Part shown: one piece after another, positions 1 to 64,000 of the stretch
Position numbering within the stretch: position 1 is the first letter of the stretch
Layout: each line of letters begins with the position of its first letter
NCBI GenBank assembly: GCA_013297925.1
Contig: JAAFJC010000007.1
Location: forward strand, 1-64,000
DNA: 64,000 nucleotides
Source of the DNA: Comamonadaceae bacterium
Lineage (GTDB): Bacteria > Pseudomonadota > Gammaproteobacteria > Burkholderiales > Burkholderiaceae_C
Reading direction: 5' to 3'
Program-made: the position numbers and the translations under genes
Notes under the pieces: model-generated
The model's input: only the letters and a program-made list of their open reading frames with translations
Databases searched by the model: none
What the model was told of the DNA's origin: nothing

Positions 1-1
1 G

Positions 2-952
2 GGGCTTTTGCTGCCCAGCCGCTGGCGGCGGCTGCACCGCAAGCTTTGCGTGATGGATGGCGGCACGGCGCAGGCCGTCGGCTTTTGTGGCGGCATCAAT
101 GTGTTGGATGATTTTCATGATCCCAACCACGGCACGCTCACGAAACCCCGCTTTGATTTTTCAGTGCGCGTGCAGGGCGCACTGGTGGATGACATCCATG
201 ATGCGACAAGCAGCCTCTGGCTTCGGCAAACCGCTTACAAGCAATTGCGCCAACGCAGGCTGCAGGCAGCAGCCAGCACATGGGTGAAGTCGCGTGAGCT
301 GCCTTCGCGCTTTGTGATCGGCAGCAAGCCCGTGCAGGCGGCCACTGAAGCGCCAAGCGGACATTTGGCAAGAGCAGCCTTGCTGCTGCGCGATAACCTG
401 CGCTACCGCAAGCGCATTGAGCGCGCCTACCTCAAAGCCATCAGTGAGGCGCAGCAAGATATCGTTATCGCCAATGCTTACTTTTTACCAGGGAGAAAGC
501 TGCGCCAAGCCTTGCTCAAAGCAGCCAAGCGCGGCGTGAAGATCAAACTCTTGCTGCAGGGGCGCTATGAGTATTTCATGCAGTATCACGCGGCGCGCCC
601 TGTCTACAACACGCTATTGGCGGCGGGCATTGAAATCTACGAGTATGAAAGCAGCTTTTTGCATGCGAAAGTGGCGGTGATTGATGCTTACAGTGCGAAG
701 GCCTGGGCCACGGTCGGCTCATCCAATCTTGATCCCTTGAGCTTGCTGCTGGCGCGTGAGGCCAATATCGTGGTGCTCGATGGTGCATTTGCGCGGGATT
801 TGCGCGAACGCTTGATCGCGGGAATGCTGCAAGATGGTAACCAACTCAGCGCGCAAGAAATGGCCAGCCGGCCCTGGCATCAGCGCCTGCTTGATCGTGT
901 GGCTTTTGGCTTGATGCGCTTGGCGCTCTCTGTCACTGGGCGGCGCTATTGA
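2..952 (+). CDS. clsB: Phospholipase D-like / cardiolipin synthase B family protein, 5' truncated by window edge
   Basis: HAKVAVIDAYSAKAWATVGSSNLDPLSLLLAREANIVV matches the PLD HxKx4D motif; upstream part missing. Confidence 0.75.
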   Translation, partial: GLLLPSRWRRLHRKLCVMDGGTAQAVGFCGGINVLDDFHDPNHGTLTKPRFDFSVRVQGALVDDIHDATSSLWLRQTAYKQLRQRRLQAAASTWVKSRELPSRFVIGSKPVQAATEAPSGHLARAALLLRDNLRYRKRIERAYLKAISEAQQDIVIANAYFLPGRKLRQALLKAAKRGVKIKLLLQGRYEYFMQYHAARPVYNTLLAAGIEIYEYESSFLHAKVAVIDAYSAKAWATVGSSNLDPLSLLLAREANIVVLDGAFARDLRERLIAGMLQDGNQLSAQEMASRPWHQRLLDRVAFGLMRLALSVTGRRY

Positions 953-2019
953 TGTCTGCTGGCGATCTCATCGTACAAAGACATGAGGGCCTGTATTGCC
1001 CAGCGGGGGATTTCTATATCGATCCGTGGCGGCCTGTGGATCGCGCCGTGATCACCCATGCCCATGCGGATCACGCGCGCACGGGGCATGGGCATTACTT
1101 GGCTCACACCAAAGCGCAAGGCGTGATGCGCTCGCGGCTGGGGGCGATCAATCTGCAGCCCTTGGAATATGGCGAGCCCGTGATCCACAACGGCGTGCGC
1201 ATCTCACTGCATCCTGCCGGGCATGTGCTCGGCTCATCGCAAGTGCGGCTTGAATATGGCGGGCAAGTGTGGGTAGCCAGCGGCGATTACAAGGTCGCGC
1301 CTGATGCCACTTGCGAGCCGTTTGAGCCGGTGCGCTGCGATACGTTTATTACCGAGAGCACCTTTGGCCTGCCGATTTACCGCTGGCAGGATGACAAAGA
1401 AGTGTTTGCCCAGATCAATGCTTGGTGGGCAGCCAATGCGGCGGCAGGCAAGGCCAGCGTGCTCTGCTGCTACAGCTTTGGCAAAGCGCAGCGCATCTTG
1501 AGTGGCATCGATCCCAGCATCGGCGCGATCATCACGCATGCCGCAGTGGAGCCACTCAATCGCGCTTACCGCGAAGCAGGCGTAGCGCTGCCAGAGACGC
1601 GCACGGTGAGCGAAGTCAAAGATGCAGCGGATTTCAAAACCTGCCTCGTGCTCTGCCCGCCTAGCGCCACAGGAACGCCTTGGATCAAACGCTTCGAACC
1701 CTACTCCGATGCCTTTGCCAGCGGCTGGATGCTGCTGCGCGGCGCGCGGCGCAGAGGCGGCTATGACCGCGGCTTTGTGCTATCAGATCACGCTGATTGG
1801 CCGGGCTTGCACAGCGCGATTGCAGCGACGCAGGCTAGCAGAGTGATCGTGACGCATGGTAGCGTGCCAGTCATGGTGCGCTATTTGCAGGAGCAGGGTT
1901 TGCAAGCGGGGAGCTTCCAAACCGAGTATGGAGATGAGAATTTAGAGGAAAAACAGGAGCTCGCACGCACGGAATCTGCGCAGGGTGCTACTGATTTGAT
2001 AGTAGAGAGCAAAACGTGA
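949..2019 (+). CDS. Ligase-associated DNA exonuclease (metallo-beta-lactamase fold)
   Basis: THAHADHA and SDHAD MBL motifs; directly upstream of an ATP-dependent DNA ligase. Confidence 0.75.
   Translation: MMSAGDLIVQRHEGLYCPAGDFYIDPWRPVDRAVITHAHADHARTGHGHYLAHTKAQGVMRSRLGAINLQPLEYGEPVIHNGVRISLHPAGHVLGSSQVRLEYGGQVWVASGDYKVAPDATCEPFEPVRCDTFITESTFGLPIYRWQDDKEVFAQINAWWAANAAAGKASVLCCYSFGKAQRILSGIDPSIGAIITHAAVEPLNRAYREAGVALPETRTVSEVKDAADFKTCLVLCPPSATGTPWIKRFEPYSDAFASGWMLLRGARRRGGYDRGFVLSDHADWPGLHSAIAATQASRVIVTHGSVPVMVRYLQEQGLQAGSFQTEYGDENLEEKQELARTESAQGATDLIVESKT
1963..2010 (-). repeat. Dispersed ~40 bp repeat, copy in exonuclease C-terminus
   Basis: cgcacggaatctgcgcagggtgctactgatttgatagtagagagc. 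Confidence 0.6.
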
Positions 2020-2041
2020 AGCGATTGAAAGCGAACAAATC

Positions 2042-3781
2042 GTGAGGCGATTTGCGGAACTTTACACGCAGCTCGACTCCACCACGGCGACGAATGACAA
2101 GCTCGCCGCGCTGCAAAGTTACTTCGATGATGTTGCTCAAAAGCATCCGCAAGACGCGGCTTGGGCGCTGTATTTCTTGGCCGGCGGCAAGCCTCGGCAA
2201 GTGGTGAAAACATCGCTGCTCAAGCTCTGGGCGCAAGAGGCTGCGGGTGTGCCGGAATGGTTGTTTGAAGAAAGCTATCAGGCCGTGGGCGATTTGGCGG
2301 AGACGATTGCGCACATTGTTCCGTGTTCAGTGCCGAGCAAGGCGCACACTCAAGATGACACCGGCTTGGGCGAGTGGGTGGCTCGCTTGCAAGCTTTGAA
2401 AGCGCTGGATGAACACGCGCAAGGCGAGCAGATCAAAGCTTGGTGGGGCGAGATGGACGCACTCTCACGCATTCTGCTGATCAAGCTGATTGGCGGCGGC
2501 TTTCGCGTGGGCGTGAGTAAGCTGCTCGTCACGCGCGCACTGGCTGCGCATGCTCAGATCGATGCCAAGATCATGGCGCAAAGGCTGATGGGCTACACCG
2601 AAGGCAAGGCTGTAAGCGGCGAGGCGCTTACTCTTAAATTCATAGCGCTCTGCGCAATGAATATGCCGGGCAATGAGCAAAATCGCTCAGATTCTGGGCA
2701 ACCTTATCCGTTCTTCTTGGCGCATGGCCTGCCTCCTGCTGCGGCGCTGGATGCAAGCACTTTATTGGCAGAGTTGGGCGCAGTGAGCGATTGGCAAGCC
2801 GAGTGGAAATACGACGGCATTCGGGCGCAGATCGTCAAGCGTGGTGGGCAAGTGCATGTGTGGTCTCGTGGTGAAGAGCTGATGAACGGGCGCTTTCCTG
2901 AGATCGAATCCCTCGCCGTGCATCTGCCCGATGGCACGGTGCTTGATGGCGAAATCCTCGTGGTGAAAGACGGCGCGCCGCAGCCCTTTAACTTTCTCCA
3001 GCAGCGCATCGGTCGAAAAACGCTGAGCAAAAAAGTGCTCCAAGACGCGCCTGTGAGCTTCATGGCCTATGACTTTCTCGAAACACAAAGCCAAGACATT
3101 CGCGCGCAAGCTCAGCATCTGCGCCGTAGTCAACTTGAAGCCTTGCTCGCAAACAAACAAGGCTGGTTGCTCTCCCCCATCGTGCAAGCAGATGATTGGC
3201 AGCAACTCAAAGAGCAACGCAGCCAATCCCGCGAGCGTGGCGTAGAAGGCTTGATGCTGAAGAAGAAAGATGCGGCTTATGGCCAAGGCCGCACCAAGGC
3301 CGATGGGCTTTGGTGGAAATGGAAGATTGATCCGCTCACGGTCGATTGCGTGCTGATCTACGCCCAAGCCGGCCACGGCAGGCGAGCCAGCGTTTATACC
3401 GATTACACCTTTGCGGTGTGGAATCGCCCGCCGCGCGATGAGCAAGAAGCGCAAGCCGTGATAGACGCGGTTGAGAAGCGCCTACCGGCGCAACCCGAAG
3501 CCTTGCAACTCGTGACGTTTGCCAAAGCTTACTCAGGCCTCACCGACGAAGAATTCAAACAAATCGATGCCATCATCCGCAAAACCACGCTGGAAAAGTT
3601 CGGCCCCGTGCGCAGCGTCAAGCCCAGCGTCGTTTTCGAGCTTGGCTTTGAAGGCATCAACCGCTCCCCGCGCCACAAAAGCGGCATCGCCGTGCGCTTC
3701 CCTCGCATGCTACGCATCCGATTTGACAAACCGCTGCATGAGGCCAATACCTTGCAGGATTTGCAGAAGCTTCTTGGTTAG
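2042..3781 (+). CDS. ATP-dependent DNA ligase
   Basis: EWKYDGIRAQI (KxDG active site), VLDGEILV, EGLMLKKKD, WWKWKIDPLTVDCVLIYAQ motifs. Confidence 0.9.
   Translation: MRRFAELYTQLDSTTATNDKLAALQSYFDDVAQKHPQDAAWALYFLAGGKPRQVVKTSLLKLWAQEAAGVPEWLFEESYQAVGDLAETIAHIVPCSVPSKAHTQDDTGLGEWVARLQALKALDEHAQGEQIKAWWGEMDALSRILLIKLIGGGFRVGVSKLLVTRALAAHAQIDAKIMAQRLMGYTEGKAVSGEALTLKFIALCAMNMPGNEQNRSDSGQPYPFFLAHGLPPAAALDASTLLAELGAVSDWQAEWKYDGIRAQIVKRGGQVHVWSRGEELMNGRFPEIESLAVHLPDGTVLDGEILVVKDGAPQPFNFLQQRIGRKTLSKKVLQDAPVSFMAYDFLETQSQDIRAQAQHLRRSQLEALLANKQGWLLSPIVQADDWQQLKEQRSQSRERGVEGLMLKKKDAAYGQGRTKADGLWWKWKIDPLTVDCVLIYAQAGHGRRASVYTDYTFAVWNRPPRDEQEAQAVIDAVEKRLPAQPEALQLVTFAKAYSGLTDEEFKQIDAIIRKTTLEKFGPVRSVKPSVVFELGFEGINRSPRHKSGIAVRFPRMLRIRFDKPLHEANTLQDLQKLLG
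2640..2677 (+). repeat. Dispersed ~40 bp repeat, copy inside DNA ligase
   Basis: tcatagcgctctgcgcaatgaatatgccgggcaatgag. Confidence 0.65.
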
Positions 3782-3782
3782 C

Positions 3783-4493
3783 TTACTTCGAGCGCGCCAT
3801 AAACACCTGATGCAGCGTGATCTTGCGCACCTCGGTTTGGCTCGATTGGATATGCGCTTTGAGCAGCATCACCGCCTGATCAGCGCGCTTGGCTCGAATC
3901 GCTTTGAGGATTTTTCCATGCTCTTCGTAGGTGGCATCAATGCGCAGGGCTTGCGTGAAATCAAGCTGGCGAATGATGCGGATGCGCTCGGTCACGTCAC
4001 TGTGTACGCGGCTCATCTCGGCATTGCCGCAAGCCGCCACGAGGGTGCTGTGAAACTGCTCATCCCAGCGTGCCACTTGCGTGCCATCGCTGCTGCGCTG
4101 CGCAGTAGGCACAAGCCAGATCGCTGCAAGCGCTTGTAACTCTTGGGAAGGCAGCTCATCATCTCGTGCGCACAGCCGCTGCACCGCCGTCGTCTCCAAA
4201 ATCATGCGCAGATCGTAGAGCTGCTCAAACTGATCGAAATCAAACGGCAACACGCGCCAGCCGCTGCGAAACAGCACCTCCACCAAGCCCTCTTGCTGCA
4301 AACGAATCAAGGCTTGACGCACGGGTGTGCGCGACACATCAAGCCGCTCGCATAACTCGTTCTCCGTGAAGCGATCCCCGGGAATCAGCTTGAACTGCGC
4401 AATATCTCGCTTGACTTGGGCATACACCTCATCCGCCCGCGAAGGTGCGCGCGTGGCGGGGGATTCGGTCAAGGTGCGGCGAGACAGTGGCAT
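3783..4493 (-). CDS. GntR family transcriptional regulator (FadR/FCD type)
   Basis: N-terminal wHTH ...GDRFTENELCERLDVSRTPVRQALIRLQQEGLVEV; FCD-like C-terminal region. Confidence 0.88.
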   Translation of the reverse strand: MPLSRRTLTESPATRAPSRADEVYAQVKRDIAQFKLIPGDRFTENELCERLDVSRTPVRQALIRLQQEGLVEVLFRSGWRVLPFDFDQFEQLYDLRMILETTAVQRLCARDDELPSQELQALAAIWLVPTAQRSSDGTQVARWDEQFHSTLVAACGNAEMSRVHSDVTERIRIIRQLDFTQALRIDATYEEHGKILKAIRAKRADQAVMLLKAHIQSSQTEVRKITLHQVFMARSK

Positions 4494-4500
4494 GCCTCGA

Positions 4501-4878
4501 TTATCCCGCTAGCAAACTCACATGCGCCGCCACCACACGCCAGCCATCAGGCATACGCACCCAGGTTTGGCTCTGCCGCCCAGGTTTGTTACCACCGACG
4601 CGCTGAAATTCGATATTGGCTGTGGCGTAATCACGCCCGTAGGTGGTGATCACGGTGCGCAGCACATCACGCGCCAGCCCTTGCGCCGGGCGGCCTGCGC
4701 GGAAGGCTTGAATTGCAGCGAAGCCGTAAAGATTCTCGCCTACGCCGTAGCGCAGCGTGTGCGGGCTGTTCCAAAACAACTCATCGAGCACGGCCACATC
4801 GTTCGCGACGAGCGCCTTTTCGTAGCGCGCAAATGCGGCGCTCACTTCCGCCAGAGTTTCAGGGTGATTGATGTCCAT
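4501..4878 (-). CDS. atzH: AtzH/HpxZ-like (DUF3225) protein
   Basis: [36 protein letters not shown]...; ATGA overlap with the upstream amidase. Confidence 0.75.
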
Positions 4879-6227
4879 CAGAGTTTGCTTTCTTTGAGAT
4901 GTGCGATGCCCGCTTGTTGCAAGGCGGCGGCTGCGCGAAGGGCTAGGTGTTCGTTCCAAGGTGCGGCGATCAGCTGCACGCCAATGGGCAAACCGTTTGC
5001 ACCTTGCGGCCACATCGGCGCGGCCACCACCGGGCAGCCCGCAAAGGAGATCGGCTGGGTGAGCAAGCCCATCGAGGGGCGGCTGGGCAACTTTTGGCCT
5101 TGAATCTCGATCCATTCCGTGCCAATCGTCGGTGCTGCCACAGGCGTAGCGGGTGCGATCAACACATCCCAATCTTGAAAGAGCGCATTGATCTTGTCCC
5201 GATAAATCCGGCGAAAGCGCTGCGCGCGCAGATACCAATCGAGTGGCTGCAAAGCGCCGGCGATGAAACGATCCACCGAATGCGGCTCAAAATCTTGGGG
5301 GCGTTTTTTCAATTCGTCAAGATGCAAGCTGCCGCCTTCGCTCGCGGTGATCACAAAAGCCGCAGTGCGCCCCAGTGCAGCATCTGGCCAGATCACACTG
5401 CGATTCGTCGCTTGCAGCGTTTCAGCAGCCAGCGCGGCCACGCTGCGGGCTTCATCACTGGCCATGTCATGAAAATAGCCCCCAAGCTGGCCGATGCGCA
5501 AGCCTTGCGTGCCCGAGCCCAGCGTGGGCAAACTCGGCTGCACGGCCAAAGCATGGCAGCCGGGATCAAGCGGATCAGCGCCTTGCATCGCGTCATACGC
5601 AGCAGCCAACAGCTCCACGCTATCGGCCATCGGCCCCAGGTGATCAATGCTGTGAACAAAGGGATAGGTGCCGCGCCGCGAGAGCCGGCCAAAGGTGGGC
5701 TTGAGCCCCCACACCCCGCACAGCGATGCGGGCACGCGGATCGAGCCATTGGTGTCTGACCCGAGCGTGAGCGGCACTTGGCCTGCTGCCACCGCCGCAC
5801 CCGAGCCGCCCGACGAGCCACCCGAGATGCGCGTGAGATCGTGCGGGTTATGCGCCGGGCCGTAATGCGTATTTTCTGTGGTGAAACCGTAGGCATATTC
5901 ATCCATATTGAGCGCGCCGACCAGAATCGCGCCCGCAGCTTGCAGGCGCTGCACGAGCACGGCATCTTGCGCAGCAGGGGCATGCTCACGGTTGATCTTG
6001 GAGCCTGCCAGCGTGGGCAAGCCTTGGATATCGAACAGATTTTTCACCGCATATGGCACACCAGCCAGCGGCCCGAGGCTTTCGCCCTTGGCGCGGCGGG
6101 TATCTACTGCTTGCGCTTCGCTGCGAGCGCGATCAAAGGTGTGCGCCGTGAAAGCGTTCACCTGTTTATCGGTGGCGGTGATGCGCGCAATCGCCTGCTC
6201 AACGCGCTGCAAAGCCGTCATGCTCAT
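4878..6227 (-). CDS. atzE: AtzE/HpxY-like amidase (candidate 1-carboxybiuret hydrolase catalytic subunit)
   Basis: Amidase signature [36 protein letters not shown]; flanked by AtzG- and AtzH-like ORFs. Confidence 0.8.
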
Positions 6228-6442
6228 GCGCCCTCCTTACCTGCGACAACAGGAAAAGGCGAAGGCCGGAAAATCTCAGCCAACTCTTGCTCAGGCGCGA
6301 GCGGATACTGCTTCAAAGCGGTGACCATGCCAAAGGTGCGCCCCAGATGCATGGCTACGTTTTTGGCGCGAACCTCATCCAGAGGCAAATCAATGGCCTT
6401 GGCCATGGTGTTGACGTAATTCAAGGCTTCTTCATCGGTCAT
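6224..6442 (-). CDS. atzG: AtzG/HpxX-like small subunit (DUF4089, GatC-like)
   Basis: 72 aa; position immediately upstream of the AtzE-like amidase with 4-bp overlap. Confidence 0.7.
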   Translation of the reverse strand: MTDEEALNYVNTMAKAIDLPLDEVRAKNVAMHLGRTFGMVTALKQYPLAPEQELAEIFRPSPFPVVAGKEGA

Positions 6443-6452
6443 ACCCGTCTCC

Positions 6453-7463
6453 TTAAAACTCTTTCAAACGATCCATATGATGACAGGCCGCTTCACGCGC
6501 TTTGCCCACCGCTTGCAATACAGGCGCTTCGCTCGCACAACGCTCATTCGCATGCGGGCAACGGCCTTGAAAACTACAGCGCGGGATGTCCTTCGGAGCA
6601 TTTGCAGTCTGCTTGCTCATCATACGGATCGGGCTTTGCGGATCGCCAGGCAGCAGATACTCGCTCACATCACGCCCCGAGCCGGGAATCGATGCAATCA
6701 AAGCTTGCGTGTACGGGTGCTTAGGCGCAGCAAACAACTCCGCCGCCGGCCCGCTCTCCACAATGCGCCCCAGATACATCACCAGCACGCGATCACAGAG
6801 CAGGCGCACCACATTCAAATCGTGCGACACAAACAAAAAACTCATGCCCAGCTCGCGCTTCAAATCAGCGAGCAGTTGCAAGATCACCACCTGCACCGAT
6901 ACATCGAGTGCAGCGGTGGGCTCATCGAGCACGAGCAGACGCGGGCGCAGCACTGCGGCGCGCGCAATGCCCACGCGCGCCTTTTGCCCACCTGAGAGCT
7001 GATGCGGAAAGCGCGGCAGCAGCTCATGCGGCAGGCCGGTGAGCATAGCAATTTCTTCCACCTTGCGGCGAATCTCTGCTTCGTCTTTGATGCCCATCAA
7101 CAAGCGTAGCGGCTCGGCCAAGGTGTCAAACGCCGAATAGCGCGGGTTCAAACTGTCATGCGCGTCTTGAAACACCATTTGCACATCACGCCGCGTTTTG
7201 TGAGCGGGCATAAGCATCGGGTCGATCAACCCAAGGTCTGTGCCCAGAAAGCGAATCTGCCCATCTGTGATGCCCAGCGTGCGCGTGAGCAGGCGCACGA
7301 GGGTGGACTTGCCGCAACCCGATTCGCCCACCAAGCCCACCGTCTCGCCCGCTTCCATGCGAAAGCTCACGCCATCAACCGCATGCAGCATGCCTTTGCC
7401 CTGCGGTGTTTTCACCGGGAAATGCTTGACGAGATCCATCACCTCTAGCAATGCGGCGCTCAT
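6453..7463 (-). CDS. Dipeptide/oligopeptide-type ABC transporter ATP-binding protein (DppF-like)
   Basis: Walker A GESGCGKST, signature LSGGQKARVGIARA, oligopeptide C-terminal domain. Confidence 0.9.
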   Translation of the reverse strand: MSAALLEVMDLVKHFPVKTPQGKGMLHAVDGVSFRMEAGETVGLVGESGCGKSTLVRLLTRTLGITDGQIRFLGTDLGLIDPMLMPAHKTRRDVQMVFQDAHDSLNPRYSAFDTLAEPLRLLMGIKDEAEIRRKVEEIAMLTGLPHELLPRFPHQLSGGQKARVGIARAAVLRPRLLVLDEPTAALDVSVQVVILQLLADLKRELGMSFLFVSHDLNVVRLLCDRVLVMYLGRIVESGPAAELFAAPKHPYTQALIASIPGSGRDVSEYLLPGDPQSPIRMMSKQTANAPKDIPRCSFQGRCPHANERCASEAPVLQAVGKAREAACHHMDRLKEF

Positions 7464-8443
7464 GCAGTCACCTCGCTAGGCATTGAAAGCGCATGATGGC
7501 AACGCACAATGTGATTGCCGTCGGTGGCCGTGGGCAAGGGCGCATCGCAAGCGCTACTCTTGTGTGCGCAGCGCTCTGAAAAGCGGCAAGCTGGCAAATC
7601 ACTGCGGCGCAAATCCGGCAAGCTACCGGGAATTGCGCTCAGTTCTTTCAAGCTCGCTCTGCCCACAGGCGTTGCGCCAATGAGTTGCTGAGTGTAAGGA
7701 TGGCGCGGCTTGCAAAACAGCACTTCGGTAGGCGCGGATTCCACAATATGCCCCGCATGCATCACCACAATGCGATCACACTGCTCGCGCGCCAAGCCCA
7801 GATCATGGGTGATCAGCAGCATGGCCATGCCGCGCTCGCGCGTCTTGGCTTTGATAAGCGACATGATGGCCGCTTGCGTCGTCACGTCCAATCCCGTGGT
7901 GGGCTCGTCGGCGATCAAAAGCTTGGGATTGCAAGCCAGCGCCAAAGCAATCATCACGCGCTGACACAGACCGCCAGAGAGCTCGAATGGATAGGCGTGA
8001 TAGCGCCGCGAAGGATCGGGAATGCGCATGTCTTCTAGGCAGGCAATAGCTCGGGCTTTAAGATCGGTGCGCAGCGTGGTGGTATGGCGTGCGAGCACAT
8101 CTTCGAGCTGATGACCAATCTTGCGAATCGGATTAAGCGCCACCTTCGGATTTTGAAAAATCATCGACACTTCCCGGCCACGAATCGCGGCCAGATCGTC
8201 TTCTTTGGCGGCGAGTAAGTTGAGGCCATCAAACTGCGCACTGCCTTGCGTAATCCTTGCCGCTGCATCTGACAAACCGAGCACAGCGTGAGACAGCACG
8301 CTCTTGCCCGAGCCTGATTCGCCCACCAAGCCGACCGTCTCGCCCTTAGCAACAGAAAGCGACACATCATCGAGCGCCTGCACCGTACCGCCGCGTGTGC
8401 GAAATTGCAGTGAGAGCCCACACACCTCCAGCAAATGACTCAT
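7460..8443 (-). CDS. Dipeptide/oligopeptide-type ABC transporter ATP-binding protein (DppD-like)
   Basis: Walker A GESGSGKS, LSGGLCQRVMIALAL; start chosen at MSHLLEVCGLSLQF. Confidence 0.9.
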   Translation of the reverse strand: MSHLLEVCGLSLQFRTRGGTVQALDDVSLSVAKGETVGLVGESGSGKSVLSHAVLGLSDAAARITQGSAQFDGLNLLAAKEDDLAAIRGREVSMIFQNPKVALNPIRKIGHQLEDVLARHTTTLRTDLKARAIACLEDMRIPDPSRRYHAYPFELSGGLCQRVMIALALACNPKLLIADEPTTGLDVTTQAAIMSLIKAKTRERGMAMLLITHDLGLAREQCDRIVVMHAGHIVESAPTEVLFCKPRHPYTQQLIGATPVGRASLKELSAIPGSLPDLRRSDLPACRFSERCAHKSSACDAPLPTATDGNHIVRCHHALSMPSEVTA

Positions 8444-8465
8444 GCCTTGCCCCCTCTTCCAAGTG

Positions 8466-8545
8466 CCAGCGCAGAGCCGGCTTTGCCGGGCTGCTGCTGG
8501 CGCCCCCTTAAGGGGGAGACGCCGAAGGCGTTTCGGGGGTGGGTC
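8466..8545. repeat. Intergenic multi-stem repeat (Comamonadaceae-type 'gccggctttgccggg...gacgccgaaggcgt' element)
   Basis: gccggctttgccgggc, cgcccccttaaggggga and acgccgaaggcgt stems in the dppD/dppC gap. Confidence 0.6.
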
Positions 8546-8552
8546 ACCGCGT

Positions 8553-9461
8553 TCATGTCCGTTTCCTTGGGTCAATCAAATCCCGCAAACCATCACCCAG
8601 CAAATTGAAAGTAAACACCGCCAGCATCAACACCATGCCCGGAAACAACGCCACCCACCATTCACCGGAGATGATGTAGGTTGCTCCCTCGGCCACCATG
8701 ATGCCCCACTCCGCTGCGGGTGGGCTCACGCCTAGGCCAATGAAGCTCAGGCCCGCAGCATTCAAAATTGCCCAGCCCATATTGAGCGAGACCTGCACCA
8801 TCATCGGCGGCAGTGCATTCGGAATCAGATGCAGCAGCAAAATCCGCGCATCGCCATTGCCCGCCAAACGCGCCGCTTCCACAAAGCCCGCCTCGCGCCG
8901 CACATTCACCTCGGTGCGCGCCACGCGAATGTAAAACGGCAGATTCACCACGGCCGTGGCCAAGATGATGTTAAACACCGTGTTGCCCAGCGCGGCCACA
9001 ATGCCCATCGCCAAGACGAACAGCGGAAAGCTCATCACCATATCGCAGGCGCGCATGATGATGCGATCAAGCCAACCGCCGTAGTAGCCGGCGAGTGCAC
9101 CGAGCAAGCCACCAATGAGAAAAGAGGAGAACACGGCAGACAGCGCAATGATGAAATCAATACGCGTGGCCACGATCACGCGAGAGAGAATGTCACGCCC
9201 CAAGGCATCCGTGCCAAACCAATGCTTGATGCTCGGCGCTTGCAGCGATGGCCCCACATTGCTGGCCAGCGGATCGTAGGGCGCGATCCATGAGCCCAAG
9301 CAAGCCACCATGATGAAGAGCGCAAACAGAATCGCAGCCACCAAGGTGAACGGATTATCCGAGAGCACATAGCGAGCATGCGACCAGAAGCTTTTCTCGT
9401 TCACTCCTGATTTAATAGCTGCTGGCGCAGTTTTTATGCCGGCGAGAGCGGTGTTTTCCAT
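8553..9461 (-). CDS. ABC transporter permease (DppC-like)
   Basis: EAA-type motif, FNLLGDGLRDLIDPRKR C-terminus. Confidence 0.9.
   Translation of the reverse strand: MENTALAGIKTAPAAIKSGVNEKSFWSHARYVLSDNPFTLVAAILFALFIMVACLGSWIAPYDPLASNVGPSLQAPSIKHWFGTDALGRDILSRVIVATRIDFIIALSAVFSSFLIGGLLGALAGYYGGWLDRIIMRACDMVMSFPLFVLAMGIVAALGNTVFNIILATAVVNLPFYIRVARTEVNVRREAGFVEAARLAGNGDARILLLHLIPNALPPMMVQVSLNMGWAILNAAGLSFIGLGVSPPAAEWGIMVAEGATYIISGEWWVALFPGMVLMLAVFTFNLLGDGLRDLIDPRKRT
9411..9449 (+). repeat. Dispersed ~40 bp repeat, copy in dppC-like N-terminus
   Basis: tttaatagctgctggcgcagtttttatgccggcgagagc. Confidence 0.75.
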
Positions 9462-9475
9462 AGAATTTAGCTCTC

Positions 9476-10489
9476 TTAACTCTCTAGGCGCACGCGTGGA
9501 TCAATCACCACATAAAGCACATCGATCAATAAATTCAGCAAGGTATAGAGCACAGCCATGGTGAGCACAAAGCCTTGCACCGGCGCGTAATCACTGGCCA
9601 CGAGCGCTTCCAAAGCAAACGAACCCACACCCGGCCACGCAAACACCTTCTCCACAATCACGCTCATGCCCAGCAAAAAGCTAAACACCATGCCCAGCGT
9701 GGTGATCACTGGCAGCAGTGCATTGCGAAACGCATAACGCACCAGCACGGTGGTGGGCGATAAGCCCGAGGCTCTTGCCGTGCGGATGAAGTCTGCCGAG
9801 AGCACAGACAGCATGGAAGCGCGCGTCATCCGCGCCAAGGGGGCGAGCACGAAGATGCCCAAGGTGAGCACTGGCAGGATCATTTGCTTCAAGCTCGCGA
9901 TGAAGAGCGGGCCATTGCCTGCGAGCAAGCTGTCCAGCGTGTAGAAGCCCGTGATGTTCGGCGGTGAAGACAGATACGGATCAAGCCGGCCAATGGGCGA
10001 AGGCGCCCAGCCGAGCAGAAAGTAAAACACATAGGCCAAGAGCAGCCCAGTGAAGAAAGTGGGCAATGACACGCCTGCCGTGGTGATCAAGCGGCAAGTG
10101 TGATCCACCCACGAATTGGGATGCCGCGCTGCTGCGATGCCCAGCGGAATTGCAATCACCACAGCAAACAGCAGAGAAGCCAACACCAGCTCCAGCGATG
10201 CCGGCAAGCGCGTGATCAGCTCCTTGGCCACGGGCTGGCCTGTTGACAGGGCATTGCCCAAGTCACCTTTCGCAAGCGATTTCAGATAGATCCAAAACTG
10301 CTCGGGCAAGCTTTTATTGAGCCCCAGCTTCTCGCGCACCTCGGCCACGGCCTCTTGCGTGCCCGAAGGTCCAGCGAAAAACGCCGCCGGATCGCCCGGC
10401 AGCGCGCGCGTGAGCAAGAAGGTAATCAGCACAATGCCAAAGAGATTGGGCAATGCGCCGAGCAAGCGCTTGAAGATAAGGGTGAGCAC
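9476..10489 (-). CDS. ABC transporter permease (DppB-like)
   Basis: MLTLIFKRLLGALPNLFGIVLITFLLTRALPGDPA...; LLIDVLYVVIDPRVRL. Confidence 0.9.
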   Translation of the reverse strand: MLTLIFKRLLGALPNLFGIVLITFLLTRALPGDPAAFFAGPSGTQEAVAEVREKLGLNKSLPEQFWIYLKSLAKGDLGNALSTGQPVAKELITRLPASLELVLASLLFAVVIAIPLGIAAARHPNSWVDHTCRLITTAGVSLPTFFTGLLLAYVFYFLLGWAPSPIGRLDPYLSSPPNITGFYTLDSLLAGNGPLFIASLKQMILPVLTLGIFVLAPLARMTRASMLSVLSADFIRTARASGLSPTTVLVRYAFRNALLPVITTLGMVFSFLLGMSVIVEKVFAWPGVGSFALEALVASDYAPVQGFVLTMAVLYTLLNLLIDVLYVVIDPRVRLES

Positions 10490-10504
10490 TGGGCGCGTCT
10501 CGCT

Positions 10505-12127
10505 TTATGATTTCACGAGTTGGCGATAGTCTGGCTCCAAATGGAACCAATAGGTATAGCCGCTGATATTGGCCTGCATCGCCACATCCATCATCGGTTG
10601 CACCAGCGGAATGCGTGGCACTTCTTCATTGGCCAGCGCGATCATGTCTTTCACCATGCCTTCATAGAGCACCTTGCTCTCTGCAAAGCGTGCATTGGTA
10701 ATCAGCTTGTCCATCGTCGCGTTTTGGTAGCTCATCGTGTTGAAGACGGCGTTTTGGCCGTGATAGCACCAGAAGAAGAAATACTCGGGGTAGTTGAGCC
10801 AGCCGCCGAAGCGGTTGATGATGATCGGCATGTCTTTCTTCAGCAAGGCCGCGCGCCATGTGGCACCGGGGATTTTGTTGATCGTGAGCTTGATGCCGAT
10901 TTGTGCAAGCGCCTCTTGCACCAAAATCGCTGCGGGCTCGGCAATCGTGGCTGAGCCGAGGTCAAATGAGAGCTGCGTCTCAATCGCGCCTACGCCGGAT
11001 TCAGCCATGAGCGCTTTGGCTTTGGCGATATCAGTTTTGTAACCATGCGGCTGCGGCCACACAGGGGCTTTGGGTGTGTTGCTGCCGCCATCCATGCGGA
11101 TGCCGCGCTTGTAAAACGCATTCTCAAACATCTTGTCATACGGCAATGCCCAGGCCACGGCTTGGCGCACTTTCACGTTGTTGAACGGTGCGCGTGAGGT
11201 GTTCATGCCAAGATAGAAGATGGAGTTTTCAATTGGCATGCTGGCCACTTTGAGCTTGCCTTTATCGGCCATGAAATCGGCAAAATCCTTTGGAGGCAGG
11301 CTGTACGTCATATCAATATCGCCGCGCTGAATCAAAGCGCGGCGATTGCCGGCGGAAGGCACATCGCGCTGAATGATGCGCTTTAGCTTGGGCAGCGGGC
11401 CGCTCTTCCACTCGTCAAAACGCTCCAGCGCGATCTCTTGGCCGGGCTTCCAGCTCGCCACTTTGTAGGCGCCGCCGCCTGCCTCATTGGTTTTGAGCCA
11501 TTCGGCCGCCCAGGGGTCTTTTTCGGTGGCGTTTTTCTTAGCGAGTGTGGAGTTGTAGACTGAGGCTACGGGCACGGCCATATCGGGCAAAGAGAGCTTA
11601 TCGGTGCGGATGAATTTCACATAGAAGGTGTGATCGTTGATCACTTTGAATTGATTCGGGTCTTCGAGCGAGCCCGCTTTCATTTGGAAGGTGGGAAAGC
11701 CGCCCATGCCAAGAGCACGGTCATAGCTCCATTTCACGTCTTTCGCGGTCACGGGTGTGCCATCGTGAAACTTCGCATCTTTACGCAAATTGAAAGTCAC
11801 GCCCATGCCATCGGCATCCATCTTCCAGCTCGTGGCCAGCTCGGGTTCGAGCTTGGCGAAGTCATACATCATGTTGCCATCGGGTGCTTTCTTTTTCCCG
11901 TAAGTGATCAAGCGGTCATAGCAATTCCATGCCACGCCATAGCTCGGGCGATTTGCGCCGAGGCCGTGGATATCCAGCATGTTCGCGCCAAACTCATTGG
12001 CCACGATCAAGGTTTCTTTGCGGTCTTGCGCGCTCGCGCTGCTGGGCAGCCATGCCGCAGCCACGGGGCTGAGCGATGCGGCTTGGAGAAGAGAACGGCG
12101 TTTGGCATTCAAAGTGCGAGAGGTCAT
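10505..12127 (-). CDS. ABC transporter substrate-binding protein (SBP family 5)
   Basis: Tat-like/secretory N-terminus, WKMDADGMGVTFNLRKDAKFHDGTPVTAKDVKWSYDR. Confidence 0.9.
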   Translation of the reverse strand: MTSRTLNAKRRSLLQAASLSPVAAAWLPSSASAQDRKETLIVANEFGANMLDIHGLGANRPSYGVAWNCYDRLITYGKKKAPDGNMMYDFAKLEPELATSWKMDADGMGVTFNLRKDAKFHDGTPVTAKDVKWSYDRALGMGGFPTFQMKAGSLEDPNQFKVINDHTFYVKFIRTDKLSLPDMAVPVASVYNSTLAKKNATEKDPWAAEWLKTNEAGGGAYKVASWKPGQEIALERFDEWKSGPLPKLKRIIQRDVPSAGNRRALIQRGDIDMTYSLPPKDFADFMADKGKLKVASMPIENSIFYLGMNTSRAPFNNVKVRQAVAWALPYDKMFENAFYKRGIRMDGGSNTPKAPVWPQPHGYKTDIAKAKALMAESGVGAIETQLSFDLGSATIAEPAAILVQEALAQIGIKLTINKIPGATWRAALLKKDMPIIINRFGGWLNYPEYFFFWCYHGQNAVFNTMSYQNATMDKLITNARFAESKVLYEGMVKDMIALANEEVPRIPLVQPMMDVAMQANISGYTYWFHLEPDYRQLVKS

Positions 12128-12166
12128 GGAAGCTCCTGGAGTGAAGTGAGGAAACGGATGGGGTTG

Positions 12167-13927
12167 TTATTTCTTGGAATTCAGGGAGGCGATGTAGGCA
12201 CGCCAGCCGCCCAGATGGGAAATGTCTGTTGCTCCTTGCACGGCTTGCGCTTCGCAAAGAAAGCCTTGCACGTGCGAACCATCTGCGAGCTCAAGGCTGC
12301 CGATGCCAAGCGGCGAAGGGATCAAGGCGACGAAAGAACCGTAGTGCTGCACAGGCATCTCCCAAATCTCCAAGGCGATCTGCACGCCCTTCCCACTGGC
12401 CACGCGCAGCAAGCCGGGCTTGGGCGGTGTCGTGCCGGGCAAGGCGAAGAATTGGTAGTGGGCTGCCGTCTTAGCTTCTTGGAGCAACACTGCGCCGCGC
12501 TCGGTGAGCTGGCTGTTGAGCGGCATGCCTGAGAGATGCGCGCCGACGACGGCGACGCGAACGGTCGTCTTCGGTTTCAGACCAACAATCGGCTGAGGAT
12601 CGGGCAGCGGCTGACCCGTTGCTCCCATGCTCAAACCAGTCGCATGGTGATACTTCTGGCCAAGCTCTGCCAACTGCAAATCAGTGGCGCAAGGGCCAAT
12701 CAAGGTGATGCCAAAAGGCAGGCCATCTGCGCGCATGCTGCTCGGTACAGACAGTGCCGCGTAATCGAGCAGATTCACAAAATTGGTGTATGCGCCGAGG
12801 TTGCGATTGAGCGCAATCGGATCGGCCTGCATTTGCACCAGCGTGTAGTGCGTAGGCGCAGTGGGCACGACGAGCACGTCAATACCCTCCCACATCGGCT
12901 TGGCCATTTGCTCCAGGCGCTTGAGCGCGAGCTGCGCTTCATACACGTCGGCGGCGCTGTAACTTCTGCCTTTGGCGATGATGCTGCGCACGGGCTCAAT
13001 CACATCAGCTTCATGCGCATCGAAGAATTCACGAATTGCGGCATAGCGCTCTGCGACCAAGGCGCTCTCGTAGAGCAAAGCGGCGGCTTGCGCGAGCGGG
13101 GCGTAGTCGATCTTCACCGGTACTCCGCCCATGCTGATCAAACGATCTACGGCTTGTGCAAAGGCTTGTTCTGCCAATGCATCGCCGAAGAACTCCAATT
13201 GCGAAGGTATGCCAAATTTAAACTGCGCAGGCAGTGGCTCGCTCTTCAGTGGCAATATGCGCGAATACGGATCGCTTGCATCAAAGCCCATCGCCTGCTG
13301 CAAGACCTTCACCGCCAAGCCCACTGTGCCCGCGAAGATCGAGACGCAATCGACGCTCTGCGCGGCGGGCAGCACACCCGAGGCGCTGATCAAGCCCCGC
13401 GAAGGTTTGAGCCCGACGATGTTGTTCAACCCAGCAGGCACGCGCCCTGAGCCTGCCGTATCTGTGCCCAGAGAAAAATCCACTTGCCCAGTCGCCACTG
13501 CATAAGCCGAGCCCGAGCTGGAGCCGCCACTCACGTAGGCCGGATTGAAGGCATTGGGTACAGCGCCATAAGGCGAGCGCGTGCCATTCAGCCCACAGGC
13601 AAACTGATCCAGATTGGTTTTGCCGACAAGGGCAGCACCCGATTGCAGCAAGCGCTGCACCACGCTGGCATGCTGCACAGGTGTTCGCGTAAACGCCGGG
13701 CAGCCCGCCGTGGTCGGCCAGCCAGCCACATCCATATTGTCTTTCAAGGCAAAGCGCAGACCTGCCAAAGCGTTTGCCGCATTCGGTAATTGCAATGCAG
13801 CTTCCGGGCGATGAAGCCAGGCTTGCGCAGCCAGGGCTGGCGGTGGGGTGATTTGTTCGGCGGATATTTGCACGGTTAGAAATCCATCTGTTGCAAAAAT
13901 AAAAGGACGAAGTTCATGCTGCGTCAC
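12167..13927 (-). CDS. atzF: Allophanate hydrolase (amidase domain plus C-terminal domain)
   Basis: [49 protein letters not shown]-terminal domain typical of AtzF. Confidence 0.85.
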
Positions 13928-14589
13928 GCCTCGGCGCTCTCGCGCAACGCAGCCAACTCAGCCACCCAACCTACAATCGCGCCTTGCGCGACGATCATCT
14001 CGATGGTGGCTTGCTTGAAATGCGGGAAATAGCTGGCAGTAGCGTCTGTGATCAGCAGGCATTCGTAGCCCCGGTCATTGGCTTCTCGCATGCTGGTCTG
14101 CACGCAGACTTCGGTGGTGACACCGGCCACGATCAAGCTTGTAATGCCGCGCTGCACCAGTTGCTCATGCAAACCCGTGTTGTAAAAAGCGCCCTTGCCT
14201 GGCTTGGCAATCACCAGCTCTTGCGGCATAGGCTGAAGGGCTTCAATGAAATCACTGCCCGGCTCACCATCAATCAGCAGCCTGCCCATGGGGCCGGGAT
14301 CACCAATGCGCAGACTGGGATTACCGCGATTCTTTTTCGCAGGTGGCAAATCAGACAAATCAGGGCGATGGCATTCTTTGGTGTGAACCACTGTGATACC
14401 AACCTCACGCGCCCATTGCAGCAGCGCTTGCGCCGTCGGCACGATGGATTGCAAATACCTCACGTCGTTGCCCAGCGACTCACCAAAGCCACCATGCTCA
14501 ATGAAATCGCGCTGCATATCGATCATCAGCAAAGCGGTGTGCTTAGGCTCGAAATGGAATTCAAAAGGTTGTGCGGAGACGGTTTTCAT
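13924..14589 (-). CDS. Isochorismatase-fold cysteine hydrolase, paralogue of the BiuH-like gene
   Basis: [47 protein letters not shown] (D-K-C triad). Confidence 0.8.
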
Positions 14590-16118
14590 ACGACAGCACT
14601 TTCTGGCTCAATCACTTGCCCGCCCATCGCCAAGCCAATCGCTTGGCGCTCTTGCTGCGGATGGCGGCTTTCATAGACGATGCGACCGGCGTGCATCACA
14701 AGCACCCGATCAGACAGCTCCAGCAACTCATCTAAATCTTCACTGATCAGCACAATGGCGCAGCCGCGCTGGCGTGCTTGCATCAAGCGCTCATGGATAT
14801 CGGCCACCGCCGCAAAATCCAAGCCAAAGACAGGATTCATCACGATGAGCACCTGTGCATCAGCAGCCAGCTCACGCGCCAAAATACAGCGCTGCACATT
14901 GCCGCCTGATAACGTACCAATCGCCGCATCGGGGCCGCGCGTTTTGATGCCATAGGCCTCAATGAGCTGCTGCGCGGTGCGGCGCAGGGATGCTGCTTGC
15001 AGCCAACCCAAGCGTGCATGCGGCGTTTGATCAAAGCTGCGCAAAGCCATGTTTTGCGCCACGCTGAGCGCTGCCACCGCGCCATTGGCCAAGGGCTCTT
15101 CTGGTAGCACAGCTAGCTTGGCTTCGCGATAGTCTTTGCGTGTGCCGGCGAAAGCCTTGCCATGCACAAGCACCTGCCCCGCGCTGCGCGGCATCTGCCC
15201 CGAGATCGCTTGCACCAATTGCTTTTGCCCATTGCCTGCAATGCCTGCAATGCCCACAATCTCATGCCGCGCAGCCTCAAAACTCACCCCATGCAAAGCA
15301 GGCACACCGGCTTCGCTCAAAGCAGACAAGCCCTGCACTTGCAGCACAGGCGTGGCCGAGCTCTTCACACGCTCATAGCTGCCGCGCGCCATGGCACTGC
15401 TGCCCACCATCAAACTGGCCAAGCGCTCCGGCGGAAAATCACGTACCGCACCACCGCCCACGTAGCGCCCATGGCGCAAGATGCTCACATCATCGGCATA
15501 GGCCTGCACCTCGCGAAATTTATGGGTGATCAAAACGACCGTGATCTCGCCCGCATGCGCCAAGCTGCGTATCGCACCCAAGACTTCATCGGCCTCAGTA
15601 GGCGTGAGCACCGAGGTGGGCTCATCCAAAATCAGCAGGCGATTGTTGGCATAGAGCTGCTTGAGGATTTCTGTTTTTTGCTTTTCGCCAGCTGATAGAT
15701 TAGCCACCGTGGCTTGCAAATCCAGCTGAAACGGCATGCCCTGCATGAAAGCGCGCATGCTGGCCAGTTGCGCGGGCCAATCAATCACGGCAGGCAGCTC
15801 GCCCTTGCCCAAAGCCAAGTTTTGCGCCACTGTCATCGAGGGCACAAGCGTGAAATGCTGATACACCATGCCGATGCCGGCACTGCGCGCCATCTGCGGT
15901 GTGCGGATATCGGTCTCGCGCTCGTTGATCACAATCGCGCCATCATCGGCCGTATGAAAGCCCACCAAGCATTTGACCAAGGTGGATTTGCCCGCACCGT
16001 TCTCGCCCAGCAGCGCATGCACTGTGCCCGCCCGCACTTGCAGGCTCACACTATCGAGCGCCGTGAAATCACCAAAGCGCTTGGTCAGATCGAGTGTGCT
16101 CAGGGCAAGGGCGCGCAT
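14586..16118 (-). CDS. BMP-associated (nucleoside-type) ABC transporter ATP-binding protein, two ABC domains
   Basis: [45 protein letters not shown]. Confidence 0.88.
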
Positions 16119-16131
16119 CTGGGGCATCTCT

Positions 16132-16818
16132 TCAGGCCAGCGCCTGCAATATATCGGCTGAGCTGGCCACCGCGCCAAACACGCCGCCTTGCATAGTGAT
16201 CATCTTCAGCGCGGCTTGATGGTTGCCCAAATCAGTTGCGCCTGTGCAGTCGCTCAGCACCACACATTCAAAGCCTCGGTCATTGGCTTCGCGCATCGTG
16301 GTGTGAACGCACACGTCAGTCGTGATGCCGGTCAGTATCAAATTGCGAATGCCGCGCGTGTGCAAAATGAGCTCTAAATCCGTTGCGCAAAACGAGCCTT
16401 TGCCCGGCTTGTCGATGATGGTCTCATTCGGCAGCGGCGCGAGCTCAGAAATGATGTCCCAGCCTGGCTCTCCGCGCACCAAGATGCGGCCACACGGCCC
16501 GGCATCGCCAATGCCTGCGCCGATGCGTTGGCTGCGCCAGCGTTTGTTGGCCGGCAGATCGGCCAAATCCGGGCGATGGCCTTCACGGGTGTGGATGATG
16601 TGAAAGCCCAACTCACGCATGCGCGCCATCACGCACTTGATGGGCTCAATCGGTGCGCGCGTGAGCGAGAGGTCATAGCCCATCTTGTCCACATAGCCGC
16701 CGATGCCGCAGAAATCGGTTTGCATATCGATCACCACCAAGGCGGTGTTGGCGGGCGTGAATGCGCCATCAAATGGCCAAGCGTAGGGCGTTGAGCTGAG
16801 GGTGGGAAAGTTCTTCAT
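16132..16818 (-). CDS. biuH: Biuret hydrolase-like isochorismatase-fold cysteine hydrolase
   Basis: [23 protein letters not shown]...[46 protein letters not shown]...[22 protein letters not shown]; resembles BiuH from memory, not searched. Confidence 0.78.
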
Positions 16819-16843
16819 AGAGCAACTGATGTAGCAACTGATA

Positions 16844-17851
16844 TCAAGGCAGCATGTTTTGAGGGTCGTAGGTGCGTGTGGGCGGTGCGAAGCCGCAGGA
16901 GCTGCCATCACGCTCCACGATGCTGGCATCCCAAGGCAGCTTGTAGCGGCCGGCCACCATGTCTTGCATGAAGGTGTAGGGGCAATCTTGCGCGCCACCT
17001 TTCACGGCCACATAGCCCCGGTGATAGAGCTGATAAGGATTGTTTTCCACACCCCAGTGCGCCCGCGCCTCGCGCACGAGATCGGGGCGCACTTCGCAGG
17101 TGATGATTTCATCGGGGCGATGGCTGCCCATGGCCAAGGGCACGCCATCGAAATTGACAAACATGCCCTCGCCCATGGAGTCAAACGTGCCATCGCTGCC
17201 GCACATGCACACGCTGGCGGTGACCATGAGGTTTTGAAACGCATTGGCCTGATTCGTGATGCGCCAGCTGTGGCGGATCGGCGCGGTGTAGCCCGCCGTG
17301 CGGATCATCAGCTCAGCGCCTTTGTAAGCGCACTCGCGCGCCATCTCTGGAAACATGCCATCGTGGCAAATGATGAGCGAGAGCTTGATGCCACGCGGAC
17401 CAGTGATCACCGGAATGCCCAGATTGCCTGGCTCCCAAGGCTCCACAGGCACCCACGGATGCAGCTTGCGGTAATACAGCGCGATCTCGCCTTGATCGTT
17501 GATGATGAGGCCGCTGTTGTAGGGATTGCCGTTGGGGTTGAACTCCATGATGGAGAAACAGCCCCAGAGCTTGTTGTCAATGCACGCTTGCTTGAAGGCC
17601 GCGACTTCGGGGCCATCCATACGGCACATGATCTCGGGGTTCGTATCCATCGATAAACCATGCAGGCTGTATTCGGGAAACACCACCAAATCCATCGTAG
17701 GCATATTGCGCCGTGCTTTAGCCACCATCTCCACAATGCGCTGCGTTTGCGCCGCCAGATGCGCTTTGGTTTGCACCTCAGGCAATTGCGATTGCACCAG
17801 CCCCAGCACCACGCCGTGGGGCGATTTGTTCAGGCCATTGAGTCCGCTCAT
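16844..17851 (-). CDS. Nitrilase-superfamily amidohydrolase, formamidase/aliphatic amidase type
   Basis: E-K-C triad motifs [21 protein letters not shown]. Confidence 0.82.
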
Positions 17852-17861
17852 GACTAGTCCT

Positions 17862-18782
17862 TTAACGCATCAAGGGAAGCTCACCCGGTGCGCCGCGCAG
17901 GGCGCGTGTGGGCGAGACGGTGATCAGCATGACCAGCAGGGTCAGCACATAAGGCGCGGCATTCCACAGGTGATAGCCCTGCGAAATACCCACCGCTTGC
18001 AAGGCCGGCCCCACTGAGCTGGCTGCGCCAAACAGCAGCGATGCCGCAAAGCAACCCATCGGATGCCAACGCGCAAAAATCACCAAGGCCACGGCCATGA
18101 TGCCTTGGCCGCTGGAGAGGGCTTCATTCCAACTGCCGGGGTAATACAGGGAGAGAAATGCACCACCGATGCCCGCGAGCGCACTTCCGATGATCGTTGC
18201 CGTCACACGTGTTCGGTTGACGGACAGACCCAGCGCTTTCGCTGCCGCCGCGCTATCGCCCACCGCGCGCACCTGCATGCCCCAGCGCGTGTAGGTGAGT
18301 GCCCAAGTGAGGCACAAGGCCAACGCCAATCCCACCAAAAACAGCACATTGATGCGCAGCGCGGACTGCACCACGATGGAGGATGACCACGCACCCAATT
18401 GCAAATCTTGCAAGCGAGGCGCTGTGGGTTGCACATAGGATTTGCCCAAAAAGAAAGCCAAGCCCAGCCCCAAAATCATCAGCGCAATGCCCAGGGCCAC
18501 ATCATTGACTTTGGGCAAACTGCACAGCAAGCCATGCAGCAATCCAAACACACTGCCCGCTCCTGCAGCGCAGGCCACGCCCAGCCACGCGCTTCCTGTG
18601 TGATAGGCGGCCGCATAGCCTGCCATGGCGCCAAACACCAGCGTGCCTTCCAACCCAAGATTGATACGCCCTGATTTCTCGGTGATGGCCTCGCCTAGGC
18701 TCACAAAGATAAAAGGCGTGGATACCTTCAGAGCACCGCCGAGCAAAGACGCGAGCACGATGAGCCAAGCGGGATCACTCAT
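17862..18782 (-). CDS. BMP-type ABC transporter permease
   Basis: EKSGRINLGLEGTLVFGAMAGYAAAY. Confidence 0.87.
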   Translation of the reverse strand: MSDPAWLIVLASLLGGALKVSTPFIFVSLGEAITEKSGRINLGLEGTLVFGAMAGYAAAYHTGSAWLGVACAAGAGSVFGLLHGLLCSLPKVNDVALGIALMILGLGLAFFLGKSYVQPTAPRLQDLQLGAWSSSIVVQSALRINVLFLVGLALALCLTWALTYTRWGMQVRAVGDSAAAAKALGLSVNRTRVTATIIGSALAGIGGAFLSLYYPGSWNEALSSGQGIMAVALVIFARWHPMGCFAASLLFGAASSVGPALQAVGISQGYHLWNAAPYVLTLLVMLITVSPTRALRGAPGELPLMR

Positions 18783-19843
18783 GTCGCTTGCCCCGCCACT
18801 TTGGATGCACTTTTGAAACGAACCTGTCCCAGGCGGCCATACAGCGCCTCACAGGCCAGAATTGAAATAAACAAACAGCCTTGCAGCACAAGTGTGGTGG
18901 CATCGGGCAAATCCAGCCGGCGCTGGAGCAAACTGCCTGCCGCTGCGATGCCGCCCATCAGCACCGCCACCGGAATGATGGCCAAGGGCTGATGCCGCGC
19001 CATGAACGAGACCAAAATGCCCGTGTAGCCATAGCCCGCCAAGATAGATGCGTTGGCCGCGCCATGAACCGCCAACACCTCAATCGCCCCCGCCAAGCCT
19101 GCCGCCAAGCCCGAGAGCACGCAAGCGAGCACCACCAGTGCATTCACAGGCAAACCCACCAATTTAGCCGCCTTGGAATTGCCGCCTGCCACTTTTAAGC
19201 TGAATCCCAACACACTGCGGCTGACCCAAATTTGCGCCAACACCGCCAGCACGATGCCGATGGGCAAGCCCCAATGCACATTGATGCCAGGCACTGCACC
19301 CAGGGTGTGCGCTTCGCCCACTGGAAAGGTCGAGGGTTTGTTCAAACTCGAAGGGTCGCGCAAGCTTCCCTCGACGAAGTGATTGAACAAGGCAATCGCA
19401 ATGTAGGACAACAACAAGCTAGCAATCGTCTCGTTCAAGCCGCGGTATGCGCGGAGCACTCCTACCAAGCCAATCCACACGCTAGCCGTTAAAGCACCAG
19501 CCAGCAACGCAGCGATCACCACAAGCGAAGGCGGCAAACCTCCCAGCCACATCACCGCCGCAGCGGCTGCCAAGCCGCCTAGGGCCAAAGCCCCTTCGCC
19601 GCCAATGATCACCAAACCCGCCTGCGCCGCCAAGGCCACAGCCAATCCCGTCAGAAGCAAAGGCGCAGCGCGCATCAAGGTGTTTTGCCAAGAAAAGGCC
19701 GAGCCAAACGCGCCTTCAAAAATCACGGCCAAGGTGGCTAATGGATTATGGCCAATCAGCACAATGAAGGCGCTGAACAGCAACAAACCCGCCAGCACAG
19801 CCACCAGCGGAACCAAAAGCCATTCAAAGCGCTGGAGGTTCAT
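18779..19843 (-). CDS. BMP-type ABC transporter permease
   Basis: AAQAGLVIIGGEGALALGGLAAAAAVMWLGGLPP; 4-bp overlap with next permease. Confidence 0.87.
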   Translation of the reverse strand: MNLQRFEWLLVPLVAVLAGLLLFSAFIVLIGHNPLATLAVIFEGAFGSAFSWQNTLMRAAPLLLTGLAVALAAQAGLVIIGGEGALALGGLAAAAAVMWLGGLPPSLVVIAALLAGALTASVWIGLVGVLRAYRGLNETIASLLLSYIAIALFNHFVEGSLRDPSSLNKPSTFPVGEAHTLGAVPGINVHWGLPIGIVLAVLAQIWVSRSVLGFSLKVAGGNSKAAKLVGLPVNALVVLACVLSGLAAGLAGAIEVLAVHGAANASILAGYGYTGILVSFMARHQPLAIIPVAVLMGGIAAAGSLLQRRLDLPDATTLVLQGCLFISILACEALYGRLGQVRFKSASKVAGQAT

Positions 19844-19885
19844 CGGTCGGCTCGTGCGGGCGGGCTTGGGTTGCGGAATGCGGCA

Positions 19886-20998
19886 TCAACCGGGGATGCT
19901 GCCAATGACACCTTCAACCAAATAGTTCATCTTCTCCAGATCGGTATCCGTCATCATGAAAGACTTGCCGGCGGGCGCGATCACAGCGCCTTTGTTGTCT
20001 TTGAGCGGGCCTTTGAAGATCGCAAAATCGCCTTTGAGCAAAGCGGCCTTGGCTTTTTCACCCGCTTCTTTGGCTTTGGCTGAAACGCTGGGCCCGTAAG
20101 CGGACATTTTCACAAAGCCTTCCTTCATGCCGCCACGCAGGAAGTTGTTCATGGGCTTGCCAGTGCGCGCCTCCTCAACCAAAGTTTTGTAAGGCGTGGT
20201 CCAATCCCACTCCGCACCCGTGAGGTAACCCTTCGGGGCTAGCTTGGCTTGGCTAGCGTGATAGCCGCAGCTCATGATGCCGCGCTTCTCGGCCGTTTCA
20301 ATCACGACTTTGGGGCCATCAACGTGGCAGGTCACCACATCCACACCGGCATTGATCAGTGCGGTGGTGGCTTCGGCCTCTTTCACCGGCATCGACCAAT
20401 CTCCCGTGAAGATCACTTGGCAAGTGATAGCTGGATCAACGCTGCGCGCGCCCAGTAAGAAGGCATTGATATTGCGTAGCACCTGCGGAATAGGCTTGGC
20501 TGCCACAAAGCCAATCTTCTTGGTTTTGCTCATATGTCCAGCGACCACGCCGCTCACATACTGCGCGCCATCGATGTAGCCATAAAAAGAGCCGACATTT
20601 TTTGGATGCTTGCCTTCAGTCCACATGCCACCGCAATGTGCGAAGCGAACGCTGGGGTACTTTGCGGCCAGCGCCAACACATGGGGATCAAAGTACCCAA
20701 ACGACGTTGCAAATATAAGAGACGCTTTATCCTGATTGATCATCGCCTCCATAGATTTCTGTACTGCAAGTGTCTCTGGGACTTTTTCCTCCTCCACCAC
20801 CTTCACACCGGGCATGGTCTTTATCATGGCTGCTGCTTGTGCATGAGCTTGGTTGTAGCCAAAGTCATCACGCGGGCCAACATACAAAAAACCAACGGTA
20901 ACGTTACCGGCAGCCTGCGCTATCAAGGAGGGCGCAGCACCCGAAAGCAGACCTGCTGCACCTAAAGATTGAACGAGTTGACGACGTGAAATTGACAT
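19886..20998 (-). CDS. BMP family ABC transporter substrate-binding protein
   Basis: MSISRRQLVQSLGAAGLLSGAAPSLIAQA signal; VGFLYVGPRDDFGYNQAHAQAAAMIK. Confidence 0.87.
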   Translation of the reverse strand: MSISRRQLVQSLGAAGLLSGAAPSLIAQAAGNVTVGFLYVGPRDDFGYNQAHAQAAAMIKTMPGVKVVEEEKVPETLAVQKSMEAMINQDKASLIFATSFGYFDPHVLALAAKYPSVRFAHCGGMWTEGKHPKNVGSFYGYIDGAQYVSGVVAGHMSKTKKIGFVAAKPIPQVLRNINAFLLGARSVDPAITCQVIFTGDWSMPVKEAEATTALINAGVDVVTCHVDGPKVVIETAEKRGIMSCGYHASQAKLAPKGYLTGAEWDWTTPYKTLVEEARTGKPMNNFLRGGMKEGFVKMSAYGPSVSAKAKEAGEKAKAALLKGDFAIFKGPLKDNKGAVIAPAGKSFMMTDTDLEKMNYLVEGVIGSIPG

Positions 20999-21058
20999 AG
21001 CTTGACTCTCCAAATAGAAAGGAACACACCCAAATTGGTGCAATAACAAGAAAAGCAT

Positions 21059-21070
21059 CTTGTATACAAG
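21059..21070. promoter_or_regulatory. Perfect palindrome CTTGTATACAAG, candidate GntR-family operator
   Basis: 12-bp perfect dyad in the upstream region of the BMP operon; a second dyad TTGCATGCAA lies at 21072-21081. Confidence 0.55.
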
Positions 21071-21076
21071 TTTGCA

Positions 21077-21092
21077 TGCAATAGGTGTGCCA
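21077..21092 (-). promoter_or_regulatory. Candidate sigma54 (-24/-12) promoter
   Basis: Minus strand TGGCACACCTATTGCA; matches TGGCAC(G)N4TTGC(A/T) with correct GG-N10-GC spacing, 79 bp upstream of the bmp gene start. Confidence 0.6.
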
Positions 21093-21153
21093 ATCTTTTT
21101 GGCTTGGCGGTCAGCCCAGATTTACGCTCTAAATGTTGAGGCTGTCTAGGCTG

Positions 21154-22590
21154 TCAGAGCCGCTCAAATGGCACTCTCATCTCGTCCCGCCAGCCTTCGG
21201 TTTTTCCGGGATTCATCAGGCCGTGGGGATCGGCCACTTTCTTAAAGTCAATTTGCGCTGAGTCAATGGTTTTCATGCCACCGCCCTCAATGGTGTAGAC
21301 GTGGTTGTCCAAAACGACACAGCCATCCGCCTCGAATTCATTGATGATCTCGTACAGTCTGTCTTTGTCAAAATAAGCAACCAAAGGCAGGCCGAAAACA
21401 ACCGCGCCATCGTGATCGCGTGCAAACTCATGGTGCATCAGTACCTCATCGCCCCAGCGCTGCATCTGCTCTTCGATCTGGCCAATGTCTAGCGGCCAAG
21501 AGTGAATGGTCTGCAGGTTCGTCCAACTGCTGTCCTGGCGCAATGCCATCAAAGTGGTGTGGTTCCATCCGCACTCAAAAGCAGGAGGAATGGCAGCCAT
21601 GGACAGCTCTTGCTCCGTCATGGCCAAAGTCTCAACACCGCCGTGCTCAGCAACCATGGCACGCCAGCGATCCATGTAATCAGGGTGAATCATGCTGAAA
21701 ACCGCATCCCGGTTATGCGGAAAGCGCTCGCCAAATTCTTTTTCATAAAAGGGCGCGAAGCGTCGCTCGACTGCGGTGATCAGAAAAGCGTCGAGCAGCT
21801 TCGCGTTCGCTGAATCGTTGGCGCCGATGGCCACTGTTTGCTTGACAGCTTCAGTGGCCGAAACACACAGGCTCAACGCTTCAGAATAGCCATCAAAGAG
21901 CGCAATGTGGTGAATCCAGTCAACGGCGGGCTTCAAGCTGAGCGTAAGCTCGACCATGATGCCGTTCGTACCGAAAGCGTGGTGTACCTTCTGAATATCA
22001 GTATTGACAAGCTCTATGACGCGCGGCTGAGCCTCAAGCGTCACGACCTTAATACTCGTCACGTTACCGGGATCCTTCAAAATTCCATTGCGAATGGAGC
22101 CCGCGCCACCATAGCCGCCGCCTACAAACCCGCCGACGGTGGCAATATCTCGCGTGCTGGGATACATCAGCAACTCTTGCCCGCCTTGGACGCATGGATT
22201 CGCTCGAACTGCGCGCTCCACGTCCATCATGACCGCACCCGCTTCGCAGGTTACACGCCCAGGCTCGATGGACAACACCCGATTCAAGCCGGTTAAGTCC
22301 AAAACGATGCCGCCGACCAAAGGCACGCACTGACCATAGTTGCCCGTGCCACCGCCTCGAACGGTCAGATGGATTTGCTGACGGCATGCCGCCGCAGCAA
22401 CCCGCACGACCTCCGCCCGTGTCTTGGGCTTCACAACGACCTCCCCCAATTTGTCAGACAGTGTTTTTGCGAGAATTGGGCTGTACCAATAATAATCTTT
22501 GCTTTTAACAGCCAATGTTTGATTGTCTTGGCTAAAGTCAATGCCTTCGATAGCCGCTAAAAAAGCGTTGATTTGCAATGGATCTGTCAT
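21154..22590 (-). CDS. FAD-binding (GlcD-like) oxidoreductase
   Basis: LTVRGGGTGNYGQCVPLVGGIVLDLTGLNRVLSIEPGRVTCEAGA (FAD_binding_4). Confidence 0.82.
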   Translation of the reverse strand: MTDPLQINAFLAAIEGIDFSQDNQTLAVKSKDYYWYSPILAKTLSDKLGEVVVKPKTRAEVVRVAAAACRQQIHLTVRGGGTGNYGQCVPLVGGIVLDLTGLNRVLSIEPGRVTCEAGAVMMDVERAVRANPCVQGGQELLMYPSTRDIATVGGFVGGGYGGAGSIRNGILKDPGNVTSIKVVTLEAQPRVIELVNTDIQKVHHAFGTNGIMVELTLSLKPAVDWIHHIALFDGYSEALSLCVSATEAVKQTVAIGANDSANAKLLDAFLITAVERRFAPFYEKEFGERFPHNRDAVFSMIHPDYMDRWRAMVAEHGGVETLAMTEQELSMAAIPPAFECGWNHTTLMALRQDSSWTNLQTIHSWPLDIGQIEEQMQRWGDEVLMHHEFARDHDGAVVFGLPLVAYFDKDRLYEIINEFEADGCVVLDNHVYTIEGGGMKTIDSAQIDFKKVADPHGLMNPGKTEGWRDEMRVPFERL

Positions 22591-22738
22591 TTTGGTACTC
22601 GTTGCATACATTTCCACCATGACACAAGCACGCAGCGTGCCAACCAAATTGAGAACCTTGCCAAAAACTCAGACGGATCCATTGAGGTCATTTCCTCAAA
22701 GTGGTGCGCACACCAGCGCGCTTGCAGTACCATATACC

Positions 22739-23476
22739 ATGCTTATGAAAACCGATACACCACCCAAAAGCACGGAGCTGAGCGCGGAAGGCGTTCCAGT
22801 CTCTGTGAAAATTCGCGAGCGCATCAACGCCGCGAAGAAACGCTTCCATGCGAACGACAACATCGCCGAGTTCATTCAGCCCGGCGAGCTCGCCCTGCTG
22901 CTCGATGAAGTTGAAGTCAAGATGCAAGGTGTACTTGAGAGCTTGGTGATTGATACAGTCAATGATCACAACACCGGAAACACCGCCCGCCGCGTGGCCA
23001 AGATGTATTTGAACGAAGTGTTCAAAGGCCGCTATGTGGAAGGCCCATCCGTCACGGAATTCCCGAATGCCGAGCATTTGAATGAGCTGATGATCGTCGG
23101 CCCGATCACGGTGCGCAGCGCATGCAGCCACCATTTTTGCCCCGTGATTGGCAAAGTGTGGATCGGCGTGATGCCCAATGAGCACACCAATGTGATTGGC
23201 CTCTCCAAATATGCGCGCATGGCCGAATGGATCATGAATCGCCCGCAGATTCAAGAAGAAGCCGTGGTGCAACTGGCAGATTTGATTCAGCAAAAAACGC
23301 AACCTGATGGCATGGCCATCGTGATGGAAGCCACGCATTACTGTATGGCTTGGCGCGGCGTGAAAGACATGGATTCACGCATGATCAATTCCGTGATGCG
23401 CGGCTGCTTCTTGAAAGATGCGAACCTGCGCCGCGAATTCCTCTCGCTGATTCCACGCGACCCTTCTGGCAAATAA
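22739..23476 (+). CDS. folE: GTP cyclohydrolase I
   Basis: NTARRVAKMYLNEVFKGRY, SACSHHFCPVIGKVWIGVMP, ATHYCMAWRGVKD. Confidence 0.92.
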   Translation: MLMKTDTPPKSTELSAEGVPVSVKIRERINAAKKRFHANDNIAEFIQPGELALLLDEVEVKMQGVLESLVIDTVNDHNTGNTARRVAKMYLNEVFKGRYVEGPSVTEFPNAEHLNELMIVGPITVRSACSHHFCPVIGKVWIGVMPNEHTNVIGLSKYARMAEWIMNRPQIQEEAVVQLADLIQQKTQPDGMAIVMEATHYCMAWRGVKDMDSRMINSVMRGCFLKDANLRREFLSLIPRDPSGK

Positions 23477-23505
23477 CAACACAACAATTTATAAAGAGTT
23501 TCATT

Positions 23506-23931
23506 ATGTTAGTCCGTCTTCTCTACGTCAGCCGCTTGGCTGATCCCTCCAAGCCAGAAGTCATTGATGGCATCTTGAGTGATTCGCGCAAGCACAATCC
23601 CGAGCTCGGCATCACAGGCATCCTGTGCTACGGCGCAGGCATCTTCTTGCAAGCCATCGAAGGCGGGCGCGGCCAAGTGAGCGAGCTCTACAACCATATT
23701 TGCAAAGACAAGCGCCACAAAGATGTGGTGCTGCTCGATTTCCAAGAAATCCAAGAGCGCCGCTTTGGCGGCTGGACGATGGGACAAGTCAATCTCGCCA
23801 AGCTCAACACGTCTATCGTGCTGAAGTACTCTGAAAAAGCGGAGCTCGATCCTTATGCGGTGAGCGGTAAAGTCTCGCTGGCCTTGCTGGAAGAGCTAAT
23901 GGCCACGGCCAGCATCATCGGGCGAGCATAG
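23506..23931 (+). CDS. BLUF-domain blue-light photoreceptor
   Basis: MLVRLLYVSRLAD...HNPELGITGILCYGAGIFLQAIEGGRGQVSELYNHICKDKRHKDVVLL. Confidence 0.88.
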   Translation: MLVRLLYVSRLADPSKPEVIDGILSDSRKHNPELGITGILCYGAGIFLQAIEGGRGQVSELYNHICKDKRHKDVVLLDFQEIQERRFGGWTMGQVNLAKLNTSIVLKYSEKAELDPYAVSGKVSLALLEELMATASIIGRA

Positions 23932-23941
23932 GAAATTTGGG

Positions 23942-24340
23942 ATGCAAAGACGATCTTTGGTCGTATCAGGGGCTGCACTTTGCAGCCCTTTTGCTTGGGC
24001 GCAACGCAGTGATGAAGTGACCACACTCGATGAAGCGCGCCGCTTGCATGAATCCGGCACAGCGGTATTGATCGACATTCGCGAGCCACAAGAGCATGCC
24101 ACGGGCGTGGCCGCAGGCGCGCTCTTGATCCCCATGAGCCAGCTGGGCAAACGCGTGCAAGAGATTCCTGTATCACCAGACAAGCCCGTGCTACTCATCT
24201 GCAACACGCAAAACCGCTCATCTTCGACCTTGCGGGCTCTGCGTCAGCAATTAGGCGAACAACGCTACGCCCATGTGCGCTACGTGCATGGCGGCATGAG
24301 TGAATGGGCCAAGCGCGGCTGGCCGATGGTCAAGCCTTGA
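23942..24340 (+). CDS. Rhodanese-like domain protein
   Basis: AVLIDIREPQEHATG...KPVLLICNTQNRSS (active-site Cys). Confidence 0.8.
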   Translation: MQRRSLVVSGAALCSPFAWAQRSDEVTTLDEARRLHESGTAVLIDIREPQEHATGVAAGALLIPMSQLGKRVQEIPVSPDKPVLLICNTQNRSSSTLRALRQQLGEQRYAHVRYVHGGMSEWAKRGWPMVKP

Positions 24341-24353
24341 TAGCTCTTTTTCT

Positions 24354-25235
24354 ATGCCGCTGACTGCCTTAGCTCTGGTGTTAACTGGGGCATTGATCCA
24401 TGCGCTGTGGAACATTGCTGCCAAGAAGGCAGGCGGCGATGCACGCTTCGCGTTTTTCTGCGCTGTGGTGATGTTCTTCTTCTGGTCACCCTTGTGCATT
24501 TGGCTGGGCTGGCATGTGATCCCGACTTGGACCTGGAAGGAATGGACAGCCATTGCTCTGAGCGGCTTTGTGCATTGGCTTTACTTCATCTGCTTGCTCA
24601 CGGGCTATCGCAAGAGTGATTTAACGGTGGTCTATCCCGTGGCGCGCGGCAGCGGGCCGATGCTCTCATCTGGTGTGGCTGTAGTCGTGTTTGGTGAGCA
24701 GCTTTCCGCGTTTGGCGTGCTGGGTATTGCAGGCGTGGTGTTCGGTGTGTTTTTAGTAGCGGGCGGGCCTTCGTTGCTCAGCGCAGCGCATGATCCCACC
24801 AAGCGGCAGCGCATCAAGACCGGCATCTTCTGGGGCGCGCTCACCGGCGCTTTGATCGCCTGCTACACCATCCTCGATGCATGGACGGTGAAGGTGCTCG
24901 CCGTCTCGCCGATATTGTTTGACTACTGGTGCAACATCCTGCGCATGCCCTATAGCGCCGTGCCCGTGCTGCGCGACATCCCAGAAGCCAAACGCCTGTG
25001 GAAGCTGCAATGGAAACACGCTGCCATCGTGGGCATTTTCAGCCCGATTGGCTATGTGCTCGTGCTTTACGCCGCGAAGATCGCACCTGTGAGCCACGTG
25101 GCTCCAGCGCGCGAAGTGAGTATGCTGTTTGCAGCACTCATCGGCGGCCAATTGCTCGGCGAGAGTGATCGCGGGCTGCGGATCTTGGGCGCTTGCTGCA
25201 TCGCGGCGGGCGTGATGGCACTTGCACTAGGTTAG
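24354..25235 (+). CDS. EamA/DMT family transporter
   Basis: Multi-TM hydrophobic ORF; LVLTGALIHALWNIAAKKAGG. Confidence 0.8.
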   Translation: MPLTALALVLTGALIHALWNIAAKKAGGDARFAFFCAVVMFFFWSPLCIWLGWHVIPTWTWKEWTAIALSGFVHWLYFICLLTGYRKSDLTVVYPVARGSGPMLSSGVAVVVFGEQLSAFGVLGIAGVVFGVFLVAGGPSLLSAAHDPTKRQRIKTGIFWGALTGALIACYTILDAWTVKVLAVSPILFDYWCNILRMPYSAVPVLRDIPEAKRLWKLQWKHAAIVGIFSPIGYVLVLYAAKIAPVSHVAPAREVSMLFAALIGGQLLGESDRGLRILGACCIAAGVMALALG

Positions 25236-25242
25236 ATCAAAC

Positions 25243-26088
25243 ATGCAAATCATCGGTTGTGATTTTTCTTCGAGCCCGTCTAAGCGCAAACCCGTTGTGG
25301 TTGCGCTCAGTGAGGAAATTTTAGAGAAAAATGGCGAGTTGCCGGCATATTCATTGCGCTGCGTGCTATTGAAATTAGAGCGATTTGAATCACTGGATGC
25401 CTTTGGTGACTGGCTCAAATCAGAGCGCACATGGGTTGGCGGCTTTGATTTGCCATTCGGCTTGCCGCGAGAATTGGTCGAGACTCTCAATTGGCCGCGC
25501 GAATGGCATGCCTGCATGCAGCATTACGCCAGCCTCAGCCGTGAGCAAATTCGCGCCACCTTCAAAGCCTTCTGCGATGCCCGCCCCGTTGGCGGCAAAT
25601 TCGCCCACCGCGCAGCAGATCTGCCCGCTGGCAGTAGCCCCAGCATGAAATGGGTCAACCCGCCCGTGGCCTATATGCTGCATGCGGGCGTGCCACTGCT
25701 CTTGCAAGCTGGTTGCCACTTTCCGGGTCTGCACAAAGGCAACACGAGCAAGGTCGCACTAGAAGCCTACCCCGGCCTGCTCGCCCGAGGGATCATTGGC
25801 ACGCGCAGCTACAAAAGCGACGACAAAGCCAAGCAAACGCCCGATCGATTGATCGCAAGGAAAGACATCCTCACCGCACTAGAAAACGGCCAAACCCGCT
25901 TGAAGGTTCGCCTCAAGCTCAGCAATGCCCAACGCGAGCAACTCATCGACGATGCGAGTGGCGACAGCCTTGATGCAGCTCTATGCATGCTGCAAGCGCA
26001 TTGGGCATATGGCCAACACCTCGAAGGAAAAAGGAACTACGGGCTACCAAAATTCGATGCCCTAGAAGGCTGGATCGTCACGGCCTAA
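25243..26088 (+). CDS. DUF429 domain protein
   Basis: MQIIGCDFSSSPSKRKPVVVAL...GGFDLPFGLPRE...LEAYPGLLARGIIG; DALDAALC-like end. Confidence 0.72.
   Translation: MQIIGCDFSSSPSKRKPVVVALSEEILEKNGELPAYSLRCVLLKLERFESLDAFGDWLKSERTWVGGFDLPFGLPRELVETLNWPREWHACMQHYASLSREQIRATFKAFCDARPVGGKFAHRAADLPAGSSPSMKWVNPPVAYMLHAGVPLLLQAGCHFPGLHKGNTSKVALEAYPGLLARGIIGTRSYKSDDKAKQTPDRLIARKDILTALENGQTRLKVRLKLSNAQREQLIDDASGDSLDAALCMLQAHWAYGQHLEGKRNYGLPKFDALEGWIVTA
25333..25380 (-). repeat. Dispersed ~40 bp repeat, copy inside DUF429 gene
   Basis: ggcgagttgccggcatattcattgcgctgcgtgctattgaaattagag. Confidence 0.65.
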
Positions 26089-26094
26089 AGATGA

Positions 26095-26210
26095 AAATAC
26101 CGGACGCAGAAGCCGCAGAGGTTACGCAAAAGACGCAAAAGAAATACAGAAAGGACTTTTTCTTTTCTGCGTCTTCTGCGTGGTTTTTGCGTCCTCTGCG
26201 TCCGGTATTT
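26095..26210. repeat. Long inverted repeat (GACGCAAAAG hairpin element), copy 1
   Basis: aaataccggacgcagaagccgcagaggttacgcaaaagacgcaaaag ... cttctgcgtggtttttgcgtcctctgcgtccggtattt. Confidence 0.85.
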
Positions 26211-26242
26211 GGTTTTTTTCTTGTCTTTGAATGTCAACCCAC

Positions 26243-26929
26243 TTAAACACGTGCGCCGAAAATCGCCGTCCCCACACGCACCATCGTGCTCCCCTCTTTC
26301 ACCGCTGCCCGCAAATCCGCGCTCATGCCCATGGAGAGCGTGTCAACCCCATTTATTTTCTGCTTTATAGAGATAAAAAGCTCTCTCGCCGGCATAAATG
26401 CTGTGCATGCCGCTACGAAATCAGGAGCAGGCTCAGGGATTACCATCAGACCACGAAGTTGCAGCCTTGGCAACTGAGCGATCTCTTGCGCCATCGCCAG
26501 AGCCTCTGATGGCAAACAGCCTGACTTGTTCGCGCCACCATCAACATTCACCTGCAAACACACTTGCAAATGTGGCAGAGTATCTGGCCGCTGTTCCGAC
26601 AAACGCTGTGCAATTTTTAAGCGATCTACGCTATGAACCCAATGAAAATGCTCGGCCACCAGCCGCGTCTTGTTGCTCTGAATCGGCCCGATCATGTGCC
26701 ATTCCAAATCGGGCAGATCCGCCAAGGCCAGCGTCTTCTCCGCGCCCTCTTGAATATAGTTCTCACCAAAAGCGCGCTGCCCGGCCGCATAAGCCTCGCG
26801 CACGGCCTGCGCGGGAAAGGTCTTGCTCACCGCCAAAAGCTGCACATCCCGTGGCGTGCGGGCAAATTCCACGCAAGCTGAGTGAATCTGCGCCTTGACG
26901 CTGGCCAAATTGTCTGAAATCATGCTCAT
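26243..26929 (-). CDS. yggS: YggS family PLP homeostasis protein
   Basis: LLAVSKTFPAQAVREAYAAGQRAFGENYIQE; LEWHMIGPIQSNKTR; LSMGMSADLRAAVKEGSTMVRVGTAIFGAR. Confidence 0.93.
   Translation of the reverse strand: MSMISDNLASVKAQIHSACVEFARTPRDVQLLAVSKTFPAQAVREAYAAGQRAFGENYIQEGAEKTLALADLPDLEWHMIGPIQSNKTRLVAEHFHWVHSVDRLKIAQRLSEQRPDTLPHLQVCLQVNVDGGANKSGCLPSEALAMAQEIAQLPRLQLRGLMVIPEPAPDFVAACTAFMPARELFISIKQKINGVDTLSMGMSADLRAAVKEGSTMVRVGTAIFGARV
26380..26423 (-). repeat. Dispersed ~40 bp repeat, copy inside yggS
   Basis: gctctctcgccggcataaatgctgtgcatgccgctacgaaatca. Confidence 0.7.
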
Positions 26930-26968
26930 AATGTATCTGTCACCCTAATACGCCAATTTAGCACCATC

Positions 26969-28012
26969 ATGGATATCACCCAGCTCCTCGCGTTCAGCGT
27001 CAAAAACAAAGCTTCCGACCTTCATTTGTCTGCCGGCCTGCCCCCCATGATCCGCGTGCATGGCGATGTGCGCCGCATCAATGTGGATGCACTGGATCAC
27101 AAAGCGGTGCATGCCATGGTGTATGACATCATGAACGATTCGCAGCGCAAACAGTATGAAGAATTTTTAGAGGTCGATTTTTCGTTTGAGATTGAGGGCC
27201 TAGCGCGCTTCCGCGTCAATGCGTTTAACCAGAATCGTGGCGCGGCTGCGGTGTTCCGTACGATTCCTTCCAAAATCTTGACGCTTGAGCAGCTCAACGC
27301 ACCCAAGATTTTTGGCGATCTCGCCTTGAAGCCACGCGGCATGGTGCTCGTCACGGGCCCGACAGGTTCCGGCAAATCCACCACGCTCGCTGCCATGGTG
27401 AACCATTTGAACGAAACCGAGTACGGCCACATTCTCACCGTGGAAGACCCGATTGAATTCGTGCATGAATCCAAAAAATGCTTGGTGAATCAGCGCGAGG
27501 TCGGCCCAATGACGCTCTCCTTCGCAGCTGCTTTGAAATCCGCCCTGCGCGAAGACCCAGACTGTATTCTCGTGGGCGAGATGCGCGATTTGGAGACGAT
27601 TCGCTTGGCGATGACGGCAGCAGAAACCGGCCACCTGGTCTTCGGCACGCTGCACACGAGTAGCGCCGCCAAAACGATTGACCGCATCATCGACGTCTTT
27701 CCCGCCGACGAAAAAGAGATGGTGCGCGCGATGCTCTCCGAATCTCTGCAAGCGGTGATCTCGCAAACCCTGTGCAAAACCAAAGACGGCGCAGGCCGCG
27801 TGGCAGCCCACGAAATCATGCTCGGTACCTCTGCGATTCGCAACTTGATCCGCGAAGCCAAAGTAGCGCAGATGTATTCCGCGATTCAAACGGGTAACAG
27901 CGTGGGTATGCAAACGCTGGATCAGAATTTGACCGATCTCGTGAAACGAAATCTGATTACTGCCGCAGAAGCGCGCAGCAAGGCAAAAATTCCTGAGAAT
28001 TTCGTAGGTTAA
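26969..28012 (+). CDS. pilT: Type IV pilus twitching motility ATPase PilT
   Basis: MDITQLLAFSVKNKASDLHLSAGLPP, GPTGSGKSTTLAAM, GEMRDLETIRLAMTAAETGHLVFGTLHT. Confidence 0.96.
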   Translation: MDITQLLAFSVKNKASDLHLSAGLPPMIRVHGDVRRINVDALDHKAVHAMVYDIMNDSQRKQYEEFLEVDFSFEIEGLARFRVNAFNQNRGAAAVFRTIPSKILTLEQLNAPKIFGDLALKPRGMVLVTGPTGSGKSTTLAAMVNHLNETEYGHILTVEDPIEFVHESKKCLVNQREVGPMTLSFAAALKSALREDPDCILVGEMRDLETIRLAMTAAETGHLVFGTLHTSSAAKTIDRIIDVFPADEKEMVRAMLSESLQAVISQTLCKTKDGAGRVAAHEIMLGTSAIRNLIREAKVAQMYSAIQTGNSVGMQTLDQNLTDLVKRNLITAAEARSKAKIPENFVG

Positions 28013-28027
28013 GAATCAAAGACAAAT

Positions 28028-28160
28028 GCAAATACCGGACGCAAAGGGCGCAAAAGTTACGCAAAAGACGCAAAAAATTCATTTCAAGAAAAACTTTTTT
28101 TGTATTTCTCTTTTCTGCGTCTTTTGCGCAACTTTTGCGTCTTCTGCGTCCGGTATTTGC
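28028..28160. repeat. Long inverted repeat (GACGCAAAAG hairpin element), copy 2, between pilT and pilU
   Basis: gcaaataccggacgcaaagggcgcaaaagttacgcaaaagacgcaaaa ... cttttgcgcaacttttgcgtcttctgcgtccggtatttgc. Confidence 0.88.
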
Positions 28161-28196
28161 GTATTCTGGTATTTCAAGTAAGAAAGGAGGCGTTCT

Positions 28197-29333
28197 ATGG
28201 AGCGCGACCAAGCTTCGAAGTTTATCAATGACCTGTTGAAATTGATGGTGAGCCGCAATGGCTCTGACTTATTTCTCACGAGCGACTTTCCGCCCGCCGT
28301 GAAAGTGGATGGCAAGATTGCCAGAGTATCGCCTCAGCCGCTCACTGCTGCGCACACGCTGGCTCTCGCTCGCTCTATCATGAACGATAAGCAAGCTGCT
28401 GAGTTTGAGCGCACCAAGGAATGCAATTTTGCGATTTCGCCGCCAAGTGTGGGGCGTTTTCGTGTGAATGCCTTCATCCAGCAAGGCAAAGTAGGTATGG
28501 TACTGCGGGTGATTCCTGCCACGTTGCCCACCATCACTGCCCTCGGCTTGCCGCCTATTCTCTCTGAGTTAGTGATGACCAAGCGCGGTCTGATGATCCT
28601 CGTGGGTGCAACGGGCTCGGGCAAATCGACGACACTTGCCGCGATGATTGATCACCGCAACGAAAACTCTTACGGCCACATCATCACGATTGAAGATCCT
28701 GTGGAATTCGTGCATCCGCACAAGAATTGCGTTGTCACGCAACGCGAAGTCGGCCTAGATACTGACTCGTGGGAAGCCGCGCTGAAAAACACACTGCGCC
28801 AAGCACCTGATGTGATTTTGATGGGCGAGATTCGCGATCGCGAGACGATGGAGCACGCCGTGGCCTTCGCTGAAACCGGCCACCTCTGTATGGCCACGCT
28901 ACACGCCAACAGCGCCAACCAAGCACTGGATCGCATCATCAACTTCTTCCCCGAAGAGCGCCGCACTCAGCTATTGATGGATTTATCACTCAACTTGAAA
29001 GGCATGATCTCTCAGCGCCTCGTACCCAAGCAAGATGGCAAGGGCCGCTTTGCAGCCGTAGAGATCATGATCAACACGCCACTGATCTCCGATTTGATTT
29101 TCAAAGGCGAAGTGGCCGAGATCAAAGAGATCATGAAGAAGAGCCGCAATTTGGGCATGCAAACCTTTGACCAAGCTTTGTTTGATGGCTTTGAAGCCAG
29201 CGAAATCACCTTTGAAGATGCGCTGCGTAATGCCGATTCGGTGAACGATTTGCGCCTGCAAATCAAGCTACATTCTCAGCGCGCCAAGACCACAGATTTG
29301 GCAGCCGGCACAGAGATGTTTGCCATCGTTTAA
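28197..29333 (+). CDS. pilU: PilT/PilU type IV pilus ATPase
   Basis: GATGSGKSTTLAAMIDHRNENSYGHIITIEDPVEFVH; GEIRDRETMEHAVAFAETGHLCMATLHANSANQALDRI. Confidence 0.95.
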   Translation: MERDQASKFINDLLKLMVSRNGSDLFLTSDFPPAVKVDGKIARVSPQPLTAAHTLALARSIMNDKQAAEFERTKECNFAISPPSVGRFRVNAFIQQGKVGMVLRVIPATLPTITALGLPPILSELVMTKRGLMILVGATGSGKSTTLAAMIDHRNENSYGHIITIEDPVEFVHPHKNCVVTQREVGLDTDSWEAALKNTLRQAPDVILMGEIRDRETMEHAVAFAETGHLCMATLHANSANQALDRIINFFPEERRTQLLMDLSLNLKGMISQRLVPKQDGKGRFAAVEIMINTPLISDLIFKGEVAEIKEIMKKSRNLGMQTFDQALFDGFEASEITFEDALRNADSVNDLRLQIKLHSQRAKTTDLAAGTEMFAIV

Positions 29334-29351
29334 TTTTTATTATCAGCCTTT

Positions 29352-30257
29352 ATGTCTTCTATCAACACAAAAACCTACGAACCCACAGCTTCGCAAAAAG
29401 TGGCTTTTCTTGGCCTCGGCGTCATGGGTTATCCCATGGCCGGCCATCTTGTGTCGAACGGCCATCAAGTCACAGTCTATAACCGCAATGCTACAAAAAG
29501 TGAAGCATTCTGCGCAGAATTTAAGCCGGCGAAACGGGGTTTAACACCAAAAGAAGCGGTTGCAGAAGCAGATATTGTGTATTGCTGCGTGGGCAATGAT
29601 GATGATTTGCGCAGCGTTGTTTTGGGCGACCAAGGTGCGTTAGCTGGCATGAAGGCTGGCGCGGTGTTTGTCGATCACACCACGGCCTCGGCCAATGTGG
29701 CACGCGAGCTTTTTGCTGTGACCAAAGCCAAGGGCTTGCATTTCATTGACGCGCCCGTGTCAGGCGGCCAAGCGGGCGCTCAGAATGGCATGCTTACTGT
29801 GATGTGTGGCGGTGATCAAGCAGCATTCGATGCAGCCAAGCCAGCAGCTATGGCCTTTGCCAAAGCTTTTACGCGTATGGGCGAAGCCGGTGCGGGGCAG
29901 CTCACCAAAATGGTCAATCAAATCGCGATTGCAGGCTTGGTGCAAGGCTTATCTGAGGCGATTGCCTTTGGCAGCAAAGCAGGTCTCGATGTGAATCTGG
30001 TGCTCGATGTGATCGGCAAAGGTGCGGCGCAAAGCTGGCAGATGGACAATCGCGGCAAAACCATGGTGGCCGACAAATTCGATTTCGGCTTTGCTGTGGA
30101 TTGGATGCGCAAAGACTTGGGCCTCGTTTTGGATGAAGCCAAGCGAAATGGCGCGCGCTTGCCTGTGACGGCTTTGGTGGATCAGTTTTATGCGGATGTG
30201 CAACAACTCGGCGGACAGCGCTGGGATACTTCTAGTTTGATCAAGCGTCTCAAGTAA
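29352..30257 (+). CDS. NAD(P)-dependent oxidoreductase (3-hydroxyisobutyrate dehydrogenase family)
   Basis: FLGLGVMGYPMAGHLVSNGHQVTVYNRN; FIDAPVSGGQAGAQNG. Confidence 0.9.
   Translation: MSSINTKTYEPTASQKVAFLGLGVMGYPMAGHLVSNGHQVTVYNRNATKSEAFCAEFKPAKRGLTPKEAVAEADIVYCCVGNDDDLRSVVLGDQGALAGMKAGAVFVDHTTASANVARELFAVTKAKGLHFIDAPVSGGQAGAQNGMLTVMCGGDQAAFDAAKPAAMAFAKAFTRMGEAGAGQLTKMVNQIAIAGLVQGLSEAIAFGSKAGLDVNLVLDVIGKGAAQSWQMDNRGKTMVADKFDFGFAVDWMRKDLGLVLDEAKRNGARLPVTALVDQFYADVQQLGGQRWDTSSLIKRLK
29491..29535 (+). repeat. Dispersed ~40 bp repeat, copy inside 3-HIBDH-like gene
   Basis: ctacaaaaagtgaagcattctgcgcagaatttaagccggcgaaac. Confidence 0.65.
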
Positions 30258-30274
30258 TCTTGGCTTGCTGAGAC

Positions 30275-30396
30275 CTTTGATGGCCGCCTGCGCTTGGGCT
30301 ATCCCCCTACGCGAATGTCCTCCGGCTGGCGCTGCGCGCGTGCCTCCCCCTTTATTTCGCTACGGGAGATAACCCAATCACAGGTGGCCATCAAAG
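30275..30396. repeat. ~120 bp imperfect inverted repeat with ~33 bp arms between convergent genes
   Basis: ctttgatggccgcctgcgcttgggctatccccc paired with gggagataacccaatcacaggtggccatcaaag. Confidence 0.8.
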
Positions 30397-30411
30397 GGCA
30401 CGCCCAAGAAG

Positions 30412-30750
30412 TTACCAGCCCAGCATCAAACGCAACGGTAAATACACTGCCATGCCGCCGATGATGCAAGCCAAGGTATCGCGCCGCCAATAGAAGATTG
30501 CAGCGCCTGCTAGAGCACCGTAAATGCGCGCATCTTGCAGCGTCGTAATCAATTGGCCTTGCGTCATCACAATTTCTGGAATGATGACTGCGGACAGCGC
30601 AGCGATCGGAGCGTATTGCAGGCCGCGTTGCGCCCAATGGGGGAGCCGGAAATCTCTTTTGCTGATGAAGAAAAAAGATCGCGTGATGACAGTCACGACG
30701 GCCAGACCGAGGATGACGGCCAGCGTCCAGAGATCGGTTTGTCCCGTCAT
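30412..30750 (-). CDS. azlD: AzlD family branched-chain amino acid exporter subunit
   Basis: 113 aa, multi-TM; downstream of and overlapping AzlC-like ORF. Confidence 0.82.
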   Translation of the reverse strand: MTGQTDLWTLAVILGLAVVTVITRSFFFISKRDFRLPHWAQRGLQYAPIAALSAVIIPEIVMTQGQLITTLQDARIYGALAGAAIFYWRRDTLACIIGGMAVYLPLRLMLGW

Positions 30751-31559
30751 CGTGATTTCTCCATCGCAGGACGGAAGCGCTCTAAGCTGAGGCAAACGAC
30801 CACCGCCACGCCAATCGCCACCAAGATATTCAAACGCAGCGGCAAAGCAAATGCCACCACACCTGCCGCACCTGCGATCAGAGCAGAGACGATGCGTAGC
30901 TGACTGGTAGCCAGCGAGCAGGCGATGCCCACCAAAGCCAAAATACCTGCGAAACCCAAGCCCCAGGCTTGGGGGATCAGATTGGCCAGCAACACGCCTG
31001 CCACGCAGGGGAAGACCCAAGAGGCCCAGTTGGTCAAACTATTGCCCAGCAGATAGGCTTGCTGCTGAGCGCGCTCTTTTTCGATGAGTTCAAAGGGTTT
31101 TGGGCTGCTTGCCGGCATAGAATCTGCGCGAGGTGCTATGGATTCAGGAGTGTTCTCAGCAGTATATGGATAACGCTGCACAAACATTACATAGCTCAGA
31201 TCAGCAATCAAATAACCGCCAAGCATGCGCCGCCAGCGTGGCAGGTGCATCATGTAAGGCCGCAGATGCAGACTGAATACGACAAAGCGCAGATTCACAC
31301 AAAAGCCAGTGGCGAGGATCACCCACATCGGCGCGCCAGCCAGGATGAGGGGCATGGCGGCGAGCTGTGAGCTGCCTGCAAATACGATCAAAGCCATCGC
31401 CAAGCTCTCCACGAGTGAGAGACCAGATTTCATCATCGCCACGCCTGTCATCAAGCCCCAAGAGGCGATGCCCGGCGAGACGGGCAGCATGGCGCGCGCG
31501 CCTTCTTTGAATTCAGGGTGTTGCCAAAACCGCCGCTGTTTGTCGTCTGGCTGGCTCAA
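30747..31559 (-). CDS. azlC: AzlC family ABC-independent branched-chain amino acid exporter
   Basis: [40 protein letters not shown]. Confidence 0.85.
31107..31147 (-). repeat. Dispersed ~40 bp repeat, copy inside azlC
   Basis: cttgccggcatagaatctgcgcgaggtgctatggattcag. Confidence 0.75.
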
Positions 31560-32536
31560 GCGGCGCTCTCAAACTTGTCACCCGCTTGCAGGGAGAAGCC
31601 GCGCAAAAACTCTGCGGCACTCAGGCGCTTGCCGCCCGCGCGCTGGAGCTCGGTGATGCGCAATACGCTGCCTTCGCCGCATAAAACATCGACGCCATCA
31701 GAATTGATCAGAGAAATAGCCCCCTCACCGGCATGAATACTGCGCAAGGCGCTATTATTTTGAGAGTGACTAACAACATGGGCTGCACACAGCTTGATCA
31801 GCTCACCACGCATCACGCTGGAGCAACCGGGCGATGGGGAAAAGGCGCGGATGCGGCGCTCAATCTGCGGCGCGCTCAGCTTCCAATTCACGGCGCTCTC
31901 CGCTTTGTCGATCTTGTTCGCATAAGTGATGCCCTGCTGCGGCTGCGGCACTCGCTTGAGCGGCATCTCTTGCAGGGCTTGCACGATCAAGCGACCGCCC
32001 AGAGCTGCGAGTTTGTCGTGCAGGCTGGGTGTGGTGTCTTGCGGCTCAATCGCAAGGCTCGCGATCAGCAGCATATCGCCAGTATCCAGCCCCGCGTCCA
32101 TTTGCATGATGGTGATGCCCGTCTCGCTATCGCCCGCCTCAATCGCGCGATGAATTGGCGCTGCGCCTCTCCAGCGTGGCAAGAGGCTCGCATGGATATT
32201 CAGGCAGCCCAAGCGCGGTGTATCGAGCACCCATTGCGGCAAGATAAGGCCATAAGCGGCGACGATCATCACATCGGCACGCACTGCCTCCAACTGAAGT
32301 TTGGCTGCAGCGGCTTCCTCAGGATACTTGCTATCCAAGCGCAAACTGCGCGGCTGAGCCACATTGATCCCATGCTCTAAAGCCAATTGCTTCACGGCCA
32401 AAGCTTGCAGTTTCATACCGCGCCCAGCGGGGCGATCTGGCTGGGTGAGCACCAGTGCGATCTCATGGCCGGCTTTGTGCAAAGCCTCCAGAGCCACCCG
32501 TGCAAACTCGGGCGTGCCCGCAAAAATAATTTTCAT
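31556..32536 (-). CDS. fmt: Methionyl-tRNA formyltransferase
   Basis: [64 protein letters not shown]. Confidence 0.96.
31722..31766 (-). repeat. Dispersed ~40 bp repeat, copy inside fmt
   Basis: cctcaccggcatgaatactgcgcaaggcgctattattttgagag. Confidence 0.75.
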
Positions 32537-32537
32537 C

Positions 32538-33071
32538 TCAGCGTTGACCCGCAGCTTCGCGCTCCGCCTTGGCCATCTTGCTCTTGATGCGCGTGCGCTT
32601 CAGAGGCGAGAGGTATTCCACAAACACCTTGCCCATCAAATGATCCATCTCATGCTGAATACAAACGGCGAGCAAGCCATCCGCCTCGATCTCGCGCGAT
32701 GCGCCTTTGTCATCCAGCGCTTTGATGCGCACTGATGTGCTGCGCTCCACACCGTCATACACGCCAGGCACGGAGAGGCAGCCTTCGTCGCCCTTTACCT
32801 TCTCTGGGCTGGCCCAAAGAATCTCGGGATTGATCAGCACCAAAGGCGCATTGCGCTCTTCGCTCACATCAATCACGATCAAGCGTTCATGCACATCGAC
32901 TTGCGTGGCGGCGAGGCCAATGCCTTGCGCGTCATACATGGTGGCGAGCATGTCGGCAACCAACTGCTGAATGCGCGGCTCCAAACCAGCGGCAGCTGCC
33001 ACCGGCTTGGCCACTTTGTGCAGACGCGGATCGGGGTAGGTCAAAATGGGAAGTATCTGAGCTGAGGTCAT
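32538..33071 (-). CDS. def: Peptide deformylase
   Basis: [25 protein letters not shown] motifs. Confidence 0.96.
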
Positions 33072-33251
33072 GGGTCAAGGCCAAAAATGCAGTGCGAAGG
33101 CTTCAGGAAGCTGGAAATGATGTATTTTCGCAATATTTCTGGCCTTTCGATGCTCTAGTAGAATCAAAAAAATCAAGAAATCTTGCCAAATCAATGGGTT
33201 AAGATCAAAATTGACAGTAATTTCTAGTTTTAACTTCGTGGAAAAACACGC

Positions 33252-34457
33252 ATGAAGCACCAGCATCCGCAACGAATTTTGGCTTTAGGCTTAGTGGCCG
33301 CCTGTGTCAGCATGTCTGCCAGCTTGGGCGTTGCACAAAATATCACCACACCCGCACAGAAAGCAACAGCCCAACGTGTGGCTCAAGCCGGCGTGGCGCT
33401 CGATGAGCTGGCAGCGAATGCACCAGACACCTACACCGTAAAAAGCGGCGATACGCTCTGGGCGATTTCAGGTCTGTACCTCAAGCAGCCATGGCGCTGG
33501 CCCGAACTGTGGGGCATGAATCTCAACGATATTCGTAACCCGCATTTGATCTATCCCGGCCAGGTGCTCACACTGGATAAGAGCTCGGGACGAGCTGTGT
33601 TGCGCGCTGGCGCTGCGGGCGCTACGGGTGGTTTGCAAACCGTCAAAGTCTCGCCTCGCACACGATTTGGCACTTTGGCCGATGCTGCGATTCCCACCAT
33701 TGCCAGCAACCTGATTGAGCCCTTCTTGGCTGAGCCTTTGTTGGTGGACGCTGCCGCTCATGACAATGCGCCTCGCTTGGTGGGCTCGGACAATGAGCGC
33801 ATCTTGTTCGCCAAAGGCGACCGCGTTTATGCGCGTGCCACGAAGCCACAAGATTTGGCAACAGAGAAGAATTCACCCTTCGTCTTCCGCGTGTACCGCA
33901 ACGCCGTGCCTCTGCGCGATCCCTCCACATCACAAATTTTGGCCTATGAGGCACAGTATTTGGGTACAGCAGAGCTGATCCGCGGCGAGAGCGTGCGCGA
34001 TGTCACGGGTAAAGACGGTCAAACGGCCAAAGAACTCGTACCAGCGACCTTTGATATCACTGGCAACAAAGAAGAGATGCGCGCCGGTGATCGCTTGCTT
34101 CCCGAGCCTAAACGTGAATTCTCAGCCTATGTGCCGCGTGCACCCGGTCGCACAATCGATGGCGTGCGCGTCATGTCGATTTATGGCAACGCCGTGGCTC
34201 GCGCAGGGCAAAACACTGTCGTCAGCCTCAACAAGGGCGCTGCCGACGGATTAGAGGTTGGCCATGTGCTGGCGATCATCAAAGATGGTCGCACCGTCAC
34301 TGACAGTACCGTCACGCCTCGCCAAGAAATTAAACTGCCTGATGAGCGCAATGGCCTGGCCATGGTATTCCGTACGTTTGACAAAGTCTCCTACGCGCTG
34401 ATCTTGCAAGTCAATGACGGCGTAAAAGTTGGCGATCGTTTGCTCAATCCTCGCTAA
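33252..34457 (+). CDS. LysM peptidoglycan-binding domain protein
   Basis: Signal peptide; YTVKSGDTLWAISGLYLKQPWRWPELWGMN...NPHLIYPGQVL. Confidence 0.9.
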   Translation: MKHQHPQRILALGLVAACVSMSASLGVAQNITTPAQKATAQRVAQAGVALDELAANAPDTYTVKSGDTLWAISGLYLKQPWRWPELWGMNLNDIRNPHLIYPGQVLTLDKSSGRAVLRAGAAGATGGLQTVKVSPRTRFGTLADAAIPTIASNLIEPFLAEPLLVDAAAHDNAPRLVGSDNERILFAKGDRVYARATKPQDLATEKNSPFVFRVYRNAVPLRDPSTSQILAYEAQYLGTAELIRGESVRDVTGKDGQTAKELVPATFDITGNKEEMRAGDRLLPEPKREFSAYVPRAPGRTIDGVRVMSIYGNAVARAGQNTVVSLNKGAADGLEVGHVLAIIKDGRTVTDSTVTPRQEIKLPDERNGLAMVFRTFDKVSYALILQVNDGVKVGDRLLNPR

Positions 34458-34472
34458 TTCTCCGCAGGCAGC

Positions 34473-35663
34473 ATGACGCGCGAGGAGCTTGGGCTTTGGC
34501 TGCGCTTGTCTGCAGCAGAAGGCGTTGGCTCGCTCACGGCGACAAGGCTTCTTAAGGCATTCGGTCTTCCTGATAAGATTTTTTCACAAAACGAGCAGGC
34601 ACTCAGCGTCGGTTTGAAACCGGCGCAAGTCAACGCCCTGCTCTCACCCAGTAAAGAATTGCCTGCGCTCATTGAAGCGAATTGGAACTGGCTATCTAGT
34701 ACTGACGGCGCGTGGCGTACGGTTGTGAGCTTGGCTGATAGCAACTATCCCAAAGCCTTGCTGCAATTGCCCGATCCACCCATCTTGCTCTATGTGACGG
34801 GCGCGCGGGCTGTGTATGAGCACATCGCGGCGAAAGAAGCTGCAGACGATATAGCTATCGTTGGCAGCCGAAACGCCACACCGCAGGGCTTAGGCAACGC
34901 ACGTAGCTTTGCCAAGGCTTTTGCCCAATCGGGCATGCATATCGTCAGTGGTTTGGCGCTTGGCATCGATGGTGCGGCACATGAAGGTGCGCTAGATGCG
35001 CAACATGATTTTGGCAGTGCTGCGGGCTCCACCGTTGCTGTCGTTGGCACAGGCCTGGATCGCGTGTACCCGAAACGCCACCATGATTTGGCGCATCGCA
35101 TCGTGCAGCATGGCCTGATCATTTCTGAATTCCCGATTGGCACACCGCCACTGGCAGAAAACTTCCCTCGCCGCAACCGCATCATTGCCGCGCTCACGCA
35201 AGGCACACTCGTGGTGGAAGCGGCCATTCAATCCGGCTCACTGATTACTGCACGGCAAGCTTTAGATTTAGGCAAAGACGTTTTCGCGATCCCCGGCTCG
35301 ATCCACAGCCCCCAAGCTAAAGGCTGCCATCACTTGATCAAGCAAGGCGCAAAACTCGTAGAAAGCGCTCAAGATGTAATCGAAGAGCTGCCCATCAAGC
35401 CTTCAACACAGTTAGCCCACACTATGATTTCAGGAGCGCTTCGCGCAGATTCTATGCCGGCCTGTGGCTCAAAAGACTCAGAAAATGCGTCAGAAGATCC
35501 ACTTTTGGATGCCCTCGGGCATGACCCCATCAGTCTAGATGCTCTGATTGATCGCACGGGAATTCCCGCTGCCCAATTGCAAGTGCAGTTGCTTGAATGG
35601 GAGCTGCTGGGTGAAGTGGCGCGGTTGCCGGGTGGCTTGTTTCAACGTATGGCGCAAGCTTAG
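34473..35663 (+). CDS. dprA: DNA-processing protein DprA/Smf
   Basis: IAIVGSRNATPQG; SGLALGIDGAAHEGAL; FPRRNRIIAALTQGTLVVEA. Confidence 0.94.
   Translation: MTREELGLWLRLSAAEGVGSLTATRLLKAFGLPDKIFSQNEQALSVGLKPAQVNALLSPSKELPALIEANWNWLSSTDGAWRTVVSLADSNYPKALLQLPDPPILLYVTGARAVYEHIAAKEAADDIAIVGSRNATPQGLGNARSFAKAFAQSGMHIVSGLALGIDGAAHEGALDAQHDFGSAAGSTVAVVGTGLDRVYPKRHHDLAHRIVQHGLIISEFPIGTPPLAENFPRRNRIIAALTQGTLVVEAAIQSGSLITARQALDLGKDVFAIPGSIHSPQAKGCHHLIKQGAKLVESAQDVIEELPIKPSTQLAHTMISGALRADSMPACGSKDSENASEDPLLDALGHDPISLDALIDRTGIPAAQLQVQLLEWELLGEVARLPGGLFQRMAQA
35422..35463 (+). repeat. Dispersed ~40 bp repeat, copy inside dprA linker
   Basis: ctatgatttcaggagcgcttcgcgcagattctatgccggcc. Confidence 0.75.
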
Positions 35664-36280
35664 GGTTTGATCAACCCATACGCCAGCCATGCAGCCGTCC
35701 CCCACATTGTGATCACCACGAGCACGTCAATCGCGCGCCACACGTTCGGGTGGGCAAGTTGTCTCGCCATCGCCGCTGCACCCAAGCCTAGCGTCACAAA
35801 CCAAAGCGCGGAGCCCAAAGCTGCGCCCATGCCGAATATCCAATTGCTCGGCGCGCTGTAAGCCAGCGATGCCGTGCCGATGATCACGGCCGTGTCAATC
35901 CAGGCGTGAGGATTGAGCCAGGAGAACGCCAAGGCACTAGACACTGCCGCGCCAGAGCTCTGAGGCGCATCTTGCTGAGCCGCCCGCAAGCCCTGCTGCG
36001 CTGGAAGCCGAGCTCTCTTGGCGGCTTGCCAGCCATAGTTGATCAAAAATAAAATCGCTGCCCCCACCAAGGCTGCATTGATATGCGGTGAGAGCTCACC
36101 CAGCTTGGCCAATCCCATCACGCCAATACAGATGAGTAGAAAATCCGTGATCGCACAAGCCGCAATCGTGATGCCCACATGCGAGCGCAACAGCCCCATG
36201 CGGAGCACATGCGCATTTTGCGGGCCGATGGCCACGATGAGAGATAGGCTGAGCAACATGCCCGAGAGAAAAATGTTCAT
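35660..36280 (-). CDS. LysE/ArgO family amino acid exporter
   Basis: IVAIGPQNAHVLRMGLLRSHVG; divergent to an ArgP-like LysR regulator. Confidence 0.88.
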   Translation of the reverse strand: MNIFLSGMLLSLSLIVAIGPQNAHVLRMGLLRSHVGITIAACAITDFLLICIGVMGLAKLGELSPHINAALVGAAILFLINYGWQAAKRARLPAQQGLRAAQQDAPQSSGAAVSSALAFSWLNPHAWIDTAVIIGTASLAYSAPSNWIFGMGAALGSALWFVTLGLGAAAMARQLAHPNVWRAIDVLVVITMWGTAAWLAYGLIKP

Positions 36281-36362
36281 GAGATGGATTGTGGATGGGA
36301 ATTTTTAAAATCAAATGAAATTAACTATTTATCAATTAAGTTAAAAATGATTTAATACAATG
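36281..36362. promoter_or_regulatory. AT-rich divergent intergenic region between lysE and argP-like genes
   Basis: aaatcaaatgaaattaactatttatcaattaagttaaaaatgatttaatac between divergent genes; LysR-type target expected but no specific site proven. Confidence 0.4.
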
Positions 36363-37277
36363 ATGTTAGATGCCAAACAGCTTGAAGCCTTTGCCGCCAC
36401 TGTGCAAACGGGAAGTCTCACCATTGCCGCCAAACAATTGCGCCTCACGCTTGCAGCAGTGAGCATTCGCATCAAAGCCCTAGAAACCCAACTTGGCCAA
36501 CGCCTGCTCATACGCGGCAAAACTGCGCAAGCTACTCGCGCCGGCCAAGTGCTGCTCGCTCACATCAGCCGCACTCGCTTGCTCGAAGCCGATTTGGCCG
36601 AGCGCTTGGCCTCACCGCAGGATGTTTCGCAATGGCTCGCACTGCCTGTCGCGGTCAACGCCGATTCGCTGGCCTCGTGGTTTTTGCCGGGTGTGCAGGC
36701 CACCTTGCAAACGCATCGCCTGCTACTGCACAGCGTCGTGGATGATCAGGAGCATACCTTGCAGTGGCTGCAAAACGGTGATGTGCTTGGCTGCGTGACT
36801 GATCTGCCCAAGCCCCTGCGCGGTTGTACCGCCGAACCGCTGGGCACGATGCGCTATCACTGCCTAGGCAGCCCTGCGCTTGCCAAGCAATTGCGTGCGC
36901 TCAAACGCAAATCCAATGCGCCCGCGCTCTTGCAAATTCCCGCGCTGTGCTTCAACCCCAAAGACCATTTGCAAGATCGCTTCTTGAAAGACGCCTTCAA
37001 GTTGAAAGATGCTTCCTACCCACGCCACTACTTTCCTGCAGGCGATGCCTATCACCTAGCCATGCTGCAAAGCCTGGGTTGGGGTTTGCAGGCCGATGTG
37101 CAGATGCGTTTGCAATGGCGCGGTGAGATCGAAGCAGGCCGTCTCGTTGATCTGTTTCCGGGGCAGCATATCGATGTGCCTTTGTATTGGCATCATTGGC
37201 AGCGCGAATCCGCACAGGCCGCTCGACTCACAGTCGCCGTGATCGCAGCGGCAAAGCAACATCTTTTGCAAGAGTAA
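36363..37277 (+). CDS. argP: LysR family regulator, ArgP/IciA-like
   Basis: LDAKQLEAFAATVQTGSLTIAAKQLRLTLAAVSIRIKALETQLGQRLLIR; next to lysE. Confidence 0.82.
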   Translation: MLDAKQLEAFAATVQTGSLTIAAKQLRLTLAAVSIRIKALETQLGQRLLIRGKTAQATRAGQVLLAHISRTRLLEADLAERLASPQDVSQWLALPVAVNADSLASWFLPGVQATLQTHRLLLHSVVDDQEHTLQWLQNGDVLGCVTDLPKPLRGCTAEPLGTMRYHCLGSPALAKQLRALKRKSNAPALLQIPALCFNPKDHLQDRFLKDAFKLKDASYPRHYFPAGDAYHLAMLQSLGWGLQADVQMRLQWRGEIEAGRLVDLFPGQHIDVPLYWHHWQRESAQAARLTVAVIAAAKQHLLQE

Positions 37278-37286
37278 ACTCAAATC

Positions 37287-37928
37287 ATGCCACTCTCACT
37301 CATCGAACACGCCGATGGTAAACACCGCTGCTCATGGTGCGGCGAAGGCGATACTTTTGCCGATTACATCCATTACCACGATCACGAATGGGGCATGCCG
37401 GTGATGGATGAGCGCCGCCTCTTTGAAAAAATCACACTCGAAGGTTTTCAAGCGGGTCTCTCCTGGATCACGATCTTGCGCAAACGTGATCGCTTCCGTG
37501 AGGTATTCAAACAATTCGATTTTGAAAAAGTCGCTCGCTTCACCGAGAAAGATGTGGAGCGCCTCGTGCAAGACGCAGGCATCATCCGCCATCGCGGCAA
37601 GATCGAGTCTGCCATCAACAACGCGCAGAAAGTCTGCGATTTGATCGACACCCAAGGCGCTGGCGCATTGGCCAAACTCATCTGGTCTCACGAGCCCACC
37701 GCCAAACAACGGCCACCCAAGATCACCCCCGAAATCGCTAGCACCCTCGGCCAAACCGAGCAATCTCAAGCGCTGAGCAAAACGCTACGCAAAATGGGGT
37801 TCAATTTCGTCGGCCCCACCACCATGTACGCCATGATGCAATCCATGGGTGTGGTCAACGATCATCTGGAAGGCTGCAGCCATCGTGCGCAGGTGGAAGC
37901 GGCGCGCCTAGCACTCAAACGACCGTGA
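37287..37928 (+). CDS. tag: DNA-3-methyladenine glycosylase I
   Basis: YHDHEWGMPVMDERRLFEKITLEGFQAGLSWITILRKRDRFREVF. Confidence 0.93.
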   Translation: MPLSLIEHADGKHRCSWCGEGDTFADYIHYHDHEWGMPVMDERRLFEKITLEGFQAGLSWITILRKRDRFREVFKQFDFEKVARFTEKDVERLVQDAGIIRHRGKIESAINNAQKVCDLIDTQGAGALAKLIWSHEPTAKQRPPKITPEIASTLGQTEQSQALSKTLRKMGFNFVGPTTMYAMMQSMGVVNDHLEGCSHRAQVEAARLALKRP

Positions 37929-37956
37929 AGAGCACAAATCAGGTCGAAATTGGCAC

Positions 37957-38000
37957 TTAGCCGGCGCATTTATTGCGCAACATGCTATCGAATCGATAGC
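37957..38000 (-). repeat. Dispersed ~40 bp repeat, intergenic tag/htpG copy
   Basis: ttagccggcgcatttattgcgcaacatgctatcgaatcgatagc. Confidence 0.55.
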
Positions 38001-38001
38001 A

Positions 38002-40005
38002 TTACACCAGCAAAGCATTGACACGTTTCACATAAGCCGCAGGATCATCGGGCAAGCCGCCTTCGGCAAGTAAAGCTTGATCAAACACGATGTGCGCAAG
38101 ATCGTTGAAATGTACGCCGTCGGTGCTCAGGCGCTTTACCAAAGCATGCTCAACGTTGACTTCCAGCACAGGCTTCACCTCCGGCGCACTTTGGCCAGCC
38201 GCCTTGAGCATGCGGGCGAGTTGCAGGCTCATGCCGCCATCGTCTTTCACCACGAGGCATGCAGGAGAATCGACCAAGCGAGTGGTCACGCGAACGTCTT
38301 CGGCTTTACCTTTCAAGGCTTCTTTGAGTTTGGCGATCAGCTCTTTGGAAGACTCTGCGGCTTCTTCGGCTTTTTTCTTTTCTTCTTCGTCTTGGAGCTT
38401 GCCTAGATCGACTGCACCTTTAGCCACGGATTGCATGGGTGTGCCATCAAACTCGTTCAGATGCGAGAGCGCCCATTCATCCACGCGATCTGTCATCAGC
38501 AGCACTTCGATGCCTTTTTTCTTGAAGACTTCGAGCTGCGGGCTGCTCTTGGCAGCAGCGAGTGTATCTGCTGTGATGTAGTAAATCGCCTCTTGGCCTT
38601 CTTTCATGCGGGCTTTGTAATCCGCGAGGCTCACTGTGGCGGTATCAAAGCTGGTAGACGAGAAGCGAAGCAGCTTGGCGATGCGTTCGCGGTTGGCGAA
38701 ATCTTCGCCCAAGCCTTCTTTGAGCACCGAGCCGAATTCTGAATAGAAGGCCGTGAATTTGCCTTCTTTGGCTTTGTCGGCTTCATCGACGACGTCAGTG
38801 ACTTCCTTTGCATCAGCGGATGTGGCGTGACTATCGTGCTTGGCCAAATCTTCCAGCATGGAAAGCACGCGCTTGGTGTTGCCTTCGCGGATGGTGCGCG
38901 TGTCGCGGCTTTCTTGTAGGATTTCTCGGCTCACGTTGAGCGGCAAGTCTGCTGAATCGACCACGCCTTTGACGAAACGCAGATAGGTGGGCATCAGGCT
39001 CTCGGCATCGTCCATGATGAAGACGCGCTTCACATAGAGCTTGATGCCGGCTTTCTTCTCGCGATTCCATAAATCAAACGGTGCTTTGCTGGGCAGATAC
39101 AAGAGCTGCGTGTACTCCGTGCTGCCTTCGACTCTGTTGTGGGTGTGCGCAAGAGGCGCTTCCTGATCGTAGGAAATGTTCTTGTAGAACTCGTTGTATT
39201 GCTCTGGCGTGATGTCTTTCTTCGGGCGCGTCCAAAGCGCGGCCGCGGCGTTGATTTTTTCCCATTCGCCGGTTTTGACCATACCGCCGCCCTTGGTGCC
39301 TTTGGCAGGATCAGCAGCGTCAATCGGCTCGCCTTCTTTCCACTCTTCCTTTTCCATCATGATGGGCAGGCTGATGTGGTCTGAATATTTATTGATAATT
39401 TCTTTGAGCTTCCAAGTGCCAGCGTATTCCAGCGCATCTTCGCGCAAGTGCAGCGTGATGCTCGTGCCGCGCTGGGGTTTGGTGATGGTCTCAATCTCAA
39501 AATCGCCCGTGCCGCCGCTCGTCCAGCGTGCGCCCTCTTCCGGCTTCAAGCCCGCGCGGCGCGTCTCCACCACCATTTTGTCGGCCACGATGAAGCCTGA
39601 ATAAAAGCCCACGCCGAATTGGCCGATCAGTGAGCCTTCATCTTTGGCTTGGGATTTTTGTGCATCGGCAAGTTTGCCCACAAATTCTTTGGTGCCGCTC
39701 TTGGCAATCGTGCCAAGGTTGTCCACGGCCTCTTGCTGGCTCATGCCAATACCGTTGTCAGCGATGGTCAAAATTTTCGCGTCTTTATCGAAGCTCACGC
39801 GCACTTCTAGGTTCGGCGCGTCTTCATAGAGCTTGCCATCTTGGATGGCTTCGAAGCGCAGCTTGTCGCACGCGTCTGATGCATTGGAGATCAGCTCGCG
39901 CAGGAAGATGTCTTTGTTGGAGTACAGGGAATGCGTGACGAGGTGCAGCAGTTGGGCGACTTCGGCTTGGAAAGCCATCGTTTGTTTGGGGGTTTGTTTG
40001 CTCAT
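38002..40005 (-). CDS. htpG: Molecular chaperone HtpG (Hsp90)
   Basis: [56 protein letters not shown]. Confidence 0.97.
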
Positions 40006-40073
40006 GGTGAATCGTGAAAGAAAAACAAAAACGAGCAAGAGTTAAGGCTTGCTCGCAGGATTTCAAGAGGGGA

Positions 40074-40466
40074 CTACATTTGTTCCCAGGGCAGGCTATG
40101 AAAGCGCCAGCCGGAATGGGTGGAGCGATGAAATTTCTCATCCAGCTCACCTTCAAAGCCCTCGGTGATGTTCGTAACATCGGTAAAGCCAGCCGCATCC
40201 AGCGCCTTGGCCGCATCCACGGTGCGCTTGCCACTTCGGCAGATCAGATACACGGGGCGATCTTTGCGCCCAGCTTCGCGCTCCACTGCTGCCACAAAGG
40301 CATCGGGCTGAGGCGTGAGCTCAGGGTATTCATACCAAGCGATGTTGACCACACCGGGCGGGCGGCCGACGTAAAGCGATTCGATTTCCATGCGCACATC
40401 GACAAACAGCGCATCCGGCGTGCGCTGCAATTGCTCCCAAGCGGCGCGGGGGTCAAGATTTTTCAT
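40074..40466 (-). CDS. Rhodanese-like domain protein
   Basis: ALFVDVRMEIESLYVGRPPG...RPVYLICRSGKRT. Confidence 0.82.
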   Translation of the reverse strand: MKNLDPRAAWEQLQRTPDALFVDVRMEIESLYVGRPPGVVNIAWYEYPELTPQPDAFVAAVEREAGRKDRPVYLICRSGKRTVDAAKALDAAGFTDVTNITEGFEGELDEKFHRSTHSGWRFHSLPWEQM

Positions 40467-40530
40467 ACAGAATTGCGGCCTTCCTTGGCCTTGTCAGACT
40501 CAAACCCAGTATTGTCGCGCAAACGGCCCA

Positions 40531-41469
40531 TCAGCCCTGTACGCTAAACCGCACGACGGCCGCATTCTCCGCCGTGCGCTCGCAGCCCAGCGAAATCTCG
40601 CCTTCGCCCACGAGCACGCAATCCGTGCGGCGCAGCACCAAAGGCTCGCTCTGCCCGCCCACATACACCCATGTGCCATAGCTCGATGCATCGGTGAGCA
40701 CAAACTGATTGCCCCGCACCTGCACGCTAGCGTGCGTGCGTGAGACGCGTGGATCGCTCACCTCCAGCTCGCAGGTATTCGCGCGCCCCATCTGCACCGC
40801 TTTGATCGTACTGCCGCTTTGCTGGAGCTTCACCGTCTGCTCTCCAAAGCTCAATTGCAGCTCTTGCGTGCGCAGCGCTTCTTTGAACGATACGCCCAGC
40901 ATCGTGGCATCAGGATCAATCGCACTCTTCTTTTGCCAGTTGATGCGATATACAGTCGTGGTCTCATCTTTACCGCGCAAAAACATCGGCCCCAAACTGC
41001 TCAGCTCGCTGTGGCGGCTGTCGGGCAGAGCATCGTACACACGCTGGCTGGTGAGGATTTGCCGCGCGCCCGCTAAATCGGCCAAGCGAGCCGCGCTGTT
41101 GACCGCATCGCCATAGCAATCGCCGTTGATCTCCACCACCTCGCCGGATTCCATGCCGATTTGCAGCTCAATGCGCAGGCTGCGAAACGTGCCCGAACTC
41201 ACCGCCAGCTTTTCATCGGCAAACAGCATCAAAGGCCGCTCCATCAACTCGCGCTGAATTTCGCAGCACGCGCTCACTGCTTGCTCTTCTTGAGGAAAGA
41301 CTGCAAAAACTCCATCCCCCAAAGTCTTCACCACGCGGCCTTCAAACTGCGTGATGGCGCGCCCCAGCGCATTGTTGAGCTGCGTGACCAAATGCGAGGC
41401 CGTGGTATCGCCGAGCTTCTCAAACAGCCCAGTCGATCCGACCAAATCACAGAAAACGACAGTTGGCAT
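40531..41469 (-). CDS. Class III adenylate/guanylate cyclase with C-terminal FHA domain
   Basis: MPTVVFCDLVGSTGLFEKLGD; VVKTLGDGVFAVF; GDAVNSAARLA; FHA GRANTCELEVSDPRVSRTHASV. Confidence 0.87.
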   Translation of the reverse strand: MPTVVFCDLVGSTGLFEKLGDTTASHLVTQLNNALGRAITQFEGRVVKTLGDGVFAVFPQEEQAVSACCEIQRELMERPLMLFADEKLAVSSGTFRSLRIELQIGMESGEVVEINGDCYGDAVNSAARLADLAGARQILTSQRVYDALPDSRHSELSSLGPMFLRGKDETTTVYRINWQKKSAIDPDATMLGVSFKEALRTQELQLSFGEQTVKLQQSGSTIKAVQMGRANTCELEVSDPRVSRTHASVQVRGNQFVLTDASSYGTWVYVGGQSEPLVLRRTDCVLVGEGEISLGCERTAENAAVVRFSVQG

Positions 41470-41782
41470 AGCAGTAATAGTTTCAAACCATTGTAGGCCG
41501 AAAGTATGCGATTTTGCCAAGGAATAGATGGATCACCGGGCAAGCGGTGTTGCCACTTGCTATTGAATGAGGATCGTCTGTCCACGCTTCATCAGCGCTC
41601 GGTCTCAGCAATGGGAACGCGATTCAAGCTGCTCCACAAAAGCGAAGAAGGCTTTGAAATCAACAAAGAAACTGGTCAAGGCAGACATGACAAACACTGA
41701 TGGCGCATACATATATCATTCGCTTCTCATCACTCTGATTTAACAGCGAGTCCGCCAGCAGGATTTACTGGACAATAGCGAA

Positions 41783-42865
41783 ATGAACGACACCCCTAAC
41801 CCGCAAGACAAAGCAGCCGCACCATCCGATATGGACGCCGCGCTTTACGAATCTTTGAAGAAACATCAGCAAAACACCGATGTAGCCGGCATAGAATCTG
41901 CGCAAGCCGCTACAAAAAAAGGAGCGACTGATGCACCTGGTTGGGAGCGCGCGACGCTGGAAAAACTAGCCTTTGCCGCGCTCAACGAGCAAAAAGCCAC
42001 GCGCCGCTGGAAAACATTTGTGCGGCTGGCATGGCTGGCATTTTTTGTGGTGATGGCGTGGATTGTTTTTGGGCCCTCGAAAAGCGCCACAAGCGCCGCC
42101 AGCAGCACCACGCACACAGCGGTGATTGAGATTCGTGGCGAGATCGCCTCGGGCAGTGATGCGAGTGCGGAGTATGTGGTGAGCGCGCTCAAAAGTGCGT
42201 TTGAAGATAACTCAGCGCAAGGCATTGTGTTGCTCATCAATTCTCCGGGCGGCAGCCCTGTGCAGGCGGGCATGATCAACGATGAAATCCGCCGCTTGAA
42301 AGCGATTCATAAGAAGCCAATTTACGCGGTCGTCGAGGAAACCTGCGCCAGCGCCGCGTACTACATCGCTGTGGCGGCTGACGCGATTTATGTGGACAAG
42401 GCATCAATAGTTGGCTCCATTGGCGTGCTGATGGATAGCTTTGGCTTCACAGGCCTGATGGAAAAGCTTGGCGTGGAGCGTCGCCTCATGACGGCGGGGG
42501 AAAACAAAGGTTTTCTCGATCCCTTCAGCCCGCAAACCGAGCCGCAAAAGCAGCATGCGCAAGGCATGCTCAATCAAATTCACAAGCAATTTATAGATAC
42601 CGTGAAAGCCGGGCGCGGCAAGAAGCTCAAAGAAACCCCTGAGATGTTCAGCGGGCTTTTTTGGAGCGGGCAGCAAGCCATTGAGATGGGCTTGGCAGAT
42701 AGCTTAGGCACACTCGATTCCGTGGCGCGCGATGTGATCAAGGCAGAAGACTTGGTCGATTACACCAAGCGTGAAAACGTGGCCGAGCGCTTGGCCAAGC
42801 GCTTTGGTGCGGCGATTGGCGAAGGCGCTTTCAAAGCAGCGCGGGCGTTGCCAGCATTGCGTTAA
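41783..42865 (+). CDS. sppA: S49 family peptidase (SppA-like signal peptide peptidase)
   Basis: GIVLLINSPGGSPVQAGMINDEIRRL; VEETCASAAYYIAVAADAIYVDKASIVGSIGV. Confidence 0.92.
   Translation: MNDTPNPQDKAAAPSDMDAALYESLKKHQQNTDVAGIESAQAATKKGATDAPGWERATLEKLAFAALNEQKATRRWKTFVRLAWLAFFVVMAWIVFGPSKSATSAASSTTHTAVIEIRGEIASGSDASAEYVVSALKSAFEDNSAQGIVLLINSPGGSPVQAGMINDEIRRLKAIHKKPIYAVVEETCASAAYYIAVAADAIYVDKASIVGSIGVLMDSFGFTGLMEKLGVERRLMTAGENKGFLDPFSPQTEPQKQHAQGMLNQIHKQFIDTVKAGRGKKLKETPEMFSGLFWSGQQAIEMGLADSLGTLDSVARDVIKAEDLVDYTKRENVAERLAKRFGAAIGEGAFKAARALPALR
41882..41922 (-). repeat. Dispersed ~40 bp repeat, copy inside sppA N-terminal region
   Basis: gtagccggcatagaatctgcgcaagccgctacaaaaaaagg. Confidence 0.75.
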
Positions 42866-42866
42866 A

Positions 42867-44138
42867 TCATTCTCGGGTGCTGCCGCCAAGGCTGGTGAGC
42901 ACACCTCGCCAAAGCGCATCCAGCTCGATATGTGGCGCAGGATCGGCAGCGCCTCCAGCATGCTCAAACACGGCGGTATGCACCATCACGATACCTGAAG
43001 AAGGCTGAACATACACCCATTGGCCGTGTATGCCTGTAAAACCAATAGTGCGCTCTCGCATCGGCAAGATACGAATTTGATAACCATAGCCGAGGTAATT
43101 GGTGGCAACTTTCGGAGCGAATGCGCGGGGCTGCTTAGCAGCGTCTGTGGCATTGAGCAAATACTCCTTAGGGATTACTTGAGAATCGCCCACTTTGCCA
43201 TCAGTAGCGATCAGCATACCTAAGCGCCCCCAATCTCGCAAAGTGGCAGCAAAGCCCCCCATCGCCTGCTCTTGTCCAGCGGCAGATAGCGCCCACAGCC
43301 CATCGCGCTCAGCACCGATGGGCTTCCAGATCCATTCAGAAGTCAGCTCACTGAGATTTCGCTTTGCAGCCGCGCTAAGCGCCATTCCCAAAATGGCTGT
43401 CTCACCACTGGCATATACAAATTTTTCACCTGCAGGGCTATGGCGCTCCTGCAAAGAGCGCAACACGGCGACAGGGCTTTCAGAGCCCCCTCCCGCGAGA
43501 GCACGCCCTAGGCGGGCAATATCATCTGTGCCGTCATACCGCTCGGTGAATTTGATGCCTGAAGACATGCGCATCAGATGAAGCAATGAGGTTTGCCCAT
43601 AGGCGCTGCCTGCTAGCTCGGGCACATATTTTTCGGCCAGGTCATCCAAAGAGGTGATGATTTTCTTCTCTAGAGCAACGCCATAAAGCATCGCCAACAA
43701 ACTCTTAGACATCGAGAAAGAAAAGAATCGTTGAGTGTCGTTGCGGCCATAGCGGTAGTGCTCGGCAACGATTTGCCCATTTTTCATAATCAGCAGCCCA
43801 GTCGTGCGCTGCTTGTCGAGATAGTCTTGAATGCTGTAGCGGAGATTACGATGGGTATAAGCCATCGTAGGTGGATTGGCGAACTTTGGCAAAGCTTTGA
43901 TCGCTGCTGGATCGTTTCCAGCAACACGCGTCGCGAAATTTGGAACTTGATCAATATTGCTCCAAGTGCCAACGCGGAAGACAGGCGTTCGAAAATCTGC
44001 TCTATTTGTAGCGACAGGATAATTTTGACTTTTTCCGAGCTTGTCTTCATCCGGTTCTGCGACTGCAGCGGTACACAGCAGCAAGGAAATTGCAGCACAA
44101 AGATGTATGGCTTGTGTTTTATCGTTTAGTTTTGGCAT
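42867..44138 (-). CDS. Serine hydrolase (class C beta-lactamase-like)
   Basis: FSFSMSKSLLAMLYGVALEK (SxxK); YASGETAILGMAL. Confidence 0.85.
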   Translation of the reverse strand: MPKLNDKTQAIHLCAAISLLLCTAAVAEPDEDKLGKSQNYPVATNRADFRTPVFRVGTWSNIDQVPNFATRVAGNDPAAIKALPKFANPPTMAYTHRNLRYSIQDYLDKQRTTGLLIMKNGQIVAEHYRYGRNDTQRFFSFSMSKSLLAMLYGVALEKKIITSLDDLAEKYVPELAGSAYGQTSLLHLMRMSSGIKFTERYDGTDDIARLGRALAGGGSESPVAVLRSLQERHSPAGEKFVYASGETAILGMALSAAAKRNLSELTSEWIWKPIGAERDGLWALSAAGQEQAMGGFAATLRDWGRLGMLIATDGKVGDSQVIPKEYLLNATDAAKQPRAFAPKVATNYLGYGYQIRILPMRERTIGFTGIHGQWVYVQPSSGIVMVHTAVFEHAGGAADPAPHIELDALWRGVLTSLGGSTRE

Positions 44139-44220
44139 ATTGATCCTTGGTTGCCGAGAAAACAATGTATGTAATTAGTTGCGAAAATATATCTCATTTC
44201 TTTTTATTCGCAATCCATGC

Positions 44221-44775
44221 TCATCCCGCCATCAGTTTATGGACCAAATCCGCCGTGGTGTGTGATTTGTACTTGCGCATCAGTCGGGCGCGGTAAATTT
44301 CTACCGTGCGGTGGCTGATGCCGAGGTTTTTAGCAGTTTGCTTGGCTGTGAGACCCTCTAGCAAATAGGCCGCCACCTCGCGCTCGCGCGGCGTGAGCTC
44401 GGCTTTCACGGGGCGCATGGCGGAGAGATCTTCAAAGCTCCAGATACCCGCTTCATGCGGTTTTTTCGTGTTCAAAGCGCGGCCTGTGACGTGACACCAA
44501 AACAGCTCGCCATTGATGCGCTTCATCAGGCGGTCATCTGCATAGCGGCCTTTTTTGCCGTCTTGCCCGAGCAAAGGCGCAATGCGCTCGCCGGTGCGCT
44601 CGTATTCCTGCACGCTTGGGTAGAGCATTGCAAAGCTCTGGCCCACGAGCAGATCGCGGCTGGTGCCAAACATTTCGCACAGCGCCTGATTGCAATCAAC
44701 CATCACGCGCTCGCGCGAGAGCGCTAGTCCAATGGGGGCGAGGTCGAATGCTGTTTGATAGTCGATGACAGTCAT
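44221..44775 (-). CDS. PAS-LuxR type transcriptional regulator without receiver domain
   Basis: PAS-like N-terminus; LTPREREVAAYLLEGLTAKQTAKNLGISHRTVEIYRARLMRKYK. Confidence 0.86.
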   Translation of the reverse strand: MTVIDYQTAFDLAPIGLALSRERVMVDCNQALCEMFGTSRDLLVGQSFAMLYPSVQEYERTGERIAPLLGQDGKKGRYADDRLMKRINGELFWCHVTGRALNTKKPHEAGIWSFEDLSAMRPVKAELTPREREVAAYLLEGLTAKQTAKNLGISHRTVEIYRARLMRKYKSHTTADLVHKLMAG

Positions 44776-44793
44776 CTCGTTGTCTCCAATACC

Positions 44794-44831
44794 TTACGAA
44801 ACTCTACGTATTCTTTTACGTAGTATCGTAA
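44794..44831. promoter_or_regulatory. Inverted repeat in the divergent luxR/scoA promoter, candidate regulator operator
   Basis: TTACGAAACTCTACGTA-N7-ACGTAGTATCGTAA; arms nearly identical when reverse complemented. Confidence 0.55.
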
Positions 44832-44865
44832 CGGATTCTGCGTAAAGCACTCTGGAGACAAACCC

Positions 44866-45573
44866 GTGAACAAAATCTATCCCAGCGCAGCCGCTGCTTT
44901 GCAAGGCGTGGTGCGCGATGGCCAGCTCATCGCCGTGGGCGGCTTCGGCCTCTGTGGCATTCCCGAGGCGCTGATTGATGCGCTGCGTGACTCTGGCGTG
45001 AAGAATCTCACCGCGATTTCCAACAACGCCGGCGTGGACGATTTCGGCCTCGGCAAGCTGCTGCAAACCCGCCAAATCAAGAAAATGATTTCTTCCTACG
45101 TGGGAGAAAACAAAGAATTCGAGCGCCAATATTTGGCAGGCGAACTCGCACTGGAATTCACGCCGCAAGGCACGCTGGCCGAGAAGCTGCGCGCCGGCGG
45201 CGCAGGCATTCCCGCTTTCTTCACCAAGACCGGTGTGGGTACGCTGGTGGCCGAAGGCAAGGAGCTTCGCGAGTTCGATGGTGAGACGTATGTGATGGAG
45301 CGCGCGCTGCTGCCCGATGTGGCTTTGGTGAAAGCGGATGTGGCCGATAAATCAGGAAATTTGCGGTTTAACTTAACGGCGCGTAATTTCAACCCAGCCG
45401 CTGCGATGGCCGGAAAAATCTGTATCGTCGAGGTCGAAAAAATCGTCGAGACGGGCGAGCTAGCCCCAGACGATATTCACTTGCCTGGCATTTATGTCCA
45501 CCGCATCGTACTCAATGCCACGCCCGAAAAGCGCATAGAGAAAAGAACGATTACTGAGAAAGCAGGAGTTTGA
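44866..45573 (+). CDS. scoA: 3-oxoacid CoA-transferase subunit A
   Basis: [68 protein letters not shown]. Confidence 0.93.
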
Positions 45574-45575
45574 TC

Positions 45576-46214
45576 ATGCCTTGGACCCAAGACCAAATGG
45601 CCGCTCGCGCCGCCCGTGAACTCGAAGACGGTTTCTACGTCAACCTCGGCATCGGCATCCCCACGCTGGTTGCCAACCATGTGCCTGCCGACAAAGAAGT
45701 CTGGCTGCAAAGCGAAAACGGCATGCTAGGCATCGGCCCCTTCCCCACGGAAGACGAGGTGGATGCAGACCTGATCAACGCCGGCAAACAAACGGTGACC
45801 ACCATCAAAGGCAGTAGCATCTTCGGCAGCCACGACAGCTTCGCCATGATTCGCGGCGGCAAGATCAATCTCTCCATCCTCGGCGCAATGCAAGTGAGCG
45901 AAAAGGGCGATCTGGCCAATTGGATGATCCCCGGAAAAATGGTCAAAGGCATGGGCGGCGCGATGGATCTGGTGGCCGGTGTCAAACGTGTCATCGTGCT
46001 CATGGAGCATGTCGCCAAAAAGAAAGACGGCACAGAAGACCTAAAAATCCTGCCCGCCTGCACACTCCCCCTCACAGGCGTGGGCGTGGTCGATCGCATC
46101 ATCACCGATTTGGGTGTGTTTGATGTGGTGCCTGAAGGCCTGAAGATTGTGGAGCTGGCGGATGGCGTGACAAAAGAGTTTGTGCAGAGTAAGACGGGGG
46201 TGACATTGCACTAA
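45576..46214 (+). CDS. scoB: 3-oxoacid CoA-transferase subunit B
   Basis: [33 protein letters not shown]. Confidence 0.94.
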
Positions 46215-46238
46215 GCCACAGCACTGTTCCAAGAAAAA

Positions 46239-46275
46239 GCGGCCTGTGCTCTAAGTACAGGCCGCTTCTTTTATT
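46239..46275 (+). terminator. Rho-independent terminator after scoB
   Basis: GCGGCCTGT-gctctaagt-ACAGGCCGC stem followed by TTCTTTTATT. Confidence 0.8.
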
Positions 46276-46288
46276 GGCTGAGATAGCT

Positions 46289-47266
46289 TTACTGCGGCAC
46301 TAATCCCGCAGCCTTCACCAAATCTGCATGAATTTTGGTGTCTTGCACGATCAGGCGTTGGACATCTTCTGGAGTGCTCAGCGCCACCTCGATGCCGCTC
46401 TCGGCGAGTTTTGCGCGCGTCTCTGCATCAAAGGCTGCAACGACAGCCTTATTGAGTTGATCGACTATTGATTTCGGGGTTTTGGCGGGGGCGAGCAAGG
46501 CCATCCATGCGGAGAGGGTGAGGTTGGCCACGCCAGCTTCTTGCATCGTGGGCACTTGGGGGAAGACGGGCGAGCGGGTGGGGCTCATCACGCCAAGCGC
46601 GTTTAGCGTGCCAGCTTTCACATGCGGTACGGCTTCGGGCATCACGGCGAACATGGCATCGACTGTGCCGGCAATCGTGTCGTTGATGGCCAATGCGCCG
46701 CCACGGTAGGGCACATGCAGGAGCTTGGTTTGTGTGCGCGATTCAAACATCAGACCGCCCAAGTGCTGGGGGCTGCCGTCGCCGGAAGATGCGTAGGTAA
46801 GCTTGCCGGGGTTGGCTTTCGCGGCAGCGATGAAGGCGGCGACTGTGGGGTATTTAACCTTGTCTTTGACGATCATCACCATGGGCTGATTTACCAGGCG
46901 CGAGATCGGCTGGAAATCAGCTTCTGGGTCGTAAGGCAAGGCTTTGAAGACGCTCCTGTTCGTCGTGAGGAAAGAGGCAGGCGAGACGGTGAGCGTGTAC
47001 CCGTCTGGCGCGGCTTTGGCCACCAATGGCATACCGATCTGGCCAGAGCCGCCGCCCCGGTTGTCCACCACGACAGGCTGCCCCAAAGCCGTGCTGAGTT
47101 TCTGGCCGAGGGTGCGGGCGATCATGTCTACGCTGCCACCGGCAGGCAGGGCAACGATGAATTTGATGGGCTGATCGGGGTATTTGGCTTGAGCGAAAGC
47201 CTCGCCGCTGAGGGACAAAACACCGAGGGCGCCCGTGTAGGCGAGGGAAGTGCGACGAGTGAGCAT
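46289..47266 (-). CDS. Bug/TctC family tripartite tricarboxylate transporter substrate-binding protein
   Basis: YPDQPIKFIVALPAGGSVDMIARTLGQKLSTALGQPVVVDNRGGGSGQIG. Confidence 0.92.
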   Translation of the reverse strand: MLTRRTSLAYTGALGVLSLSGEAFAQAKYPDQPIKFIVALPAGGSVDMIARTLGQKLSTALGQPVVVDNRGGGSGQIGMPLVAKAAPDGYTLTVSPASFLTTNRSVFKALPYDPEADFQPISRLVNQPMVMIVKDKVKYPTVAAFIAAAKANPGKLTYASSGDGSPQHLGGLMFESRTQTKLLHVPYRGGALAINDTIAGTVDAMFAVMPEAVPHVKAGTLNALGVMSPTRSPVFPQVPTMQEAGVANLTLSAWMALLAPAKTPKSIVDQLNKAVVAAFDAETRAKLAESGIEVALSTPEDVQRLIVQDTKIHADLVKAAGLVPQ

Positions 47267-47348
47267 GAGCGAATCTCCAAGTTGACGGATGACCGAATGG
47301 ATAGCACCCAACGGCGCTACACCGTGTTTTGTATGCAATTCACATGCC

Positions 47349-47364
47349 AAAGTGTATACACTTT
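47349..47364. promoter_or_regulatory. Perfect 16-bp palindrome AAAGTGTATACACTTT, candidate GntR-type operator upstream of the Bug gene
   Basis: Perfect dyad with TGTATACA core, ~83 bp upstream of the ORF start; TTGTATGCAA at 47329-47338. Confidence 0.5.
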
Positions 47365-47404
47365 TGTGGTGCATGGCCAGCGCTCATTTTTCAACCAAGC
47401 ACAG

Positions 47405-47433
47405 CAAAACGGCCTGCTATGCGCAGGCCGTTT
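47405..47433 (-). terminator. Rho-independent terminator of glmM
   Basis: AAACGGCCTGC-gcata-GCAGGCCGTTTT on the minus strand just past the glmM stop. Confidence 0.75.
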
Positions 47434-47448
47434 CGTCAATGAGGAGGT

Positions 47449-48783
47449 TTATGCCCGAGAAATCACGTCGGCCAACCGTTGAGCGCAGCTTCTCGCTAGT
47501 GTTGCATCCTGAGCTTCTACCATCACACGCACGATCGGCTCAGTGCCACTGGCGCGGATGAGGACGCGGCCATTGACACCCAGTTGCTGCTCGATTTCTG
47601 CCTGAGTGGGCGCTAACTTGGCGTTGGCCTTCCAGTCTTGGCCGGGCTTGAGGCGAACGTTGATTAGCTCCTGCGGAAAGAGCTTCACATCGCCGAGCAG
47701 CTCGGCGAGCGATTTGCCACTGCGCTGCACGGCTTGCAGCACTTGCAGGGCGGAGATGATGCCGTCGCCGGTGGTGTGTTTGTCCAGAGCCAGCAAATGG
47801 CCGGAGCCTTCGCCGCCGAGGAGCCAGCCGTTTCTTTGTAGTTCTTCCAGCACGTAGCGATCACCGACTTTGGCGCGGACGAACTTGACGCCTTTGGCTT
47901 TGAGGGCGACTTCGACGGCCATGTTGGTCATCAACGTACCGACGGCTCCATCGACTTTATCACCGCGCTGCAAACGCTCATTGACCATGAGATAGAGCAC
48001 TTCATCGCCATTGAACAAGCGGCCATCGGCGGAGACGATTTGCAAGCGATCTGCATCACCATCAAGCGCGATGCCGTAGTGCGCGTGATTGGCTTTGACG
48101 GCGCGGATCAGGGCTTCTGGATGCGTCGCGCCCACGCCGTCGTTGATGTTGGTGCCATTGGGCTCGCAGCCTATTGATATGACTTCTGCGCCGAGCTCGT
48201 GGAAGACTTTGGGGGCGATTTGATAGGCTGCGCCATTCGCGCCATCGACGACGATTTTGAGGCCTTTGAGCGTGAGGTCATTCGCAAACGTGCTCTTGGC
48301 GAATTCGATGTAGCGGCCAGCAGCATCGTCTAAACGACGCGATTTGCCGAGGGCGCTGCTCTTTTCCCAGACGGGCTCTTCTTTTAAGGCAGCCTCTACG
48401 GCGAGCTCCCAAGCATCTGGCAACTTCGTGCCTTGTGCGCTGAAGAATTTGATGCCGTTGTCGGGATACGCGTTATGGCTGGCGGAGATCACCACGCCCA
48501 GGTTGGCTCGCAGGGCGCGGGTGAGATAAGCCACGCCGGGCGTGGGCAAGGGGCCGAGGAGCACGACATCCACGCCCGCTGAATTGAAGCCAGACTCCAG
48601 CGCAGATTCAAGCATGTAGCCGGAGATGCGCGTGTCTTTGCCGATGAGGACTGTGGGACGGCTCTCGGCGCGGCGCAATACGCGACCGACCGCATGCCCC
48701 AGCCGCAGCATGAAATCTGGGGTGATGGGCGCTTGGCCGACCGTGCCGCGAATGCCGTCTGTGCCGAAGTATTGTCTGCTCAT
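47449..48783 (-). CDS. glmM: Phosphoglucosamine mutase
   Basis: [50 protein letters not shown]. Confidence 0.97.
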
Positions 48784-48835
48784 GATGCTAGGTTTGTGAC
48801 TGCTTTATGCACTGATTTTAGAGGAAAAACGGCAG

Positions 48836-48880
48836 ATCGCCGGCAAGGAATCTGCGCGGAGCGCTACGAAAATAATAGTG
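48836..48880 (-). repeat. Dispersed ~40 bp repeat, intergenic glmM/folP copy
   Basis: gatcgccggcaaggaatctgcgcggagcgctacgaaaataatag. Confidence 0.7.
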
Positions 48881-48889
48881 TTGAAACAA

Positions 48890-49762
48890 TCAATTCACAG
48901 CTGATTGAGCAGCACGCCAGACCTTCATGGCCTGCACCGTCTCACGCACATCATGCACCCGCAGCACACTCGCGCCGCGCTCCAGCGCCAGCAGCGCAGC
49001 GGCCACGCTGGGAACCATGCGATCTTTTGCCTCTTGCAAGCCTGTGACAGCGCCGAGCGATGATTTGCGCGACCAACCGGCGAGCAGCGGAAAACCCAAA
49101 TCGAGAAGCTCACGTTGTCGAGCGAGCAACGCAAAATTCTGCGCGACCGTTTTGCCGAAACCAATGCCGGGATCGATCAAAAGGCGAGCTTTAAGGTCGA
49201 AATGGGCTGATTGCCGGCATGGAACCTGCGCAAGGCGCTCATGAAATGATAGTAAATCATTCTTGACACGCTGCACCACATCTTCGCTTTCAGGCAAGGG
49301 ATCGAGCTGCATCGTCTGCGGATCGCGATGCATATGCATCATCACGAGCCCGCAGCGGCCATGATCCATCACCACTTGCGCGGCGCTTAAATTCGCGTCC
49401 ACGCGGCGAAAGCCCCAAATGTCATTGATGATGTCCGCCCCCGCATCGAGTGCAGCTTGCATCACTTGCGGCTTGTACGTGTCCACACTGATCGGTACAC
49501 CGAGCTTCACGGCTTCTTTCAAGACGGGCATCAAGCGAGCTAGCTCGTCTTGTAACGACACAGGCGGCGCACCGGGGCGGGAAGACTCCGCTCCCAGATC
49601 CAGAATATCTGCCCCATCGCGAATCAATTGCTCAGCATGTTTGCATGCCGCGGAAGTTGACGCAAACTGCCCCCCATCCGAAAACGAATCCGGCGTGAGA
49701 TTCACAATGCCCATGATTTTGGGCTGCGTGAGATCAATTTCGAATCGGGTCGTGTGCCACAT
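48890..49762 (-). CDS. folP: Dihydropteroate synthase
   Basis: IMGIVNLTPDSFSDGG; GADILDLGAESSRPGA; LLIDPGIGFGKT; start taken at MWHTTRFEIDL. Confidence 0.95.
   Translation of the reverse strand: MWHTTRFEIDLTQPKIMGIVNLTPDSFSDGGQFASTSAACKHAEQLIRDGADILDLGAESSRPGAPPVSLQDELARLMPVLKEAVKLGVPISVDTYKPQVMQAALDAGADIINDIWGFRRVDANLSAAQVVMDHGRCGLVMMHMHRDPQTMQLDPLPESEDVVQRVKNDLLSFHERLAQVPCRQSAHFDLKARLLIDPGIGFGKTVAQNFALLARQRELLDLGFPLLAGWSRKSSLGAVTGLQEAKDRMVPSVAAALLALERGASVLRVHDVRETVQAMKVWRAAQSAVN
49211..49255 (-). repeat. Dispersed ~40 bp repeat, copy inside folP
   Basis: ttgccggcatggaacctgcgcaaggcgctcatgaaatgatag. Confidence 0.75.
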
Positions 49763-49781
49763 TGTTAAAGTCAGAAATGCA

Positions 49782-49904
49782 AAAACATCCGGACGCGAAA
49801 GACGCAAAGGTTACGCAAAAGACGCAAAAAGAAATTCAAAATGAAGTTTTCTTTTTGGTACTTTGTTTCGCGTAACTTTCGCGCCTTTCGCGTCCGGATG
49901 TTTT
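49782..49904. repeat. Long inverted repeat (GACGCAAAAG hairpin element), copy 3, between folP and ftsH
   Basis: aaaacatccggacgcgaaagacgcaaaggttacgcaaaagacgc ... cgcgtaactttcgcgcctttcgcgtccggatgtttt. Confidence 0.88.
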
Positions 49905-49934
49905 GTATCTCAGTCGTATTTAAATCAGTAAAGC

Positions 49935-51860
49935 TTAAGCCGCAGTAGGCGCAGGCTGCGTCGCCACCGGCGCGCTTCCCGAGCCACCATCGCCGCCACC
50001 TTGCGATGGATTGCGGGGCACCCAGTCTTTCGGGGCAGTCAGGGGTTGGCCAGACATGATTTGATCGAGCTGGATAATGTCAATCGTTTCCCATTCGAGC
50101 AAAGCTTTGGCCATGGTGTGCATTTTGTCGCTGTGCTCTTCGATAAGTTTGCGTGCCAAGGCGTATTGCGTATCGATGATTTTGCGCACTTCCGCATCCA
50201 CCTTTTGCATGGTGACTTCGCTCATATTGGTCGTCTTCGTCACGCTGCGGCCGAGGAACACTTCGCCTTCATTTTCGGCATACACCATGGGGCCAAGCGC
50301 TTCTGTCATGCCGTAGCGAGTCACCATGTCGCGAGCAATCGATGTCGCGCGCTCAAAGTCATTGCTTGCGCCAGTGGTCATTTGGTTCATGAACACTTCT
50401 TCTGCGATGCGGCCACCAAAGAGCATGGCGATTTGATTCAGCATGAATTCTTTGTCGTAGCTGTAGCGATCTTTCTCAGGCAGACTCATCGTCACGCCAA
50501 GCGCACGGCCACGCGGGATGATGGTGACTTTATGCACCGGATCACATTTGGGCAGCAGGCGGCCAATGAGGGCGTGGCCACTTTCGTGATACGCGGTATT
50601 GCGGCGCTCTTCCTCGGGCATGATCATGCTCTTGCGCTCTGGGCCCATGAGGATCTTGTCTTTGGCTTTCTCAAAATCTTGCATCTCCACCACGCGGGCA
50701 TTGCGGCGCGCGGCCATCAATGCGGCTTCGTTACAAAGGTTAGCCAAATCAGCGCCGCTCATGCCGGGTGTGCCGCGTGCGATCACGCTGGGGCTCACGT
50801 CTTGGCCCATGGGGATTTTGCGCATGTGAACGTTAAGAATCTGCTCGCGGCCACGGATATCGGGCAGTGTCACATAAACCTGACGGTCAAAACGGCCGGG
50901 GCGCAGCAAGGCAGCGTCCAGAATGTCTGGCCGGTTGGTGGCAGCCACCACGATCACGCCGAGATTGGTTTCAAAGCCATCCATCTCCACCAGCATTTGA
51001 TTGAGCGTTTGTTCGCGCTCGTCGTTACCACCGCCCAGACCCGCGCCACGCTGGCGGCCTACCGCATCGATCTCGTCAATAAAGATGATGCAAGGTGCAT
51101 TTTTCTTCGCGTTTTCAAACATATCGCGCACACGCGATGCGCCTACGCCAACGAACATTTCTACGAAATCTGAGCCAGATATCGAGAAGAAAGGCACTTT
51201 CGCCTCACCAGCAATCGATTTGGCGAGAAGTGTCTTACCAGTGCCGGGCGGGCCAACCAGGAGCAGGCCGCGCGGAATGCGCCCGCCCAGCTTTTGGAAG
51301 CGCCCGGGGTCTTTCAAAAAGTCCACCACTTCTTTGACTTCTTCTTTGGCTTCATCGCAGCCGGCCACGTCAGCAAACGTGACGGTGTTGTTGTTTTCAT
51401 CAAGCATGCGCGCTTTGGATTTGCCGAAGCTGAACGCGCCGCCTTTGCCACCGCCTTGCATCTGCCGCATGAAATAAATCCACACGCCGATGAAGAGCAA
51501 CATCGGTGCCCAGTTGATCAAGATGGAGAGCAGGAAGGAGCCTTCTTCAGGCGCAGCGGCGTTGAATTCCACACCGTATTTCACGAGATCATTGACCAGC
51601 TGATAATCACCAGGATCGACCAAAGAGTAGCGTGCACCGTCTTTCGGAACGACAGCAATGACCGAGGGCTTGCCCGGGGCGCGCTGAATCTCCACTTTTT
51701 TGATCTTGCCGCCGCGCACATCGTCGATGAACTGCGAATACAGCACCTGCGGGCCAGCCGGGCTCACGCGGTTTTCAAATTGCTTGAAAACGGTGAACAG
51801 GATCAGCGCAATCACGAGCCAGACGGCGACTTTAGAAAACCATTGGTTGTTGTTGTTCAA
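49935..51860 (-). CDS. ftsH: ATP-dependent zinc metalloprotease FtsH
   Basis: [25 protein letters not shown] zinc motif; probable TTG start at (M)[15 protein letters not shown]. Confidence 0.96.
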
Positions 51861-51989
51861 GAGAACACTCCATGCGAGAAGACAGCTTCCCGCTTCATTG
51901 ATCAAAGATGGGCTTCATTTTAGGCTTTTCAAGCACCGCGCCCGGGCGCTTTGCCTATGAAACCTTAGGGAATGCGTGTTTTTGCCGCT

Positions 51990-52751
51990 CTAAACGGGTT
52001 TTTCGTGGGATTTCAGCGAAGCAGGCTTCAAACCCATGCCCACCAAAAACGTCTCCGCCGATTTATCCCGGCTGGCCTTGGGCTTGATCGGCTTGACGAC
52101 TTTGAAGGTCTTTTTAAACATTTCCACGATCTGGCTGTAGCCGCTGCCGTGGAAGAGTTTGACGATCAGCGTGCCTTCCGGTTTCATCGTGATTTGCGCA
52201 AAATTCACGGCCAATTCAATGAGCTCAGCCACGCGAGCGGAATCTGAAGAGGCCACGCCGGAGAGATTGGGCGCCATATCGCTGATCACCAAGTCCACCA
52301 CTCTTAAATCTCGCACTTTCAAGGCTTTTTCATCCTCTGGCCGGCTTGGAATCTGTGCAGACTGCTCTACTTTTGAGAGCAGCTCTTGCAACACTTCATC
52401 GGTCGAGAAATCCCCTTGAATGAATTGCACGCCCTCAATCGCCTCCATCGGCAAGATGTCTAAAGCGATGATCACGCCGTTCAATTCACCCACCGCCGCG
52501 CCGCCGCCTTTGCCTGCCGCCTCGTCTTTCGGTGCCATCTTGCGCCGCGCATACTGGCTCCAAGCGCCGGGCGCTGAGCCCAAATCCACGATCACTTGGC
52601 CGGGCTTCAAGAGCTTCAAAGTTTCGTCAATCTCCTTGAGTTTGTAAGCAGCGCGCGCGCGGTAGCCATCCTTTTTGGCCATCTTGACGTAAGGATCGTT
52701 GATATGGTCGTTAAACCACGCTTTATTGACTTTTTTAGACTTGATTTTCAT
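51990..52751 (-). CDS. rlmE: 23S rRNA (uridine-2'-O-) methyltransferase RlmE/FtsJ
   Basis: [32 protein letters not shown]. Confidence 0.94.
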
Positions 52752-52819
52752 GGGGGAATTGAGCTGCGCAAGGGATAATTGTCCCACGAGAGGCCACTTT
52801 GCCTCAGAATCAAGCCACC

Positions 52820-53296
52820 ATGCCAAAAATCGAACTCACCATCCAAGAGCGCAAAGCGCATCGCGCCGACGCACATCACCTCGACCCCGTCGTCATCATC
52901 GGCAATGACGGCCTCACCCCCGGCGTGCAAAAAGAGATCGACTCCGCGCTCAATTCGCATGGCTTGATCAAAGTCAGAGTGACAGGCGATGATCGCGCCG
53001 CACGCGAAGTCGCCTATCTCAAGCTTTGCGACGATCTAAGCTGCGCCCCCATCCAACACATCGGCAAACTCCTCGTGCTCTGGCGCCCCATGCCTGAGAA
53101 AGAGCGCAAATACGGCGACGATGAGGCCCGCATGCGCGGCCCAAAAGAAGTCAAATTCGCCAAGACCAGCCGCAGCACAGGTCGCCGCGAAGTCAAAACC
53201 CTGCGCGTCCTAGGCAACGAACGCATCACACGCGGCGGCACCGTCAAGCGCGCGAAGCCGAAGATGAAATCGGTGAAGAAGATGGGGCGGGATTGA
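52820..53296 (+). CDS. yhbY: YhbY family RNA-binding protein
   Basis: [44 protein letters not shown]; divergent from rlmE. Confidence 0.9.
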
Positions 53297-53357
53297 GGCC
53301 GATTATTGACGAGATTGAATGCGCAATTGAACTGGCTGAAGTAAACCCTATCTGACT

Positions 53358-55400
53358 GTGATGACTACCAATCCTCTCCTCGATTTTTCTGATCTTCCTC
53401 AATTCGCAGCGATCCAGCCTAGCCATGTGGCTGAGGCGGTGGATGCGCTCATTGCGCAGGCAAAAACTGCGTTGGATACTGCCACGCAAGCTGACTTTCC
53501 TGCTGACTGGAAAAAGCTCTCTGGCACGCTGGATGTGCAGACTGAGAAGCTCTCCCGTGCTTGGGGTGCTGTGAGCCATTTGAATTCGGTGGCGGATACG
53601 CCGGAGCTGCGGGCGGCTTATAACGAGAAGCTGGCTTCGGTGAGTGAGTTTTATACGGCGCTGGGCTCGGATGAGCGGCTGTTTGCGAAATACAAAGCTA
53701 TTTCACCGACTTCGCTCAATGCTGAGCAGAAGAAGGCGCATAGCAATGCGCTACGCAGCTTCAAGCTCGGTGGCGCGGAGCTGCAGGGCGCGGCCAAGGA
53801 GCGGTTTGCGGCGATTCAAACGCGGCTCTCAGAGCTCTCGCAAAAGTTCAGCGAAAACACCTTGGATTCGACCGAGGCCTTTGCTTACTTTGCGGCTGAG
53901 GAAGAGTTAGATGGTTTGCCAAATGACGTGAAATCTACGGCACGCCAACTCGCTGAGAAAGATGGCAAACCCGGCTACAAGCTCACGCTCAAAATGCCTT
54001 GTTATCTGCCGGTGATGCAGTATGCGAAGAGCTCTGAACTTCGCAAGCGGTTGTACATGGCGCACAACACGCGAGCCAGTGAACTCTTTGAAGCGGGTAA
54101 GTTTGACAACACGCCGATCATGCGCGAGATCTTGGCGCTGCGCCAAGAAGAATCCAAGCTGTTGGGCTACAAGAATTTTGCAGAAGTCTCGCTTGTGCCG
54201 AAGATGGCGAATTCGCCCGATGAAGTCGTCAACTTCCTTCGCGACTTGGGCAAGCGCGCCAAGCCGTTTGCACAAAAAGATGTGCAGGAGATGCGCGATT
54301 TTGCTGCGAAGGAATTGGGCATCAATGATCCGCAGGCTTGGGATTGGCCCTTCATTGGCGAGAAGCTCAAAGAGGCGAAATACTCTTTCAGTGAGCAAGA
54401 AGTGAAACAGTATTTCACGGCGCCGAAGGTGCTGGCGGGGCTGTTCAACATCATTCAAACTTTATTCGAAGTTGATATTCAAAAAGACCAAGCGCCGGTG
54501 TGGAATCCGAAAGTCGAGTTCTATGCGCTCATGCGTGGGGACAAAAAAATTGCCCAGTTCTACCTCGACACGCCAGCGAGAGACGGCAAGCGAGGCGGCG
54601 CGTGGATGGATGATGTGCGCGCTCGCTGGCTGCGCCCTGACACCGGTTTGCTGCAAATCCCCGTGGCGCATTTGATCTGCAATTTTGCCGATGGCGTCGA
54701 TGGCAAGCCTGCGCTGCTGACGCATGACGATGTGATCACGCTCTTCCATGAATTTGGCCATGGCCTGCATCACATGCTCACGCAGGTGAGCGAGCGCGAT
54801 GTGAGCGGCATCAGTGGTGTGGAATGGGATGCGGTGGAGCTGCCCAGCCAGTTCATGGAGAATTTCTGCTGGGAATGGGATGTGCTCAAACACATGACAG
54901 CGCATGTCGATACTGGTGCTCCATTGCCTCGTGAACTTTTCGAGAAAATGCTTGCTGCAAAGAATTTCCAAAGTGGCTTGCAAACGATTCGCCAGATTGA
55001 GTTTGCGCTGTTTGACATGCTGATGCATATGGAGGCGGACAGTGCGAAGGCTGAACCATTGGAAGTGTCCCGCGCCGTGCACAAAGAAGTCGGCGTGTTG
55101 CCCCGCCCGCAAGAAGTGCGAACGCCCAACAGCTTCGGCCACATCTTCTCCGGCGGGTATGCAGCGGGTTACTACAGTTACAAGTGGGCAGAATTGCTCT
55201 CAGCAGACGCGTACGCTGCGTTTGAAGAAGCTGCAGCCGAGACTGGCAAAGCGGCGGCAGCTCAGGTGGATGTCGGCCGCAAATACCGCAAAGAAGTGCT
55301 CGAAGTGGGTGGCAGTCGGTCAGCCGCTGAGAGCTTTGCCGCGTTCAGAGGCAGAGCGCCCCAGCTCGATGCCCTGTTGCGCCACAGCGGTATGGCCTGA
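53358..55400 (+). CDS. prlC: M3 family oligopeptidase A
   Basis: FHEFGHGLHHMLT zinc site; AGYYSYKWAELLSADAYAAFEE. Confidence 0.94.
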   Translation: MMTTNPLLDFSDLPQFAAIQPSHVAEAVDALIAQAKTALDTATQADFPADWKKLSGTLDVQTEKLSRAWGAVSHLNSVADTPELRAAYNEKLASVSEFYTALGSDERLFAKYKAISPTSLNAEQKKAHSNALRSFKLGGAELQGAAKERFAAIQTRLSELSQKFSENTLDSTEAFAYFAAEEELDGLPNDVKSTARQLAEKDGKPGYKLTLKMPCYLPVMQYAKSSELRKRLYMAHNTRASELFEAGKFDNTPIMREILALRQEESKLLGYKNFAEVSLVPKMANSPDEVVNFLRDLGKRAKPFAQKDVQEMRDFAAKELGINDPQAWDWPFIGEKLKEAKYSFSEQEVKQYFTAPKVLAGLFNIIQTLFEVDIQKDQAPVWNPKVEFYALMRGDKKIAQFYLDTPARDGKRGGAWMDDVRARWLRPDTGLLQIPVAHLICNFADGVDGKPALLTHDDVITLFHEFGHGLHHMLTQVSERDVSGISGVEWDAVELPSQFMENFCWEWDVLKHMTAHVDTGAPLPRELFEKMLAAKNFQSGLQTIRQIEFALFDMLMHMEADSAKAEPLEVSRAVHKEVGVLPRPQEVRTPNSFGHIFSGGYAAGYYSYKWAELLSADAYAAFEEAAAETGKAAAAQVDVGRKYRKEVLEVGGSRSAAESFAAFRGRAPQLDALLRHSGMA

Positions 55401-55448
55401 TACCATTACCGGATTGATCCATCGCTTTTCATACAGATTGAGGTTACT

Positions 55449-55490
55449 ATGAAAAAAATAGCACTCTGCGCAGTATTCTTGCCGGCAATT
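55449..55490 (+). repeat. Dispersed ~40 bp repeat, coincident with signal-peptide codons of the DUF4124 gene
   Basis: atgaaaaaaatagcactctgcgcagtattcttgccggcaatt. Confidence 0.7.
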
Positions 55491-56075
55491 GCCCTGTTTT
55501 CTTCTCAAATCTCTGCCCAGCAACTCTACCGCATCGTCGGGCCTGATGGCCGTGTGACGTTTTCTGATCAACCACCGCCACCGTCGGCCAATTCGAAAGT
55601 CACCACGGGACGCGGTGGCTCATTTACAGAAACCTCTAGCGGGGCGGCTCTTCCGTTTGAGTTGCGCAGCGTCGCGCAACGCTTTCCCGTGACGCTCTAC
55701 ACCGGCAAAGATTGCACTCCATGTAATTCTGGCCGCAATTTGCTGACCAGTCGTGGTATCCCATTTACTGAACGTACCGTAGAAAATGCTGAAGATCTCG
55801 AAGCTTTGAAACGCTTGAGCGGAGACACCAACTTGCCATTGGCCACCGTAGGCGGCCAGCAAATGAAAGGTTTCTCTGATGCGGAGTGGACACAGTTCCT
55901 CGATGCAGCAGGCTATCCTAAAACATCTCAGCTCCCCGCTGGCTATCGCAATCCAGCGCCTAGCCCCTTGGTCGCTCGCGCGGCTCCTGCTCCTGCCCCG
56001 GCAGCTGCCGCAGCACCCGCTCCTGCCCCAGCCGCCGCGCCAGCGCCTAGCAACCCGGCAGGTATTCGCTTTTAA
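55449..56075 (+). CDS. Secreted DUF4124/glutaredoxin-like protein with Ala-Pro-rich tail
   Basis: Signal peptide, LYRIVGPDGRVTFSDQPPP (DUF4124), CTPCNSGRNLL (CxxC), APAPA tail. Confidence 0.8.
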   Translation: MKKIALCAVFLPAIALFSSQISAQQLYRIVGPDGRVTFSDQPPPPSANSKVTTGRGGSFTETSSGAALPFELRSVAQRFPVTLYTGKDCTPCNSGRNLLTSRGIPFTERTVENAEDLEALKRLSGDTNLPLATVGGQQMKGFSDAEWTQFLDAAGYPKTSQLPAGYRNPAPSPLVARAAPAPAPAAAAAPAPAPAAAPAPSNPAGIRF

Positions 56076-56084
56076 TCGAAGCGC

Positions 56085-56756
56085 TCAAAATTCCAGCGTC
56101 TTCACGCCGCTAGAAGTGCCTAGCAAGCAAACTTGCGCCTTTTGATGGGCAAACACGCCCACGGTGATCACGCCTGGCCATTGGTTCACTTCACTTTCAA
56201 AAGCGAGCGGGTTTGAAATCTGCAAACCCGTCACATCCAAAATATGTTGGCCGTTGTCCGTCACGAGTGGCAAGCCGTCTTTCATGCGCAGCTTAGCCAC
56301 GCCGCCCTTGGCTGCAAACAGAGCTGCAATCCGGGTCGCAGCCATAGGAATCACTTCCACTGGCAGCGGAAACGCCCCCAGCGTCTTCACCAATTTGCTT
56401 TCATCCGCAATACATACAAACTGCTTTGAAAGAGATGCCACGATCTTCTCGCGCGTGAGCGCTGCGCCGCCGCCTTTGACCATGTAGCCCGCATGATCGA
56501 TTTCGTCTGCGCCGTCGATATACACCGACAGAGAGCTCACCTCATTCGCATCAAACACAGGGATGCCCAAAGCCTTGAGCCGCTCAGTCGATGCCACGGA
56601 TGAGCTGACCGCGCCTTTGATATCGTTTTTGATGGCAGCCAGTGCATCAATGAATTTATTCACCGTGGAGCCTGTGCCCACGCCTACAATTTCACCTTTG
56701 ACCACATATTTCACAGCGGCCTGGCCTACGAGGGTTTTGAGTTCGTCTTGTGTCAT
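56085..56756 (-). CDS. rpiA: Ribose-5-phosphate isomerase A
   Basis: [43 protein letters not shown]. Confidence 0.96.
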
Positions 56757-56773
56757 GCCTTTGATTATCTCCA

Positions 56774-57853
56774 ATGTCTTTGATTCCCTACCCACTTGCT
56801 CGCCCTTTTTTATTCGGCCTTGATCCTGAAGCCGCGCACGATCTCACGATCAATTCCTTGGCTGCCACGCAATGCACGCCGCTCAAGATGGCCTATGCGC
56901 AGAAGCGCGTGAGCGATCCGGTGACGATTGCGGGGCTCACGTTTCCGAATCGTGTGGGCTTGGCGGCGGGCCTCGATAAAAACGCCCGCTGCATAGACGC
57001 TTGGAATGCGATGGGCTTCGGTTTTGTGGAAGTCGGCACAGTCACGCCGCTTGGCCAGCCCGGAAATCCGCAGCCGCGCATGTTTCGTATCCCTGAGAAA
57101 AACGCGCTGATCAACCGCTTGGGCTTTAACAACGAAGGGCTGCAATGCTTCGTGAAAAACGTCAAACGCTCTGAATTTCATAGCAGCTTGCGCAATGAAC
57201 CTGCCCGCAAACAGCCTAAAACGCTTCAAAACCGAATGATTCTCGGCCTCAATATCGGTAAAAACGCCACCACGCCAATTGAGCGCGCCGTCGATGATTA
57301 TTTGATCTGCTTGGCCGGCGTGTATCCGTATGCCGACTACATCACGGTCAACATCTCTTCGCCCAACACCAAGAATTTGCGCGCTTTGCAAAGCGATGAA
57401 GCCTTGGACGGCTTGCTTGGATCAATCGCCCAGCGCAGAGATGAGCTCGCACAAGAGCACGGCATTCAAAAACCCATCTTCCTCAAAATTGCTCCCGATC
57501 TCGATGAACAGCAGATCAAAATCATCGCACTCACCATGCAAAAACACAACATCGACGGCGTGATCGCCACCAACACCACGCTTGCCCGCGATGCCGTGCA
57601 AGGCTTAAAGCATGCCGAGGAAACAGGCGGCCTCTCAGGCGGCCCCGTGCTGCAATCCAGCAATGCCGTGATCGCTCAACTTCGCGCAGCGCTGGGCAAA
57701 AGCTACCCCATCATCGGCGTGGGCGGCGTGCTCTCGGGTGAAGATGCCATGAGCAAAATCAAAGCCGGTGCAGACCTCGTGCAAATCTACACAGGCATGA
57801 TCTACAAAGGCCCCGCGCTCGTGAGCGAAGTGGCGCGGGCTTTGAAACGCTGA
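56774..57853 (+). CDS. pyrD: Dihydroorotate dehydrogenase (quinone)
   Basis: [51 protein letters not shown]. Confidence 0.96.
57174..57210 (+). repeat. Dispersed ~40 bp repeat, degenerate copy inside pyrD
   Basis: atttcatagcagcttgcgcaatgaacctgcccgc. Confidence 0.45.
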
Positions 57854-57867
57854 AACAGACGACAAAC

Positions 57868-58281
57868 ATGCCACGCACGATAGCGATTCGTTCCGTCGAT
57901 GTGGATCGCCCCGAAACATGGACGCGCTATCGCGCTGGCCTATGCAACACCTGCCGCGCCAACTGTTGCACCATGCCGCTGGAAGTGAAGATCGAAGAGC
58001 TCGTGCGGCTAGGCTGGGTGGATGCTTTTGAAGCTGAGCATGAGCCAGCCAGCCGCATCGCCAAGCGTTTGATCAAAGATCAGTTGATTGATCATTTCAA
58101 TCACAAGCAAAGCCTCTTCACGCTGGCGCGGCGCTCCAGCGGCGATTGCATCAACCTCGATGCTATAACGCGCCGCTGCACCGTCTATGAACGCCGCCCC
58201 GAAATTTGCCGCCTACATCCGCAAACGCGCAGCCCCCGCCCTGGCTTTTGTGCCTATGGCGCGCGTTTGGATGTGATATAA
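57868..58281 (+). CDS. YkgJ family cysteine cluster protein
   Basis: CNTCRANCCTMPLEV...RRCTVYERRPEICRLHPQ. Confidence 0.82.
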   Translation: MPRTIAIRSVDVDRPETWTRYRAGLCNTCRANCCTMPLEVKIEELVRLGWVDAFEAEHEPASRIAKRLIKDQLIDHFNHKQSLFTLARRSSGDCINLDAITRRCTVYERRPEICRLHPQTRSPRPGFCAYGARLDVI

Positions 58282-58351
58282 ATCGTTGCGGTTTTTACAA
58301 ATTAGCACTGCATCTTGCCGCAACACAGTGCCCATAACGAGGACATACTCC

Positions 58352-58522
58352 ATGAAAAAACTCTTGTCTGCTTTGATTTCTGCCAGCCTGCTGATCGCGC
58401 CTTTGGCCATGGTGCCAAGCGTCGCCAGCGCCAAGACTTCGACTCAGAAGAAAAATGAAGCCAAAGGCGCGCAAGCCAAGGCGAAATCCAAAGCCAAATC
58501 GGATGCGAAAAAGAAGAAGTGA
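58352..58522 (+). CDS. Small Lys/Ala-rich exported protein (56 aa)
   Basis: Signal peptide MKKLLSALISASLLIAPLAMVPSVASA then KTSTQKKNEAKGAQAKAKSKAKSDAKKKK; RBS and terminator. Confidence 0.65.
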   Translation: MKKLLSALISASLLIAPLAMVPSVASAKTSTQKKNEAKGAQAKAKSKAKSDAKKKK

Positions 58523-58541
58523 TCTAACGCTCCAACCAAAA

Positions 58542-58567
58542 AAACGCGCTTTTAGCGCGTTTTTTTA
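58542..58567. terminator. Rho-independent (bidirectional-looking) terminator
   Basis: AAAAACGCGCTTTTAGCGCGTTTTTTT. Confidence 0.88.
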
Positions 58568-58581
58568 TGGCCGTGTTCAAA

Positions 58582-59001
58582 TCAACTTTGCGCCCAAGGC
58601 AAGCCCTTGGCTCGCCAGCCGCCCACCGTGTTGCGATGCGCCTTGGCATCAGGGTCGCCCTCGAAGCCTTCCAAGATGTTGTAAGCCTCAAAGCCCAGCG
58701 CTTGGGCGCGCTGCGCAGCGGGGATGGAGCGGATGCCTGAGCGGCACAGCAGCATGACTTTGCTGCCCTTGGGTTTGCCTTGCATCGCGGCCTGCAGCTG
58801 CGCTTCATACTCAGGATTGATCGCCATACCCGGCCAGATTTTGAATTCGATACCCGGCACATTGGGAATGAAGCCGACCCAAGAGCGCTCAGCGTGAGTG
58901 CGGATGTCGATCAACACAGCTTCCCCGCTTTGCCACCAATCGTGCGCCTGCTGGGGCGTGATGTCGCCAGCGTAGCCTTTGTCGTTTTGTGAATTTATCA
59001 T
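58582..59001 (-). CDS. Rhodanese-like domain protein
   Basis: AVLIDIRTHAERSWVGFIPNVPGIEFKIWPGM...KVMLLCRSGIRSIPAAQ. Confidence 0.88.
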   Translation of the reverse strand: MINSQNDKGYAGDITPQQAHDWWQSGEAVLIDIRTHAERSWVGFIPNVPGIEFKIWPGMAINPEYEAQLQAAMQGKPKGSKVMLLCRSGIRSIPAAQRAQALGFEAYNILEGFEGDPDAKAHRNTVGGWRAKGLPWAQS

Positions 59002-59032
59002 ACTCTTCCTCTTGAATTCGTTTCGAGATTTT

Positions 59033-59446
59033 ATGCAACTGTTCTCTTTCCTGCCTTGGGCTGCACCCCTGCTGGGTGGCATCTTGATTGGTTTGGCTTC
59101 TTGGCTGCTGCTTGCTTCACTGGGCAAAGTAGCGGGGATCAGTGGGATTGCTTCTTCTGCTTTGTCAGTGAGTCAAAGCGGTAACGCATGGCGGTGGGCG
59201 TTTCTGGGTGGCTTGATTGCTGGCGGTGCGTTGTTTGCTGCATGGCTTTCAACGCCAGTGATTGCGCAGCGCCCATTGCCATTGCTGATCGTCGCAGGCT
59301 TGCTGGTGGGCGTGGGTACTGTGCTGGGATCGGGCTGTACGAGCGGGCACGGTGTGTGTGGCCTTGGGCGGCGCTCGCTGCGCTCTCTGGTGGCCACTTG
59401 TGTGTTTATGGCTGCGGGCATGTTGGTTGTGTTCACTATGAAATAG
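59033..59446 (+). CDS. YeeE/YedE family sulfur transporter-like half protein
   Basis: VGVGTVLGSGCTSGHGVCGLGRRSLRSLVATCVFMAAGM. Confidence 0.85.
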   Translation: MQLFSFLPWAAPLLGGILIGLASWLLLASLGKVAGISGIASSALSVSQSGNAWRWAFLGGLIAGGALFAAWLSTPVIAQRPLPLLIVAGLLVGVGTVLGSGCTSGHGVCGLGRRSLRSLVATCVFMAAGMLVVFTMK

Positions 59447-59475
59447 ATAGCAATCTACGCAGTATTTATCCCAGC
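59439..59475 (+). repeat. Dispersed ~40 bp repeat, copy at the 3' end of the YeeE-like gene
   Basis: tgaaatagatagcaatctacgcagtatttatcccagc. Confidence 0.6.
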
Positions 59476-59500
59476 TATATGCTCAAAATGCTCTGAAATC

Positions 59501-59947
59501 ATGAAAAAACTCATCTACGCCTGCCTCTCTGGCCTTCTGTTCTCTTTGGGCCTCGTGCTCTCAGGCATGACACAGCCTGCCAAGGTACTTGCGTTCTTAA
59601 ACATCACAGGCATCACACAAGGCATCTCATGGACGGCGGAAGCTGGCCGCTGGGATCCATCGCTCGCCTTTGTGATGGGCGGGGCGCTGATGGCGACTTT
59701 GATGGCCTTCGCGATCACGCCGAAACGAGACAAGCCTTGGGCAGAAGAGCGCTTTGATCTGCCATCGCGCAAAGACATTGATCTGCCTCTTGTGCTTGGC
59801 GCGGCTTTGTTTGGCGCAGGTTGGGGCTTGGCAGGCTATTGCCCAGGGCCGGCCTTGGCTTCTGTCTTTGTGTCTTGGGATGCAGTGATTTTTGCCGCGT
59901 CCATGCTGGTAGGGATGATGGCTATCAGGCGCTTATCTTATTTGTAG
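59501..59947 (+). CDS. DUF6691/YeeE-YedE family half protein
   Basis: LVLSGMTQPAKVLAFLNI...GAALFGAGWGLAGYCPGPAL. Confidence 0.85.
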   Translation: MKKLIYACLSGLLFSLGLVLSGMTQPAKVLAFLNITGITQGISWTAEAGRWDPSLAFVMGGALMATLMAFAITPKRDKPWAEERFDLPSRKDIDLPLVLGAALFGAGWGLAGYCPGPALASVFVSWDAVIFAASMLVGMMAIRRLSYL

Positions 59948-60693
59948 GCTTGAGGATCCAGCTCGCGCGTTTTCGCTTCGATCCAAGTTTCCACTTCGCG
60001 CATCATCTCTTCTGGCTCGCGGCCTACGCTGCTCATCTGCGGGCCGATCACCACATCAATCACACCGGGCGTCTTCACGAAAGCTTTGCGCGGCCAGTGC
60101 TTCGCGCAATTCACAGCAATGGGCACCACAGGCCGCCCCGTCTCGCAAGCCAAGCGCGTGCCGCCCGTTTTATACGTGCCCTTTTGGCCGCGCGGAATGC
60201 GTGTGCCTTCGGGAAACATGATCACCCAAACGCCTTCGGCCATCACCCGCTTGCCCTGCGCCACCACTTTGTTAAACGCTTCTGCGCGCTTGCTGCGATC
60301 AATATGAATCATGTCCATCCGCGCCATCGCCCAACCAAAAAACGGCACATAAAGCAGCTCCCGCTTGAACACATAAGCCAGCGGATGCGGCATGATGGCT
60401 GGCAGCAAAAACGTCTCCATCGTCGATTGATGCTTGCACAGCAAAATCCCGCCATCGTTATCGCCTTGCGGCAAATTCTCCAGCCCCTGCACGCGCCAGC
60501 TCACCCCGCAAATCACCTTCAGCCCCCACATCGCACATTTGAGCCACCCCGCGCACATCCAATACATCCGCGTCGGGCTCACAAAAATCGATGCAATGAT
60601 CACAAAAATCGCCCAAGGCATCACAGTGAGCATCATCCACAGCATGTGGAGCGTGGAGCGGATGAAAGCGAGTGCGTAGGCCATCGTGATCAA
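59938..60693 (-). CDS. plsC: 1-acyl-sn-glycerol-3-phosphate acyltransferase
   Basis: LLCKHQSTMET (HX4D-like), VIMFPEGTRIPRGQKGTYKTGG. Confidence 0.88.
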   Translation of the reverse strand: MITMAYALAFIRSTLHMLWMMLTVMPWAIFVIIASIFVSPTRMYWMCAGWLKCAMWGLKVICGVSWRVQGLENLPQGDNDGGILLCKHQSTMETFLLPAIMPHPLAYVFKRELLYVPFFGWAMARMDMIHIDRSKRAEAFNKVVAQGKRVMAEGVWVIMFPEGTRIPRGQKGTYKTGGTRLACETGRPVVPIAVNCAKHWPRKAFVKTPGVIDVVIGPQMSSVGREPEEMMREVETWIEAKTRELDPQAYK

Positions 60694-62819
60694 GCAGCGA
60701 GTTTGGACAAATCAGCCACACGGTTCATGGCTTGATGTAAGGTGGCCAAAAGGCCTAAGCGGTTGGCGCGGATGGCGGGGTCGTCGTGGTTGACCATGAC
60801 TTTGTCGAAAAAGGCATCGACCGGCTCTTTGAGCGCTGCCAAAGCCTTGAGATTTTCTTCAAATTGGCCATTAGCCCAAGCAGAATCTGCGCGAGCAGCT
60901 ACTGATTTGAGAGCATCTGCGAGAGCTTGCTCTTCGCCCGCTTGCAGTAAGGCAGGGTTGATTTTGGCTTCGACTGTGCCTTCGACTTTTTTAAGGATGT
61001 TGCCGACGCGTTTGTTGGCAGCAGCCAAGGCTGGTGCTTCGGGCAATTGCGCGAAGGCGCGAACGGCAGCGAGGCGCTTAGGCAGCGTGTGCCAGTAACC
61101 GAGTTGCTGCGCATACACGGCGGCCTCCACTTCAGCAGAGGAGTAACCGCTGTCTTTGAGGTAACCCTTCAAGCGTTCGACCAAAAATTCATCCAGCGCC
61201 TTGACCTGATCTTGCAGTACGCCTTCCGGAAATGCAGCAAATGCTTTCCGTGTGATGTTGTAGTAGTGCAGCGCCAAATTGCCCTCAACCAACATTCGCG
61301 CAACCCCCAAAGCATGGCGGCGCAATGCAAACGGATCTTTGTCACCCGTGGGCAAGTTGCCAATGCCAAACATGCCGGCAAGCGTTTCCAATTTATCCGC
61401 AAGTGCTACGACGATGCCCACTGGATTGCGCGCTAAAGCATCCCCCGCAAAGCGTGGTTTGTAGTGATCTTCCACAGCGGCAGCCACATCAGATGTCTCT
61501 TTGTCGTTCAGGGCATAGTAGCCGCCCATGATGCCTTGCAGCTCTGGGAATTCGCCCACCATGTCGGTGAGCAAATCGGCTTTGGCGAGCATGGCTGCGC
61601 GGTCGGCTTGTTTGGCGAGCAGATCGCCGCCGAGTTGCTGGCCGATGGCTTTCGCAATCGCGCGAACGCGCTCCACGCGCTCGCCTTGCGATCCGAGTTT
61701 GTTGTGATAGACCACTTTGGCGAGCTGCGGAATACGTGATTCGAGCGTCTTCTTGCGGTCTTGATCGAAGAAAAATTTCGCATCAGCTAAGCGCGGACGC
61801 ACGACGCGCTCGTTGCCTTGGATCACCGCACTCGCATCATCGGGGGAGATGTTGCTCACCACGAGGAATTTATTCGTGAGCTTGCCCGAAACATCCAGCA
61901 GCGGGAAATACTTCTGATTGGCCTTCATCGTAAGGATCAAGCATTCCTGCGGCACATCAAGGAATTGCTTTTCAAATTCACAGATCAGCACATTCGGGCG
62001 CTCGACCAAGGCTGTGACTTCATCAAGCAAGGCATCATCTTCAATGGGTTTCACACCACCGCCCAATTTCGCAGCCGCAGCAGCGAGCTGCTTGGCAATT
62101 TCCGTCTTGCGCACTTCGAAGCTCGCAATCACCGCACCGTCTTTTTCTAAGGTGTTCGCATAAGCATCCGCATCAGCAATCACCACGGGCGATTTGGCCG
62201 CTTCAAAGCGATGGCCTTGCGTGCTGTTACCCGCTTTCAAGCCCAGCGCCGTCACTGGCACAACTTCCGAACCATGCAAAGCCAGCAGCGAATGCGCAGG
62301 CCGCACAAAGCTCACCGAGCTCCAACCCGGCATCTCGCAGCCGCTCTCCAGCTGATAGCTCATCACTTTGGGAATCGGCAGCTTCGCAATCGCTTCCGCT
62401 AAAGCCTTCTGCAAGCCTTCCGCCAGCGTCGCGCCCTTGGCCGTGCTTTCATAAAACAGCGCTTCCGCCTTGCCATCCATCACGCGCTTCAATCCGCTGA
62501 CTGCGCCAGCATCTGCACCCAATGCCTGCAATTTCTTGAGCAAGGCTGGAGACACATTGCCAGAAGCATCCAATCCCACGCTCACGGGCATGAGCTTTTG
62601 CGACACAGCTTTATCAGCTGCTTGCGCAGCAACAGCTGTCACATGCGCAGCTAAGCGGCGAGGCGAAGCAAAACTGGTGAGCTTCGAATCTGCGCTACAC
62701 AAGCCTTGCAATTTCAGTTGATCAAAAAGCACTGAAGCGAACGCATCGCCGAGCTTCTTCAGAGCTTTCGGCGGCAGCTCTTCCACAAACAATTCAACGA
62801 GAAGGTTCTTATGAGTCAT
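60690..62819 (-). CDS. glyS: Glycyl-tRNA synthetase beta subunit
   Basis: NLLVELFVEELPPKALKKLGDAFA; ILTMKANQKYFPLLD; FDKVMVNHDDPAIRANRLGLL. Confidence 0.97.
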   Translation of the reverse strand: MTHKNLLVELFVEELPPKALKKLGDAFASVLFDQLKLQGLCSADSKLTSFASPRRLAAHVTAVAAQAADKAVSQKLMPVSVGLDASGNVSPALLKKLQALGADAGAVSGLKRVMDGKAEALFYESTAKGATLAEGLQKALAEAIAKLPIPKVMSYQLESGCEMPGWSSVSFVRPAHSLLALHGSEVVPVTALGLKAGNSTQGHRFEAAKSPVVIADADAYANTLEKDGAVIASFEVRKTEIAKQLAAAAAKLGGGVKPIEDDALLDEVTALVERPNVLICEFEKQFLDVPQECLILTMKANQKYFPLLDVSGKLTNKFLVVSNISPDDASAVIQGNERVVRPRLADAKFFFDQDRKKTLESRIPQLAKVVYHNKLGSQGERVERVRAIAKAIGQQLGGDLLAKQADRAAMLAKADLLTDMVGEFPELQGIMGGYYALNDKETSDVAAAVEDHYKPRFAGDALARNPVGIVVALADKLETLAGMFGIGNLPTGDKDPFALRRHALGVARMLVEGNLALHYYNITRKAFAAFPEGVLQDQVKALDEFLVERLKGYLKDSGYSSAEVEAAVYAQQLGYWHTLPKRLAAVRAFAQLPEAPALAAANKRVGNILKKVEGTVEAKINPALLQAGEEQALADALKSVAARADSAWANGQFEENLKALAALKEPVDAFFDKVMVNHDDPAIRANRLGLLATLHQAMNRVADLSKLAA
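60873..60914 (-). repeat. Dispersed ~40 bp repeat, copy inside glyS
   Basis: gcccaagcagaatctgcgcgagcagctactgatttgagagc. Confidence 0.6.
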
Positions 62820-63118
62820 GACTTAGGCAATTCAGTGGCCGCATAGTGCAGCACGGTAGGAAACGGATCGTAGAAATGGTGCAGAAGTTTGCGCCATTCT
62901 TGGTATTGGGATGATTGACGAAAGCCGATGGTGTGATCTTCCAATTTTTCCCAGCGTACAAGCAGCAGGTATTGGTGATCATCTTCGATGCAGCGCTGGA
63001 GCTCATGCCCCAAGTAGCCGCTCATCGACGCGATGATGTTTTGCGCCACTGCAAACGCAGCTTCAAACGCAGCGGTTTGGCCGGGCTTGATCTGCAAAGG
63101 TGCGGTCTCCAAAATCAT
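62816..63118 (-). CDS. Antibiotic biosynthesis monooxygenase (ABM)-like protein
   Basis: 100 aa; LQIKPGQTAAFEAAFAVAQNIIASMSGYLGHELQRC...YLLLVRWEKLEDHTIGFRQS. Confidence 0.78.
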   Translation of the reverse strand: MILETAPLQIKPGQTAAFEAAFAVAQNIIASMSGYLGHELQRCIEDDHQYLLLVRWEKLEDHTIGFRQSSQYQEWRKLLHHFYDPFPTVLHYAATELPKS

Positions 63119-63999
63119 CAGTCGCCTTTTTTATCAATCTGCGCCACCCATTCGCGCGGTGCCATCGGGAAGCCCAGGCGCTCGCGGGAATCGTAATAGC
63201 TTTGCGCCACGCTGCGGGCGAGATTGCGGATGCGGCCAATGTAGGCAGCGCGCTCGGTGACGCTGATCGCGCCGCGTGCATCGAGCAAGTTAAAGCTGTG
63301 CGCAGCTTTGAGCACTTGCTCATACGCTGGCAGAGCGAGAAGTTGCTCGATCAGATACTTGGCTTGCTTTTCATGGGCGTTGAAAGCAGTGAACAAAAAG
63401 TCTGCGTCGCTGTGTTCAAAGTTGTAGGTGGATTGCTCGACTTCGTTTTGTTTGTAGACGTCGCCGTAGCTCATCGTGTCTGTCCATTTGAGGTTGTACA
63501 CGTTGTCCACGCCCTGCAAATACATGGCGAGGCGCTCTAGGCCATAGGTGATTTCGCCCGTGATCGGCTTGCAATCAATGCCGCCGACTTGCTGAAAATA
63601 GGTGAACTGCGTGACTTCCATGCCGTTGAGCCAGACTTCCCAGCCCAAGCCCCAAGCGCCGAGTGTGGGGTTTTCCCAATCGTCTTCGACGAAGCGAATG
63701 TCATTTTTCTTCAAATCAAAGCCAAGCGCTTCGAGCGAGCCGAGATACAGCTCCAAAATATTGCTGGGCGCGGGCTTGAGCACCACTTGGTATTGGTAGT
63801 AGTGCTGCAAGCGATTCGGATTCTCACCATAGCGGCCATCTTTCGGGCGGCGGCTGGGCTGCACATAAGCGGCTTTCCAAGGCTCAGGGCCGAGGGCTCT
63901 TAAAAACGTGGCGGTGTGCGATGTGCCCGCGCCGACTTCCATGTCGTAGGGCTGAAGCAATGCGCAGCCTTGCTTGTCCCAGTAAGACTGCAAGGTGAG
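63118..63999 (-). CDS. glyQ: Glycyl-tRNA synthetase alpha subunit (5' end beyond window)
   Basis: [67 protein letters not shown]. Confidence 0.96.
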
Positions 64000-64000
64000 G

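Follow-up and report, generated by a model that had tools for sequence, protein, structure and literature searches.

A putative sigma54 promoter with a predicted GntR/FCD-type operator over its start site, upstream of a triuret/biuret gene array

In Pseudomonas sp. ADP, the atzRSTUVW and atzDGEHF genes are controlled by AtzR, NtrC and sigma54; the promoters are sigma54-dependent and induced by nitrogen starvation, and one of them is repressed by the local regulator (PMC6834077). A related pathway is encoded by the TrtA-BiuH-AtzF operons of Herbaspirillum sp. BH-1 and Rhizobium leguminosarum, which convert triuret to ammonia, and six residues that distinguish TrtA from BiuH have been reported (PMC7948467). 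The text of that paper mentions neither GntR nor nitrogen regulation.

The locus described here lies on a 64,000-nucleotide stretch of DNA from a Comamonadaceae bacterium (hereafter the window; the genome it belongs to is the host genome). It resembles the atz genes in its predicted carboxybiuret/allophanate chemistry and its BMP-type, AtzT-like transporter, and it shares with Herbaspirillum sp. BH-1 and R. leguminosarum the same three hydrolases in one putative operon. The last gene of the array encodes a regulator built like the FCD-type GntR repressors, with a winged helix and an FCD domain and, at the promoter, a short palindromic candidate operator. The operators of such repressors are of the TTGTNNACAA kind.

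Gene content of the array

The array genes, all on the minus strand, were identified by family models and structure comparison. The first (19886-20998) encodes a BMP/PnrA-family ABC substrate-binding protein (PF02608) whose nearest solved structure is AtzT (6PI5, 197 bits), and two BPD_transp_2 permeases of the same transporter follow (18779-19843 and 17862-18782). Next come a formamidase (16844-17851; NF009803, 558.6 bits, cut-off 406), the biuret hydrolase BiuH (16132-16803, start approximate; NF050097, 418 bits, cut-off 370), an ABC transporter ATPase (ORF 14586-16178, the true start probably further in), the triuret hydrolase TrtA (13924-14589) and the allophanate hydrolase AtzF (12167-13927; TIGR02713, 752.8 bits, cut-off 511). 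Beyond a five-gene Opp/Dpp-type ABC transporter (6453-12127) lie an AtzG-like small subunit (6224-6442; PF13318, 34 bits, cut-off 24), an AtzE-family amidohydrolase (4878-6227; TIGR02715, 705.9 bits, cut-off 426), an AtzH/HpxZ-like protein (4501-4878, start approximate; PF11533, 203 bits, cut-off 27; HpxZ model NF033625, 207.6, cut-off 135) and the GntR/FCD regulator, a predicted repressor (3783-4493; PF00392, 68 bits; PF07729, 77.8 bits). No AtzD/cyanuric acid hydrolase is among the array genes annotated.

The two isochorismatase-family enzymes are separated cleanly by the six TrtA/BiuH residues. The TrtA gene product scores 308 bits to TrtA 6XIX versus 196 bits to the best BiuH structure, and all six of its residues in the alignment to 6XIX are TrtA-type (F35, N41, A134, E160, Y187 and I205); BiuH carries its own diagnostic residues Y, Y, S, D, T and V at the discriminating sites. 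Judged by the family models, the structure comparison and this six-residue split, what the original prediction had called an amide-nitrogen array is a triuret/biuret/carboxybiuret nitrogen-scavenging pathway with its transporters. Most intergenic gaps are below 45 bp, with atzG and atzH occupying the two larger ones; these sizes are consistent with one transcript, though no proof of it.

Promoter, operator and their conservation

Upstream of the first gene, the minus strand reads TGGCACACCTATTGCA (21092-21077), then TTGCATGCAA (21081-21072), then CTTGTATACAAG (21070-21059). The first of these is the sigma54 element (21077-21092, minus strand). It has GG at -25/-24 and GC at -13/-12, 10 bp apart, in a sequence close to TGGCACN5TTGCW, and in a pattern scan it is the single exact match to TGGCACN5TTGCA in the window. 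Its fit to the -24/-12 consensus with correct spacing had been predicted, and it holds base for base. From sigma54 geometry, transcription would start 12 nt past the -12 C (21078), at 21066 on the minus strand. This position falls within CTTGTATACAAG (21059-21070), so that the perfect palindrome does lie around the expected +1 as had been claimed, and TTGCATGCAA (21072-21081) likewise proves to overlap the -12 element.

We assign CTTGTATACAAG, at about -4 to +8, as the primary predicted operator of GntR/FCD type; its position-weight score of 20.9 is the maximum and the top in the window. Thus a conserved palindromic operator overlaps the core promoter, as expected of a promoter repressed by a GntR/FCD protein. 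A candidate second operator, TTTGCATGCAAA (21071-21082, core TTGCATGCAA), overlaps the -12 element, and the centres of the two palindromes are exactly 12 bp apart. When all offsets were scored in relatives, the best secondary operators stood at -12 and +12 from the primary one, but a clear second operator occurs in only about one in eight sites. We therefore rate the second palindrome of the window as a plausible rather than an established operator.

The listed ORF start of the first gene at 21058 was rejected in favour of the ATG at 20998 (MSISRRQLVQ), which follows a Shine-Dalgarno sequence GGAGAG read directly at 21011-21006 on the minus strand (21006-21011). The leader is thus about 68 nt long, and its unremarkable RNA structure (z -1.0) disfavours an attenuator or a riboswitch.

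Because sigma54 matches with two mismatches are frequent by chance (28 were found in the window, with 43 expected), the motif by itself is weak proof, and the proof is conservation. Relatives were gathered by a protein search with the first gene, which gave 80 loci, and from further whole genomes. The proteins encoded by their first genes share about 65-84% identity with the query, and the flanking DNA has largely diverged. With the upstream regions aligned on the operator, a sigma54 element precedes it in most relatives: among 40 non-redundant operators in front of this gene, 38 have one (two mismatches at most, in the 40-bp window before the operator), against 0.47 expected from shuffles and none in an antisense control. 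Altogether, 82 pairs of sigma54 element and operator occur in 67 of the 80 whole loci and none in reversed sequence, counts that are not independent events since the operator statistics are drawn from related loci. Several of the 13 loci with no pair are short contigs, and four pairless loci (L083, L093, L097 and L108) have a weaker, sub-threshold operator. Reduction for similarity left 52 promoters, and the columns conserved among them are those of the sigma54 element and the operator, the sigma54 GG and GC being non-independent there as the search demanded them. In 300 related genomes the combined pattern matched 35 times versus once for the reversed pattern. In the host genome, TGGCAYN5TTGCW has 19 matches and TGTATACA 10 sites, four of them no more than about 25 bp from a perfect sigma54 match (chance expectation, by our own estimate, about 0.004). 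The near relative L032 has the array split into two divergent units, with promoters at 9764 (minus) and 9914 (plus), both with a sigma54 element and an operator at offset 22. The arrangement is beyond chance.

These data bear on the view that the sigma54-like element is fortuitous, only the GntR site being real and the promoter being either of sigma70 type or further upstream, with read-through from the oxidase gene. We find this hardly credible. Its basis is that the TTGCATGCAA palindrome takes in part of the -12 TTGCA, and that the oxidase gene (21154-22647), upstream and co-directional, ends 61 bp before the -24 element. Against that, a search between the oxidase gene and bmp found no sigma70-like promoter, the -24 element is conserved with the operator at several spacings, and in Rhizobium a perfect sigma54 element stands upstream of bmp where this operator is missing.

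The spacing itself is instructive. Measured from the T of the -24 element, 54 of the 89 non-redundant sites have the operator at an offset of 22 nt; in most of the others the offset is 14 or 29-32 nt, and the observed range is 10 to 32. Such variation means that pure steric overlap with one element is not kept in strict register, and this leaves some room for a GntR protein that activates the promoter, or counteracts NtrC as an anti-activator, instead of blocking polymerase. We consider this improbable, as at no observed offset does the operator leave the stretch from the -12 element to about +18, which the initiating polymerase covers, and as FCD proteins are mostly repressors.

The module was found across Burkholderiales, Stutzerimonas/Halopseudomonas and Alcanivorax, and on plasmids of Pseudomonas oryzihabitans, Cupriavidus and Citrobacter freundii. 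A promoter design with two predicted inputs, sigma54 and a GntR site on +1, thus recurs across many genera as well as plasmids. Plasmids of Klebsiella, Enterobacter and Citrobacter also carry a BMP transporter gene of close similarity, with many near-identical Klebsiella/Enterobacter copies. In one C. freundii plasmid (NZ_CP056841.1, 18667-28290; L207), an AtzF-BMP-formamidase-BiuH-TrtA-GntR cluster retains the sigma54 element and the operator at offset 30. On a plasmid of R. leguminosarum bv. trifolii (L209, 8597-9000), a perfect sigma54 element precedes this transporter gene, but the CTTGTATNCAAG operator is missing and the GntR gene is a different one in divergent orientation.

Similar arrangements were seen elsewhere in the host genome. 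A second perfect sigma54-like element of the window, TGGCATGTGAATTGCA (47334-47360, minus strand), is flanked by GTGTATACAC and TTGCATACAA and fronts a TctC-type receptor gene (46289-47374). Sigma54-like elements also stand beside TGTATACA-type palindromes at G000 C72:6090-6120 and C126:7371-7393, both in front of solute-binding-protein genes, and in the regions of C57:51511 and C102:8122 (L136, L142, L199 and L178). This suggests that the pairing of GntR and sigma54 may be a general design in this genome.

Candidate repressor and activator

A gntR homologue is present in 52 of 59 full-length loci (at least 20 kb), often at the far end of the array; a close homologue is absent from the other seven, including L072 and L094, which have a perfect module. 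The host genome encodes six FCD proteins, the local GntR and five others, and two of its other TGTATACA sites are close to FCD genes. Hence a different paralogue, or several with overlapping specificity, could bind the operator of an otherwise unchanged sigma54 promoter. The TGTATACA cores near sigma54 elements at C72, C126 and window positions 47334-47360, which probably belong to other regulators, point the same way. We nevertheless think it unlikely, given that the gntR homologue travels with the locus and that the outer C...G of CTTGTATNCAAG is near-invariant here in relatives (38/40 and 37/40) but missing from the host genome's other TGTATACA sites. Exact CTTGTATNCAAG matches number four in the host genome, C76, C87 and C116 among them, and no sigma54 element lies beside those at C76 and C87.

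On the activating side, the host genome has one copy of rpoN (PF04552, 216.9 bits) and only two strong sigma54 activators (PF00158). One is NtrC (TIGR01818, 670 bits, cut-off 558.6), whose gene adjoins that of NtrB; the other is PilR-like and adjoins a probable kinase gene. By elimination, NtrC is the likely activator of the array promoter, with the proviso that an activator may have been missed in a genome that is 97% complete. The genome's 19 perfect sigma54 matches include some that precede genes, among them pilA, nirB and transporter receptors as well as the first gene of the array. The nirB promoter (L135, G000 C68:8894-8942) combines a perfect sigma54 element with an NtrC-like box, GCACTGATGTGGTGC, at -59, a combination that normal use of the NtrC system would lead one to expect. 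That box is about 50 bp upstream of +1, nearer than the usual distance.

With its -24/-12 element and NtrC present, the array promoter resembles NtrC-activated sigma54 promoters such as those of glnA and nirB, but it differs from them in its activator site. The upstream DNA, in which the original prediction would have looked for enhancer sites, holds no normal NtrC box within 200 bp of the window promoter, the best candidate having 6 of 12 mismatches; the box that promoters of the NtrC regulon carry about 80-150 bp before the start was thus not found here. In some relatives such a box stands at -82 to -122 (-94 to -122 in L034, L032 and L070), and on the Citrobacter plasmid at about -136. In the window, the candidate box is downstream of +1: GCACCAATTTGGGTG (21027-21041, minus strand), a weak match with 3 of 12 mismatches at +26 to +40 in the leader, equalled by 0.02 of 60 shuffles. 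About nine relatives have a GCAC-type (GCACYGNTTTGA-type) box in a similar position, at +25 to +29. Two other matches were set aside. A terminator-like one at 21042-21025 (minus) coincides with the inverted repeat of the NtrC-like box and lacks a good T-run, and NtrC-like boxes at +16 of atzF-proximal promoters were discounted since ATG/GTG/TTG-GTG-CAN there resembles a start codon.

It follows that NtrC, with no upstream site, would either act from solution or through the weak downstream box, or would have no part in activation. That it drives the promoter from the leader site, beyond the GntR roadblock at +1, is put forward as a possibility only, given the weak match, and we lean against it. 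If true, activator and repressor would both sit on the start side, and the enhancer would have moved across the promoter from the usual arrangement in relatives, 80-120 bp upstream. Activation by NtrC with no upstream site at all is another possibility, and has reportedly been seen at the atzR promoter. On biuret, an ntrC mutant of Burkholderia cenocepacia grew better rather than worse (PMC5491218), which counts against the NtrC reading, though that strain may not use this locus.

Overall, the nitrogen control and GntR block foreseen in the original prediction fit the conserved module, the conserved gntR and the presence of rpoN and NtrC. That account was largely right; what it missed were the substrates, the recurrence of the module and the absence of a normal upstream NtrC site.

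Proposed switch and relation to known systems

From the sites, conservation, spacing and gene content observed directly, and the presence of rpoN and ntrC, we infer sigma54 use, repression, NtrC as activator, an inducer and a single transcript. Thus, quite probably, this is the main promoter of the triuret/biuret operon, where NtrC-activated sigma54 transcription would be blocked by the local GntR until an inducer arrives. In this scheme, sigma54-RNA polymerase would bind the -24/-12 element and initiate only after remodelling by an activator, for which NtrC, phosphorylated when nitrogen is short, is the likeliest candidate. The GntR/FCD protein from the far end of the array would place one or two dimers on the operators 12 bp apart, covering about -16 to +8 and preventing productive binding or melting, and would be released by a pathway inducer, the candidates being triuret, biuret, carboxybiuret and allophanate. 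Transcription would then need nitrogen hunger and substrate together, and gntR, being last in the array, may damp its own operon.

The scheme is a prediction of what turns on the triuret/biuret pathway, a point on which the open-access papers searched are silent. That literature yielded no description of a GntR/FCD operator at the +1 of sigma54 promoters in fixed register, and nothing directly on point for GntR at sigma54 promoters, TTGTATACAA or PatzR. Natural variants are available in which the operator offset differs and in which the NtrC-like box lies either upstream of the start or downstream of it.

In Rhizobium CB782 the sigma54 element is kept but the CTTGTATNCAAG operator is not, and the GntR gene is divergent. 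Among known systems, the nearest is the transporter operon of the atrazine plasmid, which is under sigma54 control and repressed by AtzR (PMC6834077). Unlike the atz genes of Pseudomonas sp. ADP, the present array includes TrtA and BiuH, and its predicted operator is a 12-bp palindrome over +1. The array promoter would thus work like that of the atrazine-plasmid operon, but with a predicted GntR/FCD regulator on +1 in place of the LysR-type AtzR.
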